54,517 bases of DNA, taken from assembly GCF_007830435.1 (NCBI RefSeq), contig NZ_VLLC01000023.1, positions 4,487 through 59,003 of the forward strand, given 5' to 3'. This stretch comes from Desulfobotulus alkaliphilus. GTDB taxonomy: Bacteria > Desulfobacterota > Desulfobacteria > Desulfobacterales > ASO4-4. This document shows, piece by piece, positions 1 to 54,517 of this stretch. Under the pieces are notes generated by a model, which was not told the origin of the DNA, ran no database searches, and was given only the letters and a program-made list of their open reading frames with translations. Positions within the stretch are counted from its first letter, which is position 1, and every line of letters starts with the position of its first letter. The position numbers were made by a program, and so were the translations under genes.

Positions 1-1569
1 GGCCTTCTCCGCGTTGAAAAGAGCTTCTTCCCTGCGGCCGAGCTCACCGAGGCGGACGGCGAGATTATTTTTTATGTCTGCCAGTTGGGCCAGGATGGCA
101 TCCTCTGGTTTTTTCTCATAGGCTTTTTTCAGTTTTTCAAGAAGCAGCTCCGTGATTTCAAGGGCCTTTTCCCGGAGAGCCAGGGTATGATGGGGTAAGG
201 CCCCTTCCAGGACAAAAAGGAGATCCGGGGTATGGGTTTTTCCCGTTTCAATCAGTGCCTCCAGCCACCCCATGGCCGCGCTGTTGTCGGTATGGTTGAA
301 ATCCTGAAGGGTGCGGATCACAAAGGGCACCACAGCGTACATATCCAGAGAATCCACCATGCGTTTCATGGTTTTTTTCTGTATGTCCATGGCGTACTTT
401 CCAAAGATTCTCAGTACCAGGGCTTCTCCAAGAATATCCGGGAGCACCGGGGCAATGCCATGATCCGGGGCAGGCAGCAGCATGGAGAGTCGATCCACCA
501 GTACGCCCGGCCCCTTGGCAGAGCTTTTTCCCAAAACATCGCATTCCTGTTTCGCCAGTTCCAGGGTCAGGGACTGGTTGAGTCCGCCGTTCATGGTGAC
601 CAGTGCGGCAAGATGGAGGAGAATGTCTTTTTCGTCATTCGGTCCTATTTTTGAAAGCCGATGTATTTCCCGATCCGCCAGCTTAAAGGCCAGTTCTGTA
701 CGGGGAAGCTCCAGAACTTCCACAATGCCGGAGCGCAGGGAAAGAAGGGCGGCCATCATGAGATAAAGGGGGTCTTTCCAGGTGGGCTTGGCAAGCTCCT
801 GATCAAAAAGCGGGTTTTCACCGGGAAGGGGAATGGGGAGCGGGTTTTGCCCATGAAGCCGGGAAAGCCTTTCCAGCATGGCGGCCAGAAGCTCACGTCG
901 ATGTTCCGGGGTGTCGATGGTATCCAGCAGCATGGGTTCAGGGGGATCAAACAGTTCCGGAACGCGGGCTTCACTGAAACCGCCCTCAAAAAGATTTTGA
1001 AACCAGCCAGCATTCTTATCCGCCTCACGTTCCAGCAGCAGGATGCGCAGGGGCGGGCCGGGTTCAGCTTCCTCATTTTGTGAAAGCTCTTCCAGCCATG
1101 TCTTTAAGAAGGAAGTCAGGGCCGCGGCATAATCCACCACGATCAGAACAGGCTTTTGCCAGCCCCAGTCCGTCAGATTCTGCAGGTCGGCAAATCTCTT
1201 CAGCTCTCTGCCCGTTAAAAATCCCGCCTGCCACTTGTCGGCCTCTTCTGTATCAAGGCGGTGTATCAGCTCGATGGCCATGCGGGTTTTGCCACAACCT
1301 GCCCCGCCTGCAAGGGTGCGAACGGAGATGGTGCGGGGGGTGTGCAGCCATTCCCACAGTTCTTTTAAATTGGCATCACGGCCTGTGAGGGGGATGCTGC
1401 GGCTGTAGGGATTGAGCAGGTCAATTTCCTTTTCCGTCCGAGGGGCGCGATTTTTGGGTGGGATCAGGGTCAGGTAGGGGCGTTTGTAGTCTATATGATT
1501 TCCATCACCGGAAATCTGGATGATGACATTGCCGGAACCGTTTGCGGAAGCGTTTTGGCTGGAAACCAT
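1..1569 (-). CDS. STAND P-loop NTPase with C-terminal TPR repeats (partial, 3' end outside window)
   Basis: This open frame starts at ATG 1569 and is still open at base 1, giving at least 523 residues. A Walker A motif GGAGCGKT lies at residues 88-95, just after a conserved LTGRDANLKELWEWL segment. A Walker B-like VLIVVDYA lies at 141-148 with Asp146. The middle is helical, as in the winged-helix and helical parts of STAND ATPases. The visible C-terminus (about 480-523) is TPR-like, with an NLAVRLGELGRREEAL core. Residues 14-26 (NVIIQISGDGNHI) resemble a RHIM/amyloid signalling motif. STAND NTPases are ligand-triggered switches and many act in phage defence; that role is inferred here, since no effector domain is visible. 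The signalling partner may be encoded past the left edge. Family call sure, function unsure. Confidence 0.85.
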   Translation of the reverse strand, partial: MVSSQNASANGSGNVIIQISGDGNHIDYKRPYLTLIPPKNRAPRTEKEIDLLNPYSRSIPLTGRDANLKELWEWLHTPRTISVRTLAGGAGCGKTRMAIELIHRLDTEEADKWQAGFLTGRELKRFADLQNLTDWGWQKPVLIVVDYAAALTSFLKTWLEELSQNEEAEPGPPLRILLLEREADKNAGWFQNLFEGGFSEARVPELFDPPEPMLLDTIDTPEHRRELLAAMLERLSRLHGQNPLPIPLPGENPLFDQELAKPTWKDPLYLMMAALLSLRSGIVEVLELPRTELAFKLADREIHRLSKIGPNDEKDILLHLAALVTMNGGLNQSLTLELAKQECDVLGKSSAKGPGVLVDRLSMLLPAPDHGIAPVLPDILGEALVLRIFGKYAMDIQKKTMKRMVDSLDMYAVVPFVIRTLQDFNHTDNSAAMGWLEALIETGKTHTPDLLFVLEGALPHHTLALREKALEITELLLEKLKKAYEKKPEDAILAQLADIKNNLAVRLGELGRREEALFNAEKA

Positions 1570-1633
1570 GGACAGATCCTTTGCTGAAGAGGCGATGACC
1601 TTGTTTGTTTGACATGGACAGGAAGTATTTAGA

Positions 1634-1860
1634 ATAGAAAGGGGATAGCATGGATACAGGGTGCGGGCAAGGCTGCACGAAGCCATGGCCCTTGAATTCT
1701 GCGGCCCCTTCATCAACACGCCGGGCGAGTTTCTGGAAAACCGGCGCTTCTATCCCGCCCCCCTCTTCACCCGCAGGGTGCTGGGTGTGGTCTCAAGGGC
1801 CGAAGCCCCTGAAAATCAGGTGGAAAGGCAAAACGTTTCCTTCAGCAAAGACGAAGTGGG
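1634..1860 (+). other. Possible gene remnant in the STAND-nifV gap
   Basis: Between a stop near 1634 and the start of the minisatellite, one plus-strand frame reads as ordinary protein (it includes HEAMALEFCGPFINTPGEF from about 1672). It then runs into the repeat and becomes low-complexity. There is no convincing ribosome binding site and no family I recognise. It may be the eroded end of a lost gene, or chance. The rest of 1570-2013 holds only the repeat array described separately. Confidence 0.2.
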
Positions 1861-1997
1861 TGTCCTGTGGTTGCGTGTCCTGTGGTTGCGTGTCCTGTGG
1901 TTGCGTGTGGTTGCGTGTCCTGTGGTTGCGTGTGGTTGCGTGTCCTGTGGTTGCGTGTGGTTGCGTGGTTGGTCGATCCCGGGTGTCCTGTGGTTGG
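1861..1997. repeat. Minisatellite of 15-bp and 10-bp units next to nifV
   Basis: Bases 1861-1965 consist of five copies of TGTCCTGTGGTTGCG interspersed with three copies of its shortened form TGTGGTTGCG, with no mismatches. A degenerate continuation (TGTCCTGTGGTTGG) reaches 1997. The array ends about 17 bp before the nifV stop codon. The open frames across it on both strands are products of the repeat and not genes. Confidence 0.9.
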
Positions 1998-2013
1998 TCA
2001 CCCATGGCAAGCT

Positions 2014-3033
2014 TTAATTTGCACCCACCAAACTTTCCCCCACCAAAGACGCTCTCCCCCCATGTTTCCCCGCCATAAACCGCACAGGAGCCAGCCCGTG
2101 GATCTCCGGTTCCATGGGCTGAAAGCTCAAGGGGTCGCGGAGCTGGCCGTGGCAGTGGATGCCGGATTCGTGGGTAAACACCCTTCCACCCGTCACGGGC
2201 TTGTCCGGCGGGAGAGGGCAGCCCGTAAGCCCTGCCACATGGCGGGAGAGGGGCCGCAGGGCTTTCGTGTTCACGCCATGGGGGATTTTTTTGAGGGTCA
2301 GGGCCATGACCAGCTCCTCAAGCCTTGCGTTTCCTGCCCGTTCGCCAAGGCCGTTGACCGTGAGGGACACGGCTTTGGCTCCGCTTTCAAGGGCGGTGAG
2401 GGCATTGGCTGTGGCCATGCCCAGATCATTGTGTCCGTGGAATTCCAGATCAAAGGGCGATTTTTTCTTTAGTATTTCAATAAGCCGGGAAATTTCGAGG
2501 GGGCTTGCCACACCCACGGTGTCGGAAATACGGATGCGGCGGATGGGAAAACCTTTCAGCTTTTCAAGAAGAGCCAGCATGTCTTCCACAGGGGTGCGGG
2601 TGGCATCCTGAAAGCCAAGGCTCACCCCTTCAAAGCGGCTGAGGGCAAGGGGCAGAAGGGTTTCAAGGCGGGTTTCAAGGATGGCCTTATCCCAGCCCAG
2701 CACCCGGAGCTGACGGGTGGAGACGGGAAAGGCCATGTGAATCCGTTTCATGCCGCAGGCTTCGGCGGCTTGCAGATCCTTTTCATGGAGTCGGCACCAG
2801 CCAAAGATGCGCTCCTTGGGAAGGGATTTTGCGATGTGGCGGAGATACCGGGCTTCTTCGCCTCCCATGACGGGAATGCCCGCCTCGATTTCATCCACCC
2901 CCGCATCCAAAAGCATGGATGCAAGGCGGATCTTTTCCGCCATGGAAAAGGCCAGCCCCGGTGTCTGCTCGCCGTCCCTTAAGGTGGTGTCGATGATGAG
3001 GGGTCGGGCAGGGGGGAAGCCCTTCTGTTCCAT
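2014..3033 (-). CDS. nifV: Homocitrate synthase NifV
   Basis: The product (339 residues) condenses acetyl-CoA with 2-oxoglutarate to homocitrate, the organic ligand of the nitrogenase FeMo-cofactor. It has the HMGL-like/DRE-TIM barrel signatures: RDGEQTPG near the N-terminus, EFHGHNDLGMA, NGLGERAGN and HESGIH. The start at 3033 is chosen because AAAGGATC precedes it. A TTG at 3048 in the same frame is less likely. The protein is about 40 residues shorter than most NifV: it stops soon after the conserved GKHGGRASL segment, next to the minisatellite, so the C-terminal helix region looks lost. It is the last gene of the ferredoxin-GNAT-nifV run. 2-isopropylmalate synthase and citramalate synthase are relatives, but the nif context favours NifV. 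Confidence 0.9.
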   Translation of the reverse strand: MEQKGFPPARPLIIDTTLRDGEQTPGLAFSMAEKIRLASMLLDAGVDEIEAGIPVMGGEEARYLRHIAKSLPKERIFGWCRLHEKDLQAAEACGMKRIHMAFPVSTRQLRVLGWDKAILETRLETLLPLALSRFEGVSLGFQDATRTPVEDMLALLEKLKGFPIRRIRISDTVGVASPLEISRLIEILKKKSPFDLEFHGHNDLGMATANALTALESGAKAVSLTVNGLGERAGNARLEELVMALTLKKIPHGVNTKALRPLSRHVAGLTGCPLPPDKPVTGGRVFTHESGIHCHGQLRDPLSFQPMEPEIHGLAPVRFMAGKHGGRASLVGESLVGAN

Positions 3034-3089
3034 GGCTGATCCTTTCAAAAAGAACTTCTGTTTCCGGCCTTAAGGCAGTGCATGGCGGG

Positions 3090-3566
3090 TCAGGTCTCTT
3101 TCATTGGAATGGGATGGCGCAGGGCTACAAGCTGGGTGGCCTGCCATCCCGTATGGTGATAAAAAACAAGGGCCTGGGTGTTGCTGCGATCCGCAAGGAG
3201 CTGGATGCGGGTCATGCCCTGATCCCGGGACCATCGAATGGCCTCCTGAATCAGTGTCGTACCGATGCCCCGGCCCCGAAGCCCCTCTTTTACCACCAGA
3301 TCCTCCAGAAGCCCCACCTCTCCGCCTTCCGCCGTGGAGATGAGGCCTTGCACCGTTACCATGCCGATGACGCGGTTTTCCTGTCTGGCCGTGAGCACAA
3401 GGGCATTTTTTTCACGGATCAGGGTGGAAAGGCCTGCGGCCTGTTTGGCGGCATCGGGTGTAAAATCCGCTTCCAGGGTAAAGAGACCCGCCAGCAGCTC
3501 CACCATGGCGGGGATGTCCGCATCAAGGGCTTTTTCAATGCTGAAGGCGGGCCTTTTGGATGTCAT
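3090..3566 (-). CDS. GNAT-family N-acetyltransferase in the nif cluster
   Basis: A 158-residue single-domain GNAT protein. Conserved motif A, with the acetyl-CoA pyrophosphate-binding loop, is visible as LEDLVVKEGLRGRGIGTTL, followed by the motif B region ALVFYHHTGWQA. The start at 3566 is supported by a 4-bp ATGA overlap with the stop of the upstream ferredoxin gene, so the two are probably translationally coupled. GNAT genes recur beside nif genes in several diazotrophs, but the substrate is not known from sequence. A role in modifying a nitrogenase-related protein would be a guess; an unrelated small-molecule acetyltransferase is equally possible. Confidence 0.85.
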   Translation of the reverse strand: MTSKRPAFSIEKALDADIPAMVELLAGLFTLEADFTPDAAKQAAGLSTLIREKNALVLTARQENRVIGMVTVQGLISTAEGGEVGLLEDLVVKEGLRGRGIGTTLIQEAIRWSRDQGMTRIQLLADRSNTQALVFYHHTGWQATQLVALRHPIPMKET

Positions 3567-3877
3567 GGGGCCTGCCCCAGCGCAAGTTCCTGACAGACGG
3601 CCCCTTCCTCCATGGCATCGAGAATGGCGTCCACCGAAGCTTCGGAATCGACGCTTCCATACCAGGCATTCTGGGGGTAAATAACCATCACCGGGCCTTT
3701 TTCGCATTGTTTGAGACAGCCCGTGCTCACCACCTGGGCATCCAGCCCCCGGTCGAGGATTTCTTCTTCAATATAAGGTAAGAGGCTGGCAGCGCCCCTT
3801 TTGTGGCAGACCCCCTGGGGGTCGCCGGAAACGCGGAAACTTGCGCATACAAGGATGGTGTGCTGGGGAAGGGCCAT
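3563..3877 (-). CDS. Thioredoxin-like [2Fe-2S] ferredoxin, nif-associated
   Basis: A 104-residue protein of the thioredoxin-fold [2Fe-2S] ferredoxin family, whose known examples are the Clostridium pasteurianum 2Fe ferredoxin and Azotobacter FdI-type proteins. Cluster ligand candidates are the Cys of VCASFRVSGDPQGVC and the two Cys of STGCLKQCEKGP. The conserved GPVMVIYPQNAWYG segment follows. These proteins bind the MoFe protein or serve nitrogenase-related electron transfer or maturation. The start at 3877 has AAAGGAG upstream. It heads a three-gene run with the GNAT gene (4-bp overlap) and nifV. It lies 270 bp downstream of nifB, so it may have its own promoter in the AT-rich stretch 3880-4010. 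Confidence 0.92.
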   Translation of the reverse strand: MALPQHTILVCASFRVSGDPQGVCHKRGAASLLPYIEEEILDRGLDAQVVSTGCLKQCEKGPVMVIYPQNAWYGSVDSEASVDAILDAMEEGAVCQELALGQAP

Positions 3878-4037
3878 GGGAGTTCTCCTTTGAGGTTTGT
3901 TTGAAAAAAGTAGATTTTTAACAACTGCTAAGCATGTTCGTTATTTAAATGTTTGATTTCAAATCTTTATTGTTTAAATGTTTCTGCATTGAATCGTGGT
4001 ATGGGGGGATTCAGAGTCCTTTTGCCCTCACCCCCGG

Positions 4038-4060
4038 CCCCTCTCCCAGAGGGAGAGGGG
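4038..4060. repeat. Perfect 10-bp hairpin repeat between nifB and the ferredoxin gene
   Basis: CCCCTCTCCC at 4038-4047 pairs perfectly with GGGAGAGGGG at 4051-4060 around a 3-nt loop. Related pieces (cggcccctctcccag, gtgggagagggga) recur near 8640 and 9261 in other gaps of the nif cluster. It looks like a dispersed palindromic repeat of the REP kind. It could also act as a transcript 3' stabiliser for nifB. Confidence 0.6.
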
Positions 4061-4147
4061 AGAAGGGCAGGCACAGAGTCTTACACGGCTGCCTGCGGTC
4101 ACCCATGGGAGGGGAGGCAGGCAGGGAGGCTATCCATGCAAAGCCAT

Positions 4148-5449
4148 TCATGCCCCGCATCCCCCTGCGCCAGCGCCGGAACAGGCCTTGATGCTGCGGG
4201 TTTTGAGATGCATCAGAGATGCCCCGGAAAAGGCCGGGGTGAGGGCGGCCTCAATGAGTCCTTCCACTTCCGCGACATCCACGCCCGCCTGAAGCAGTAC
4301 GGTTTTCGGGCGTTCCCCAATGCCGCTCACAAGGAGCATACGGCAGTCGGACAGAAGGGCGGCCATGTCTTCCCACCGGGATTCGCCTCCGCCCTTTGCC
4401 GGTGTGATCCGGGTATCCACCAGTTCAAAGTTTCCGTCCTGTTCCCGGAAGATCAGAAGGCTTTCCGCCTCGCCAAGGTGCTGGTTCACAAGAATGCCTT
4501 CTCTGCTGGCCACGGCGATGAAGGGCCGTTTGGGGCTGAGGATACGGCAGGAATCCTCCTTTGCTGGTCTGTGATTGTCGGGCAGTTTGGGCATGGCCTC
4601 GCAGGCTTTGAGTTTGGCCATGAGACCGGGGCTTTCCTGTTCGCCAAGGCAGCCCACGGCATCGGCCCGGCAGCGGGTGCAGTGGGTCATCTGGGGCAGA
4701 TGAATGGCCGAGGCGGCCCGGATTCTTTGCACAAGATCCTTTCCCGGTTCCTCCAGATGGCCAAAGGCCGAGCCGGGGTTGGGGTAGTAGGGAATGCAGT
4801 TGAAGATATCGGCCCCAAGGGAGGCTGCGGTGCGGGCCACTTCGGGAATGTGGTCTTCGTTCACGCCGGGAATGAGGATGCTGTTCACCTTTACGGCAAT
4901 GCCATGGGATTTGAGCCGGATCAGGGCTTCGCTCTGCTTTTCAAGGAGAATTTCGGAACCTTCCAGGGCCTGACGCACCCTTTTTTCGTGGCGGACCCAG
5001 GCATAGATGCGGCTTGCGATTTCAGGATCCACGGCGTTCATGGTCAGGGTCACATGGCTGACCTTAAGATCCGCCAGCTCTTCGATGTAAGGCCCGATGC
5101 CAAGGCCGTTGGTGGCAAGGCAGAGCAGGATGTCCGGATACTGCTGACGCACAAGGCGCAGGGTTTCCAAGGTTTCACCGGCATTGGCAAAGGGATCGCC
5201 GGGGCCTGCGATGCCCACCACGGAGATGTTCTTTTTTTCCGCAAATACATGGTCGAGATAGACCAGCGCCTGATAGGGCGAAAGGATACCGCTGGCCACT
5301 CCGGGGCGGCTTTCGTTGACGCAGTCGAATTTGCGGTCGCAGAAACGGCACTGGATATTGCACCGGGGAGCCACGGGCAGATGCACCCGTCCATGGGTTT
5401 TGCGTGCGGCCTTGTTGAAGCAGGGATGGTTATCAAAGATGGATGACAT
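4148..5449 (-). CDS. nifB: Nitrogenase cofactor biosynthesis radical SAM protein NifB (with NifX-like C-terminus)
   Basis: A 433-residue NifB. The N-terminal radical SAM domain carries the SAM [4Fe-4S] motif in APRCNIQCRFCDRKFDC (about residues 27-43). It also has the AGPGDPFAN and ATNGLG segments and further conserved Cys (HCTRCRADAVGC, about 265-277) that ligate extra clusters. NifB fuses two [4Fe-4S] clusters and inserts carbide to form NifB-co, the FeMo-co precursor. Residues from about 320 form a NifX/dinitrogenase iron-molybdenum cofactor-binding domain (FIAVASREGILVNQHLGEAE), as in most long NifB. The tail is Ser/Gly/Cys-rich (CSGAGAGGCGA). The start at 5449 has AAGGAGGCTCCC directly upstream. 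It follows nifN after a 214-bp gap containing a palindromic repeat. Confidence 0.97.
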   Translation of the reverse strand: MSSIFDNHPCFNKAARKTHGRVHLPVAPRCNIQCRFCDRKFDCVNESRPGVASGILSPYQALVYLDHVFAEKKNISVVGIAGPGDPFANAGETLETLRLVRQQYPDILLCLATNGLGIGPYIEELADLKVSHVTLTMNAVDPEIASRIYAWVRHEKRVRQALEGSEILLEKQSEALIRLKSHGIAVKVNSILIPGVNEDHIPEVARTAASLGADIFNCIPYYPNPGSAFGHLEEPGKDLVQRIRAASAIHLPQMTHCTRCRADAVGCLGEQESPGLMAKLKACEAMPKLPDNHRPAKEDSCRILSPKRPFIAVASREGILVNQHLGEAESLLIFREQDGNFELVDTRITPAKGGGESRWEDMAALLSDCRMLLVSGIGERPKTVLLQAGVDVAEVEGLIEAALTPAFSGASLMHLKTRSIKACSGAGAGGCGA

Positions 5450-5576
5450 GGGAGCCTCCTTGGTTTTTTAGATGATCTGTCTGGATGCCCGGTTTCTGTA
5501 TTCGGGGCAGACCCTGTTTTGATCTTTCTGAGGGAGAGCAATTATTCAGCAAATTTCCCATATCCCTCTGGTGTAG

Positions 5577-5598
5577 GGGCAGGCCCCTGTGCCTGCCC
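5577..5598. repeat. GC-rich palindromic repeat between nifN and nifB
   Basis: GGGCAGGC (5577-5584) and GCCTGCCC (5591-5598) form an 8-bp stem with a 6-nt loop. The same GGGCAGGC...GCCTGCCC core appears inside both MITE-like copies flanking nifK, and part of it (cccctgtgcctgcccc) near 9130. It is a dispersed palindromic repeat that could form an mRNA hairpin. Confidence 0.6.
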
Positions 5599-5663
5599 TG
5601 ATTTTGGGCAACCATGGGGGGGTGCCCCTGCATGAAAACCCATGGTTAATTCAGGTTTTGTCT

Positions 5664-7040
5664 TCATAGATAGGAAAACCCCACCCCAGTGGCCTCCTGC
5701 CGCACTTCGAGAATGCCGTTGCAGATGCGCTCAAAAAGCTCCCGTGCGCCGCCATAGCCCAGTATGCGGATGGAGGGGCCGCCCACCCGGTCGTGGATGG
5801 GAAAACCCACACGGATAAGCGGCGTTCTGGTTTTTCTCGACATGGCGTAGCCCTTGCTGGAGCCCATGAAAAAGTCCGGCGGATTTTCTTCGGCAAGCTT
5901 TTCAAGGGTGGCGTAATCGGCCCCTTCCACCACCTGCATGCCTTCCTGCTCCTCTTTGGAAAGAAGACTTTCCAGCGCTTTTTTCAGATGGCCGGAGCGG
6001 CTTCCTGATGCGGCCACAAGGGTTTTCACGCCGATTTCCGCAAGAAAGGGCACAAGGGCTGCCACCAGATCCTCATCCCCGAAGACCATGGCCTTGAGAC
6101 CGGAGACAATTTTATGGCTGTCCACATAGGCATCAATGAGCCGGGAGCGTTCTTCCAGCAGCATCTTGGGAATGGCCTGCCCGCTGAGATCCTGAAGAAG
6201 GGCAAGGAAGCGGTCTGTGGCCCGGATGCCCACGGGAAGCCCCTGAAAATGCGGCGCAAGGCCGGATTTTCTGCCAAGGATTGTTAAGGGGGACACCTCC
6301 CGCAGGCTGGATGCGGCCCCCAGATGCAGGCCTGCTTTTGCTTCTGCCATGTTCTGCAAACTTTCCAGAGACGCACCACCACGGGGCAGGGTCTCGTATT
6401 CCTCCCACTGGCCGCCATCGAGGGTTTCTGAGCTGTCCGGCACAAGGCAGGGGAAAAACCCCATGAGACCCACCAAATCCTTCAGATGACGCTGATCCGC
6501 AGGGGAGAGTGCTGCGGTGAAAAGGGGCAGAAGCTCTTCTCTCTTTCCGGCCATGTTCGAAGGGCCTTCCGGAAGAAGCTGCTCCACGAGGGCGGAAAGG
6601 CTTTTCCAGTAGCCTTCCCCATGGCTGCCGCCGTAGCTGGGGGTGGAGGCAAAAACGAGGGGCGGACAGTCCGGGTTGGCTTTCCGGATTTCCTTCAGCA
6701 TCATGGGCACATCGTCGCCAATGGTTTCCGAAAGGCAGGTGGAGGCAATGCCAATGATTTTAGGCCTGTACTGGCGCAGGATGTTGTCGATGGCCGTGCG
6801 CAGGTTGGCCCCGCCGCCGAAGATGGCCGTGTCCTCATGGAAGTTGGAGGAGGCGATGTCCACGGGTTCTTTGAAATGGCTGATCATGTAGCGGCGGATG
6901 TAGGTGGCGCAGCCCTGGGAACCGTGGAGCAGGGGAACGCAGCCTTCCACACCCTTGAAGGCCAGAGCCGCCCCAAGGGGAGCGCAGAGGCTGCATGCGT
7001 TTTCCGTGACGGGTTTCATGATTTCTTCGGAATGGAACAT
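5664..7040 (-). CDS. nifN: Nitrogenase FeMo-cofactor scaffold protein NifN
   Basis: A 458-residue member of the nitrogenase beta-like family. It has ENACSLCAPLGAALAFKGV, the LLHGSQGCATYIRRYMISHF segment and STCLSETIGDD, which match NifN/NifK cluster-ligand regions. It lacks the full NifK P-cluster pattern. NifN pairs with NifE as the EN scaffold on which NifB-co matures to FeMo-co. The start at 7040 is set by AAAAGGAGGCGTC immediately upstream, and the nifE stop is only 11 bp away, so nifE and nifN are co-translated. Assignment as NifN rather than a second NifK rests on position after nifE and on nifK being present separately. Confidence 0.93.
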   Translation of the reverse strand: MFHSEEIMKPVTENACSLCAPLGAALAFKGVEGCVPLLHGSQGCATYIRRYMISHFKEPVDIASSNFHEDTAIFGGGANLRTAIDNILRQYRPKIIGIASTCLSETIGDDVPMMLKEIRKANPDCPPLVFASTPSYGGSHGEGYWKSLSALVEQLLPEGPSNMAGKREELLPLFTAALSPADQRHLKDLVGLMGFFPCLVPDSSETLDGGQWEEYETLPRGGASLESLQNMAEAKAGLHLGAASSLREVSPLTILGRKSGLAPHFQGLPVGIRATDRFLALLQDLSGQAIPKMLLEERSRLIDAYVDSHKIVSGLKAMVFGDEDLVAALVPFLAEIGVKTLVAASGSRSGHLKKALESLLSKEEQEGMQVVEGADYATLEKLAEENPPDFFMGSSKGYAMSRKTRTPLIRVGFPIHDRVGGPSIRILGYGGARELFERICNGILEVRQEATGVGFSYL

Positions 7041-7051
7041 GACGCCTCCTT

Positions 7052-8407
7052 TTATATGCGGGCCTTGCGGTCAAAAAAACGGAACACGGGGCTGGTTACG
7101 GTGGCGTGCACTTCCCTTGCAAAGTTCACCATGCCCTCAAAGCCCGCCAGCGGGATTTTCCGTTCGTGGTTGTGGTCGCAGAAGCCAAGGCCAAGCTTGA
7201 AGGCAATGGGCCTTTCCTTTACCCCGCCGATGAAAAGATCGGCTCCCTTTTCCACAACGCAGGCGGAAAGCTCCAGAGGGTTGGCATCGTCCACAATGAG
7301 GGTGCCGGGTTTGCAGATCCGGGCAAGTTCCTCATATTCGTCCCCGGCTCCCGTCTGGGTGCCTGCCATGACCACCTCCATGCCCAAAGCATCCAGTGCC
7401 CGGATGAGGGAAAAGGCCTTGAAGGCCCCGCCCACATAGAGGGCGGCCTTTTTCCCCTGAAGATCCGTTTTATAGCGCTGGATCTCCGGCAGGATGGCCC
7501 GGATTTCCTCCCGCACCAGATCCTTGGTACGCTCCATGAGATCCCTCTCTTCAAAAAAGGAAGCCACATCGTAAAGGGCTTTGGCCACATCCTCGATACC
7601 GAAATAGGACACCCGGATGAAGGGAATGCCAAAGGCCTTTTCCATGTCTCTGGCAAGGCCGGTCATGGAGCCGGAGCACTGCACCACATTGAGCTTTGCC
7701 TCCGGTGCCTTCATGATTTCCTCCACCCGGCTGTCTCCGGTCATGACGGAAACCACATCGATCCCCATACGGCGGTAATAGTCTTTGATGATCCAGGCTT
7801 CGCCGCCGATGTTGAATTCCCCCAGAATATTGATGGAAAGGGGGCGGGAAGCGGGCAGAGCCTTTTGATCGAACAGGGAGAAGAGGGCGGTACAGGCGGC
7901 CTTGTACCCGTCTTTTTTGGTGCCCTTGAAACCTTCGGAATGCACGGGCCGTACGGGAATGCCCGTTTTAGCTTCCACCTTGCGGCAGACCGCCTCCACA
8001 TCGTCGCCAATGATGCCGATGATGCAGGTGCTGTACACAAAGGCGGCTTTGGGTGCATATTTTTCAATGAGGTGGAGGAGGGCGGCTTCCAGCTTTTTTT
8101 CGCCTCCGAAGATCACATCCTTTTCCTTGAGGTCGGTGGAAAAGCTTAAGCGGTGCAGCTCCGGCCCGGAAGAGAGGGCACCCCGGATGTCCCAGGTGTA
8201 GGCGGCGCAGCCGATGGGGCCGTGGACGAGATGCAGGGCATCGGCAATGGGGTAGAGCACCACCCTGGAGCCGCAGAAGACGCAGGCCCGCTGACTGACG
8301 GAGCCTGCAAGGCTTTTGGTGTCGCAGCTCAGGGTGCAGGGAGCCTCACCCGTTTTATGGATGGCGTTTTTTCTTTGTTCCAGTATGGAAAAACCTTGGT
8401 TCGGCAT
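7052..8407 (-). CDS. nifE: Nitrogenase FeMo-cofactor scaffold protein NifE
   Basis: A 451-residue alpha-like subunit of the NifEN scaffold. Recognisable segments are SQRACVFCGSRVVLYPIADA, HGPIGCAAYTWDIRG and the STCIIGIIGDDVEAV loop, all typical of NifE and homologous to the NifD Cys regions. The start at 8407 (MPNQGF) is preferred because AAAGGGGGACTT precedes it. A longer frame from 8473 lacks a site and adds an atypical N-terminus. It is followed 11 bp later by nifN. Upstream lies a 911-bp non-coding gap carrying a MITE-like element and long hairpins, so nifEN may be expressed apart from nifK. Confidence 0.95.
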   Translation of the reverse strand: MPNQGFSILEQRKNAIHKTGEAPCTLSCDTKSLAGSVSQRACVFCGSRVVLYPIADALHLVHGPIGCAAYTWDIRGALSSGPELHRLSFSTDLKEKDVIFGGEKKLEAALLHLIEKYAPKAAFVYSTCIIGIIGDDVEAVCRKVEAKTGIPVRPVHSEGFKGTKKDGYKAACTALFSLFDQKALPASRPLSINILGEFNIGGEAWIIKDYYRRMGIDVVSVMTGDSRVEEIMKAPEAKLNVVQCSGSMTGLARDMEKAFGIPFIRVSYFGIEDVAKALYDVASFFEERDLMERTKDLVREEIRAILPEIQRYKTDLQGKKAALYVGGAFKAFSLIRALDALGMEVVMAGTQTGAGDEYEELARICKPGTLIVDDANPLELSACVVEKGADLFIGGVKERPIAFKLGLGFCDHNHERKIPLAGFEGMVNFAREVHATVTSPVFRFFDRKARI

Positions 8408-8754
8408 AAGTCCCCCTTTGCTGTTAAGCCCCTCTTTTTTATGCGGGCCGTGGATGGGCAGTTTGTGGCACACAGGCCATTGTATCGACCCGGTTCCTGA
8501 ATAGGACAGCCGGGCTGTTTGTGAGTGGGCTTATTTCAGGGCGTTTTAGTGACCCTTTTGTCCTCATCCCCGGCACTCAGACTAACAAGCTTCAGCAAAT
8601 GGAACAGATCCGGTTTGTAGCCTGTGTGCCGGGCAAGGCCCCGGCCCCTCTCCCAGTGGGCTGGGCTTTACCCACAATTTTTATCAAGCCTGTTGAGTTG
8701 CAAAAATGTAGTTTTGAGGGTGTCCAAATGCTCTTTTTCCCTCACTTTCCTTAA

Positions 8755-8983
8755 TCTGATTACTACCCTGACTCAGCCACAGCTTGCTGGTCAGATTGTT
8801 GCCAGGCCTATGGTGTGCCGGCTTTAATACGGGCAGGCGCAAGGCCTGCCCTTAACGCTTGGTTTTTACGGCCCCTGTTTTGTGTAGGGGCACCCTTTAC
8901 GGGTGCCCGTAAACAAGCGTAAAATCTGGTCATATAATTTCCATGATTAAGGTTTGTATGGCTGAAAGACAGTGCTAATCAAA
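8755..8983. mobile_element. MITE-like element, copy A (229 bp)
   Basis: The ends are TCTGATTA (8755-8762) and TAATCAAA (8976-8983), an 8-bp inverted repeat with one mismatch. The pairing extends imperfectly to about 23 bp, with TCAGC at matching positions. The element is flanked by direct repeats TTCCTTAA at 8747-8754 and 8984-8991, a classical 8-bp target duplication. The interior carries two hairpins (GGGCAGGC/GCCTGCCC and GGGGCACCC/GGGTGCCC) and no gene. It is nearly identical to copy B at 10727-10951, in the same orientation. Confidence 0.85.
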
Positions 8984-8985
8984 TT

Positions 8986-9020
8986 CCTTAATGACCTTAA
9001 AGTCCTTAAGGTCATTAAGG
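8986..9020. repeat. Perfect 15-bp inverted repeat beside MITE copy A
   Basis: CCTTAATGACCTTAA (8986-9000) is the exact reverse complement of TTAAGGTCATTAAGG (9006-9020), with a 5-nt spacer. The left arm overlaps the target duplication of MITE copy A, so the element inserted at the edge of a pre-existing palindrome. Confidence 0.8.
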
Positions 9021-9142
9021 TCCTTAACGACAATACTAACGACCGGTCTCAAGGCCATAAAGGAGCAGGTAGGGCAGACACAATCTGCACCTGCGAATGA
9101 ATTGCGCAGCCACTGTTTTGTAAAGAAAGGCCCCTGTGCCTG

Positions 9143-9186
9143 CCCCTTGGGTGAGAGTTCCATAAAGAATATTCTCACCCAAGGGG
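9143..9186. repeat. Perfect 14-bp hairpin downstream of nifK
   Basis: CCCCTTGGGTGAGA (9143-9156) pairs with TCTCACCCAAGGGG (9173-9186) around a 16-nt loop. It lies 133 bp past the nifK stop in the direction of transcription. No T-run follows on the minus strand, so it is more likely an mRNA stabiliser or processing hairpin than an intrinsic terminator. Confidence 0.6.
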
Positions 9187-9318
9187 GGGAAACAGGTCTG
9201 CTGCCCACCAGTTCCTCTATGTTAGTACCCCTGATTTCATAATTCCGGACTTATGGGTAAAGATAAGCCCAGTGGGAGAGGGGAGAAATAGAGACTGTGC
9301 GCCTTTCAGACCTCCCGC

Positions 9319-10695
9319 TCAGATCACCAGCTCAAAGGATTCTTCCGGGCTGTCCCGATCCTTGCGATCCAGAAGGGCATCCAGCATTTTTTCCATGAGC
9401 CGGATGCCGCCCATGTAGCCCACCGTGGGGAAATAGCTGTGGCCCACCCGGTCAAAGATGGGAAAACCGAAGCGCACAAAGGGCAGATCCTCATCCCTTG
9501 CCATGTATTTGCCGTAGGTGTTGCCCATGAGCAGATCCACGGGCTCCTTCTTGATCCACTGGTGGAGAAGGAAGAGGTCGCCATGGGCCTTGACGTTCAC
9601 GGGCACGGGAAGGTGGGCGGTGAGTTCCCGGATTTTCTGCTCAAAGGCCTTGCCCGGTGTGCCCGTCACCACATGGACGGGGTGCATGTCCAGGGCCACG
9701 AGAAACTCCACCAGAGAGACAAGGGAGTCCGGATCGCCGAAAAGGGCCACCCGTTTCTGGTAGAACCAGGCCTGCATGTCCGTCATCACATCAAGGAGCT
9801 TTCCCCTTTCCACGGCAATGCTTTCCGGAACACTGACGCCGCCCACTTTCCTCAGTGTGTCCACAAAACGGTCTGTGGCCTGAAGACCGATGGGCAATTC
9901 CTGTGTATGGCAGGGAACCTTGCACAGGGTGTCCAGCTTGCGGGCCGCCAGATCGGAGGCCAGAGGGCCGAGGGCGATGGTGGCCTTGCTGTCTCCCGTG
10001 GCCTTCATTTCCGCAACCGTCACGCCGCCCTTGGGGTACATACGGAATTTTCCCGTCTGGGGTGCATTCAGCACATTGGAGGTGTCGGGAAAGACGATGG
10101 TTTTCAGGCCCATGAGACTGGCCATGCGCTTGATTTCCTCCATGTCCGAAGGTTCCACGTATCCGGGAATGATGTTGAGGGTTTCATTCCTTTTGCCCGT
10201 GGATTCGGAAAAGGCCTTCACCATGCCCTGCACCATGTTGGCGAATCCCGTGACATGGGAGCCCACATAGCTGGGGGTGGAGGCGTGGATCACGTATTTT
10301 CCTTCGGGCACCTTGCCTTCGTCTTTCGCCTTGATGGCGATCTGGTTGAGGTCGTCACCGATGGTTTCCGAAAGGCAGGTGGTGTGTACGGCAATGACAT
10401 CAGGCTCATAGACCGTGAAGATGTTGTCAATGGCCTGAAGGAGGTTGGCCTGCCCGCCGAAGACGGAAGCGCCTTCGGTAAAGGAGCTGGTGGCTGCCAT
10501 CACGGGTTCTCTGTAGTGGCGGGTGAGGGCCGAGCGGTGATAGGCGCAGCAGCCCTGGGAACCGTGGCTGTGGGGCAGGCAGCCGTGGAGGCCCAGCGCC
10601 GCATACATGGCGCCGATGGGCTGACAGGTTTTGGCCGGGTTGATCATGAGTCCCGTGCGTTCCACGGGTTCTGCGGAAGTATGACGGAGGAGCAT
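9319..10695 (-). CDS. nifK: Nitrogenase MoFe protein beta subunit NifK
   Basis: A 458-residue NifK. P-cluster ligand regions are visible: Cys in PAKTCQPIGAMYAALG, Cys in SHGSQGCCAYHRSALTRHY and Cys in HTTCLSETIGDDL. A THVTGFANMV-like region (STPSYVGSHVTGFANM) follows. NifK forms the alpha2beta2 MoFe protein with NifD and shares the P-cluster with it. It lacks the about 50-residue N-terminal extension of Azotobacter NifK, which is usual for the shorter clostridial/deltaproteobacterial type. The start at 10695 has AAGGAAAGGACATTCCC upstream. Unusually, nifD and nifK are 318 bp apart, separated by a terminator-like hairpin and a MITE-like insertion. A second MITE copy lies downstream. Confidence 0.97.
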   Translation of the reverse strand: MLLRHTSAEPVERTGLMINPAKTCQPIGAMYAALGLHGCLPHSHGSQGCCAYHRSALTRHYREPVMAATSSFTEGASVFGGQANLLQAIDNIFTVYEPDVIAVHTTCLSETIGDDLNQIAIKAKDEGKVPEGKYVIHASTPSYVGSHVTGFANMVQGMVKAFSESTGKRNETLNIIPGYVEPSDMEEIKRMASLMGLKTIVFPDTSNVLNAPQTGKFRMYPKGGVTVAEMKATGDSKATIALGPLASDLAARKLDTLCKVPCHTQELPIGLQATDRFVDTLRKVGGVSVPESIAVERGKLLDVMTDMQAWFYQKRVALFGDPDSLVSLVEFLVALDMHPVHVVTGTPGKAFEQKIRELTAHLPVPVNVKAHGDLFLLHQWIKKEPVDLLMGNTYGKYMARDEDLPFVRFGFPIFDRVGHSYFPTVGYMGGIRLMEKMLDALLDRKDRDSPEESFELVI

Positions 10696-10726
10696 GGGAA
10701 TGTCCTTTCCTTGGATAATAAAAAAT

Positions 10727-10951
10727 TCTGATTACTCACCTGACTCAGCTAGAGTTTGCTGGTCAGGTTGTTGCCAGGCCTATAGTGCGGGTTTTAATAC
10801 GGGCAGGCGCAAGGCCTGCCCCTACGAATGGTTTTTACGGCCCTGTTTTGTGTAGGGGCACCCTTTACGGGTGCCCACTGGCATGCGTAAAATCTGGTTA
10901 TATAATTTCCAGGATTAAGGTTTGTATGGCTGAAAGACTGTGTTAATCAGA
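10727..10951. mobile_element. MITE-like element, copy B (225 bp)
   Basis: Perfect terminal inverted repeats TCTGATTA (10727-10734) and TAATCAGA (10944-10951) are flanked by the 8-bp direct repeat TAAAAAAT at 10719-10726 and 10952-10959. The interior matches copy A (8755-8983) along nearly its whole length, including both GC-rich hairpins. There is no coding capacity, so transposition would need a transposase from elsewhere in the genome. It sits between nifD and nifK, inside the T-tract that follows the nifD terminator-like hairpin. Confidence 0.87.
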
Positions 10952-10952
10952 T

Positions 10953-11002
10953 AAAAAATTGAACCCCCGTGGGAGCGGGGAGGTTTCCGACTCCCACGGG
11001 GG
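10953..11002 (-). terminator. Terminator-like hairpin after nifD
   Basis: Read on the minus strand, a perfect 12-bp stem (CCCCCGTGGGAG at 11002-10991 and its complement at 10975-10964, 15-nt loop) lies just after the nifD stop. TTCAATTTTTTAT follows it. This is a strong intrinsic-terminator profile in the middle of the nif genes. It may attenuate read-through to nifK or mark the nifD 3' end after processing. Confidence 0.75.
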
Positions 11003-11013
11003 CCACGGGCCTC

Positions 11014-12651
11014 TCAGGCAACCCAGGCGTAGTTGGCGGAGAGTTCAGGTTCAGCGGCCCATGGAGGCGTGATATAAGACCAGATCTTGGCGTTCACCAT
11101 GCGCTCGATTTCTTCATAAAAATTGATGGCTCCCTTAAAGCCCGCATAGGGCCCGCCGGAGTCGTAGGAATGGAGCTGTTTCATGGGAATGCCGCTCTTC
11201 TGGATGGCGTACTTTTCCTTGATGCCAGCGCAGAAGATGTCCGGCTTGAACATTTCAATGAGCTTTTCCGTTTCAAAATGACTGATGTCGTCAATGACCA
11301 GGGTGTTTTCCTTCATGTCTGGCATGAGTCCGTCATATTCCCGAAAGGCCAGCCCCTCGCTTTCCAGCTTTTTCAGGCTTTCCTCATCCTTTCTCGGTGC
11401 GTAACGTTTTGGATCCGGCGTGATGTGCAGCTCTTCGATGTTGCGGGAATCCGCATCCACCTTGATGCTGGGCAGTACCCTGCGGCCTTCGTAGTCGTCC
11501 CTGTGGCCGAACTCATAACCCGCTGCAAGGGTTTCCATGCCCAGCTCACCGAAAAGATCCTGATAATGATGGGCGCGGGAACCGCCCACAAAGAGCATGG
11601 CCCGCTTGCCCTCACACCGGGGCTTTGCCTTTTCCAGAGAGGCTTTTACCGCTGGCATTTCTGCTGCAATCACTTCTTCCACCTTTGCCTTTAGTTCCTC
11701 ATCCTCAAAATACTGGGCGATTTTGCGTAAAGACTTGGCTGTGGATTCCGCACCAATGAAATTCACCTTGATCCAGGGAATCCCGAACTTGCTTTCCATC
11801 ATCTCCGCCATGTAGTTGATGGAGCGGTGGCACATGATGGCATTGAGATCCGCCGTGTGGGAGTTGGCAAAATGATCGATGGACGAGTTCCCCGAATAGG
11901 TGGAGACCAGGCTGATGCCGCAGGCATCGAGAATCCGTTCGATCTCAAAGGAATCGCCGCCGATGTTGTATTCGCCGAGAAGGTTGATGCGGAACTTTCC
12001 CTTGCCGATGGTGTCGTCCAGCCCCACCACATGGGTGAAGATGCCGTTGTTGGCGATGTGATGGCCTGCGGACTGGCTGACACCCTTGTAGCCCTCGCAA
12101 CTGAAGGCAAAGACATTGATGCCGAGCTTTTCTTTCATTTCACGGGCCACGGCGTGAACATCATCGCCGATGAGACCCACGGGACAGGTGGAAAAAACGG
12201 AGATGGCTTTGGGATGAAAGAGATCAAAGGCTTCCTGAATGGCCTGTTTGAGCTTTTTTTCTCCCCCGAACACAATGTGCTCATCCTGCATGTCCGTGGT
12301 GAAGCAATAATTCATGAAGTTTTCGGCGGTATCGGATTCGGGTCGGGTCTGGTTGCGGCGGGTGAGCCAGGAATAGTAGGCGCAGCCCACAGGCCCATGG
12401 GTGATGTTCACGATGTCCCGTGTGGGGCCCAGCACAACGCCCTTGCATCCGGCGTAGGAACATCCCCTCTGGGTGATGATGCCCGGAACCGTGCGCATAT
12501 TGGCACCCACTTCCGGCACCTTGCCCGTGCTGTCATTGCGGTTGACGAGAATCTGTTTGGCCCGTTTCCGGGCCACCTTGGTGGGGTATTTGGCAAGGAT
12601 CTCGGCCTTTATCTTTTCAAGCTTTGCAGCCGTATTTTTTTCGTCGCTCAT
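11014..12651 (-). CDS. nifD: Nitrogenase MoFe protein alpha subunit NifD
   Basis: A 545-residue NifD. P-cluster ligands are in RGCSYAGCKGVV, HGPVGCAYYSW and STCPVGLIGDD. FeMo-co ligands are the Cys of IMCHRSINYM and the His of LHSYDSGGPY. The Gln and His that line the active site are present in GVSQSAGHHIAN. This pattern marks a molybdenum enzyme. Residues about 390-440 are a charged insertion of roughly 50 residues that Azotobacter NifD lacks and clostridial-type NifD has. The start at 12651 (MSDEKN) is chosen for AAAAGGAAACGACC upstream; an in-frame start at 12669 has no site. It is preceded by nifI2 at 36 bp and followed by a strong hairpin. Confidence 0.97.
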   Translation of the reverse strand: MSDEKNTAAKLEKIKAEILAKYPTKVARKRAKQILVNRNDSTGKVPEVGANMRTVPGIITQRGCSYAGCKGVVLGPTRDIVNITHGPVGCAYYSWLTRRNQTRPESDTAENFMNYCFTTDMQDEHIVFGGEKKLKQAIQEAFDLFHPKAISVFSTCPVGLIGDDVHAVAREMKEKLGINVFAFSCEGYKGVSQSAGHHIANNGIFTHVVGLDDTIGKGKFRINLLGEYNIGGDSFEIERILDACGISLVSTYSGNSSIDHFANSHTADLNAIMCHRSINYMAEMMESKFGIPWIKVNFIGAESTAKSLRKIAQYFEDEELKAKVEEVIAAEMPAVKASLEKAKPRCEGKRAMLFVGGSRAHHYQDLFGELGMETLAAGYEFGHRDDYEGRRVLPSIKVDADSRNIEELHITPDPKRYAPRKDEESLKKLESEGLAFREYDGLMPDMKENTLVIDDISHFETEKLIEMFKPDIFCAGIKEKYAIQKSGIPMKQLHSYDSGGPYAGFKGAINFYEEIERMVNAKIWSYITPPWAAEPELSANYAWVA

Positions 12652-12687
12652 GGTCGTTTCCTTTTTCATGGGGTGGATTTTGCGGCC

Positions 12688-13068
12688 CTACACCTCATCC
12701 AGTACGGCTTCTCCCCGCTCCCCGGTGCGGATGCGGATGGAATCTTTGGCCTGAAGGACAAAGATTCTGCCGTCTCCGGATTTTCCCGTGCGGTTGACCC
12801 GGATGAGGGTGGAAACCACCTTTTCCACAAGGCCGTCCGGCACCACGATGGAGATCATGCGTTTGGGGATGAGGCGGCTGGAATCCCCCAGCTGGGTGAT
12901 GGCTTCCTCAAAGCCCTTTTCCGCCCCCTTGAGCAGGGAAAAGTCCACAATCCCTTTGCCCCGGCCCAGCACTTCTTTGGCGGTCATGGAGGTGATACCC
13001 GCCTCCACCAGGGCTTTTTTGGTCTGGTTCATGCGGTTCATGCGAACGATGGCAATGACTTCCTTCAT
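12688..13068 (-). CDS. nifI2: PII-like nitrogenase regulator NifI2
   Basis: A 126-residue PII-family protein. It opens MKEVIAIVRMNRMNQTKKAL and has the GRGKGIVDF segment before the T-loop and a C-terminal KSGDGRIFVL ATP-binding strand. NifI1 and NifI2 form a hetero-oligomer that binds the MoFe protein and switches nitrogenase activity off when ammonium is available, with 2-oxoglutarate and ATP relieving it. The gene overlaps nifI1 by 4 bp (ATGA) and lies between nifH and nifD, the standard place in methanogens, Firmicutes and Desulfobacterota. Confidence 0.95.
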   Translation of the reverse strand: MKEVIAIVRMNRMNQTKKALVEAGITSMTAKEVLGRGKGIVDFSLLKGAEKGFEEAITQLGDSSRLIPKRMISIVVPDGLVEKVVSTLIRVNRTGKSGDGRIFVLQAKDSIRIRTGERGEAVLDEV

Positions 13069-13421
13069 ACCTGCACCTCCTCCATGCCGCCGTCGGGGCT
13101 TTCCTTGATGCCGGAGCTGATGGTGTAGGCTTCGACAATGGGGGTGACAAAGATCTTTCCGTCTCCGAAGGCCCCTTTGTCGCCGCTGCGGGCCGCCTTC
13201 ATGATGGTGCGGATGACGTATTCACAGTCCGTATCCTTCACCACCGTAAAGAGCAGGTCTTTTTGAAGTTCATCATAGGTGATGTCGCCGATTTTAATGC
13301 CCCGCTGCTTGCCGCGTCCTACCACGGAGAACTTGGTTACTGCGGGAAAGCCCGCTTCCATGAGGTCGGAGAGAATACGGTCTGTGCGTTCAGGCCGGAC
13401 AATGGCTTTAATAAGGTGCAT
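13065..13421 (-). CDS. nifI1: PII-like nitrogenase regulator NifI1
   Basis: A 118-residue PII-family protein starting MHLIKAIVRPERTDRIL. It has the VVGRGKQRGIKIGDITYDEL T-loop region and the GAFGDGKIFV signature with DGKI near the C-terminus. The start at 13421 is supported by AAAAAAAGGAGACC upstream; a longer in-frame extension from 13517 does not resemble PII. It works with NifI2 in post-translational ammonium switch-off of nitrogenase. The gap to nifH (190 bp) holds a 16-bp palindrome that may set the NifH to MoFe ratio. Confidence 0.95.
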   Translation of the reverse strand: MHLIKAIVRPERTDRILSDLMEAGFPAVTKFSVVGRGKQRGIKIGDITYDELQKDLLFTVVKDTDCEYVIRTIMKAARSGDKGAFGDGKIFVTPIVEAYTISSGIKESPDGGMEEVQV

Positions 13422-13567
13422 GGGGTGGTCTCCTTTTTTTGGGGTCTCGCTGATTCTGGTTACGATTTTGTAATTTTCGGGGCGCGCAAAGGGCAGGGAA
13501 GCCTTGTCTTTCCCCATGGGCGCGGTGTTTTTTCAGGCAGGGGATGGGGTTTCCGGGCTGCCTTCGT

Positions 13568-13583
13568 CCTTTTTTAAAAAAGG
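13568..13583. repeat. 16-bp perfect palindrome between nifH and nifI1
   Basis: CCTTTTTTAAAAAAGG is self-complementary and is embedded in a GC-rich flank (TCC...GGGGGCGGG). On the minus strand it follows nifH by about 30 bp and includes a six-T run. It could work as a partial terminator or 3' stabiliser that raises nifH mRNA relative to the downstream genes. That role is inferred. Confidence 0.45.
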
Positions 13584-13611
13584 GGGCGGGAAAAGAAGAA
13601 TCCCTTTGGGG

Positions 13612-15931
<2,320 letters not shown>

Positions 15932-16006
15932 GATGCTTTCCTCCTGGGATTTTGGGTTTGGAAAAAGTGCCTTGCTTTTTCCTTTTACTCTTGTCCCAGA
16001 GTTATT

Positions 16007-16021
16007 GCATTTGCTGTGCCA
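16007..16021 (-). promoter_or_regulatory. Sigma-54 (-24/-12) promoter for amt-nif
   Basis: On the minus strand the sequence reads TGGCAC-AGCAA-ATGC. It matches the consensus TGGCAC-N5-TTGC at nine of ten fixed positions, about 75 bp before the amt start. Sigma-54 control is standard for nif and ammonium-uptake genes. I found no exact TGT-N10-ACA NifA site upstream, so the activator is undecided. Confidence 0.7.
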
Positions 16022-16184
16022 ATATTTGTTTTGGTGGTAATTTTAAATATAAGTATTTGATTTAAAATCTTTATGTGTTTTATTGCTTGCTGGGTGAATA
16101 TGAGTTTTAAATTTCGACAAATACATTTTTGTGTTGTTTGTATGGTTTTTGTGCAAAAATGTAAACACATAAGAAGGGCAGGCA

Positions 16185-16220
16185 TAAAAAAACCGGTGCT
16201 GCGTTTGCAGGCTCCGGATT
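16185..16220 (-). terminator. Rho-independent terminator after the Ser/Thr kinase gene
   Basis: Minus-strand CCGG-AGC-CTGC-AAAC-GCAG-CA-CCGG forms a two-part stem followed by a run of seven T. It lies about 30 bp past the kinase stop codon and closes the seven-gene minus-strand run that begins at 24478. Confidence 0.75.
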
Positions 16221-16250
16221 TCATTTTATAGAATCCTCCATCAGGTCAAT

Positions 16251-17603
16251 CTACCGAGTTTTTTGATGGTCTGAAACACCTTTGACAAAACAGTATCCGT
16301 CCTTGTCCATGGGTGCGGCAAAGCCCCGGAGAAGATCCACAAACCAGAAGCTGATGTGGCTGCGGCCATCGCTGCTCCATACCCAGCCCTGCCGGGGATC
16401 AAGGGGGGACTTCCTGCAGAAATCCTCCGGTGTCATGGGCTGGCGGGTAAGGGAGAAAAGTTCCGGAACCGTAGGAAGTCGCCATGACCTGCGCTGGCCC
16501 GCAGCCCTGTCATTGAGCATTTTTATCCATTTGTCTGCCCCTTCCCTGTTCAGGGGAAAGGGACTTCCTGCCCTCTCCCAGAGAAGTCCTGTGTTTTTGT
16601 CATGGATGAGGTCTTCTTCGGGTCCGGGAATAAAATCATTGTAAACTGAACGGGCTGGCCGGAAAAGGGGATCTGCTTCCAGCATGTCTGCCAGCGGGCC
16701 ACGGACGCCGGTACGCAGGGGGTGACTTCTCAGTCTGAGGAGGCCATGGCTGCTTATTTCTTCTTCGCTAAAGGGGAAGGCGCATTCCTTTGCCCTGTAG
16801 TCTTTCCATGCAAGCGCCAGATCATTCAGGGCCTTGAGCATTTGCTCCGCACCGTCAAAGCGATGGTCGGGATTTTTGGCAAGGCATTTTTTCAGAAAAT
16901 CCTTCCACAGCTCTTCGGGTTCAGGCAGCAGGATTTTTTCTTTGGGATCTTCCGGAGGAAAGTGGCCCGTGAGCATGCGGCAGAACACCACGCCTGCTGC
17001 ATACATATCCGATCTTTCATCGGCGCTGTCAGCATCCCTTTCCTGTTCGGGAGGGGCATACCCGGGAGAGCCCACCTTGATATTTTCCGGTGTGCCTGTG
17101 GTTTCCCTGCGCAGGCGGCTCAGGCCGAAATCACCGAGAATCAGTCTGTCTTCATCATCCATGAGCAGGTTCCAGGGCTTGATGTCCCTGTGGATCATAC
17201 CGTGGAAGTGCAGGCAGTGCAGTGCCCTCAGAAGCTGTTTCATGTAATGGATGGCCGTATCCGGATCAAGGGTTCTGCAGGGGGCCTCCATATCCCCATG
17301 CTCTCCCATGATGAGGCCAAGGCTTCTGGAATAGCAGGGCATGGTATAAAAGCTGATTTCTCCGCAATGCAGGTCTTCCACGCCTGCCACATTGGGGTGG
17401 TGCAGCATGGCCATTTTCCGGGCTTCTTCCATGAACATGGAAAGCAGGCGTTTTTCTCCTACGGAAGACAGAAGAAAGGGGTGGGGGAGAAAAAGCTTGG
17501 CCGCAAGAATCCTTTGGATTTCAGGATGCCGTACCCTGAGAACCCGGCCCATGCCTCCCCGGCCAAGTTCCCCTGCAATCTGGTATTTTCCTATGGTTCT
17601 CAT
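16251..17603 (-). CDS. Serine/threonine protein kinase with C-terminal DUF1566/Lcl-like domain
   Basis: A 450-residue protein. Residues about 8-270 are a Hanks-type kinase: glycine loop GRGGMGRVLRVRH, catalytic Lys in LAAKLFL, IHRDIKPWNLLMD, GDFGLSRLR and a GSPGYAPPEQ activation segment. There is no transmembrane helix. From about 330, DLIHDKNTGLLWERAG, SWRLPTVPELFSLT and WVWSSDGRSHISFWFVDL match the DUF1566 (Lcl) domain, usually a secreted or sensory module. The start at 17603 has AGGAAAAA upstream. The metallophosphoesterase stop is 7 bp before it. Targets are unknown. A DUF1566 domain on a cytoplasmic kinase suggests a ligand- or partner-binding sensor, which is inference. Confidence 0.9.
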   Translation of the reverse strand: MRTIGKYQIAGELGRGGMGRVLRVRHPEIQRILAAKLFLPHPFLLSSVGEKRLLSMFMEEARKMAMLHHPNVAGVEDLHCGEISFYTMPCYSRSLGLIMGEHGDMEAPCRTLDPDTAIHYMKQLLRALHCLHFHGMIHRDIKPWNLLMDDEDRLILGDFGLSRLRRETTGTPENIKVGSPGYAPPEQERDADSADERSDMYAAGVVFCRMLTGHFPPEDPKEKILLPEPEELWKDFLKKCLAKNPDHRFDGAEQMLKALNDLALAWKDYRAKECAFPFSEEEISSHGLLRLRSHPLRTGVRGPLADMLEADPLFRPARSVYNDFIPGPEEDLIHDKNTGLLWERAGSPFPLNREGADKWIKMLNDRAAGQRRSWRLPTVPELFSLTRQPMTPEDFCRKSPLDPRQGWVWSSDGRSHISFWFVDLLRGFAAPMDKDGYCFVKGVSDHQKTR

Positions 17604-17609
17604 TTTTTC

Positions 17610-18353
17610 CTATAGAAGCCTGTCCGCATAGACTTTGGGAAGCCCTGCCCTGAGGATGGCAGATACGGTTTTTTTTACGTCATAGGAAACACGCCTGAGG
17701 AGAAGGGTGTGTTCCACAGGGTCATAGATGATGTATTTTGCCCTGTTATCCCCGTCCCTTGGCTGCCCGACACTGCCGCAGTTGATGATGCTGCGTTCTT
17801 TCTCCTTTAAAAAGACCGGGGTTTCACCGGGCATGCTCCGCTCAATCCTTTCTCCGTCCCAGCCTATGATTTCCAGTTCATGGGTATGGCCGGTAAAACA
17901 GAGGGTTTCATCGAAAAGGCTGAACAATTCTATGATTTCGGAATCTTCCTTTTGAAACAGGTAGGTGCGGATATCCGAAGGGGGACAGCCATGGACAAAG
18001 CGGCAGTTCCGGAGAACCCGAAATTCCGGATAACTGGCGATGGTGGTCAGGGTAGCCGGATTCAGCATCTTCCGCGTCTGCATGAGGGCTTTTTTGGCTG
18101 AGGGGTTGAACCAGTTCTGCTCTGATATTTTGAGGATGGCAGACTCATGGTTGCCAAGTACGGAAGGGATTTCTGCGGCAAGAAGCAGGGCAACCACCTC
18201 GTTGGGGTATGGCCCGTAGCCGATGTTGTCCCCAAGGCTGATGGCATTGGCAATCCCCAGAGATTCCATGTCCCTCAGAACCTGAACAAGGGCTTCATGA
18301 TTGCCGTGGATATCGGATAAAACCGCAAAAGCTGTCTTATGCATGGGCCTCAC
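17610..18353 (-). CDS. Calcineurin-like metallophosphoesterase
   Basis: A 247-residue single-domain phosphoesterase. Metal ligands are in LSDIHGNHEAL, SLGDNIGYGPYPNE, VLGNHESA and FTGHTHELEI, with INCGSVGQPRDGD near the C-terminus, as in the YfcE/MJ0936 group. Substrate is not predictable; phosphodiesterase or protein phosphatase activity are both known in the group. A GTG start at 18353 is chosen because AGGA lies 7 nt before it. The ATG at 18344 has GAGG only 3 nt away. It lies between lgt and the Ser/Thr kinase, so it might reverse that kinase's action, a guess from position only. Confidence 0.9.
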   Translation of the reverse strand: MRPMHKTAFAVLSDIHGNHEALVQVLRDMESLGIANAISLGDNIGYGPYPNEVVALLLAAEIPSVLGNHESAILKISEQNWFNPSAKKALMQTRKMLNPATLTTIASYPEFRVLRNCRFVHGCPPSDIRTYLFQKEDSEIIELFSLFDETLCFTGHTHELEIIGWDGERIERSMPGETPVFLKEKERSIINCGSVGQPRDGDNRAKYIIYDPVEHTLLLRRVSYDVKKTVSAILRAGLPKVYADRLL

Positions 18354-18373
18354 TGTGTCTTCCTGTGCCCGTG

Positions 18374-19156
18374 TCAGAAGACACGGGATTTTTTCCGTGA
18401 GTAGAGAAAAAGAAGAATCCCGCAGGCAAGAAAGGGGAGGCTGAGGAGCTGCCCCATATGTACGGGAAGGGCAAAGGCTGTCTGCTGGGTTTTAAATATT
18501 TCAAGGAAAATACGGGCTGTGGCCGCAAGGATCAGGGCTGTGGCCGTAAGCCGCCATGGAATTTTCCCGGCCCCTTTTTTCCATGCAAGAAAAAGCAGCA
18601 GGCTGCATGTGGCATAGGCCATGGATTCATAGAGCTGTACCGGGTGCCTTGGGATCATGTCCACACGGCTGAATACAATACCGAAACCCGATTTCACGGG
18701 AATGCCCACCAGCTCCGAATTGAAGAAGTTGCCAAGGCGGATAAAGGCAGCTCCCATGCAGCCGGCTACCACAAGATGGTCCGAGAGAAAGGAAAAGGGG
18801 GTTTCTTCATTTTTTCTGGCGTGCAGATAAAGGGCGATGAAAAGGCCGAGAATCCCCCCGTGGCTTGCCAGTCCGCCCTCCCATATTTTCATGATTTCTA
18901 AAGGATTGCTGAGATAATAAGCGGGATCATAAAAAAGGCAGTGACCCAGTCTGGCACCGATGATTACCCCGGCCATGATCCGGTAGAGGAGGGGTTCCAG
19001 GGCATCGGCATTTTTGCCTTCTTTTTTGAAGACATACTGCATCCAGATGATACCGCAGATAAAGGCGCAGGCAAAAAAGAAACCATACCAGCGCACACTG
19101 AGGGGACCAAGGGAGAAAAGAATGGGGTCTGCATGCCAGATCAGTGGGGATGCCAA
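18374..19156 (-). CDS. lgt: Prolipoprotein diacylglyceryl transferase Lgt
   Basis: A 260-residue inner-membrane enzyme with about seven hydrophobic helices. It transfers diacylglyceryl from phosphatidylglycerol to the lipobox Cys of prolipoproteins. The Lgt signature is present as FIRLGNFFNSELVG with the essential Arg, Asn and Gly. The SVRWYGFFFA N-terminal motif and RHPVQLYES near residue 190 are also present. The TTG start at 19156 is supported by GGAGG seven bases before it. That site overlaps the last codons of the nitroreductase gene, so the two are translationally coupled. Confidence 0.96.
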   Translation of the reverse strand: MASPLIWHADPILFSLGPLSVRWYGFFFACAFICGIIWMQYVFKKEGKNADALEPLLYRIMAGVIIGARLGHCLFYDPAYYLSNPLEIMKIWEGGLASHGGILGLFIALYLHARKNEETPFSFLSDHLVVAGCMGAAFIRLGNFFNSELVGIPVKSGFGIVFSRVDMIPRHPVQLYESMAYATCSLLLFLAWKKGAGKIPWRLTATALILAATARIFLEIFKTQQTAFALPVHMGQLLSLPFLACGILLFLYSRKKSRVF

Positions 19157-19159
19157 GGC

Positions 19160-19687
19160 TCAGCCTCCGTAGGTGTTGGTGTGAATTTTTTCCCGCATAA
19201 GACTTGCTTCCGGGTGGCCTTTCAGGTCTTCTGCCCCATAACCTGCGGCAAGGATGGCGAGAACCTTCATCTTTTCCGGAATGCCAAGGAGTCTGCGAAC
19301 CTCTTCCTCTGCGCTTATCTGGTCATTGAACATGCGCTTTCTCACCTGTACCCAGCAGCTTTTAAGGCCAAGGGACTCTGCGGCGAGCTGAAGAAAAATC
19401 ATTGCAATGGAGCAGTCTTCCACCCATACGTCACAGCGTTCGGGGTCGGCAAACACCACCACGCCCAGGGGGGCGCCGTTGAGAAAGGAAGCACCATGGG
19501 GTTTGACCTTTGACAGTTTTTGTAAAAGATCAGCGTCGTTTACAAAGATAAACTCCCACGGGTTGCGGCTGCGGGAGGACGGGCTGCGCAGGGCGGCTTC
19601 CATGAGAAGGGCCATTTTGTCATTTTCTACGGGCTGCTCCGTAAATGTTCTCACACTGCGGCGTTTGCGTATAAGATCCATGAACAT
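19160..19687 (-). CDS. Nitroreductase-family FMN oxidoreductase
   Basis: A 175-residue single nitroreductase-fold protein. FMN-phosphate contacts are suggested by IRKRRSVRTF at the N-terminus. The SPSSRSRNPWEFIFV segment and the VEDCSIAMIFLQLAAESLGLKSCWVQV helix region are typical of the group. Members use NAD(P)H to reduce nitro compounds, quinones or flavins; the substrate is not predictable. The start at 19687 has AAGGAGAATCCC. The last codons contain the ribosome binding site of lgt. Confidence 0.9.
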   Translation of the reverse strand: MFMDLIRKRRSVRTFTEQPVENDKMALLMEAALRSPSSRSRNPWEFIFVNDADLLQKLSKVKPHGASFLNGAPLGVVVFADPERCDVWVEDCSIAMIFLQLAAESLGLKSCWVQVRKRMFNDQISAEEEVRRLLGIPEKMKVLAILAAGYGAEDLKGHPEASLMREKIHTNTYGG

Positions 19688-19716
19688 GGGATTCTCCTTC
19701 TTTTATGGGGTAGGTC

Positions 19717-20727
19717 TTAAAGATCCGCAATAAAATGAAAGGCCGGTCGGGTGGACCGGGGCTGTATTCTTTCTATCTGACTTTTTAGATCCTTCAGTTC
19801 CTGACGCCAGAAAGACTCGCTGCCCCAGTCGGGAAAGGTAGCACTGAAACGGGTATCATTTTTCTGGCGATGGCACCAGGCGAGAAAGTAGATCTGCCGC
19901 ATGGCCCGGAGGGGTTCAGTCAGCTCCGTGCTGCTGTGGGCCAGATCCCGGAAGGTCCGGTACCCTTCCATCAGAAGCCCTGCTTCCCTGCGGCATTTTT
20001 CCAGACGGTCTGGCAGCAGCAGCCAGAGATCCTGCATGGCCGGGCCTGTCATCATGTCATCAAAATCAATGAGAAGCAGACCCTCTCCGGGCCGGTGCAG
20101 GATGTTTTTCCGGTGCAGATCTCCATGGAGCCGGATCAGGGTTTCTTTTTCAAAAAGGGGGCGGCTGATATCCTTAAGCTGTTCAATCAGGCTTTGGAAA
20201 TCCTCTCGCATGGCCGCTGGGATGCATCCCCTCAGAAGTTCTTCCCCGTCCCTTGCAAGGGTTTTATCCGGATGCAGGTAAAGACGGTGGGCGGCCTTAT
20301 CCGCCGCAGCCACATTGTGAAGTCTTGCGATGAGACGGCCCAGCTGTTCCCAGTCCCTGTCATGGGTGATATCCAGCTCCCTGCCTGCCCGTTTCTGAAA
20401 AAGCGCAAAGAAAATGGGGCCGGTTTCCTCAAGGGTGCCACCCTTTCGCAGGGTGGCAGGAGCCACCACGGGCAGCTCTGCCGCAGCGCAGTCCAAAAGA
20501 AAGCGGTGTTCATCTTCAAGGGCGGCCTTTGACCATCTGGCCGGACGGTAGAATTTAATGATGTGGCGTCTGCCGTCCATGTCCTGCAGTTCATAGACCC
20601 GGTTGATATAGCTGGGCAGGGGTGCCACAAGGCCTGTGAAGCCAAGGCCTGTGGCATGTTCAGCAGCACGGAGAATATGTTCCGGTGTCAGGTCGCTGAA
20701 GGTCTGCGGGGACTGGAGTTCTTGCAT
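19717..20727 (-). CDS. srkA: SrkA (YihE)-like protein kinase
   Basis: A 336-residue aminoglycoside-phosphotransferase/choline-kinase fold protein of the SrkA group. The catalytic loop is LIRLHGDLHRKNIL, and the metal-binding segment is LLIDFDDMMTGPAMQDLWLLL. The N-terminus (SYINRVYELQDMDGRRHIIKFY) matches the SrkA nucleotide-binding lobe. In E. coli SrkA is a Ser/Thr kinase that protects against stress-induced death. The start at 20727 has AAAGGACAGC upstream, and trpS ends 32 bp before it. The alternative is a small-molecule kinase of the same fold, but the DFDDMMTGPAMQD stretch favours SrkA. Confidence 0.88.
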   Translation of the reverse strand: MQELQSPQTFSDLTPEHILRAAEHATGLGFTGLVAPLPSYINRVYELQDMDGRRHIIKFYRPARWSKAALEDEHRFLLDCAAAELPVVAPATLRKGGTLEETGPIFFALFQKRAGRELDITHDRDWEQLGRLIARLHNVAAADKAAHRLYLHPDKTLARDGEELLRGCIPAAMREDFQSLIEQLKDISRPLFEKETLIRLHGDLHRKNILHRPGEGLLLIDFDDMMTGPAMQDLWLLLPDRLEKCRREAGLLMEGYRTFRDLAHSSTELTEPLRAMRQIYFLAWCHRQKNDTRFSATFPDWGSESFWRQELKDLKSQIERIQPRSTRPAFHFIADL

Positions 20728-20759
20728 GCTGTCCTTTCAGGATATTGAACGATTACCTG

Positions 20760-21773
20760 TTATGAAAAGGGAAGAAGCCCTGTTTTTTTTCTGATTTCCG
20801 CAAGAAAGGGACCAGCAATGGAGCGGGCCTTTTCTGCGCCTTCCAGCAGAATTTTTTCCACCTTTGCAGGATCTGCCATGAGTTCGGCGTAGCGCTCCCT
20901 GGGTTCTTCCAGTATGGCGTTGAGATAATCAAAAAGAAGGATTTTCATATCTCCCCATCCGATACCTTCCGCATAACGTTCCCGGACACTGCGGACGTCA
21001 TCCTGTGTGGCAAAGGCATTATAGATTTCAAAGAGGGTGCAGGTTGCCGGATCCTTGGGCTCAGAAGGTTCTAATGAGTTGGTTTTGATTTTCATGATGG
21101 TTTTGCGCAGCTTTTTTTCGGGCAGAAAGAGGGGGATGGTATTGTCGTAGCTCTTGGACATTTTTCTGCCGTCAATGCCACTGAGTACAGCGGTTTTTTC
21201 ATCCACGATGGCTTCGGGAAGAACAAAGGTCTGGCCGAAGAGGTGGTTGAAGCGGCCACCGATATCCCTTGCCATTTCTATGTGCTGGACCTGATCCCTC
21301 CCTACGGGAACCTTATGGGCATTGAACATGAGGATATCTGCGGCCATGAGCACGGGGTAACTGAAAAGGCCCATGGTGATGCCCTTGTCCGGATCCTTGG
21401 CCTTTTCCTCCTCATTGACCTGAACGGCGGCTTTATAGGCATGGGCACGGTTGAGAAGACCCTTGGCTGCCACACAGGAGAGAATCCAGGTCAGTTCCGG
21501 AATTTCCGGAATATCGGACTGACGGTAAAAGACTGCGTTATCCGTATCCAGCCCCAGAGCCAGCCATGTGGCGGCCACTTCCATGCGGGAGGCTGCCACC
21601 CGTGCGGGTTCATGGCATTTGATCAGTGCGTGGTAGTCTGCAAGGAAGTAGAAAGCTTCCATATCCGGATTTCTGCTGGCCTCAATGGCCGGACGGATGG
21701 CACCCACGTAGTTGCCGAGATGGGGTGTGCCTGTGGTGGTGATGCCAGTGAGTACCCTTTGTTTTTGCGTCAT
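20760..21773 (-). CDS. trpS: Tryptophanyl-tRNA synthetase TrpS
   Basis: A 337-residue class Ic synthetase that charges tRNA-Trp. It has the HIGH-equivalent [14 protein letters not shown], the ADYHALIK region and [10 protein letters not shown]. The start at 21773 is set by AGGGAG nine bases before it and by a 4-bp ATGA overlap with the upstream nucleotidyltransferase gene. A longer in-frame extension to 22169 reads as antisense of that gene and is rejected. Coupling to a tRNA 3'-end enzyme gives a tRNA-maturation pair. Confidence 0.97.
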
Positions 21774-24478
21774 TTTTTTTGCTCCCTGCCGTTTTCCTTC
21801 GGCCTGTCCTTTAAAATACCGGCCACAAAGGCCATTTCTTCTTCCTTTGAATGCAGCATACCGTTGAGTCTGGCATCCTGAACCTGCAAGAGAATTTTTC
21901 TGTAAGCGGGGCCGGGGGGAATGCCCATTTCCTTTAAATCCCGTCCCTGTATCAGCGGTGTGACAAAGCGAAGCTTTGAAAGGTAATGGGCAATGGCTTT
22001 TTTTACCTGCTTTCTTTCCGCTGCGGCCATCATGTATACCAAAACTTCCGTTTTGAAAACATGGAGTCTGCTGTAAAGAATGCTGTTGTCCAGGGGCAGT
22101 TCCCTTGCAAGGCGTTTGATGCAGAGCTCCGCCCTTTCCCTTTCTTTGACACAAAGCTCTTCCTGCCACCCGGCAAGGCGCAGGATACGGCAGATTTTTT
22201 TGGCATCTGCCGTGTTGCAGGGGCTGAGCAGCACCATGAAGTACACCAGCCAGCGGTGACAGCGGAGGTCTTCGGCCAGGAGTTCATAGCCGTCAAGGGC
22301 CTTTCTGGCTTCCATGAGGAGGGCTGTGGTTTTTTCCGTAAGGGCCATGGAGGGATGGAGTGCCGCCAGAAGACGGAATTCCCCCAGTCTTCTGATGGAG
22401 GGGACGGGATCATTTTCTTCCAGTATGGAAACGATTTCTCCCATGGCTCTGGCACCGGAGAGCCTTTTAAAAACCCCCATGCGTATGGCGTTTTCAATGA
22501 GGCGAACGGTGAGCTTGCCTATGGTGAATCCGAAGCGGGATTCAAAGCGGACCGCCCGGAAAATACGGGTGGGATCTTCAACAAAGCTCAGATTATGAAT
22601 GATGCGAAGGGTTTTATCCTTGATGTCCTTCTGGCCTGAAAAATGATCTATGAGGGTGCCATAGTATTTTTCATTCAACTGTATGGCAAGGGTATTGATG
22701 GTAAAGTCCCTGCGGTAGAGATCTGCCTTGAGACTGCTTTTTTCCACCTCAGGAAGGGCAGCGGGGGAGGCGTAGTATTCCGTGCGTGCCGTGGCCACAT
22801 CCACCTTGAAACCGTCTTCAAGGGTAATGACGGCGGTTCCGAACTTGGAATAGGCATGGATTCTTGCATCCCTTGAACCGGCAAAGTTTTTAGCAAAGTG
22901 TATGCCGTCTCCCTCCACAACAATATCGATGTCTTCATTTTTTCTGTAGAGAAGCAGATCCCTTACAAAACCGCCCACTACAAAGACATGGCATCCGGTT
23001 TCATCGGCACTTTTTCCTATGGATGAAAGCAGATCCAGAATTTTTGCAGGCAGCCTTTCCTTCATGAGGCTGGCGATGTTTCTTGTTTTGGGCAGTCTGT
23101 CTGTCAGAACGCCTGCTCTGTCGGAGAGGCTTTCTTCCTGTTCCTGAACCATAAGCTGAAGGAGGTCTGTACGCGTGATGACCCCCGCAATTCCATTGTT
23201 ATCCAGAACAGGAAGGATGCGTTGCTTGCCTCCGACGATGGCATCCTGAATCAGGGTGAGGGAGGCATCAGGGTTCACTGTGCTGAAATCGCTGATCAGA
23301 TAATCCTGTACAAGGGTTGTATCCATGGCGTGGGAGAGACCCTGTTCCACAATCTGCCTTGTGATCAGTCCGGTGAGCGGACTTTGGATATCCCCCTTTT
23401 CCGTTACCAAAAGGGCATTGACATTGTAGCGGGTCATGGTCTGGCTGGCCATGCGGAAGGTGGCTTCGGGATGGATGGTGTGGGCAGGCGTACTCATGAT
23501 TTCCTTTGCCCGGAAGCGGCGGGGGGTGAAGGTCTCCAGAAGGCTTATGAGCTGACTTTCCACCTGGGTCAGGGTCTGGTGGCGGATGGTGGCCGCACCT
23601 GCGGCAGTGTGCCCCCCTCCCTCAAAGTGGCGCATGATGGCGCCGACGTCCATATCCGGAAGCCGGCTGCGGCCAATGAGGTGTACCTTGCCGTCCATGC
23701 GGGCCAGAAGAAAAAGGATGGCCACCTTTTCCATGCGCATGAAACGGTGTACCAGAAAGGCCAGATCCGGTACGTAGGCTTCACTGGAAAGCCGGGTCAG
23801 TATAACCGGGGTACCATGGATAGTAACTTCCGAGGCGTTGTCCAGCATTTCATTGAGCAGCCTCAGCTGCATAGGGTCCAGCTCCCTTGCCAGCACATCG
23901 CCTACTGTGGGCAGATGGGCCCCCTGTTTCACCAGCCAGGCCAGGGCCTCGAAATCTTCTGGTGTGGTTCCGGAACCGGTGAGGTGGCTGGTGTCTTCAA
24001 AAATTCCCATGGCAAGGAGAGTGGCTTCCTCAGGGGTCAGCCTGATCTTTTTTTCCTGAAGCAGGGGCACCATAAGGGTAACTGTGGCACCTGCCTCTCC
24101 TGCAACCAGTCTGTCTGCCTCAAGATCCCCCGGTGCTGACGGGTGATGGTCGTAGATATGGAGTTCTATGCTTTTTTCTCTGGCCATGGGAGCCAGTTCG
24201 CCTATGCGTTCTGCCTGCCTTGTGTCCACAATAACGATACGCTTCACTTCTTCCGGCCGGATTTCACGGAAAGGAATCAGGTCAAAAAGATAAAGCAGGG
24301 ACTGAACAAAAAAGTGTCTTATCTGTGGGGAATCACTGCCCGGCAGCACGATACGTCCTTCGGGATAGAGTTTTTTTGCTGCCAGCATGGAGGCAATGCC
24401 GTCCAGATCCGCATTTTTATGGGTGGTGATGAGGGTGTGGGTAAAAGCCTCGTTCATGGTTTTGTCTGGCTGCTGCAA
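21770..24478 (-). CDS. DHH phosphoesterase - CBS pair - tRNA nucleotidyltransferase fusion
   Basis: A 902-residue protein with three parts. Residues about 12-300 are a DHH/DHHA1 phosphoesterase ([29 protein letters not shown]). About 315-435 are two CBS domains ([35 protein letters not shown]). About 470-870 are a class II poly(A)/CCA nucleotidyltransferase head ([20 protein letters not shown] with catalytic DID) with its RNA-binding part ([19 protein letters not shown]). Related long proteins in Aquifex, cyanobacteria and Desulfobacterota add A or CC/A to tRNA 3' ends. A TTG start at 24478 is preferred, with GGAGG six bases before it; the ATG at 24457 has no site. A separate CC- or A-adding partner would be expected elsewhere if activity is split. 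Confidence 0.93.
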
Positions 24479-24648
24479 GGGAGGCCTCCGAAAAAACGTG
24501 GATGATTCCGTAAAAAAAAGGTAACTTCCTGAAGGATTGTTTTCATCAGGTTTTTGAAAAGCAATATGATTGACTGACCTTCGGCATCATTGTTTCAATG
24601 CCGGAACTGTGATACAAACATTAAATTACTGATACTTCCGGACTGGAC

Positions 24649-25599
24649 ATGCATAATCGAGAAATAAAAGACTTTCAATATGTTTTTGGTCCCGTGGCTT
24701 CCCGTCGTCTGGGACTTTCCCTTGGGGTGGATCTTCTTCCGAGTAAAACATGTACCCTGGACTGCATCTATTGTGAATCCGGGCCTACCACCCGCAAGAC
24801 CCTTCTGCGGAAGGAATGGGTACCCACCGAAGCTGTTATTGCCGAACTGGCGCAGATTCTGGATGAAAGCCCCGAGCTGGACAGTGTCACCTTTTCCGGT
24901 TCCGGTGAACCGACCCTGCATACGGGGATCGGTCGTATTATTGATACCATCCATGGCAGGTGGCCGGGATATCCTGTCACCGTCCTGACCAATGGGACCC
25001 TCTTCTGGCAGGAAGAGGTCCGCAATGACCTGATCCATGCCGACCGAATCATTGCCAATTATGATGCAGCCAGCCCGGAGGTTTTTGAAACCCTGAACCG
25101 ACCCTACCCCGGCCTTTTCCCTGACCGCATGCTGGAAGGTCTGGTGGCGTTCAGGGAAATTTTTACAGGGGAGCTCTGGCTGGAAATTTTCGTGATTCCC
25201 GGGATCAATGACAGGGACAGGGAAATTGATGCCATTGCAGCAGCCTCTGCCAAAATCCGGCCGGACCGGGTACAGCTTAATACCCTGGACAGGCCGGGAA
25301 CGGAGTCCTGGGTGACATCTGCCGGTGATACTTTGCTGGAACGTTTTCAAAGGCGCATTGCTGCTGCGGAGCTGACAGGAAAGGTTCAGTGTGCAGGCAA
25401 TGCCGCTGCCATGGACGAGGAACAGTTGAAAAAAAATATCTTATCCATGGTTTTGAGAAGACCCGTCACCCTGGAGGATGTGGTGCGAACGCAGGGGGTG
25501 GACAGGGAAAAAGCCTTTGAGGTTCTTTCCGGTATGCGTTTTGCAAAAAGCCTTGGGGTGCAGAAAATGCCCAGGGGAGATTTTTATGTCCTTCCTTAA
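24649..25599 (+). CDS. Radical SAM protein (COG0731-like)
   Basis: A 316-residue radical SAM enzyme. The SAM cluster motif is CTLDCIYCE (about residues 35-43), preceded by FGPVASRRLGLSLGVD and followed by SVTFSGSGEPTLH and VTVLTNGTLFW. This resembles the wyosine-synthetase-like radical SAM proteins common in anaerobes, whose bacterial role is unknown. Residues from about 245 form a small helical domain (VTLEDVVRTQGVDREKAFEVL) that looks like a winged helix. No clear ribosome binding site is seen. It is divergent from the tRNA nucleotidyltransferase gene, with 170 bp between. Confidence 0.85.
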   Translation: MHNREIKDFQYVFGPVASRRLGLSLGVDLLPSKTCTLDCIYCESGPTTRKTLLRKEWVPTEAVIAELAQILDESPELDSVTFSGSGEPTLHTGIGRIIDTIHGRWPGYPVTVLTNGTLFWQEEVRNDLIHADRIIANYDAASPEVFETLNRPYPGLFPDRMLEGLVAFREIFTGELWLEIFVIPGINDRDREIDAIAAASAKIRPDRVQLNTLDRPGTESWVTSAGDTLLERFQRRIAAAELTGKVQCAGNAAAMDEEQLKKNILSMVLRRPVTLEDVVRTQGVDREKAFEVLSGMRFAKSLGVQKMPRGDFYVLP

Positions 25600-25747
25600 G
25601 CAAAAAAGGATCGTGGATATGGTAAGCGCAGCCGTGTTTTTTTGATTATGCAGGAAGGCTGACCTTTTTTGGCGTTTTCGGCCCTTTTTTGCGTGTCCGT
25701 TCAGTGGGGCTTTTTTATCTTAATAATTAAATTTATGGGGGGAGTAT

Positions 25748-26956
25748 ATGCCCGTATTTATCTGGGAAGGCAAAAACCGTAAAGGTCAGAAAAGAAAAGG
25801 CGAGATGGAGGCACCCAATGAAACAGCCGTAAGAACCCGCCTGAGCCAGCAGAAGATTACGCCTGTCAAGGTAAAGCCCAAGCCTAAGGATATTCTGGAA
25901 AATATTTCTTTTCTTCAGCCCAAGGTGACGGAACAGGATGTGATTATTTTTGCCCGCCAGTTTTCCACCATGATTGATGCGGGACTTCCCATTGTGCAGT
26001 GTCTGGATATTCTTGGGGAACAGCAGGGAAATCCTACCTTTAAAAAGATCATCAAGGAAATCAAGGCCGGTGTGGAAGGGGGGGAGACCCTTGCCGATGT
26101 TCTGAGAAAATATCCCAACCTTTTTGATACCCTTTTTGTCAACATGGTGGCGGCCGGAGAGGCAGGCGGTATTCTGGATGTCATTCTCCGCCGTGTCTCC
26201 GCATACATGGAAAAGATGTCCAAGCTGAAAAAAAAGGTGAAGGGTGCCATGACCTATCCGCTGGTCACCCTTGTCATTGCCTTTGTTGTGGTGGGAGTTA
26301 TTCTTGTGTTTGTTATCCCCGTCTTTGAAAGCATGTTTGCAGACTTTGGCAGCGCCCTTCCTGCGCCGACCCAGTTGGTTATCAATATGAGTGAATTTGT
26401 TCAGGCAAAAATTCTGCATATCATCATTGGCATTGCTGTTTTTATTTTTTTGTTTAAGCGGGCGTACCGTACGGACAGGGGACGGAAGCTTTTTGATACC
26501 CTTTTTCTGCGTCTGCCTGTGGCGGGTCTTATGATCCGCAAGGTCTCCGTGGCCAAATTTACCCGCACCATGGGCACCATGCTTTCTTCCGGTGTTTCCA
26601 TTCTGGAGGCCCTGGACATTGTGGCAAAGACCTCCGGCAACCGGGTGGTGGAAGAAGCAATTTATGATGTGAAGGCCAGTATTTCCGAAGGGGAAACCAT
26701 GGCAGACCCTCTGTCTGAATCCGGTGTTTTTCCTTCCATGGTCTGCTCCATGATTGCCGTAGGGGAGTCCACCGGCGCCCTGGACGCCATGCTTGAAAAA
26801 ATTGCCGACTTCTATGATGATGAAGTGGATCAGGCCGTGGAAAACATGACAGCCCTCATAGAACCTTTTATGTTGGTGTTTCTCGGTGTGGTTATTGGTG
26901 GCCTTGTGGTTTCCATGTATCTTCCTGTTTTCCAGATGGCCGCGGCCATCGGTTAA
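25748..26956 (+). CDS. pilC: Type IV pilus inner-membrane platform protein PilC
   Basis: A 402-residue GspF/PilC protein. Two T2SSF repeats are visible. The first is ARQFSTMIDAGLPIVQCLDIL with GETLADVL and MVAAGEAGG. The second is TRTMGTMLSSGVSILEALDI with GETMADPL and MIAVGESTGALD. Transmembrane helices lie near residues 170, 220 and 375. PilC is the platform on which the PilB and PilT ATPases act. GGGGGGAGT precedes the start by a few bases. It is followed 70 bp later by pilS, but pilB, pilT and pilA are not in the window. Confidence 0.96.
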   Translation: MPVFIWEGKNRKGQKRKGEMEAPNETAVRTRLSQQKITPVKVKPKPKDILENISFLQPKVTEQDVIIFARQFSTMIDAGLPIVQCLDILGEQQGNPTFKKIIKEIKAGVEGGETLADVLRKYPNLFDTLFVNMVAAGEAGGILDVILRRVSAYMEKMSKLKKKVKGAMTYPLVTLVIAFVVVGVILVFVIPVFESMFADFGSALPAPTQLVINMSEFVQAKILHIIIGIAVFIFLFKRAYRTDRGRKLFDTLFLRLPVAGLMIRKVSVAKFTRTMGTMLSSGVSILEALDIVAKTSGNRVVEEAIYDVKASISEGETMADPLSESGVFPSMVCSMIAVGESTGALDAMLEKIADFYDDEVDQAVENMTALIEPFMLVFLGVVIGGLVVSMYLPVFQMAAAIG

Positions 26957-27026
26957 AGCTGGCTGAGATATATTTTTATGATTTTTTGTCTGTTTATGCG
27001 CACTGTCATATCTGGAAAGGGCCTGT

Positions 27027-28340
27027 ATGCAGGTGCAGGATAAGGACATCCTGAAAAAAATTAACTGGCTGATGGGGGTCAGGGCCATCCTTGCCCTCAT
27101 ACTGCTGATGTTTTCCGCTCTGGTTCAGTCCCAGGGCGGTTTTGTTTTTCACATATTTCCGGCTACGGCCCTCTATGTTCTTGCAACGATCACTTTGATT
27201 TTATCACTTATTTTTGCCTTCTGGTCTCCGAGAACAAAAAAACCCAGGCTTTTTGCCATTGTTCAGCTGGTTGTAGATGTCCTTCTTATTACGGCCCTGA
27301 TCTGGATGACCGGCGGCTATGATTCCCTTCTGACTTTTTTGTACATGCTGGTGATCATCAACGCCAGCATTCTCCTTTCCCGAAAAGAAAGCCTTTTAAT
27401 CGCAGCGGTTTCTGCAATTGCCTTTGGATTGCTGGTGGATTTTGAATACTACGGCATTCTGCCGGTACTGGGTGGGGAAACCGGCCCCCTCATGAACCGG
27501 GTGGATTTCTGGTCTGTTTTTTTCCGCATTCTTGCCACAACGGTCGCCTGCTTTTCCGTTTCCGTACTCACAAGTTTTCTTTCTGTCCAGCTGCGCAAAG
27601 CCAGAGAAGAGATCCGATATATGGGCAACTACGTCAAACGCATGGAAAGCCTTGCAACCGTTGGAGAAATGGCTGCGGGGCTTGCCCATGAAATTAAAAA
27701 CCCCCTTGCCTCCCTGAGGGGTTCCATAGAACTTCTTGAAACGGAAGTCTGCAAGGATACGGATTCCGTTCGGCTCATGCGCATTGTCCGCAGGGAGGCG
27801 GACCGCCTCTCCAACCTTGTTACGGAATTTTTAAATTTTGCAAGGCCAGACAAAGGAAACCCTGCTCCCATTGAAGTCGGCAGCATGATTCAGGAGAGCA
27901 TACAGATTCTGAAACAGAGTGAGGGCAGCAGGGGAAGAATTCGTTATGCGCTCTTTCTGGAGCCGGAAGTATGGGTGGAGGCAGACCCGGACCGTATGCG
28001 TCAGGTCCTCTGGAATCTTCTGCTGAATGCCGTTGAATCCATGGAAGGAGAAGGAGAAGTTCAAGTGACACTGGATATGGAAAAGGAAAAAAATGTGCGC
28101 ATTGCCATAAAGGATACGGGTTGCGGTATTCCGGAATCGGATCTGGCATCCATTTTTGCTCCTTTTTATACAACGAAGCCCAGGGGAACCGGGCTGGGAC
28201 TCTCCATTGCCGTGCGTATCCTTGAAGCCATGGGAGGCAGACTGGACGTAAAAAGCAGGCCCGGAGAAGGAAGCACCTTTATTCTCCGTATGCCCTGCCT
28301 GCCATATTCTCCGGAATCCGTAAATGCTGGCCGTGGTTGA
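27027..28340 (+). CDS. pilS: PilS-like sensor histidine kinase
   Basis: A 437-residue membrane histidine kinase. About six hydrophobic helices occupy residues 15-190. The dimerisation and phosphoacceptor helix has the H-box AAGLAHEIKNPLASLRGSIE. The catalytic domain has LWNLLLNAVES (N box), DTGCGIPESD (G1) and GTGLGLSIA (G2). Membrane topology and position after pilC match PilS, which with PilR controls sigma-54-dependent pilin transcription. The next gene is lysS, so the cognate pilR is not adjacent; pairing with a distant regulator is inferred. Confidence 0.88.
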   Translation: MQVQDKDILKKINWLMGVRAILALILLMFSALVQSQGGFVFHIFPATALYVLATITLILSLIFAFWSPRTKKPRLFAIVQLVVDVLLITALIWMTGGYDSLLTFLYMLVIINASILLSRKESLLIAAVSAIAFGLLVDFEYYGILPVLGGETGPLMNRVDFWSVFFRILATTVACFSVSVLTSFLSVQLRKAREEIRYMGNYVKRMESLATVGEMAAGLAHEIKNPLASLRGSIELLETEVCKDTDSVRLMRIVRREADRLSNLVTEFLNFARPDKGNPAPIEVGSMIQESIQILKQSEGSRGRIRYALFLEPEVWVEADPDRMRQVLWNLLLNAVESMEGEGEVQVTLDMEKEKNVRIAIKDTGCGIPESDLASIFAPFYTTKPRGTGLGLSIAVRILEAMGGRLDVKSRPGEGSTFILRMPCLPYSPESVNAGRG

Positions 28341-28423
28341 CACCCTGCCAGCAATAGGGTAGCTACTGACTGGCTTAAAAGCAGCAGGTACTCAAAAAGA
28401 TTCCGGGAGAAATATACAAAAAA

Positions 28424-29935
28424 ATGCAAGAAAACAAAAACGAAAATACCCAGGAAGATGCAGGAGATATTCTCAGCCAGAGGCGGCGTAAAAATAAGGA
28501 AATGAAAGCCGCAGGGATCAATCTCTATCCCAATGATTTTAAAGTTTCCCACGGTATCAATGCTGTCCGTCAGGAGATAGAGGGGGCACCTGACAGGATG
28601 GGGCCCGATGGACCTGTTTTTTCAGTGGCCGGGCGAATGATGGCCATCAACCGTTTTGGTAAATCTGCCTTTATCCGAATCAAGGACGGCAGTGGTGAGC
28701 TGATTCAGGCCTATCTCCAGTCTAAAATGCTGGGTGAGGCCTTTGATCTTTTCAAGCAGATGGATGTGGGGGATTTTGTGGGGGTAACAGGTACCCTTTT
28801 TACCACCCGCACGGGAGAGTGGACCCTGGATGCCAGTACTTTCAGACTTCTTTCCAAGGCAACCCGTCCTCTGCCTGAAAAATACCATGGCCTGAAGGAT
28901 CCGGAAAAGCGCTACCGCAAGCGTTATGTGGATCTCATTATGAATCCGGAAGTCCGGGAAATTTTTTTGCGCAGAAGCCGTATGATACAGGCGGTTAGGG
29001 AGTTTTTTATCACCCGCGGTTTCCTTGAGGTGGAAACACCCATGATGCAGGTGGTTGCCGGTGGTGCCGAGGCCACACCCTTTGTAACCCATCACAATGC
29101 GCTGGGGATGGATCTTTTTCTGCGTATCGCACCGGAGCTTTATCTCAAAAGGCTTGTGGTGGGTGGCTTTGATAAGGTCTTTGAAATAAACAGGAATTTT
29201 CGGAATGAGGGGGTGTCAACCCGTCATAATCCTGAATTCACCATGATGGAATTTTACTGGGCTTATGCTACAGATGCAGACCTCATGGCCCTCAGTGAAG
29301 AGCTTTTTGCCCATGTGGCAAAGGCGGTGACGGGTGATGTGGTGGTGAACTATCAGGGCCATGCCATACGTTTTGACGGAATCTGGCCGAAAATTCCCCT
29401 TCTGGATGCACTGGTTGAAATCGGTGGCGTGGATAAGAAGCTGCTGGATGACCGGGAAGGTCTGCTGGCCTTTGCAAAGGAAAAAAATATTTCCGTAACC
29501 AAGACGGAAAAACTGGGTAAGGTACTGACCAAACTTTTTGATGTTCTGGTGGAACCCAAACTGATACAGCCCACCTTTATCACGGGATATCCTGTGGAAG
29601 TTTCCCCTCTGTCCCGGCGGTCCGATAAAAATCCCATGCTGACGGAGCGCTTTGAGCTTTTTGTGGCGGGTCGTGAAATCGGTAATGGTTTTTCCGAGCT
29701 CAATGACCCGGAAGATCAACGACAACGCTTTCTCATGCAGGTTCAGGAACGGGAAGCCGGAGATGCCGAAGCCCATATGATGGATGAAGACTACATTGAA
29801 GCTCTGGAATACGGTATGCCCCCTACGGCAGGTCAGGGTATCGGCATGGACCGCCTGGCCATGCTTCTTACGGATGCTGCCTCCATACGGGAAGTGATTC
29901 TTTTCCCCCATATGAAACCCGTTTCTCATCAATAA
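28424..29935 (+). CDS. lysS: Lysyl-tRNA synthetase LysS (class II)
   Basis: A 503-residue class II synthetase that charges tRNA-Lys. An OB-fold anticodon-binding domain occupies about residues 60-165 (VAGRMMAINRFGKSAFIRIKD). Class II motif 1 is around FLEVETPMMQ. Motif 2 is FRNEGVSTRHNPEFTMMEFYWAY. Motif 3 is GIGMDRLAMLLTDAASIREV near the C-terminus. Length is normal. GGGAGAAATATAC precedes the start at somewhat long spacing. It is followed by the lol genes. Confidence 0.98.
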   Translation: MQENKNENTQEDAGDILSQRRRKNKEMKAAGINLYPNDFKVSHGINAVRQEIEGAPDRMGPDGPVFSVAGRMMAINRFGKSAFIRIKDGSGELIQAYLQSKMLGEAFDLFKQMDVGDFVGVTGTLFTTRTGEWTLDASTFRLLSKATRPLPEKYHGLKDPEKRYRKRYVDLIMNPEVREIFLRRSRMIQAVREFFITRGFLEVETPMMQVVAGGAEATPFVTHHNALGMDLFLRIAPELYLKRLVVGGFDKVFEINRNFRNEGVSTRHNPEFTMMEFYWAYATDADLMALSEELFAHVAKAVTGDVVVNYQGHAIRFDGIWPKIPLLDALVEIGGVDKKLLDDREGLLAFAKEKNISVTKTEKLGKVLTKLFDVLVEPKLIQPTFITGYPVEVSPLSRRSDKNPMLTERFELFVAGREIGNGFSELNDPEDQRQRFLMQVQEREAGDAEAHMMDEDYIEALEYGMPPTAGQGIGMDRLAMLLTDAASIREVILFPHMKPVSHQ

Positions 29936-29989
29936 ACAAAACGGCGGAGATTTCCGTCATTTTGTCCGGAAGGTGGTTTTATACACCCT

Positions 29990-31210
29990 ATGTCCCTTGA
30001 ACTGTTTATTGCAGGAAGATATCTCCGTGCCCGAAGAAAACAGGGCTTTATTTCCCTGACAGGTATCCTTTCCGTCTTTGGCGTTGCTTTGGGAGTCATG
30101 GCTCTTGTGGTGGTAATTGCCGTGATGAGTGGTGCGGAAAGGGATTTCAGAAAAAGGATTCTCGGTTTAGAGCCCCATATTCTTCTTATGGGACAGGGGG
30201 GGGGCGTGAGTAATGCCCATGAAGCCCAGGAGAGAATTCGTGCCTTCCCTGAAGTTGCAGGTACGGCTCCCTTTGTGTACGGTAAGGTGGTTCTGCGGGC
30301 ATCCGGCGGGATTGGCGGGGCCTTTCTCCGGGGCATTGATCCGGAAGCCCAGCGTGTTGCCATTGAAGGCATTGATCGTGAAAGTCTTCTTGAACAGCTG
30401 AAGGAGACGAAACCCGGTCATACCCCCGGCATTATTCTGGGCAGAACACTTGCTGCTGAGCTTAAAGTTGCCATCGGAGATACGGTACAGATTATGTCTC
30501 CGGAGTTTATGCTTTCTCCCGTGGGGATGCTGCCCAAGGTCCGCCGCTTTCAGGTGACGGGTTTTTTTTCATCCGGTCTCTTTGAGTACGATGGTGCCCT
30601 CGCATATATCCGCATGGATGAGGCCTCAAGGCTTCTGGGTATGGGAGAAAAGGTAACGGGTATCGGCGTATGGATAGATGATGTGTATGCGGCGGAAGAG
30701 CTTGGAAAAAGAATTCAGGAGGCGTTTGGCTGGGGCTACTGGACCCGCAACTGGATGGAGATGAACAAAAGCCTTTTTTCTGCCCTGAAGCTTGAAAAGA
30801 CAGCCATGTTCATCATTCTTACGCTGATTATTCTTGTGGCGGCCTTTAATATTGCCAGCTCTTTGATTATGATGGTGATGGAAAAAACAAGGGATATCTC
30901 CATTCTCATGGCCATGGGAGCCAGCCGGGCGCTGATCCGAAAAATTTTTGTTATTCAGGGAATGATTATCGGCATTCTGGGTACTTTTTTTGGTATTGTT
31001 TCCGGTGTGGCTCTCTGTCTGTTCCTGGAACGTTATCCCATTATCCGCCTTCCCGAAGCCTACCCCTTTACAACCCTTCCCGTTCTCCTTGAATGGAGTG
31101 ATGTCACGGTTATCGGAATTTCTTCCCTGCTGATCTGTTTTCTTTCAACCCTGTATCCTGCCATGCAGGCTTCCCGCCTTGATCCTGTGGAGGGTATCCG
31201 TTATGGATGA
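29990..31210 (+). CDS. Lipoprotein-releasing ABC transporter permease LolC/LolE
   Basis: A 406-residue permease. An N-terminal helix (GILSVFGVALGVMALVVVIAVMSG, about residues 22-45) precedes a periplasmic domain. Three C-terminal helices follow (LILVAAFNIASSLIMMVME, GMIIGILGTFFGIVSG, VTVIGISSLLICF). This is the LolC/LolE (FtsX-like) plan. A single copy followed by lolD is consistent with a homodimeric LolF-type LolCD arrangement, since no second permease gene is present here. It extracts mature lipoproteins from the inner membrane, downstream of the Lgt step encoded at 18374-19156. Confidence 0.93.
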   Translation: MSLELFIAGRYLRARRKQGFISLTGILSVFGVALGVMALVVVIAVMSGAERDFRKRILGLEPHILLMGQGGGVSNAHEAQERIRAFPEVAGTAPFVYGKVVLRASGGIGGAFLRGIDPEAQRVAIEGIDRESLLEQLKETKPGHTPGIILGRTLAAELKVAIGDTVQIMSPEFMLSPVGMLPKVRRFQVTGFFSSGLFEYDGALAYIRMDEASRLLGMGEKVTGIGVWIDDVYAAEELGKRIQEAFGWGYWTRNWMEMNKSLFSALKLEKTAMFIILTLIILVAAFNIASSLIMMVMEKTRDISILMAMGASRALIRKIFVIQGMIIGILGTFFGIVSGVALCLFLERYPIIRLPEAYPFTTLPVLLEWSDVTVIGISSLLICFLSTLYPAMQASRLDPVEGIRYG

Positions 31211-31922
31211 TGCCACGGTTACTCTGGAGCTTTGCGGGGTGCACAAGACGTTTCTTGATGGTGTACAGCCCGTGCCCGTACTGAAGGATGTGAACTGGAC
31301 GGTAAGCCGGAAAGACACCATTGCCATCGTAGGTCCTTCGGGCATTGGAAAATCCACACTGCTTCATATTATGGGTGCCCTGGATCGACCGGATTCAGGG
31401 AAGCTGCTTTTAAACGGTCGCAATGTCCTCTCCCTTGATGACGCAGGACTGGCCAAGGTTCGTAACCGGGTCATGGGTTTTGTTTTTCAGTTTCATCATA
31501 TGCTTCCGGAGTTTACGGCACTGGAAAATGTCATGATGCCTGCCCGTATTGCAGGGATTTCTGCTACCGAAGCCCGTGTGAGATCTGAAGAACTTTTAGA
31601 CCGCATGGGTCTTTGCCACCGCATGCATCACAGAACCGCCCAGCTTTCCGGAGGAGAGCAGCAGCGGACTGCCCTTGCCAGAGCCCTTGTCATGTCGCCT
31701 CCTTTTCTTTTAGCTGATGAACCCACAGGCAATCTGGATATTGATAACAGCAGAAAAGTCCATGAACTGCTCTTGGAAATCCATGAAGAAAGGCAGTGTG
31801 CCCTTGTTGTGGTGACCCATAATATGGAGTTGGCAGGGATGATGCAGACACAGATAACCCTGCGGGACGGTCTGGTTGCGAACCGGGATATACGGGTTCA
31901 GACCGCGCAGGGCCTGTTTTGA
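31203..31922 (+). CDS. lolD: Lipoprotein-releasing ABC transporter ATPase LolD
   Basis: A 239-residue ABC ATPase. Walker A is GPSGIGKST, the signature is [16 protein letters not shown], Walker B is [12 protein letters not shown] and the switch His is in VVVTHNM. The start at 31203 overlaps the permease gene by 8 bp and has GTGGAGGG upstream. Overlap and order make it the partner of the preceding permease. Confidence 0.96.
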
Positions 31923-32083
31923 CCCCATAATTCGCTGAAGCCGGAGCCTGTTTTCCGATGCGGGCACAGGGAAAGCAAGGCTTGTCTTTTCATTGTGGTT
32001 TTTTTGAAGTATAGCCAGTGGGCTGTTTCCATATGTTTTTTTCATTTTAAACCCTAGGGGCATTGACACCAGAGGATGGTTGT

Positions 32084-34765
32084 ATGAATCGGAGTTCTTT
32101 CTGTGGCTTTTGGCTGCTTTTGCTGATGATGCTGGGAAGTTTTACTGCGCATGCTGCGGAGTCTCCGCAGGTTTGGATTGCTCCTTTTTCCGTGGAAGGG
32201 GATCTGCGTTCCGTTAACCTCGGAAAACAGGTGGCTGAGAGGGTAGCCCGTGAACTGACGGATGCGGGACTTTCTTTTCAGATCGGGGAAGAACCTGGTA
32301 AAGATCTTGAGGATGTCCGGCAAAGGATGGCATCCGTGGGGGCAGAGTCTGCTGTATGGGGTCGTCTGATTCTTGAAAACGGCAGGTTCCGCCTTTCCGG
32401 AAGACTTTTTTCCGAAGACCTGGAGCGTCGTATCGTGGAAGAGGGTGCTTCCGTAGATACCCTTTTTCTGGCATCAGCCAGCCTGTCACGCAGGGTTGCG
32501 GATTTTCTTGTGGGTAAAGAAACAGTTGCCCTTGTGGAGATTGTAGGAAATCAGCGCATAGAAAGTGATGCTATCCTGAGGGTTATTAAGAGCGGACCGG
32601 GTGATGTTTATCTGCAAAAAGCCCTTTCCGATGATCTTGAGGCCATTTATGCCATGGGTTATTTTGATGATATACGCGTGGCTGTGGAGGAAAGGGATAT
32701 CGGCAAAGTTGTAATTTTTACGGTTCAGGAAAAGCCCACGGTACGCCAGATTTCTGTCCGGGGTAACCGGGTGTATAAAGATGACAAGGTCATGGAGGCG
32801 GTGACCACAAAGACCGGATCCATTCTCAATGTTTTTCAGGTAAGGCGGGATATTGAGCGGATCAGGGATCTTTACCGGACCAGAAATTATCACCATTCAG
32901 AAGTGCATTATGAGATCCGGGAGCTGGATAATAATCAGGCAGATCTTGTTTTTACTATTTCAGAGGGTGAAAAAGTAAAAATAACGGAGATTGTTTTTGA
33001 AGGCCGGGAGAGTTTTACCCACAGACAGCTGAGAAAACAGACAGGGCTTTCGGAAAAAGGTTTTTTTTCATGGCTGACGGGTTCCGGTGAGCTGAAACAG
33101 GAGGCTGTGCAGCATGCGGCAGCCCGGCTCACGGCCTTTTATCACAATGAGGGCTATGTGGATGCCAGGGTTTCAGATCCTGAAATCTCCTTTGAAGATT
33201 CCGAAGCCCGTATACTTTTCAGGATTGTTGAAGGACAGCGTTATCGCATAGGGGAAGTCTCTGTGGGCGGAGATCAGCTTTTGCCTGAAGATGTTCTTCT
33301 TTCCATGACCTCCATTGGAAATGAAGAATGGTACAAGAGGGACGTGGTGCATCAAGATATGATGGCACTTACGGATTTGTATGCGGATGCGGGCTATGCC
33401 AATACGGAGGTTTTCCCACAGCTGCGCAAGGATAGTGAGGCCGGGGTCGTGGATATTCTGTATATGGTCAGGCAGGGGGAACAGGTTTATATCGACCGCA
33501 TAGAGATCACGGGCAATGTGAAAACCCGGGACAAGGTGATTCGAAGACAAATTCCCCTGCTGGAGCAGGAACTTTATAGTGGTAGCAGAATAAGAAGGGG
33601 TGTGCGTAATCTGAACAGACTGGACTATTTTGAAGATGTGCAGATGGATATCCAGAGAACACAGGACCCTGAAAAAGTGGATCTTCTGGTGAGTGTAGAG
33701 GAAAAACCCACGGGTATGTTTACTTTTGGTGCCGGGTACAGTTCCCAGGACAATCTTTTTGGTCAGGTCTCCGTGACACAGCGGAACTTCATGGGAAAGG
33801 GGCAGACACTGAATCTCCGGGCGGACGTGAGCAGTACATCTACCAGGTATACTTTGAGTTTCACAGAACCCTATCTTTTTGACAAACCCCTTTCCGCTGG
33901 TTTTGATGTGTACAACTGGGACAGGGAATATAATGACTATACAAAAAAAAGTACGGGGGGGACCGTACGCCTTAGTTATCCCGTATGGGACTATACCCGG
34001 GCTTTTGTGTCCTATGGCATAGAAAGTTTTGACGTAAAGGTGGATTCGGGGAAGGAACAGCTGGTCAATGAAGACATTCTGGCCATGGAACCTTTAAGCC
34101 TTGCCAGTACCATGACTCTGGGGCTTAGTTATGATTCCACCAACCGCCTTTTTAATCCTTCCGAAGGTGCAAAGCACAGGTTGACTGTAAAACATGCGGG
34201 CGGACCTTTGGGTGGGGATATTGCCTTTACCAAATATACGGCCGAGGCAGGGTGGTATTTTCCCCTTTTCTGGGAGACGGTTTTTTTCATGCATGGTGAA
34301 ACCGGATATGTCCATAAAAACAGTGACGGCCACCTGCCGGATTATGAGAAATTCTATCTGGGGGGACTGAATTCCGTGCGTGGATACCGCTGGCGGGATA
34401 TTGCCGTATATTATGACGGAGACTATACTTACTATAAAAAGCATGAAGATGACACCATTACAAAGGAAACCATTAAATATAGAAAAAACAAGGGTGGAGA
34501 TAAATTCATACAGGCCAATTTGGAATTTATTTTTCCCCTTGTAAGGGAAGCCGGGCTGATGGGACTTGTTTTTTATGACATAGGCAATGTCTATGATACG
34601 GATGAACGTATCCGCATGGATGGCATTAAAAGAAGTGCGGGCTATGGTATCCGCTGGTTTTCTCCCATTGGTCCCATCAGACTGGAATATGGCATTCCAT
34701 TGGACAGAATTGATGGTTCCAAGCAGAGTGCCCGTTGGGAATTCACCATGGGTGGCGCATTTTAA
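32084..34765 (+). CDS. bamA: Outer membrane protein assembly factor BamA
   Basis: An 893-residue Omp85 protein. A signal peptide (FWLLLLMMLGSFTAHAA) is followed by an extra N-terminal domain, about residues 25-145. Its VWIAPFSVEGDLRSVNLG and AVWGRLI segments resemble a TolB-N or CsgG-like fold. Five POTRA domains then span roughly 150-560 (the first starts VALVEIVGNQRIE). The C-terminal barrel ends in Phe and includes FYLGGLNSVRGYRWRD, the Omp85 VRGY/F loop motif. BamA inserts beta-barrel proteins into the outer membrane. The start at 32084 fits the signal peptide and GAGGATGGTTGT upstream. It heads the envelope run skp-lpxD-fabZ-lpxA. Confidence 0.96.
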   Translation: MNRSSFCGFWLLLLMMLGSFTAHAAESPQVWIAPFSVEGDLRSVNLGKQVAERVARELTDAGLSFQIGEEPGKDLEDVRQRMASVGAESAVWGRLILENGRFRLSGRLFSEDLERRIVEEGASVDTLFLASASLSRRVADFLVGKETVALVEIVGNQRIESDAILRVIKSGPGDVYLQKALSDDLEAIYAMGYFDDIRVAVEERDIGKVVIFTVQEKPTVRQISVRGNRVYKDDKVMEAVTTKTGSILNVFQVRRDIERIRDLYRTRNYHHSEVHYEIRELDNNQADLVFTISEGEKVKITEIVFEGRESFTHRQLRKQTGLSEKGFFSWLTGSGELKQEAVQHAAARLTAFYHNEGYVDARVSDPEISFEDSEARILFRIVEGQRYRIGEVSVGGDQLLPEDVLLSMTSIGNEEWYKRDVVHQDMMALTDLYADAGYANTEVFPQLRKDSEAGVVDILYMVRQGEQVYIDRIEITGNVKTRDKVIRRQIPLLEQELYSGSRIRRGVRNLNRLDYFEDVQMDIQRTQDPEKVDLLVSVEEKPTGMFTFGAGYSSQDNLFGQVSVTQRNFMGKGQTLNLRADVSSTSTRYTLSFTEPYLFDKPLSAGFDVYNWDREYNDYTKKSTGGTVRLSYPVWDYTRAFVSYGIESFDVKVDSGKEQLVNEDILAMEPLSLASTMTLGLSYDSTNRLFNPSEGAKHRLTVKHAGGPLGGDIAFTKYTAEAGWYFPLFWETVFFMHGETGYVHKNSDGHLPDYEKFYLGGLNSVRGYRWRDIAVYYDGDYTYYKKHEDDTITKETIKYRKNKGGDKFIQANLEFIFPLVREAGLMGLVFYDIGNVYDTDERIRMDGIKRSAGYGIRWFSPIGPIRLEYGIPLDRIDGSKQSARWEFTMGGAF

Positions 34766-34798
34766 AAAAACTTATATCCTGAAGAAAGGAACAGAACG

Positions 34799-35329
34799 AT
34801 GAAGAAAATGATCCGTGGAGTACAGGTGCTCCTGCTTTGTCTGATGTTTGCCGGAACCGCTTTTGCCGCAGATGTGGCAAAAATTGGCGTGTTTGATTTT
34901 GAAACCTTCCTGAGAAATTCCAAGGCCGGGCAGCAGGCCAAAAATCAGGTGGCAGAGGAGGCCCGGAAGCTGGAAGCCCAGCTTGAGATGAAAAAGCAGG
35001 AAATTGAAAAAATGCGTGACAGCCTGATGCGGGAGGCTATGGTGCTTTCCGATGAGGCGAGAAGCCAGAGGGAGCGGGATCTGCAGATCAAGGCCATGGA
35101 CTTAAGAAACATGGAGCAGCGCTTCACCCGCTCTTTCAATCAGCAGCAGAATGACATCATGGCAAGGATTCAGGGGCAGGTCCGGGAGCTGATTCAGGAG
35201 ATTGGTGAAAAGGAGAACTATCTTCTGATTCTTGAAAATATTGGTGTGGTCTATGCTCCGGACCGGGTGGATATCACAGAGCGTCTGATTCTCAAACATG
35301 ATGAAAAGTATGGAAAAAGCGGGTCATGA
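34799..35329 (+). CDS. skp: Periplasmic chaperone Skp/OmpH family
   Basis: A 176-residue protein with a signal peptide (VQVLLLCLMFAGTAFAADV) and a long charged coiled-coil (AEEARKLEAQLEMKKQEIEKM to about residue 125), the tentacle of Skp. A short body closes with VVYAPDRVDITERLI. Skp holds unfolded outer-membrane proteins on their way to BamA. It lies 33 bp after bamA with AAGAAAGGAACAGAACG upstream, and overlaps lpxD by 4 bp (ATGA). Confidence 0.92.
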   Translation: MKKMIRGVQVLLLCLMFAGTAFAADVAKIGVFDFETFLRNSKAGQQAKNQVAEEARKLEAQLEMKKQEIEKMRDSLMREAMVLSDEARSQRERDLQIKAMDLRNMEQRFTRSFNQQQNDIMARIQGQVRELIQEIGEKENYLLILENIGVVYAPDRVDITERLILKHDEKYGKSGS

Positions 35330-36372
35330 AAAAGAAGGTGACACTGGCGGATCTTGCAGATATTTGCAAAGGCCGGGTTCTCGGAGATCCTGACTTTGAA
35401 GTCAGGGGCATTGCCCCCCTTGAAAATGCCGGTCCCGAAGACCTTTCCCTTGCCATGAATGCAAAATATCTTCGTCAGGCAGCTTCTTCCCGTGCCGGTG
35501 CCCTGATTGTGGGCGAGGGTGTGCAGGAAAAGCTTTTCGAGGGGAATTACCTGATCTCCGATGCGCCGTACTGGGCCTTTGCAAAAATTTTACAATTTTT
35601 CCATCCGGATCCCGCGCCCTGTAACCGCATCCATCCCAGCACCTTTGTGGGCGATAACTTTACCTGTAAAGGCAATCTCTTTACCGATGCCTTTGTGGTA
35701 ATCGGTCAGGATGTAGAGATGGGCGAGGACTGTCGCATCGGAGCCAACAGTGTCATCGGCGATGCCTGTGTTCTGGGAGATGGCTGCGTTATCTATCCCA
35801 ATGTGACCCTTTATCCGGGTACAAGGCTTGGCAACCGGGTGCGCATCCACAGCGGTTCTGTCATCGGATCCGATGGCTTCGGGTTTGCCCCCCGTCAGGG
35901 CAGCTGGGAGAAGATTCCTCACCTTGGCTCCGTTGAGCTGGGGGATGATGTGGAAATCGGTGCCGGATGCACACTGGACCGGGGTACCTTCGGATATACC
36001 CGGATCGGTAATGGTGTGAAGCTGGATGATCAGGTGCATATCGGTCACAATGTTCAGATTGGAGAGAATACCCTTCTGGTGGCCCAGGTGGGGATTGCAG
36101 GCAGCTCTCAGGTGGGAAAAAACAGCATTCTTGCCGGCAAGGTCGGTGTATCCGGCCATATTCGCATTGGAGACTGTGTACAGGTAGGACCCATGGCTGG
36201 TGTGGCCCACGATGTGGCTGATGGTCAGGTTGTGAGCGGTGCCCCTGAAATGCCCCACCGCCAATGGCTTAAAGTGCAACGTATTCTGCCAAGGCTTCCG
36301 GAAATGCGGAGGCGGATTGCGGCTCTGGAGAGGAAGCTCGGCATGGACGCTAAAGAAGGAACTGAAACATGA
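35326..36372 (+). CDS. lpxD: UDP-3-O-acylglucosamine N-acyltransferase LpxD
   Basis: A 348-residue left-handed parallel beta-helix acyltransferase with an N-terminal uridine-binding domain (about residues 1-100). Hexapeptide repeats run from about 100 to 300, with the catalytic His in DDQVHIGHNVQIGENTLLVAQ and the SDGFGFAP segment. LpxD adds the second acyl chain in lipid A synthesis. It overlaps skp and fabZ by 4 bp each, so it is translated as part of a coupled run. Confidence 0.97.
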   Translation: MKKKVTLADLADICKGRVLGDPDFEVRGIAPLENAGPEDLSLAMNAKYLRQAASSRAGALIVGEGVQEKLFEGNYLISDAPYWAFAKILQFFHPDPAPCNRIHPSTFVGDNFTCKGNLFTDAFVVIGQDVEMGEDCRIGANSVIGDACVLGDGCVIYPNVTLYPGTRLGNRVRIHSGSVIGSDGFGFAPRQGSWEKIPHLGSVELGDDVEIGAGCTLDRGTFGYTRIGNGVKLDDQVHIGHNVQIGENTLLVAQVGIAGSSQVGKNSILAGKVGVSGHIRIGDCVQVGPMAGVAHDVADGQVVSGAPEMPHRQWLKVQRILPRLPEMRRRIAALERKLGMDAKEGTET

Positions 36373-36827
36373 TCGTGGATGCAGAAGGAGGCGGTGGAAT
36401 TGATATTGTTGGTATTCTAAATTATCTTCCCCACCGCTATCCTTTTCTTCTGGTGGACAGGGTTTTGTCACTGGAAGTGGGCAAATCCATCTCTGCCATA
36501 AAAAATGTAAGCATCAATGAACCGTTTTTCACAGGACACTTTCCTGATTTTCCCATTATGCCGGGCGTGCTGATTCTGGAAGCCATGGGGCAGGCGGGTG
36601 GCATTCTGGCCTATGCTTCATGGCCGGAAGAAAAAAGAAAATATCCTCTCTTTCTTACGGGTGCGGACAAAGCCCGTTTCCGGCGTAAAGTGCTTCCCGG
36701 TGATCAGATCCGGATGGAAGTAATCCTTATGAAACTGAAATCCAGAGCGGTAAAAATGCGCGGTGTGGCCACGGTGGATGGGGCCGTTGCCGTAGAAGCC
36801 GAGTTTATGGCCGTTCTGGGAGATTAG
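36369..36827 (+). CDS. fabZ: (3R)-hydroxyacyl-ACP dehydratase FabZ
   Basis: A 152-residue hot-dog fold dehydratase of fatty acid synthesis. The catalytic His and Glu lie in FFTGHFPDFPIMPGVLILEAMGQ. The start LPHRYPFLLVDRV is standard after about 19 leader residues. FabZ and the Lpx acyltransferases compete for hydroxyacyl-ACP, which explains the linkage. The start overlaps the lpxD stop (ATGA). Confidence 0.97.
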   Translation: MIVDAEGGGGIDIVGILNYLPHRYPFLLVDRVLSLEVGKSISAIKNVSINEPFFTGHFPDFPIMPGVLILEAMGQAGGILAYASWPEEKRKYPLFLTGADKARFRRKVLPGDQIRMEVILMKLKSRAVKMRGVATVDGAVAVEAEFMAVLGD

Positions 36828-36836
36828 GAATGGACT

Positions 36837-37610
36837 ATGGCTATTCATCCCACAGCCATTGTGGATGCAGGGGCAGAAATTGGCGATGATGTGGAAATCG
36901 GACCCTTTGCCATTGTAAAGGAACAGGTGTGTATCGGCGCAAGAACCCGCATTGGCGCCTATTCCATGGTTGATCACTATACGGAAATCGGTCCTGACTG
37001 TGTGATTTTTCCCTATGCCGCCGTTGGTGGCGATCCCCAGGATCTTAAATTCAGGGGAGAAAAATCCTGGCTCAAGGTGGGGCGAAAGACGGTAATCCGT
37101 GAATTTGCAACCCTTCACAGAGGCACGGCCCTTGGGGGTGGACTGACTTCCGTGGGAGAAGAAAATCTTCTCATGGCCTACTGCCATGTGGCCCATGACT
37201 GCCATACGGGAAAAGGTGTTATTCTTTCCAACAATGCTACCCTTGCGGGGCACGTTACTTTAGGGGACCATGTTATTGTGGGCGGTCTTGCCGCAGTGCA
37301 TCAGTTTGTGAAGGTGGGGGATCATGCCTATATTGGCGGAAAATCCGCCGTGGTCAAGGATATTCCCCCCTATGTCATTGCATCGGGAGACCGGGCCACC
37401 CTGCATGGCCTGAACAAGGTGGGGCTTCGAAGACGGGAATTCCCCGAAGAAACCTTAAAACATCTGAAACAGGCTTACAGAATTATCTTCCGGTATGGCC
37501 TTACCCTGAAGGAGGCCATTGAAAGGGTGCGTGCAAGTGTAGAACTGGTCCCTGAGGTCTGTGAGTTTATTGAATTCATAAAAAATTCGGACCGGGGGAT
37601 TACCCGCTAG
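36837..37610 (+). CDS. lpxA: UDP-N-acetylglucosamine acyltransferase LpxA
   Basis: A 257-residue hexapeptide-repeat acyltransferase, first step of lipid A synthesis. It opens IHPTAIVDAGAEIGDDVEIGPFA. The catalytic His is in YCHVAHDCHTG. The C-terminal helical part includes GLNKVGLRRREFPEE. AGGAATGGACT precedes the start. It ends the tight bamA-to-lpxA run; a 356-bp repeat-filled gap follows before lpxI. Confidence 0.97.
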   Translation: MAIHPTAIVDAGAEIGDDVEIGPFAIVKEQVCIGARTRIGAYSMVDHYTEIGPDCVIFPYAAVGGDPQDLKFRGEKSWLKVGRKTVIREFATLHRGTALGGGLTSVGEENLLMAYCHVAHDCHTGKGVILSNNATLAGHVTLGDHVIVGGLAAVHQFVKVGDHAYIGGKSAVVKDIPPYVIASGDRATLHGLNKVGLRRREFPEETLKHLKQAYRIIFRYGLTLKEAIERVRASVELVPEVCEFIEFIKNSDRGITR

Positions 37611-37611
37611 T

Positions 37612-37947
37612 CCGTTAGAAGCAGCTCACGCTCTGTTAGGGCATCTTGTCGTAGAGTAACTTGTGCCGGATTCAAACTCATTTCGGTCAGTGATTGATAA
37701 TTGACCATTTTTTACGTTTTTGAATTAAAAGAGCTAAATTTAAGTTACTCAGAAGCAACCCACGCCGTGTTGCGGCGTTTTGTCATAAAGTAACTTTTGA
37801 AGTTACTCAGAAGCAGCTCACGCCCTGCTAGGGCGTCTTGTCATAGAGTAACTTGTGCAGGATTCAAACTCATTTCGATCAGTGATGGATAATTGGCCAT
37901 TTTTTAAGCTTTTGAATTAAAAGAACTAAATTCAAGTTACTCAGAAG
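37612..37947 (+). repeat. Tandem structured repeats between lpxA and lpxI
   Basis: Three copies of a ~55-bp palindromic unit are present at 37612-37662 (5' end decayed), 37742-37796 and 37800-37854, and a fourth start lies at 37934-37947. Each intact unit begins AAGTTACT and ends AGTAACTT (8-bp stem), with an inner hairpin around ACGCC...GGCGT. The first and third units are each followed by the same ~80 bp (GGATTCAAACTCATTTCG to TTTGAATTAAAAGA), so a ~140-bp block is duplicated. There is no coding potential. It fills the whole lpxA-lpxI gap. Confidence 0.85.
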
Positions 37948-37966
37948 AAAGGAGAGGCGGCGTCCC

Positions 37967-38851
37967 TTGGACAGCAGCGACCCTGGCAGTAGCAGCCATC
38001 GTGAGAAACGTATTGGTGTCATTGCAGGAAATGGTTCTTTTCCAGTAACCTTTGTAAAAAAAGCCGCAGCACAGGGGTTTTCCGTTTTTACTGTGGCTTT
38101 CCGCGGAGAAGGAGATCCCTGTCTTGAAAATCTTTCCCAGGTCTTTCGATGGGTTTATCTTGGGCAGGTAAAAAAAATCATCCGCTTTTTTCAAGAAAAG
38201 CACGTGGATACCGTTGTGATGATGGGGGGTATCCGAAAAACACGGATGTTTGTGGATGTCCGGCCGGATATGCTTGCCATCAGGGCCATGGCCGGGATGC
38301 GGCACAGCCACGATGACGGCGTTCTGCGTCTTTTTGCCGGTATCCTTGCCGATCATGGTATTCAGGTGGTGGACTCTACGGCCATGCTGCCGGAGCTTTT
38401 ATCGCCATCGGGTCTGTGGACCCGGACCCGCCTGCCCAAAGGTGCCGCATCGGATATTGACATTGCCTGGAAAGTGGCCCGCCGTATCGGTGAGCTGGAT
38501 GTGGGGCAGTGTGTTGTGGCAGGGGGTGGCTCCGTTCTTGCCGTTGAAGCCATTGACGGCACCGATGCCACCATCCGCAGGGGGGGCGGGCTTGGCCGGG
38601 GCAATGCCGTACTTGTGAAGGTATCCAAGCCGGGACAGGACATGCGCTTTGACGTGCCCGCCGTGGGCCCGGAGACCATCCGTATCATGGCAGAATCCGG
38701 GGTATCCGTTCTTGTTCTTGAGGCAGGAAAAACCCTGGCTCTGGAGAGGGAACTCCTTGTGGCTGAGGCAGATCGGCTGGGGATCTGTGTTCTGGGTATT
38801 GAAGATCCTGAAAATCTGGCAGGACTTTTATCCGAAAAGGGGGCTGCATGA
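37967..38851 (+). CDS. lpxI: UDP-2,3-diacylglucosamine pyrophosphatase LpxI
   Basis: A 294-residue LpxI protein, the alternative to LpxH for cleaving UDP-2,3-diacylglucosamine to lipid X. It begins IGVIAGNGSFPVTFVKKA, with VMMGGIRKTRMF and DDGVLRLFAGILADHGI. The C-terminal DUF1009 part has GGGSVLAVEAIDGTD and GRGNAVLVKVSKPGQDMRFDVP. A TTG start at 37967 follows AAAGGAGAGG; no ATG fits in frame near the conserved start. The gene overlaps lpxB by 4 bp. Confidence 0.95.
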   Translation: MDSSDPGSSSHREKRIGVIAGNGSFPVTFVKKAAAQGFSVFTVAFRGEGDPCLENLSQVFRWVYLGQVKKIIRFFQEKHVDTVVMMGGIRKTRMFVDVRPDMLAIRAMAGMRHSHDDGVLRLFAGILADHGIQVVDSTAMLPELLSPSGLWTRTRLPKGAASDIDIAWKVARRIGELDVGQCVVAGGGSVLAVEAIDGTDATIRRGGGLGRGNAVLVKVSKPGQDMRFDVPAVGPETIRIMAESGVSVLVLEAGKTLALERELLVAEADRLGICVLGIEDPENLAGLLSEKGAA

Positions 38852-39981
38852 ACCGGACTGTCATGCTTGTGGCCGGGGAAGCTTCGGGTGATCTGCATGG
38901 TGCGGCTCTCATCAGGGCAATGGCTGAAAAGAATCCCCAGATTTTTTTCTGTGGCATCGGAGGAGACCAGATGCGCAGGGCAGGGATGCGCCCTGTGGCA
39001 GACAGTTCCGGCCTCGCCGTTATGGGTATCACCGAAGTTCTGGGGAGTTTTTTAAAAATCCGGAACGTGTATAAAACTGCGGAAATGATTCTGGCTTCAT
39101 TAAGGCCGGATCTTCTTATACTCATCGATTATCCGGGTTTTAACCTGCGTCTGGCCAGGGAAGCAAAAAAACATCATATCCCCGTTCTGTACTATATCAG
39201 TCCCAAAGTCTGGGCCTGGCGGTCTTCCCGTGTGCAGCAGATTGCTGAGAGGGTGGATAAGCTGGCTCTGATTTTCCCCTTTGAAGTGGAGTGGTTTCAG
39301 GAAAGGGGGGTGGATCAGGCGGTATATGTGGGCAATCCCCTGATGGATCAGGCACCGGACTTCAGGGAAATGCGTCCGGATGCGGTGGTTGCTTCCCGTC
39401 CTGTGATCGGTCTTTTGCCCGGCTCCAGACCCGGAGAGATACGCAGGATGCTTCCTGTCCTCTGTGAGGCCGCTGAACTCATCTCTCAGAAAATCCCCGG
39501 AGCCCGCTTTATTCTTTCTGCGGCCCCCGGAACCCACCTTGCCGATATTCAGGCATGGGCGGCGGCTTCTGGCGCACCTTCCCATATGGAGGTTGTCAGT
39601 GGTGCCTATCCTGTGCTGGATGCTGCGGATGTTGTGGCTGCGGTTTCCGGTACCGTTACCCTGGAAGCCGCTCTGGCCGGAGTGCCGGGTGTTCTGGTTT
39701 ACAGGATGTCTGCCATCAGTTACGCCGTCGCCCGGAGGGTAGTCAATGTGCCCTATGCGGGTCTTGCCAACCTCATTGCCGGAGCGGAGATCATGCCGGA
39801 GCTTCTTCAGGAAAACGCCACACCTGAAAAAGTATGTGATGCGGTCTGCCTGTTATTGCAGGATAAGGATCGCAGAAAGCTCCATCACCATGCACTGTCC
39901 GAAGTACGGGCTGCTCTGGGCAGTCCCGGTGTGGCAGAACGCACGGCAGGCCTTGCCCTTTCCATGCTCGGAGACCATTAG
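38848..39981 (+). CDS. lpxB: Lipid A disaccharide synthase LpxB
   Basis: A 377-residue GT-B glycosyltransferase (family GT19). It has VAGEASGDLHGA, IDYPGFNLRLA, YYISPKVWAWR, VGNPLMD and LLPGSRPGEIRRMLP, with the donor-site SGTVTLEAAL near residue 270. It joins lipid X and UDP-diacylglucosamine into the lipid A disaccharide. ATGA overlap with lpxI and direct abutment to msbA place it in one transcript. Confidence 0.97.
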   Translation: MNRTVMLVAGEASGDLHGAALIRAMAEKNPQIFFCGIGGDQMRRAGMRPVADSSGLAVMGITEVLGSFLKIRNVYKTAEMILASLRPDLLILIDYPGFNLRLAREAKKHHIPVLYYISPKVWAWRSSRVQQIAERVDKLALIFPFEVEWFQERGVDQAVYVGNPLMDQAPDFREMRPDAVVASRPVIGLLPGSRPGEIRRMLPVLCEAAELISQKIPGARFILSAAPGTHLADIQAWAAASGAPSHMEVVSGAYPVLDAADVVAAVSGTVTLEAALAGVPGVLVYRMSAISYAVARRVVNVPYAGLANLIAGAEIMPELLQENATPEKVCDAVCLLLQDKDRRKLHHHALSEVRAALGSPGVAERTAGLALSMLGDH

Positions 39982-41754
39982 ATGCGTTTCAGGATGTTGC
40001 CCTTTACAATTGAAGAGCGCCACAGGAAGGTACTGGGCCTTGTGCTGGAAAGTAAATGGCGGCTTTTTCTTGCCATGTTTTCCATGCTGGTGGTTTCCCT
40101 GACCTCGGTGGCTTCCGTATGGCTGATCAAGCCGGTTCTGGATGATATTTTCATGAATCGGGATGTCATGAAGCTTTATATCATCCCCGGAGCCGTTCTT
40201 CTGGTATTTACCCTCAGGGGCCTTGGTATGTATGGTCAGGAGTTTTTTTTAAATTATGTGGGACAGGTGATCATCCGCCATTTCCGGAATGCACTCTATG
40301 ACCGCATCGTGGATTTACCCTTAAGATTTTTTCAGAATGAGCGTACCGGCGTTCTCATGAGCCGCATTACCAATGATGTCAACCTTGTGCGCAGCATGGT
40401 TTCCAGTGTGGTTACCAGCTCCCTCCGGGATTTTTTTACCATCATTTTTCTTGTGGCCTATACCTTCTATCAGATATGGGAACTTGCTATTTTTGCCTTT
40501 CTGGTCCTTCCCGCCGCATTTTATCCCATCATTTATTTTGGCAGAAAAGTCCGTAAAACCAGTACGGGGTGCCAGGAGGCGATGGCGGAAATGAATGCCT
40601 TTCTCCATGAAACCTTTACGGGCAACAAGATTGTGAAGGCCTTTGGCATGGAGGCCTATGAAAAAAAACGCTTCCACGAAAAAACCCAGAGTCTTTTTCG
40701 CCTTGAAATCCGTCAGGCCATAGCCAAATCCATGTCATCACCCGTTATGGAATTCCTTGCCGGTGTGGGCATTGCCTTTATCATCTGGTACGGAGGCCTG
40801 CGTGTTATTCAGGGTGTTTATACACCGGGAACCTTTGTTTCCTTTCTGGCTGCAGTGCTGATGCTCTATGATCCTGTGAAAAAAATGAGCAAGCTTAACA
40901 ATGCCCTGCAGGAAGGTCTTGCTGCCGTAGACAGAATTTTCAGTGTTTTGAATGAAAAATCGGACATCGGGGAAAAAAAGAAGCCCCTTCTTCTCACATC
41001 GGGTTCTCAGGATGTTTCCTTTGACAAGGTATCCTTTGCCTATACCGAGGGTGGGAAGAAGGTTCTGAAGGATGTTTCTCTGGAGGTTCGCTCCGGAGAA
41101 GTGCTGGCTCTGGTGGGCATGAGTGGTGGGGGAAAAACCTCCCTTGTGAATCTTATTCCCCGTTTTTATGACGTTTCTTCCGGAAGTATCCGCATTGGCG
41201 GTGTGGATATACGGGATTTTTCCATTCAGTCCCTTAGGGCTCAGATTGCCGTGGTCACCCAGGAGCCCATTCTTTTCAATGACAGTATCCGGGCAAATAT
41301 CATTTACGGCAGACCTTCTGCCACGGATGAGGAAATTGAGCAGGCAGCAAAGGCCGCCTATGCCCATGATTTTATTATGCGTATGCCCAAGGGGTATGAT
41401 ACGGATATCGGTGAGCTGGGAAGCCGACTGTCTGGTGGTGAAAAGCAGCGGATCTGTATTGCCAGAGCCCTGATCAAGGATGCTCCCATTCTGATTCTTG
41501 ATGAGGCCACCTCGGCACTGGATACGGAGGCGGAGCAGGTTGTACAGAAGGCCTTGGATAATCTCATGCAGGGCCGGACCACCTTTGTCATTGCCCATCG
41601 CCTTTCCACCATTGTCCGGGCAGATGCCATTGCCGTACTTGTGAATGGCCAGGTGGTGGAAATGGGACGTCATGATGAACTACTTGCCAGAAAGGGGGCT
41701 TACGCCAGGCTGTACAGGATGCAGTTTTCAGATCAAGGGGACATGGATGGATAA
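39982..41754 (+). CDS. msbA: Lipid A export ABC transporter MsbA
   Basis: A 590-residue half-transporter with six transmembrane helices followed by an ATPase domain. Walker A is GMSGGGKTS, the signature is LSGGEKQRICIARALI, Walker B is ILILDEATSALD and the H-loop is VIAHRLS. MsbA flips core-lipid A across the inner membrane. The ATG directly follows the lpxB stop. It overlaps the PAP2 gene by 8 bp. Confidence 0.95.
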   Translation: MRFRMLPFTIEERHRKVLGLVLESKWRLFLAMFSMLVVSLTSVASVWLIKPVLDDIFMNRDVMKLYIIPGAVLLVFTLRGLGMYGQEFFLNYVGQVIIRHFRNALYDRIVDLPLRFFQNERTGVLMSRITNDVNLVRSMVSSVVTSSLRDFFTIIFLVAYTFYQIWELAIFAFLVLPAAFYPIIYFGRKVRKTSTGCQEAMAEMNAFLHETFTGNKIVKAFGMEAYEKKRFHEKTQSLFRLEIRQAIAKSMSSPVMEFLAGVGIAFIIWYGGLRVIQGVYTPGTFVSFLAAVLMLYDPVKKMSKLNNALQEGLAAVDRIFSVLNEKSDIGEKKKPLLLTSGSQDVSFDKVSFAYTEGGKKVLKDVSLEVRSGEVLALVGMSGGGKTSLVNLIPRFYDVSSGSIRIGGVDIRDFSIQSLRAQIAVVTQEPILFNDSIRANIIYGRPSATDEEIEQAAKAAYAHDFIMRMPKGYDTDIGELGSRLSGGEKQRICIARALIKDAPILILDEATSALDTEAEQVVQKALDNLMQGRTTFVIAHRLSTIVRADAIAVLVNGQVVEMGRHDELLARKGAYARLYRMQFSDQGDMDG

Positions 41755-42466
41755 GGGCCATGGGCAATGGGGTTTAAAATGGTTTTTTTTTCGGAAACTA
41801 TTAGGTTTTTCTCCATTTTTTATTTTCTTTTTTTTTACAGCCGCTCTTTTTTTTCTTGTCTGGTCTGAAGCGGACATCTGGTTCTCTGCGCTGTTCTGGA
41901 ATCCGGAAACAGATTTTTTTTTACGCAGTCATTTTTTTGCCCGTTTTATTTTTATTTCTGTGGAGTGGCTCTGTTATGGCCTTGGGGGTTTTCTGCTCAT
42001 CTGGGCTTTTGCTTTCTGGCTTTTTCCCCCTGTACGGAGACTGGGGGGGGGACGTTTTCTTCTGTTTGCCCTGCTGTTGCTTGTCTTGGGACCGGGGCTT
42101 GTGGTGAATTTTATTTTCAAGGATCACTGGGGCAGGGCAAGGCCTGTACAGATTGAGTCCTTTGGGGGAAAAGCCCTTTTTACACCGGCTTTTGTCATGG
42201 CTGGAGAATGCCAGCGGAACTGCAGCTTTGCCTCCGGTCATGCGTCTGCCGCAGCATGGCTGCTGTGCCTTGCCCTTTTTGCCAGAATCAGAAAATATAA
42301 AAAGCAGATGATTGCTGCAGGCTGGTTGTATTTTGTTCTGGTTGGCATGGGGCGGATTGTGCAGGGTGGACATTTTTTAAGTGATGTAATCTTTGCCTTA
42401 CTCTTTGTATATATGGTTGCTGTTTTTCTGGAAAGGGCTTTCTGGCCAAAGGCGTCATCCCCTTAA
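41747..42466 (+). CDS. PAP2-family membrane phosphatase
   Basis: A 239-residue protein with about five to six hydrophobic helices. The three PAP2 acid phosphatase motifs are KDHWGRARP, CSFASGHAS and GMGRIVQGGHFLSD. Position after msbA and the FGGKA segment after motif 1 suggest a lipid A phosphatase like LpxE, or undecaprenyl-pyrophosphate phosphatase; sequence alone does not decide. The start at 41747 has AGGGG upstream and overlaps the msbA end. The TAA stop lies inside the TTAA end of a MITE-like element, so the C-terminus may have been altered by that insertion. Confidence 0.85.
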   Translation: MDKGHGQWGLKWFFFRKLLGFSPFFIFFFFTAALFFLVWSEADIWFSALFWNPETDFFLRSHFFARFIFISVEWLCYGLGGFLLIWAFAFWLFPPVRRLGGGRFLLFALLLLVLGPGLVVNFIFKDHWGRARPVQIESFGGKALFTPAFVMAGECQRNCSFASGHASAAAWLLCLALFARIRKYKKQMIAAGWLYFVLVGMGRIVQGGHFLSDVIFALLFVYMVAVFLERAFWPKASSP

Positions 42467-42604
42467 CCCAAGTTCGCCAAAGTAGTGACCATACTTCTGA
42501 AGGCTTAGTTAAAATGGCTGCAAAATGGATATCTAGTACCCATAAAAAATTATTTTGCTTGATTTTATTGGTTTTTCAGGAAAAAAATGACGAACTTGGG
42601 TTAA
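42463..42604. mobile_element. MITE-like element with TTAA-flanked inverted repeats (142 bp)
   Basis: TTAACCCAAGTTCG (42463-42476) and CGAACTTGGGTTAA (42591-42604) are perfect 14-bp inverted repeats. They bound an AT-rich, non-coding 114-bp core. The outer TTAA could be a target duplication around CCCAAGTTCG...CGAACTTGGG. The stop codon of the PAP2 gene lies within the left end. Not related in sequence to the element flanking nifK. Confidence 0.65.
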
Positions 42605-42641
42605 AAAAACTGGCTGGGGTCTGACCAGAAAGATGTAATGA

Positions 42642-42680
42642 AACGGGCAGGACTGTTTGTGTCCCTGCCCGTTTTGCTTT
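42642..42680. terminator. Terminator between convergent PAP2 and NCS2 permease genes
   Basis: AACGGGCAGG (42642-42651) pairs with CCTGCCCGTT (42664-42673) around a 12-nt loop, then TTTGCTTTT follows on the plus strand. It terminates the lipid A run and could also serve the permease transcript, since the genes converge here. Confidence 0.8.
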
Positions 42681-42714
42681 TCTACCTTTTTATACCGGAG
42701 GCCCTCAGATAATT

Positions 42715-44202
42715 TTATTCTTCCTTCCTTCTGTCATCCCTATAGAGAAAGTGAAAACCCATGAGCATGACAGCCACCAGCCCGTAGCCCATGGCGTACT
42801 CGCTGTTGATATTAAAGGTCAGTCTTGGTGCGTGCATAAGGCCAGTGACACTGAGAGCTGCTGCAATCAGGGCAAAGGCAGAGGCCTTTTTGTAGCTTTC
42901 ATCAATGAGGCATACAAGAATGGAGCCCCATATTAGCCCTGTAAACATGGCTCCCTGTCCCAGAGGGACGATGGCCTGGGAGAGGTTGGAAACGGCCTCG
43001 CCTGCGGCAAAATTAAAGCGCGTCATAATGTAATTGGCAAAGTAGGGAAACATGGCAATGACAACGGCAGGATAATGCCTGTTGTCAACGGAATCAAAGG
43101 CCTGAGAGATCATGGATATCCCCACAAAAACCAGAATGGGTGCGATGACCGGCACAGGGATGATGGAAGCCATGGCAGCAATGATGCCAAAGACAGAGGC
43201 AAATAAAAAGACAAAGCCATTGAGAATGGAATAACCCCGGCCTGCGTTCATCCATTTGGACCCGATGGAGGCGATATACACCGTGGTGGGAAAAACGCCA
43301 CCGAAAAAGGTACCAATGATGGTGCCGGTACCGTCGGCAGCCTGTGCTTCCTGCACGCTGTAGCGGTCACCTGCGGAAGCCATGGCTTCCACATTGTTCA
43401 TGGTCTCAATGAAGTTATAGATGGAGATGGGCAGCAGGATGGCAAAAAGACCAATCATCTGTGTTGAAAGCAGCTGAAGACCGTGAAAGACTCCCAGGGT
43501 GGGCAGGGGCAGATAAAATCCAAAGGCGGAAAAGCCCTCTTTGATCTGACCAAGGCCTGAGCCGCCGATGGTGTAGGCCATGAAGGTGCCGATGACAATG
43601 GCAAAAAGCGCTGCAGGAATTTTAAAGGGCATGGTTTTTTTGGTAATCAGACCGATCAGGATGATGGTCAGTACAATGAGACCCACCACCGGCATTTCAT
43701 AGGTTCTGAAAAAAAGTTCTCCGCCGATGAAAGCAAAGGCCACGCCAGCGAGGGCACCCATCATAGCGGCTCTGGGAAGTTTGGAGTGCACCCATTTGCC
43801 GATAAGGCTGCCCAGCACTTCAATCACACCCCCGAGAAAACAGGCGGCCAGACCAATTTTCCAGGCCAGTTCAGGATCACCCGTGAGATCAAGGGCTGGC
43901 TTCAGGACGCCAAAAAGATAGATGAACATAACGGGTGTGCTGACGCCATAGGAAAGGGCGGTTACATCGCTGCGGCCTTCCTTTTCTGCCAGTTTTTTTG
44001 CCATGTGGGCATAGTAGAGGTTGCCGAAGAGAACGGCGATGGCAACACCGGGAATCACTTTCCCATAAACAATGGCTGCCGGATACCCCATGGCCAGCAT
44101 GGTAATGGCAATGATGACAAAGTTTGCGAGGTTATTCTGGAACAAAGCAAAAAAACCATCCAGATCTTCTCTTTTAAATAATGGATAATGTACAGTTTTC
44201 AC
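42715..44202 (-). CDS. NCS2-family purine permease
   Basis: A 495-residue transporter with 12-14 hydrophobic segments. It resembles the AzgA-like branch of NCS2 (guanine/hypoxanthine/adenine uptake), with VTALSYGVSTPVMF near residue 80, PISIYNFIETMNNVEAMASAG near 265 and TTVYIASIGSKWMNAGRGYS near 310. The GTG start at 44202 has GGGGGGAAG upstream. It lies downstream of xpt on the same strand, giving a purine uptake and salvage pair. Substrate choice is inferred from family and neighbour. Confidence 0.88.
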   Translation of the reverse strand: MKTVHYPLFKREDLDGFFALFQNNLANFVIIAITMLAMGYPAAIVYGKVIPGVAIAVLFGNLYYAHMAKKLAEKEGRSDVTALSYGVSTPVMFIYLFGVLKPALDLTGDPELAWKIGLAACFLGGVIEVLGSLIGKWVHSKLPRAAMMGALAGVAFAFIGGELFFRTYEMPVVGLIVLTIILIGLITKKTMPFKIPAALFAIVIGTFMAYTIGGSGLGQIKEGFSAFGFYLPLPTLGVFHGLQLLSTQMIGLFAILLPISIYNFIETMNNVEAMASAGDRYSVQEAQAADGTGTIIGTFFGGVFPTTVYIASIGSKWMNAGRGYSILNGFVFLFASVFGIIAAMASIIPVPVIAPILVFVGISMISQAFDSVDNRHYPAVVIAMFPYFANYIMTRFNFAAGEAVSNLSQAIVPLGQGAMFTGLIWGSILVCLIDESYKKASAFALIAAALSVTGLMHAPRLTFNINSEYAMGYGLVAVMLMGFHFLYRDDRRKEE

Positions 44203-44315
44203 AAAAAAACTTCCCCCCGTTTTATGACATGAATTGTTATGGAGTTCACCGCAAACTCCCGTAATCAGCTATGACATTTGAAGCAATACCGGACAGTCAA
44301 ATTTAAAAAAGCCTT
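44203..44315 (-). promoter_or_regulatory. Permease leader with conserved-looking hairpin (candidate purine riboswitch)
   Basis: Between xpt and the permease the minus strand folds a 6-bp hairpin (GGAGTT at 44259-44254 with AACTCC at 44246-44241, 7-nt loop). It is flanked by GATTACGG and CATAACAATTCATGTCAT. The context (xanthine salvage gene before, purine permease after) suggests a purine-sensing leader, possibly of the NMT1 xanthine type. I recall that class only vaguely, so this is a lead only. Confidence 0.3.
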
Positions 44316-44894
44316 TTACTGGTTCTCCAGAAAAGTGATCTGACCATTCTTCAGTGAGGTGATGCTGGCAAGGGCCTGAACGTTCAGGCCCTTTTCCCTG
44401 AGTCTGTTACCGCCGCCCTGAAAATATTTTTCAATGACCACGCCTGCTCCCACAAGATATGCTCCAGCACTTTCCACAATTTCCCAGAGGCCCTTAATGG
44501 CCTCACCCTTGGCCAGAAAGTCATCGATGATTAAAACCCTGTCATCGGGGAGCAGGTAATTTTTTGAAACCCTGATTTTGTAGTGTTTTTCCTTTGTATA
44601 AGAATAAACATGTCCTTCAAAGGTTTCCTTATCCAGATTCAGGGATTCTGTTTTTTTGGCAAAGACCACAGGTACCTTAAAATGCTGTGCGGTAATTGCC
44701 GCAACGGCAATTCCGGATACTTCAGCCGTAAGAATTTTTGTAATCCTTTCTTCTTTAAAGCGTTCCTTAAAGGCCTTGCCAATGGCATTTAAAAGATCAA
44801 TGTCCAGCTGGTGGTTTAAAAAATGATCGACTTTTAAAATATGGTCGCCTAGGGTGCGCCCTTCTTTTACAATTTTCTCCTCCAGTAACTTCAC
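44316..44894 (-). CDS. xpt: Xanthine phosphoribosyltransferase Xpt
   Basis: A 192-residue type I phosphoribosyltransferase. The PRPP loop is VLIIDDFLAKGEAI, preceded by TAEVSGIAVAA and VVFAKKTESLNL. N-terminal MKLLEEKIVKEGRTLGDHILKVDHFLNHQ is typical of Xpt. It converts xanthine and PRPP to XMP. A GTG start at 44894 is chosen for AGGAGATTAAC upstream; the longer frame to 45005 is leader sequence. It is followed by an NCS2 permease, the same pairing as xpt-pbuX. Confidence 0.95.
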   Translation of the reverse strand: MKLLEEKIVKEGRTLGDHILKVDHFLNHQLDIDLLNAIGKAFKERFKEERITKILTAEVSGIAVAAITAQHFKVPVVFAKKTESLNLDKETFEGHVYSYTKEKHYKIRVSKNYLLPDDRVLIIDDFLAKGEAIKGLWEIVESAGAYLVGAGVVIEKYFQGGGNRLREKGLNVQALASITSLKNGQITFLENQ

Positions 44895-45221
44895 GTTAAT
44901 CTCCTGTTTTGCTTTATAAAAAAAGACAACCCATATGCATGAACCAAAAATTACAGCACACCATCCGGAACCTTTGAAATGATCCGGTAGCAACTTATGA
45001 ACCATATTCTTAAAAAATACAATCGGAAGGGGTGGGATCCGGGTCTGCCTGTGGACACCCGTACAGGGGAACGGGGCAGTGCCGTAAAAACCCTTTGCAG
45101 GGGAAGTTTCAGCGTCTGGCTGGATTCAGGGCTGAAGGTCAGGCTATGGCCTATACCCCTGTCAGGCAGCCGCCCTGTAAAGGCATTCAACAGCTTAAAT
45201 AAAAAGGAAGTTAGCGCTTCT
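44895..45221 (-). ncRNA. Structured leader or small RNA upstream of xpt
   Basis: This 327-bp gap has no gene. Bases 45156-45169 (CCCCTGTCAGGCAG) pair with 45045-45051 and 45063-45069 through two perfect 7-bp stems with an 11-nt bulge. Within this lie smaller hairpins: TTCAGC/GCTGAA at 45108-45113 and 45131-45136, AGGC/GCCT near 45142-45152, and CCC/GGG near 45091-45104. On the minus strand a TTTTTT run follows at about 45011-45016. Nearer xpt, ATATGG, AAGTTGCTACCGG and a second CCGG (45007-44965) resemble the purine riboswitch core. The canonical L3 loop is missing. It may be a 6S-like small RNA or an xpt riboswitch; neither is certain. Confidence 0.3.
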
Positions 45222-45605
45222 TCAGGCTGAATGCGTATCCAGATTGTTCAGCTTTTCTTCTGCTTCTGCAAGGCTTATCACGGGAATAATTGTATACCCC
45301 GGCCACAGGGCAGAGCCCTTTTCAAAGCGGAAATGCCCCTTGCATTCTCTGATGGGGCTGATCCGGGCCACGGCCCTTACACCACTATCCCAGAGAATCT
45401 CCTGAATTTCCTGCATAAAATTGTCGCTCAGGCTTTTTTCCATGCAGAAATTTCTCAGGTCACTGACACAGGTGAAACCCTGTTTCAGGCACTTGACCTG
45501 CTGAAGTACCTGCACTTCTATGGCCTGCATTTCTTCTTTGCTGGCTATATTGCCAAGGGTAAGATAAAGCCGGTTTTTTAGAATGTCCGCCTGAACGTTG
45601 TGCAC
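45222..45605 (-). CDS. Conserved-looking small protein of unknown function
   Basis: A 127-residue soluble protein without signal peptide or recognisable motif. It alternates strands and amphipathic helices (LYLTLGNIASKEEMQAIEVQV, VRAVARISPI, WPGYTIIPVISLAEAEEKL), compatible with a STAS- or SpoIIAA-like fold, but I cannot name a family. A GTG start at 45605 follows AAAGGAGACAGG. It is 61 bp after the acyl-CoA dehydrogenase gene on the same strand. Confidence 0.7.
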   Translation of the reverse strand: MHNVQADILKNRLYLTLGNIASKEEMQAIEVQVLQQVKCLKQGFTCVSDLRNFCMEKSLSDNFMQEIQEILWDSGVRAVARISPIRECKGHFRFEKGSALWPGYTIIPVISLAEAEEKLNNLDTHSA

Positions 45606-45666
45606 CCTGTCTCCTTTTCAACCGGATTTTCAGGTTTTTTGGCCGTTTCCATGGGAAGGCCATTTT

Positions 45667-46803
45667 TCAGCCCATCAGAAGTTTCCCCATTTGTGCCTGC
45701 CTCATGGCCGCAACATTGCCCGCAATGCTGCCGGATTTTTCCATGTCCTTGAAAAGAATCAGGGTATCTGTCTGAAGGTAGCAGCCCTCAGTGGCGCAGC
45801 GGAGCTCCCGGAGGATTTCTGCGGCCCCATGGCGTATGGCAAGGTTGAGACGCTCTGCCACAGGGGAGGGGGGGTGGCTGTGGGCTGCCCGGGAAGCCAT
45901 GGCAGAAAGGCCTGCAATGCGGGCCTGTATGAGACCCATAGTCATGTGTTTTTCTTCCGGAGGAACAGGCCCTGCCTTGAGATCCCTGCAGCATTTTGAA
46001 AGAAGGACGGCAAGCCCTCCTGCCACGGCCCCCGCCATGAGGGCATCTTCAATGCCACGGAAGGGTTTTGCCAGCATATGAAGCGCTTTACCCCCTTCCC
46101 CGAGAAGGGCCGTATCCGGAAGCTCTGCCCTGTCAAGGCGGATTTCCCCATGGGGAGCCGGTCTGAAAAAGGGCAGAGGCCCAAGGTCCATGACGGAGAC
46201 CCCAGGGTTTTCCGCAGGAACCAGAAAGGCGGAAAAGTCTTTTTTTCCATCCTTTTCCCCTGTAACGGCCATAACGATGAAAAGCCCGGCCAGACTGGCG
46301 TTGGTGATAAAGGTTTTATGGCCGCTGAGAATCCATCCGGTTTCTGTTTTTTCCGCCTTTGTACGAAGACCTTTGGGGCTGGCACCGGTTCCGGGTTCGG
46401 AGATGGCCATGGAGGCGCTCAGCTTTCCAGTGGCAAGGCGGGGCAGAAGCTGATGTCTCTGTTCTTTGGTCCCAAGGCCTGCTATGGCAAAGGAGGCCGT
46501 CAGGTGATGCAGAAGAACGGAAAGGGCAAGGCCGGGGCAGGCTGAGGCAAAGCAGATTTCCGCACCTGCGGCAGCAATGTCGGCGAATCCGCCACCCTGT
46601 CCGCCGTTTTCTTCGGGGATACCGATGCCCAGAAGGCCGGATTCACCGGCTTCTTCCCAGATGCCCGGCGGCATGGGATGCTGGCAGGCAAGATCCGGAA
46701 ACTGCCCTGTGGCATTTTTTGCAAATTCTTCTGCCAGCCTGCGCAGCTCCGGCAGGGCATGGGGAAAATCTAAGAGATCATGGAAAAGATCCGGCTTTCT
46801 CAC
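45667..46803 (-). CDS. Acyl-CoA dehydrogenase family flavoprotein
   Basis: A 378-residue member of the acyl-CoA dehydrogenase superfamily. N-terminal helical residues include GLLGIGIPEENGGQGGGFAD. The FAD contacts are SASMAISEPGTGASP and WILSGHKTFITNA. The C-terminal helical domain includes FRGIEDALMAGAVAGGLA and ends MRQAQMGKLLMG. The usual catalytic Glu near residue 370 is not obvious, so activity and substrate are uncertain. The GTG start at 46803 overlaps the VWA gene stop (GTGA), so it is coupled to the MoxR-VWA pair, an unusual partner. Confidence 0.85.
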   Translation of the reverse strand: MRKPDLFHDLLDFPHALPELRRLAEEFAKNATGQFPDLACQHPMPPGIWEEAGESGLLGIGIPEENGGQGGGFADIAAAGAEICFASACPGLALSVLLHHLTASFAIAGLGTKEQRHQLLPRLATGKLSASMAISEPGTGASPKGLRTKAEKTETGWILSGHKTFITNASLAGLFIVMAVTGEKDGKKDFSAFLVPAENPGVSVMDLGPLPFFRPAPHGEIRLDRAELPDTALLGEGGKALHMLAKPFRGIEDALMAGAVAGGLAVLLSKCCRDLKAGPVPPEEKHMTMGLIQARIAGLSAMASRAAHSHPPSPVAERLNLAIRHGAAEILRELRCATEGCYLQTDTLILFKDMEKSGSIAGNVAAMRQAQMGKLLMG

Positions 46804-48209
46804 AGCACAAGTTCCTCTATGAAGGTGACAAGCTGATTGAGATTCCGGCAGGGCCGGATTTCGTGGCAATGGGCCTTATAGGTGAACATTTCCGAATCCC
46901 CGCTGTTCCATGTGGTCATGGGTTCGGGGTTGAGCCAGATGATTCTGCGGCAGCGTTCCCGCATTTCTTCTAAAATTTCCTGATGGGGATTCTGGTAATT
47001 GCTTCTGGCATCACCAATGATGAGCAGGGTGGTTTTGGTGGACAGTTCCTGCATGTGCCGTTCCCGGAAGCGCACAAAGCTTGAGCCGTAATCCGTGAGC
47101 ATGCGGGTATCAATGCCCGACTCCGAAAAGACCTTTTCAATGGCTTCGTTGACCGGATTGTCTTTGAAAAGGGGGGTGATATCCGCCACATCGGAAACAA
47201 AGGCATAGCTTTTGATGCCGTTGAAACATTCCTGAAGGGAGTACAGGATGGCCAGCATAAAACGGGCAACGGACCATACGGAGCCGGAGACATCGCAGAG
47301 GGCAACAATTTTACCCTTGCGCAGGGGTTTGTCCCGGAAATGAAGCTCTAAGGGCACACCCTGAAAGCGTCCGGCCCTGCGCAGGGTTTTGCGGACATCC
47401 AGCACGCCCTTGTTCCGGGCGGCATAGCGCCTTGTGGCCATATCTTTCAGTTTGCGTACCAGCCTGTCCGTGACTTCCTTTGTTCGCTCCATCTCCACCG
47501 GGGTCAGGGTGGCAAAGGGTTTTTCTCCGATATCAAAGAAGCGGGGATCCGTGCGGGAAACTTCCTTCAGGGCAATATTATCCGGCCTTTTGTCCCTCGT
47601 AAGAAGATCAAAGGAACGGTCCAGCATGGTGGCAAAATATGCCTCAATTTCCTTTCGGGTGAAGGTGTCGCCTTCTGCATCCAGCTCCCCTGCCAGCTGC
47701 AGGGCTTTCTGGCGGATCTGGTTGATTTTGAGCATGACGGAAAGCCGGTTGGAAAGCTGGCCCATGTTGGACTTTACCTTGATGGCCAAAGAGCGCTGCT
47801 CCACCATATTGTGGATTTCCTGCACCTCATTGAGAAAATCTTCGGGGTCTCCGCCAAGGTAATCCAGAAGGTTTTCAAGGCCTTCTATGTTTTCTCCCAG
47901 CTCTTCCCGGATTCTTTCAATGATTTCCTTTACCCTTTTTTGTTTCGGCGTTTCAGGATCTTCACTTTCTTCTACGGCATCCTGAAAGCTTGTGCGCAGT
48001 TCATGGAAAAAAAGGTGATAGATTTCAAGGAATCTTGGCTGGTCCCTGCGGCTTTTGACAAAATTGGCCATGAGCAGGCTGCGGAAGGCAGCCTCATCCG
48101 TGGCATCAATATGGCGCAGCTGGGACATGCAGTCGATGACCTCAAGGGGTGAGACCTTGAGGCCGGCAGCCTTGCAGCAGGCGGAAAATTTGGTGATCAT
48201 GTCAAGCAT
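46800..48209 (-). CDS. VWA-domain (CoxE-like) protein
   Basis: A 469-residue protein. The N-terminal half is charged and helical (MLDMITKFSACCKAAGLKVS to about residue 250). The C-terminal half is a von Willebrand A domain with the MIDAS motif DVSGSVWSVARF (about residue 310), Thr-containing TKTTLLIIGDARSNYQNP and IIWLNPEPMTTW, the CoxE pattern. Such proteins work with an adjacent MoxR ATPase to remodel or insert metal into a client complex. The MoxR gene is 19 bp upstream, and the acyl-CoA dehydrogenase-like gene overlaps its end. Confidence 0.92.
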   Translation of the reverse strand: MLDMITKFSACCKAAGLKVSPLEVIDCMSQLRHIDATDEAAFRSLLMANFVKSRRDQPRFLEIYHLFFHELRTSFQDAVEESEDPETPKQKRVKEIIERIREELGENIEGLENLLDYLGGDPEDFLNEVQEIHNMVEQRSLAIKVKSNMGQLSNRLSVMLKINQIRQKALQLAGELDAEGDTFTRKEIEAYFATMLDRSFDLLTRDKRPDNIALKEVSRTDPRFFDIGEKPFATLTPVEMERTKEVTDRLVRKLKDMATRRYAARNKGVLDVRKTLRRAGRFQGVPLELHFRDKPLRKGKIVALCDVSGSVWSVARFMLAILYSLQECFNGIKSYAFVSDVADITPLFKDNPVNEAIEKVFSESGIDTRMLTDYGSSFVRFRERHMQELSTKTTLLIIGDARSNYQNPHQEILEEMRERCRRIIWLNPEPMTTWNSGDSEMFTYKAHCHEIRPCRNLNQLVTFIEELVL

Positions 48210-48228
48210 GGTGGCGGCCCTTTTCTGG

Positions 48229-49137
48229 TCAGGCGATGACCGTTTCGAGGCGTTCTTTCACCAGTTCGGCGTCACTTTTAAACTTCACCAGCATATTCAG
48301 AGTGGATGCCAGCAGCTCCGGTGTGATGGTATCCGCCTGCAGCACCATGAGGGATCTGGCCCAGTCCAGGGTTTCCGAGATACAGGGACGTTTTTTCAGA
48401 TCAAGATTTCTCATGTTGGCTACGGTACGCACCAGTCTGTCCAGAAGGGCCTCTTCAATGCCGGGGATTTTCATACGGACAATTTCCTTTTCCGTCTCAA
48501 CCTCAGGATAATCAATGAAAAGGTGGATGCAGCGGCGTTTCAGGGCATCGCTCATATCCCGGTAGTTGTTGGATGTGAGCAGGACAAAGGGGATGGATTT
48601 TGCCGTTATGGTTCCGATTTCAGGGATGGAAACCTGAAAGTCGCTTAAAAGCTCCAGCAGAAAGGCTTCGAATTCCGGGTCGGATTTGTCCACCTCATCA
48701 ATGAGAAGGACCACGGGCTTTTCCGACTGAATAGCCTTGAGAAGGGGCCGGGGCTGGAGGAAACGTTCTGAAAAGAAGGCATCTTCCTGCTCGGATATTT
48801 TTTCTACGGCTTCTGCCAGGGTGTCTGCGGAATCCACTACGGAATGGATTTTATCCCTGACCATCTGGGTATAAAGGAGCTGTTTGGCGTATTCCCATTC
48901 ATAGAGGGCCTTGGCCTCATCCAGTCCTTCATAGCACTGCATGCGGATCAGGGGCCGTTCCATGTACAGGGCGATGGATTTGGCCAGCTCGGTTTTTCCT
49001 ACCCCTGCGGGGCCTTCCACAAGAATGGGTTTTTGGGTGGCTGCCGCAAGAAAGACCACTGTGGCAATTTCCGTTGAAGGAATGTAGCGGGATGCGGACA
49101 GGGCTTCGATGACGTGTTCGATGCTCCGGAATTCCAT
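48229..49137 (-). CDS. MoxR-family AAA+ ATPase
   Basis: A 302-residue AAA+ protein. Walker A is GPAGVGKTELAK, Walker B is VVLLIDEVDKSDPEFEAFLLE, sensor 1 is VLLTSNNYRDMSDALKRRC and the sensor 2 region follows near residue 250. It has YIPSTEIATVVFLAAATQKPILVEG at the start, as in the CoxD/MoxR group. It energises the partner VWA protein encoded next. AAGGAAGTTTC precedes the start at 49137. It opens the minus-strand run towards the purine genes. Confidence 0.95.
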   Translation of the reverse strand: MEFRSIEHVIEALSASRYIPSTEIATVVFLAAATQKPILVEGPAGVGKTELAKSIALYMERPLIRMQCYEGLDEAKALYEWEYAKQLLYTQMVRDKIHSVVDSADTLAEAVEKISEQEDAFFSERFLQPRPLLKAIQSEKPVVLLIDEVDKSDPEFEAFLLELLSDFQVSIPEIGTITAKSIPFVLLTSNNYRDMSDALKRRCIHLFIDYPEVETEKEIVRMKIPGIEEALLDRLVRTVANMRNLDLKKRPCISETLDWARSLMVLQADTITPELLASTLNMLVKFKSDAELVKERLETVIA

Positions 49138-49378
49138 GAAACTTCCTTATAATAAAAAGAGGTACAGAAAAAAGAACCATAAAAGCACTGGTGAAGGTGC
49201 CTGAACTCTTCTGGGTTGAGATGATTATCATATTGCTCGGGAGAATAAAATTTACGGCTTTCTACCCTTTATCCTCCGATGAAGAGTCCTCATATCAGGA
49301 GAGATGAAAAAGGGCAAGGATGGTGTAGGGTCCAGCTCTTATAATAAGGTGCAGAAGACCAGTCATGGGTGAAGTTAA

Positions 49379-50572
49379 TCAAGTTTTTAAAAAAAGGTGT
49401 TTTTTCCAGAAACGAACAATTTCGGCTAACTTTGGAAGCTCTCGCGGACCTATCAGTTCAATACCAAGGGCTTTTGCCCGCATACGGTTCTGTTCACGTA
49501 CTTCAGGCGTACTGTCCGGCATACGGGCCATAATCAGCCATTTCTGACCAAAAATCCCCCCTGTTTCTTTACCGGTGCTGTCCAGTTTATATAAAACGGC
49601 ATTGAATTCTTTAACCCTGTTGAGATGGGCTGTTTTACATTCAATGAGTAGGAGCCTGTTCCGGTGGATGGCTGCCACATCCAGCTCATTGGGGACCTTT
49701 TCCTTCCGGCTGACCTCATCGCTTATCTCAAGCCCACCAAGGACTTCATCAAGGTTTTCATCCTGAAGAACATGCCAGACATATTCTTCAATCCATCCTC
49801 CGGTGAGATAGGTCCCTGCATCCGGCTGAAGCATAATAAATGATAAATTCCCGCAGATTTGAATCAATCCGTGTTTTTCCATTTCTTCAAGGGCCTGTCG
49901 TGTTTTCGGGATACGTGCCGGAAGCTCCCATATTGTATTCAGAGACCATGAGACATTGCGATTCCGTCCATCCATGAGTGTTTTATTGATGATACCGAAA
50001 ACATTGGCAAGACTGCTGGCTTCTTTGGCAAGCCACCGACTGAGGCTTTTCCTTTTCATAGCATTCTGCTGCCAGCTTTCCTTTTTGCTGCTGCATCTTT
50101 CCAGTCTTTTTCCCTGGGCTCTCAGACAGGTCTCCAGTGTGAGTATGGGTGGCACCTTTTCAGCGTCCCTTTTTCTGGGGAGAATCCACTCAATGCGTTC
50201 ATGGTCCGTGTCCATATAGAAAACATCAATATCTCCTTCCACTTCACATGCATGAACCATGGCCAGGGTCATGAGTTTGTTTCCACCCGTTGCATTGAAA
50301 AGAATAGAGTGGTCGGGAAAACGGGTTTTTATTCTGTCAATGCATTCCTGGGTCCAGTATTCAATATTTTCTAAGGTGTGTTCCGGCAGCTCCTTTTCAG
50401 TTATGAGACAGATAGTTTTGTGGAGACGCAGAAGCATTCTTTCAAAATGCAGGGCTTTTTCCGCCATTTTAGGAGATGCGGCCAGTACAACGACATCGGG
50501 TTTAAAGTGCAGAAAGGGAATGAGGTTGGCGAGGGGCTGGCCTGTTACAACACAGATGTACACGCAGGGCAT
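49379..50572 (-). CDS. CRISPR-associated CARF-nuclease, Card1/Can2-like (DUF1887)
   Basis: A 397-residue protein. Residues 1-150 are a CARF domain (MPCVYICVVTGQPLANLIPF, VVLAASPKMAEKA, NATGGNKLMTLAMVHA). A linker and winged-helix part lead to a C-terminal PD-(D/E)xK nuclease, with Asp298 in NELDV and Glu311/Lys313 in LLIECKTAHL. Card1/Can2 enzymes are activated by cyclic tetra-adenylate from type III Cas10 and cut single-stranded DNA and RNA. The start at 50572 is chosen because the CARF strand begins there and AAGGAAAAAGCC precedes it. A 45-residue extension from 50707 is unlikely. It points away from Csx20 and the array. Confidence 0.9.
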   Translation of the reverse strand: MPCVYICVVTGQPLANLIPFLHFKPDVVVLAASPKMAEKALHFERMLLRLHKTICLITEKELPEHTLENIEYWTQECIDRIKTRFPDHSILFNATGGNKLMTLAMVHACEVEGDIDVFYMDTDHERIEWILPRKRDAEKVPPILTLETCLRAQGKRLERCSSKKESWQQNAMKRKSLSRWLAKEASSLANVFGIINKTLMDGRNRNVSWSLNTIWELPARIPKTRQALEEMEKHGLIQICGNLSFIMLQPDAGTYLTGGWIEEYVWHVLQDENLDEVLGGLEISDEVSRKEKVPNELDVAAIHRNRLLLIECKTAHLNRVKEFNAVLYKLDSTGKETGGIFGQKWLIMARMPDSTPEVREQNRMRAKALGIELIGPRELPKLAEIVRFWKKHLFLKT

Positions 50573-50859
50573 GGCTTTTTCCTTCTGCAGGTAATTAGTG
50601 ATAAGGGGTGTTGCGCCCGAATTCCATTGACTGGCTGTTATGCCTACCACAGTGGCTGGTATTTTTTCCATAAAAAGCATGTTTTTTTCGATGAAAATCC
50701 AGGACAAAAATTTTACAGACAGAATGGGGCAGTTTTTTGATCATCCTCATGGCTAATTCAGGGGCTTTACGGCGACTTTCGGTAAATGACCTTTTTTGAT
50801 TGAGAATTTGACCCACACAAAATCGGTAGAGAGCAGCGTTAAGGAGTCCAGAATTTTTC

Positions 50860-50893
50860 TTTACAAAAACATATTTAATAAGTACAATTGTAC
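50860..50893 (+). promoter_or_regulatory. Promoter and palindromic operator of the PIN toxin gene
   Basis: TTTACA (50860-50865), a 17-bp spacer and TACAAT (50883-50888) form a near-consensus sigma-70 promoter. A perfect 12-bp palindrome GTACAATTGTAC (50882-50893) covers the -10 box. This suits autoregulation by the toxin-antitoxin complex. The predicted transcription start (about 50895) is next to the ATG at 50896, so the mRNA may be leaderless. The rest of 50573-50895 shows nothing else. Confidence 0.6.
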
Positions 50894-50895
50894 AT

Positions 50896-51291
50896 ATGAA
50901 AATCATAGCGGATACAAATACTTTTTTGGCAGTCACTCTTTATGAACCGGAAAGAGATGAAATTATCAGGCTAACTATGGGGCATGATTTAGTTGCCCCA
51001 GATATATTGCCTTTTGAAATTGGGAATGCACTATCAGCAATGCTTAAAAGACATCGGCTTGAGCCTGATAAACTCTTATCTGTCTGGGACGCTACGCAGC
51101 AAATACCAGTTGATCTGCGTAGCGTTAATATTCGTAATGCACTTAAAATTGCTTCTCAATTTAACATTTACGCATATGATGCATATTTTTTAGAGTGTGC
51201 CATTTCTTTGCACAGCCCATTAATTACCCTTGACCGGCGCATGATTGAAGTTGCTCAGGGTTTGGATATTAAAATTATGGAGGTCATCTGA
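50896..51291 (+). CDS. PIN-domain toxin (VapC-like)
   Basis: A 131-residue PIN ribonuclease. Acidic residues lie in IIADTNTFLAVTL at the start, LPFEIGNAL near 45, and AYDAYFLECA near 97, with TLDRRM near 113. VapC-like toxins cleave tRNA or rRNA. The gene is AT-rich compared with its neighbours, a sign of horizontal gain. There is no ribosome binding site; the message is probably leaderless. It precedes the antitoxin, the reverse of the usual order, with overlap at TGATG. Confidence 0.88.
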   Translation: MKIIADTNTFLAVTLYEPERDEIIRLTMGHDLVAPDILPFEIGNALSAMLKRHRLEPDKLLSVWDATQQIPVDLRSVNIRNALKIASQFNIYAYDAYFLECAISLHSPLITLDRRMIEVAQGLDIKIMEVI

Positions 51292-51515
51292 TGAAAGTTT
51301 ATACGTATTCAGAGGCTCGAAAAAATTTTTCTACAGTTCTGGATCTAGCAAAATCAGAAGATGTTATTATTAAACGTCGAGGCGGTGAAACCTTTAAAAT
51401 TGTATTTACTAAGTCTCCCAAATCTCCTTTTGACGTTACAGGCATAAAAACAAAAGCAACAACGCAAGATATTCTTGATGCTGTAAAAGAATCTCGGGCA
51501 GGGATTGTCGAATAA
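51291..51515 (+). CDS. Phd/YefM-like antitoxin
   Basis: A 74-residue protein beginning MKVYTYSEARKNFSTVLDLA and continuing VIIKRRGGETFKIVF, the Phd/YefM DNA-binding fold. The C-terminal tail (ATTQDILDAVKESRAGIVE) would wrap the PIN toxin. It overlaps the toxin stop by one base. The pair probably binds the palindrome at 50882-50893. Confidence 0.87.
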   Translation: MKVYTYSEARKNFSTVLDLAKSEDVIIKRRGGETFKIVFTKSPKSPFDVTGIKTKATTQDILDAVKESRAGIVE

Positions 51516-51583
51516 ATATATGCGTTTTTTTGGCCATGGGTTTTACGGATTTTCATGGAGATGAAAGGAAAGAAGGTATCCGC

Positions 51584-52021
51584 ATGGAGTCTGTTCTTTC
51601 AGGGGACAATGCATGTGAGACAGCAGCAGAAGCAAAAAAAAGATTCTTTGTTCTTGTCAGTCACAGCCTCACGGTGGAGCAGCGCAGGGATATCCGTGAT
51701 AGCTTTGATAATGCAGAAATTATCCATGCGCCTCCCGAAGTTCTTAACTGCTGGTCAGACATTCCACCGGATCTGGAAAGACTCGATGATTTTCTTTTGC
51801 CCGTCATCCGCTGGATGGAATCGGAGTGCAGGCCGGAGGATATCCTTTTTATTCAGGGTGAACATGGGGCAACTGTGTATTGCGTCCAGCGGGCACAAAG
51901 CCTCGGTCTTGTGCCTGTGTATGCCACCAGCAAGCGTGTGCTGACGGAAAAAAGGCTGGAGAATGGCCGGGTTGAAACCACAAGGGAGTTTTGTCATGTC
52001 CGTTTTCGTTTTTATGTTTAG
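51584..52021 (+). CDS. csx20: CRISPR-associated protein Csx20
   Basis: A 145-residue protein. After about 20 variable residues it reads FFVLVSHSLTVEQRRDIRDSF, WSDIPPDLERLDDFLLPVI, ILFIQGEHGATVYCV, LVPVYATSKRVL and TREFCHVRFRFYV, the pattern of Csx20. This is a small CARF-like type III protein, which I recall being reported as a cyclic-oligoadenylate ring nuclease. It would degrade the signal that activates the Card1-like enzyme. The start at 51584 follows GGAAAGAAGG. The gap to the Prim-Pol gene is 134 bp. Confidence 0.88.
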   Translation: MESVLSGDNACETAAEAKKRFFVLVSHSLTVEQRRDIRDSFDNAEIIHAPPEVLNCWSDIPPDLERLDDFLLPVIRWMESECRPEDILFIQGEHGATVYCVQRAQSLGLVPVYATSKRVLTEKRLENGRVETTREFCHVRFRFYV

Positions 52022-52155
52022 CCGTTCATACCTGTTTCGTTCACGAAGATACTCACAACAAAATATCCTCTCCCATTAAAAAATCCCCCCCAGTGCCGTA
52101 TTCTCCCTGTAGAAGGATTTGTTTTTTGCATTTTCTAAAACAGGGAGAGTGCGCC

Positions 52156-53697
52156 ATGACAGCCTCACTGCTTTCCTTTGTGAAAGGATCTGAAAAAAAT
52201 CAAAGGGCAGAGTTTCACACCCTGCATCCGGACATTGCGCTCACGGAGCGTCTGGAAGAATCCCTCCTTGAAAAAGATGCGGATACATCCACACGCCGTA
52301 TGCTCAGGGATCAGGACAGACTGAAAAAACTGCCGGAGTCCTTACGTCTGCGGTGGGTTCGGCTCTGCCGCATGGCCGGAGAATTTGAAAGTGCCGCATT
52401 CCTCTGTGCCATGATGGAAAAGGAAGATAAAAGCGTTTTTTCAGATGTCGCACATTTTTTGAAAATGCCCGAAGAAAAAAGAGAGGTGCAGGTAGCCAGG
52501 GTGCTTCCGCTGGAACCGGAGCTGCACAATGCGCTCCATCAGGCCAGAAAAATGCAGGTGGACAGCAAGCGCATCCGTCATTTCATGGCAAGGTTCAGGG
52601 GCAGGCCCGATGCTTTCGCAAGGATGTGGATGGACAAACTGACAAAGAAAACCGGATATACGCCTGTGCGCAGACCGCTAACGGATCATGATATGAGACG
52701 GCATCTGGATGGAACGGAAACCCTTGGCATTTATCTTCTGGATGATGAAAGCCGGGTTTTCTGTGCGGTGCTGGATGCGGACCTGAAGCCTGACCTGCGT
52801 GAAAAAAAGGACGGTGCTTCCCGTCGCCGTATTTATGGTGAAGCCCGGTGGCTCCTGGAAGAAAGTGTAAGGAAGGCAAAAAACTTAGGGCTTTGCGGCC
52901 ATCCTGCCATGAGCGGGGGCAAGGGCTACCATGTATGGTTTTGTTTTGAAAAGACCCTGCCTGCTTCGGAAGTGCGCAGGGCTTTGCAGCCTTTAGTTCT
53001 CAAGCTGAATGCAGGGCAGGCTTCTTTTAAGGTGGAGCTGTTTCCTAAACAGAATCAGCTTACGGGAAAGGGTTTTGGAAATCTTGTGAAACTTCCCTTG
53101 GGCGTTCATTTGAAAACGGGATCAAGGGCCTGGTTTATGGGTATCCGGGAGCGGGATATCCTGTCCCAGCTTAGTCACGGCGCAGGCCTTGCCTTCAGCA
53201 GGCTGGAGGGAGATTTTCTGGAAACGCCGGATATAAGATCCGGAGCCATATCTTCTGACCCCCCACTCCCTGAGCTGGAAAAACTGATGGCAGCCTGCAG
53301 ACCTTTATCGCAGATTATTAAACAATGTCTTCTGGGTTGCAATCCCGGTGCTACGGGTGAAAAGGTGCTTTTCCAGACCCTGGCATTTCTTCCGGAAGGA
53401 CCGGAGCTTCTGCACAAGATATTTTCTTTCAGACCAGATTACAATGCCCACCGTATGGACTGGCGGATTTCCATGGTAAAAGGCTCTCCCCTTGGCTGCC
53501 GCCGTATTCATCAACTTCTTGAAGAGGAATCTCCTTTTTGTGAGGGTATGGGAAAAGACCGTTACACCCACCCCCTTTTACACATGGGTCTTACCCTTGA
53601 AACGGTGCGCAGACCCGCCGAAGGAGCTGATACTCTGGCTTCGGATCTTCAGCAGTTGAAAATTGTTGTGAACCGCCTTGTGGAAAGGCTTTCGTAA
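52156..53697 (+). CDS. CRISPR-associated primase-polymerase (CAPP)
   Basis: A 513-residue archaeo-eukaryotic primase superfamily protein. Motif I is VLDADL with Asp207 and Asp209. Motif II is SGGKGYHVWF with Ser253 and His259. Motif III is KVELFPKQ with Glu294. The GFGNLVKLPLGVH segment after it is usual in this group and in TOTE-type primases. Residues 1-170 are helical and charged; the C-terminal region (about 360-513) has CNPGATGEKVLFQTLAFLPE, like a primase C-terminal domain. CAPPs make and extend primers with NTPs and dNTPs and are proposed to help spacer capture. The start at 52156 has GGGAG eight bases upstream. Confidence 0.87.
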   Translation: MTASLLSFVKGSEKNQRAEFHTLHPDIALTERLEESLLEKDADTSTRRMLRDQDRLKKLPESLRLRWVRLCRMAGEFESAAFLCAMMEKEDKSVFSDVAHFLKMPEEKREVQVARVLPLEPELHNALHQARKMQVDSKRIRHFMARFRGRPDAFARMWMDKLTKKTGYTPVRRPLTDHDMRRHLDGTETLGIYLLDDESRVFCAVLDADLKPDLREKKDGASRRRIYGEARWLLEESVRKAKNLGLCGHPAMSGGKGYHVWFCFEKTLPASEVRRALQPLVLKLNAGQASFKVELFPKQNQLTGKGFGNLVKLPLGVHLKTGSRAWFMGIRERDILSQLSHGAGLAFSRLEGDFLETPDIRSGAISSDPPLPELEKLMAACRPLSQIIKQCLLGCNPGATGEKVLFQTLAFLPEGPELLHKIFSFRPDYNAHRMDWRISMVKGSPLGCRRIHQLLEEESPFCEGMGKDRYTHPLLHMGLTLETVRRPAEGADTLASDLQQLKIVVNRLVERLS

Positions 53698-54480
53698 TTC
53701 AGAAAACAGATATGGAAGAAGAGGGGGAAAAAATATCTTGTGGCTTGTGGTGATGGTCTGTATGTTATTCAGGTTTGAAGTGATTCAAAAGAAGAAGATT
53801 TCCTGAATCTGAAAGTGTCATACATCCGGTTCCCTTTTTAATATTTGGTATTATGACTCCATGGGTTCTTTGATAATCGTTTTTACATTCATCCCAACAG
53901 CACATTTCTGCCTCGCCCTCTGAAAAAATGACCAGGGGGCAGAGGTGTTTTTTTATATCCGCTTTTTTAAAAAAATGATAGCGGCGAAACAAAAAGCAGA
54001 AGCCTTTGACCAGAATCAAACTGATCAAACAGGTTTAGAAAGTACAGGCAAAGCCTTGTATGGCAGCTTGTACAGCTTGATTTTCTGGCCGCCGTCTTTT
54101 TCAATAAAATATCTTGTTTGGCAAGACTAAGAGTAGTCAAATCCAGTTTTTTTCAAAATGTTATTTTTTTAATTAGCTGTAACCAAAGGTTTTTTTGTTT
54201 GTTGAGATAGCTGCGATTCCTGAATTTTGTTTGCACCTATTAGTAAAGCAGGTGTAGTAAAGGCTTTGAGATAATTTATTTTCTTTTAATTCAATGGTTT
54301 AATTGGTTTTGGCCTTGAAATAGGTAGTAAAACCGTTAATATCAGTTTTAAAAACAAGGGTTTTGGAGAAAAAATGAGATATGTTGAAAGACCGATTTTC
54401 TGTCCGTTTTTTCGGACGAGGGGGGGTACTCAAAAAATGGCTTGCAAACCTCCCATATACCATGCGATATTTTGGCAGCT
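53698..54480 (+). other. AT-rich region, likely CRISPR leader
   Basis: This 783-bp stretch after the Prim-Pol gene is mostly AT-rich, especially 54100-54400, and has no confident gene. A GTCCG-T6-CGGAC hairpin lies at 54402-54417. The part nearest the repeat at 54481 is the expected place of the leader and array promoter, because the repeat's handle-like ATTGAGAC end points right. Confidence 0.5.
53765..54028 (-). CDS. Doubtful small ORF in the leader region
   Basis: An 87-codon frame needs a TTG start at 54028 and has no good ribosome binding site. The later part (EMCCWDECKNDYQRTHGVII) is not low complexity and could be a real short protein or a remnant of one. No family recognised. It runs against the CRISPR genes. 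Confidence 0.2.
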   Translation of the reverse strand: MISLILVKGFCFLFRRYHFFKKADIKKHLCPLVIFSEGEAEMCCWDECKNDYQRTHGVIIPNIKKGTGCMTLSDSGNLLLLNHFKPE

Positions 54481-54516
54481 GTCCACGAACATGCCCCGCT
54501 TAGAGGGGATTGAGAC
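54481..54516 (+). CRISPR. Probable first CRISPR repeat, array continues past the window
   Basis: The last complete 36 nt start GTCCACGAAC, contain CCCC-GCTTAGA-GGGG (short stem), and end in ATTGAGAC. The ATTGARAC end is the usual 8-nt crRNA 5' handle in type I/III arrays, so the array would run rightward from here. Only one copy is visible; identification rests on this form and on Card1, Csx20 and CAPP genes next to it. Confidence 0.65.
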
Positions 54517-54517
54517 G

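What the first reader, a model, noticed from the sequence alone, without database searches (positions are those of the whole stretch)
8747..10959. Two copies of a MITE-like element with 8-bp target duplications flank nifK
Elements at 8755-8983 and 10727-10951 share terminal TCTGATTA/TAATCAGA and two inner hairpins, and each has its own distinct 8-bp duplication (TTCCTTAA; TAAAAAAT). They lie in the same orientation on both sides of nifK. Recombination between them would remove nifK precisely, and each alters the nif transcript. The different target duplications show two separate insertions, not a segmental duplication.
Basis: seen in the sequence. Interest (0 to 1): 0.6.

Follow-up and report, generated by a model that had tools for sequence, protein, structure and literature searches.

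The report
Two IS1595-type MITEs beside nifK
Two short "hitch-hiker" transposons, members of a family with dozens of copies in this bacterium, inserted independently in the gaps on either side of a nitrogen-fixation gene; this is ordinary mobile DNA, and the type of transposon that probably moved it could be identified.

Summary
Elements at 8755-8983 and 10727-10951 are 88.5% identical, lie in the same orientation and carry different exact 8-bp duplications; nifK (9319-10695, minus strand) lies between them. They belong to a high-copy MITE family: of 46 distinct copies with both ends examined in this genome, 30 have an exact 8-bp, 87% A+T target duplication. Both same-genus genomes tested hold the family; no full element was found in 55 other genomes of the order. 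Both sister genomes lack both nif copies. Site 1 is a textbook empty site; site 2 is clean only on the nifD side, because 81 bp of spacer is also missing. One sister has its own nif-cluster insertion. No IS1595 catalytic domain was found in the genus, but one decayed copy survives in a sister species. Unexpectedly, the nifK-nifE spacer is itself another dispersed repeat, shared by all three species, and the first MITE lies inside it. Two copies this close are about what chance gives. Loss of nifK and effects on transcripts remain hypothetical. New member of a known kind.

The parts
8747..8754 (.). target-site duplication 1, left (TTCCTTAA)
   Evidence: single copy at the empty site in G002 (TTCCTTAA) and G001 (TTCCTTCA)
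8755..8983 (+). MITE copy 1 (229 bp) in the nifK-nifE spacer, inserted inside an older dispersed repeat
8831..8851 (+). inner hairpin 1 of copy 1 (GGGCAGGC-GCAAG-GCCTGCCC)
   Evidence: 7 of its 8 stem pairs unchanged in 28 of 28 aligned copies
8888..8908 (+). inner hairpin 2 of copy 1 (GGGCACCC-TTTAC-GGGTGCCC)
8984..8991 (.). target-site duplication 1, right (TTCCTTAA)
10719..10726 (.). target-site duplication 2, left (TAAAAAAT)
10727..10951 (+). MITE copy 2 (225 bp) in the nifD-nifK spacer
10801..10821 (+). inner hairpin 1 of copy 2
10856..10876 (+). inner hairpin 2 of copy 2
10952..10959 (.). target-site duplication 2, right (TAAAAAAT)
8645..9283 (.). older dispersed repeat (about 400 bp without the MITE) with 33-bp imperfect inverted ends, filling most of the nifK-nifE spacer; interrupted by MITE copy 1
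   Evidence: (I1)
9319..10695 (-). nifK, intact reading frame, between the two MITEs
   Evidence: TIGR01286 445.5 bits
11014..12669 (-). nifD, upstream of MITE copy 2 in the direction of transcription
   Evidence: TIGR01282 687 bits
7052..8473 (-). nifE, downstream of MITE copy 1 in the direction of transcription
   Evidence: TIGR01283 625.8 bits

Best explanation
The two elements are non-autonomous transposons (MITEs) of the IS1595 family, with ISPma1-like ends. They have no transposase gene. An IS1595-type transposase, acting in trans, recognised their 24-bp imperfect inverted ends (TCTGATTACyAC-N6-TCAGCC) and inserted them by a staggered cut at A+T-rich sites, leaving 8-bp duplications. The two nif copies are two independent insertions into spacers of the nif cluster, most simply after the split from the sister species, and are tolerated because they lie between genes. 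Shown: copies, ends, duplications, an empty site, matching transposase-bearing elements elsewhere, and a decayed IS1595 gene in a sister species. Inferred: that an IS1595 transposase did the moving, that it has since been lost from this lineage, and neutrality for nif expression.
For:: 40 element matches of 81-100% plus one fragment in the own genome (157 candidates, 40 scored, so a lower bound); a left-end pattern at 60 places and a pattern just inside the right end at 46, at up to 3 mismatches; 0 for the reversed controls; 46 distinct copies with both ends: 30 exact 8-bp duplications, 6 with 7/8, 4 with 6/8, 6 with 5/8 or fewer; duplications 87% A+T, window G+C 52%; both sister genomes lack both copies; site 1 shows one target copy; the same element in G001 and G002. 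Mobiliser: a collection scan for the end pattern gave 5 contigs; in one (L120) the end lies 71 bp before a transposase frame with the IS1595 zinc ribbon (PF12760, 1.2e-16). L124 (same order) is a 1,064-bp element with such ends on both sides of a 338-aa frame that is 56% identical to the L120 transposase. Ends alike to the MITE ends at, of 24 positions: L120 19-21, L124 18-21, L163 16-20, L166 15-18, L162 15-17, L165 13-17; five more distant IS1595 elements 6-13. L162, L163 (annotated ISPma1 family), L165 and L166 have exact 8-bp duplications and both IS1595 domains. A relic of the same gene and part of its end lies in sister genome G001 (L152; alignment score 88, best of 500 dinucleotide shuffles 29).
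Against: No IS1595 catalytic domain (PF12762) was found in G000, G001 or G002, and the relic has no counterpart in G000 or G002 (best E 0.056 and 0.0076, over 21-30 bases). So the helper is not seen in the genome itself; 18 of the 20 shortest contigs fetched read N throughout, so it could be hidden there. The four plasmid ISPma1-like elements start with C, the MITE with T. No similarity of the MITE interior to the IS elements was shown. L124 has no 8-bp duplication. In the test 9 of 20 IS1595 loci gave a convincing end pair with an exact duplication; 8 gave none and 3 were too short to test. At site 2 the left side of the empty site is obscured by the loss of 81 bp. 16 of 46 copies lack an exact duplication.
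Confidence: 0.91

Rival explanations
1. The two copies came from one segmental duplication around nifK.
For: Same orientation, 1,972 bp apart, 88.5% identical.
Against: Different target duplications; the repeat stops at the ends; each copy is closer to copies elsewhere (93.3% and 92.5%) than to the other; both sites lack the element in two relatives.
Confidence: 0.01
2. MITEs of another IS family with 8-bp duplications, mobilised by an unseen transposase.
For: No intact IS1595 gene seen in the genus; 18 short contigs unreadable.
Against: The MITE ends are alike to those of IS1595/ISPma1-like elements at 13-21 of 24 positions without gaps, and an IS1595 relic is present in a sister species.
Confidence: 0.06
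3. The elements are retained because they act in the nif transcript: hairpins protect or process the mRNA between nifD, nifK and nifE, copy 1 partly terminates transcription before nifE, or a promoter-like box drives antisense RNA into nifK and nifD.
For: Strong RNA folds on the transcribed strand (z -5.6 and -5.1); hairpin 1 stem almost invariant; a TATAAT-type match at the same place in both copies on the plus strand (4 promoter-like sites in the stretch, 1.3 expected by shuffling); at the edge of copy 1 a stem in the transcribed strand (9020-8986) gains a T-rich tail from the MITE end, and the scan of the MITE-free G002 locus shows no such site there; a third insertion in the nif cluster of G002.
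Against: The same element sits next to many other genes; both relatives do without it at these sites; the density of copies makes a pair near nifK unsurprising; terminator-like sites in the stretch are 5 against 3.4 expected, and consensus matches are not evidence of function.
Confidence: 0.07

Closest known systems
IS1595 family, ISPma1-like elements (annotated ISPma1 family in a Photobacterium toruni plasmid, L163)
   Same: 24-bp ends of the form YCTGATTA...CAGCC and 8-bp A+T-rich target duplications
   Different: Those carry a zinc-ribbon DDE transposase of 307-315 aa and are about 1 kb; the element here is 225-229 bp without a gene, and starts with T where the four plasmid elements start with C
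Prokaryotic MITEs in general (e.g. the 18 new archaeal MITEs of PMC3852290; passages read)
   Same: High copy number, ends like an autonomous IS, direct repeats, no reading frame, partner IS hard to find
   Different: This family, its ends and its host genus; the only partner seen in the genus is a decayed gene in a sister species
MITEs in metabolic genes of Ca. Thiomargarita nelsonii (PMC4853749; passages read)
   Same: Widely repeated MITEs in genes of central metabolism, parent IS family not found
   Different: There one MITE lies within hupL with 10-bp repeats; here both copies are between genes, the nif reading frames are intact, and a parent family is proposed
MITEs and nif-operon excision elements of Anabaena sp. 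90 (PMC3542288; passages read)
   Same: A diazotroph with many MITEs (147), mostly between genes, and mobile DNA in its nif operon
   Different: The nif insertions there are 5.9-80 kb excision elements with site-specific recombinases; the passages shown mention no MITE in the nif operon

Membership tests
MITE (non-autonomous IS derivative) | short, repeated, terminal inverted repeats | tested here: met
   46 distinct copies of 196-230 bp with both ends
MITE (non-autonomous IS derivative) | target-site duplication of constant length | tested here: met
   30 of 46 exact 8 bp; 0-1 of 46 at shifted registers; 0 of 46 at 9 bp
MITE (non-autonomous IS derivative) | no transposase gene inside | tested here: met
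   no reading frame of 100 aa or more contained in either copy
MITE (non-autonomous IS derivative) | insertion shown by empty sites in relatives | tested here: met
   site 1 clean in 2 of 2 relatives; site 2 empty in 2 of 2 but its left side altered by a deletion of 81 bp
IS1595 family (as the mobiliser) | ends shared with elements that encode an IS1595 transposase | tested here: met
   L120, L124, L162, L163, L165, L166: 13-21 of 24 positions
IS1595 family (as the mobiliser) | usually 8-bp duplications (introduction passages of PMC8101967) | tested here: met
IS1595 family (as the mobiliser) | intact IS1595 transposase in the same genome | tested here: inconclusive
   PF12762 in 0 of 3 genomes of the genus; one decayed gene in G001; 18 short contigs unreadable
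IS1595 family (as the mobiliser) | transposition of this element by that transposase | not testable with these tools
   needs a mobility assay

The most novel reading that the evidence does not exclude
The MITE family acts as a portable regulatory cassette: its near-invariant hairpins, its shared TATAAT-type box and the terminator-like edge of copy 1, inserted repeatedly in the nif cluster of this genus (two sites here, one in a sister species), tune the ratio of NifD, NifK and NifE through RNA processing, partial termination or antisense transcription.
Probability: 0.07. Interest if true: 0.5.

Novelty: new member of a known kind. Interest (0 to 1): 0.22.

Why it matters
It ties an orphan, high-copy repeat of an unnamed nitrogen-fixing genus to a defined transposase family, and shows lineage-specific insertion into a nif cluster (absent from two sister species). 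It is a tidy example of a MITE family that seems to have outlived its parent IS. If the elements did affect nif expression, they would be natural variants for measuring how spacer RNA structure sets nitrogenase subunit ratios.

Tried and rejected
Segmental duplication: rejected. A full-length parent IS in the own genome: end matches were listed (the list is cut at 100 places), 20 stretches around left ends outside the first copies were fetched and searched for partner ends, and reading frames were listed in 4 of those 20 and in 2 later ones (L079, L080). The wider-spaced inward pairs L069 (1.6 kb) and L080 (2.4 kb) and the outward pair L079 enclose frames that do not look like transposases (read by eye, no search). 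An IS1380-type transposase frame on a short contig (named from recall) was set aside, because by recall that family has shorter duplications. Known structured RNA: no Rfam match in the window at gathering scores. Hotspot near nifK: expected pairs within 1,972 bp if random are 46x45/2 x 2x1972/4003228, about 1.0 (own arithmetic); seen 2 (703 bp apart on another contig, and this pair); within 3 kb there are 4 pairs, all in the same orientation, which I did not follow up. Literature: searches for IS1595 with MITE, IS1595 or ISPma1 (15 of 180 listed), MITE with nitrogenase or nif operon (15 of 141 listed), MITE with Desulfobacter, MITE with operon and hairpin terms (12 of 79 listed) and MITE with nifK (6 of 6 listed): no paper describing this element or a MITE in a nif operon was seen in those listings. 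Passages only were read in PMC3852290, PMC8101967, PMC12561309, PMC4853749 and PMC3542288; the IS1595 family paper of Siguier et al. 2009 was seen only as a reference.
Full report
What is there. The window is contig stretch G000:C24:4487-59003 of a 4.0-Mb, 95-contig genome. On its minus strand lies a nif cluster: nifH, two PII-type genes (matches below the curated cut-off), nifD (11014-12669), nifK (9319-10695), nifE (7052-8473), a nifN-like gene (5664-7040, below cut-off) and nifB. Two copies of a short element sit in the nifD-nifK spacer (10727-10951) and the nifK-nifE spacer (8755-8983), both on the plus strand, with duplications TAAAAAAT and TTCCTTAA.

Copy number and ends. A search of the own genome scored 40 of 157 candidates and found 40 element matches of 81-100% identity plus one fragment. 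The left-end pattern occurs 60 times and a pattern just inside the right end 46 times at up to 3 mismatches, with no match of the reversed controls. From 79 own-genome sources (the window and 78 fetched stretches; duplicate loci and the short contigs were left out) 46 distinct copies with both ends were extracted, 196-230 bp long. Of these, 30 have an exact 8-bp duplication, 6 differ at one base, 4 at two, 6 at three or more. Duplications are 87% A+T. Control pairings of flanks from different copies give 4 exact matches in 2070, and shifts by -3 to +3 bases give 0, 0, 0, 1, 0, 0 of 46. Copies are 77-97% identical to the consensus; nearest-neighbour identity has a median of 92.7% and a maximum of 99.1%, so the family is mostly not freshly amplified. 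Read inward, the consensus ends are TCTGATTACTACCCTGACTCAGCCA on the left and TCTGATTACCACTGTCTTTCAGCCA on the right, alike at 18 of the first 24 positions.

Independence of the two insertions. Copy 2 is closest to a copy on another contig (93.3%), copy 1 likewise (92.5%); the two nif copies are 88.5% identical to each other. In the two same-genus genomes the nif cluster is collinear and both copies are missing. At site 1 the relatives have one target copy (TTCCTTAA in G002, TTCCTTCA in G001) in otherwise matching flanks. At site 2 the nifD-side flank matches across the duplication, but on the nifK side 81 bp of spacer present in both relatives is missing here (93 bases against 12 between the same landmarks), so the pre-insertion site cannot be read exactly. 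G002 has an insertion of its own between the PII-type genes and nifH, flanked by AAAAATAA on both sides. No full element was found in the 55 same-order genomes outside the genus, with at most 13 candidates scored per genome; two of them gave short hairpin matches only.

The mobiliser. One scan of the genome collection with TCTGATTACYACNNTNNNTCAGCCA gave 5 contigs. L117 is a match inside a long reading frame and probably chance. L118 is a 299-bp element with paired ends and an exact duplication TTATCGTA, a MITE of the same type in a Desulfurivibrionaceae assembly. L119 is a 140-bp pair without a duplication. L121 looks like a short element with a degraded right end. L120 has the end followed by a transposase frame with the IS1595 zinc ribbon. 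With that 160-aa peptide, 44 of 194 genomes of the order gave a match. L124 among them is a complete 1,064-bp element, ends TCTGATTACCAC...TCAGCC and TCTGATTACCAT...TCAGCC, with a 338-aa frame; its flanks show no duplication. L122, L123 and L134 have similar left ends. Of 20 IS1595 loci tested for paired ends, 9 gave a pair with an exact 8-bp duplication: L128, L129, L132, L135, L136, L162, L163, L165 and L166; 3 were too short to test and 8 gave nothing convincing, L124 among them because its element lies outside the search range used. The four plasmid elements L162, L163, L165 and L166 have CCTGATTA...CAGC ends and both IS1595 domains. Gap-free comparison with the MITE ends gives 13-21 alike positions of 24 for L120, L124 and these four, and 6-13 for L128, L129, L132, L135 and L136, so the end sequence points to the ISPma1-like branch. 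In the genus no PF12762 match was found, but G001 carries a decayed copy: part of the left end and the first ~230 bp of the gene align with L120 (score 88; 500 shuffles of the target reach at most 29). The relic has no counterpart in G000 or G002. The simplest history is that the parent IS was active in the genus, seeded the MITEs, and decayed. IS1595 members are described as usually having 8-bp duplications (PMC8101967, passages), and ISApl4 of that family as preferring A/T-rich ones (PMC12561309, passages).

Where copies go. In joined empty sites 37 of 46 insertions are not spanned by a mechanical reading frame of 150 aa or more; the 9 spanned include the nifD-nifK site, where the frame is only an upstream extension of nifK, so 9 overstates genic insertions. 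Insertion between genes in A+T-rich DNA is the common pattern.

Possible effects. The transcribed (minus) strand of both copies folds better than shuffles (z -5.57 and -5.12). Seven of eight stem pairs of hairpin 1 are unchanged in 28 of 28 aligned copies, while covariation is almost absent (2 of 56 pairs with a two-sided change). This shows conservation, not a selected RNA structure. A promoter-like box with TATAAT lies at the same place in both copies on the plus strand, antisense to nif. No terminator-like site lies inside either copy, but one lies at the edge of copy 1: a stem at 9020-8986 on the transcribed strand is followed by AATTTGATTA, whose T-rich part is the MITE end. The same scan of the G002 locus, which lacks the MITE, reports no site there. 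The scan finds 5 terminator-like sites where 3.4 are expected, so this is a hint only. A crossover between the copies would remove nifK with about 335 bp of spacer and leave one hybrid element; the longest identical run is 36 bp and none of the three genomes shows the deletion.

Side finding. Most of the nifK-nifE spacer without the MITE, 8645-9283, is itself a repeat of about 400 bp with 33-bp imperfect inverted ends. Three other long copies exist in this genome (C9, C12, C18) and one in G002 (C1), at 83-91% identity, and the nif copy is shared by all three species. MITE copy 1 is therefore nested in an older repeat. No target duplication of that repeat was recognised. It also carries a GGGCAGGC...GCCTGCCC palindrome, as the MITE does (L198).

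Verdict. Confirmed observation, ordinary kind: a new MITE family, most likely of the IS1595 (ISPma1-like) type.

Noticed in passing
window 8645-9283; L197, L198, L200, L203: Most of the nifK-nifE spacer is another dispersed repeat (about 400 bp, imperfect 33-bp inverted ends CCCCTCTCCC...GGGAGAGGGG), present at the same place in both sister species and elsewhere in the genome; its class and target duplication were not resolved.
   Followed up: partly
genome-wide; window 8831-8851 and 10801-10821: The hairpin arms GGGCAGGC...GCCTGCCC occur at 95 places in this genome (6 in G001, 30 in G002, 18 in G040, 1 each in three more), with several different loops and also in the other repeat family (L198); loop and hairpin differ between MITE variants with the same ends (L030, L031, L053). 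Why the arms are shared by different repeats is unexplained.
   Followed up: partly
window 8986-9020: MITE copy 1 supplies a T-rich tail to a stem on the nif-transcribed strand, giving a terminator-like site between nifK and nifE that the scan does not report in the MITE-free G002 locus.
   Followed up: partly
L053:1675-2015: A longer variant of about 340 bp with the same ends but different inner hairpins.
   Followed up: partly
window 10700-10719 against L077/L078: 81 bp of the nifD-nifK spacer present in both sister species is missing in this genome next to MITE copy 2.
   Followed up: partly
L152:2829-3180 (G001): Decayed IS1595 transposase gene with part of its left end, the only trace of a parent IS found in the genus.
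   Followed up: yes
L118:6030-6328: A 299-bp MITE with the same ends and exact duplication TTATCGTA in a Desulfurivibrionaceae assembly, so MITEs of this branch occur beyond the genus.
   Followed up: partly
own genome, C17 and C4: All four MITE pairs within 3 kb of each other, the nif pair included, lie in the same orientation; possibly chance.
   Followed up: no
window 16251-17603, minus strand: A Ser/Thr protein kinase-like gene near the ammonium transporter and nif genes (best match PknB-type, below cut-off).
   Followed up: no
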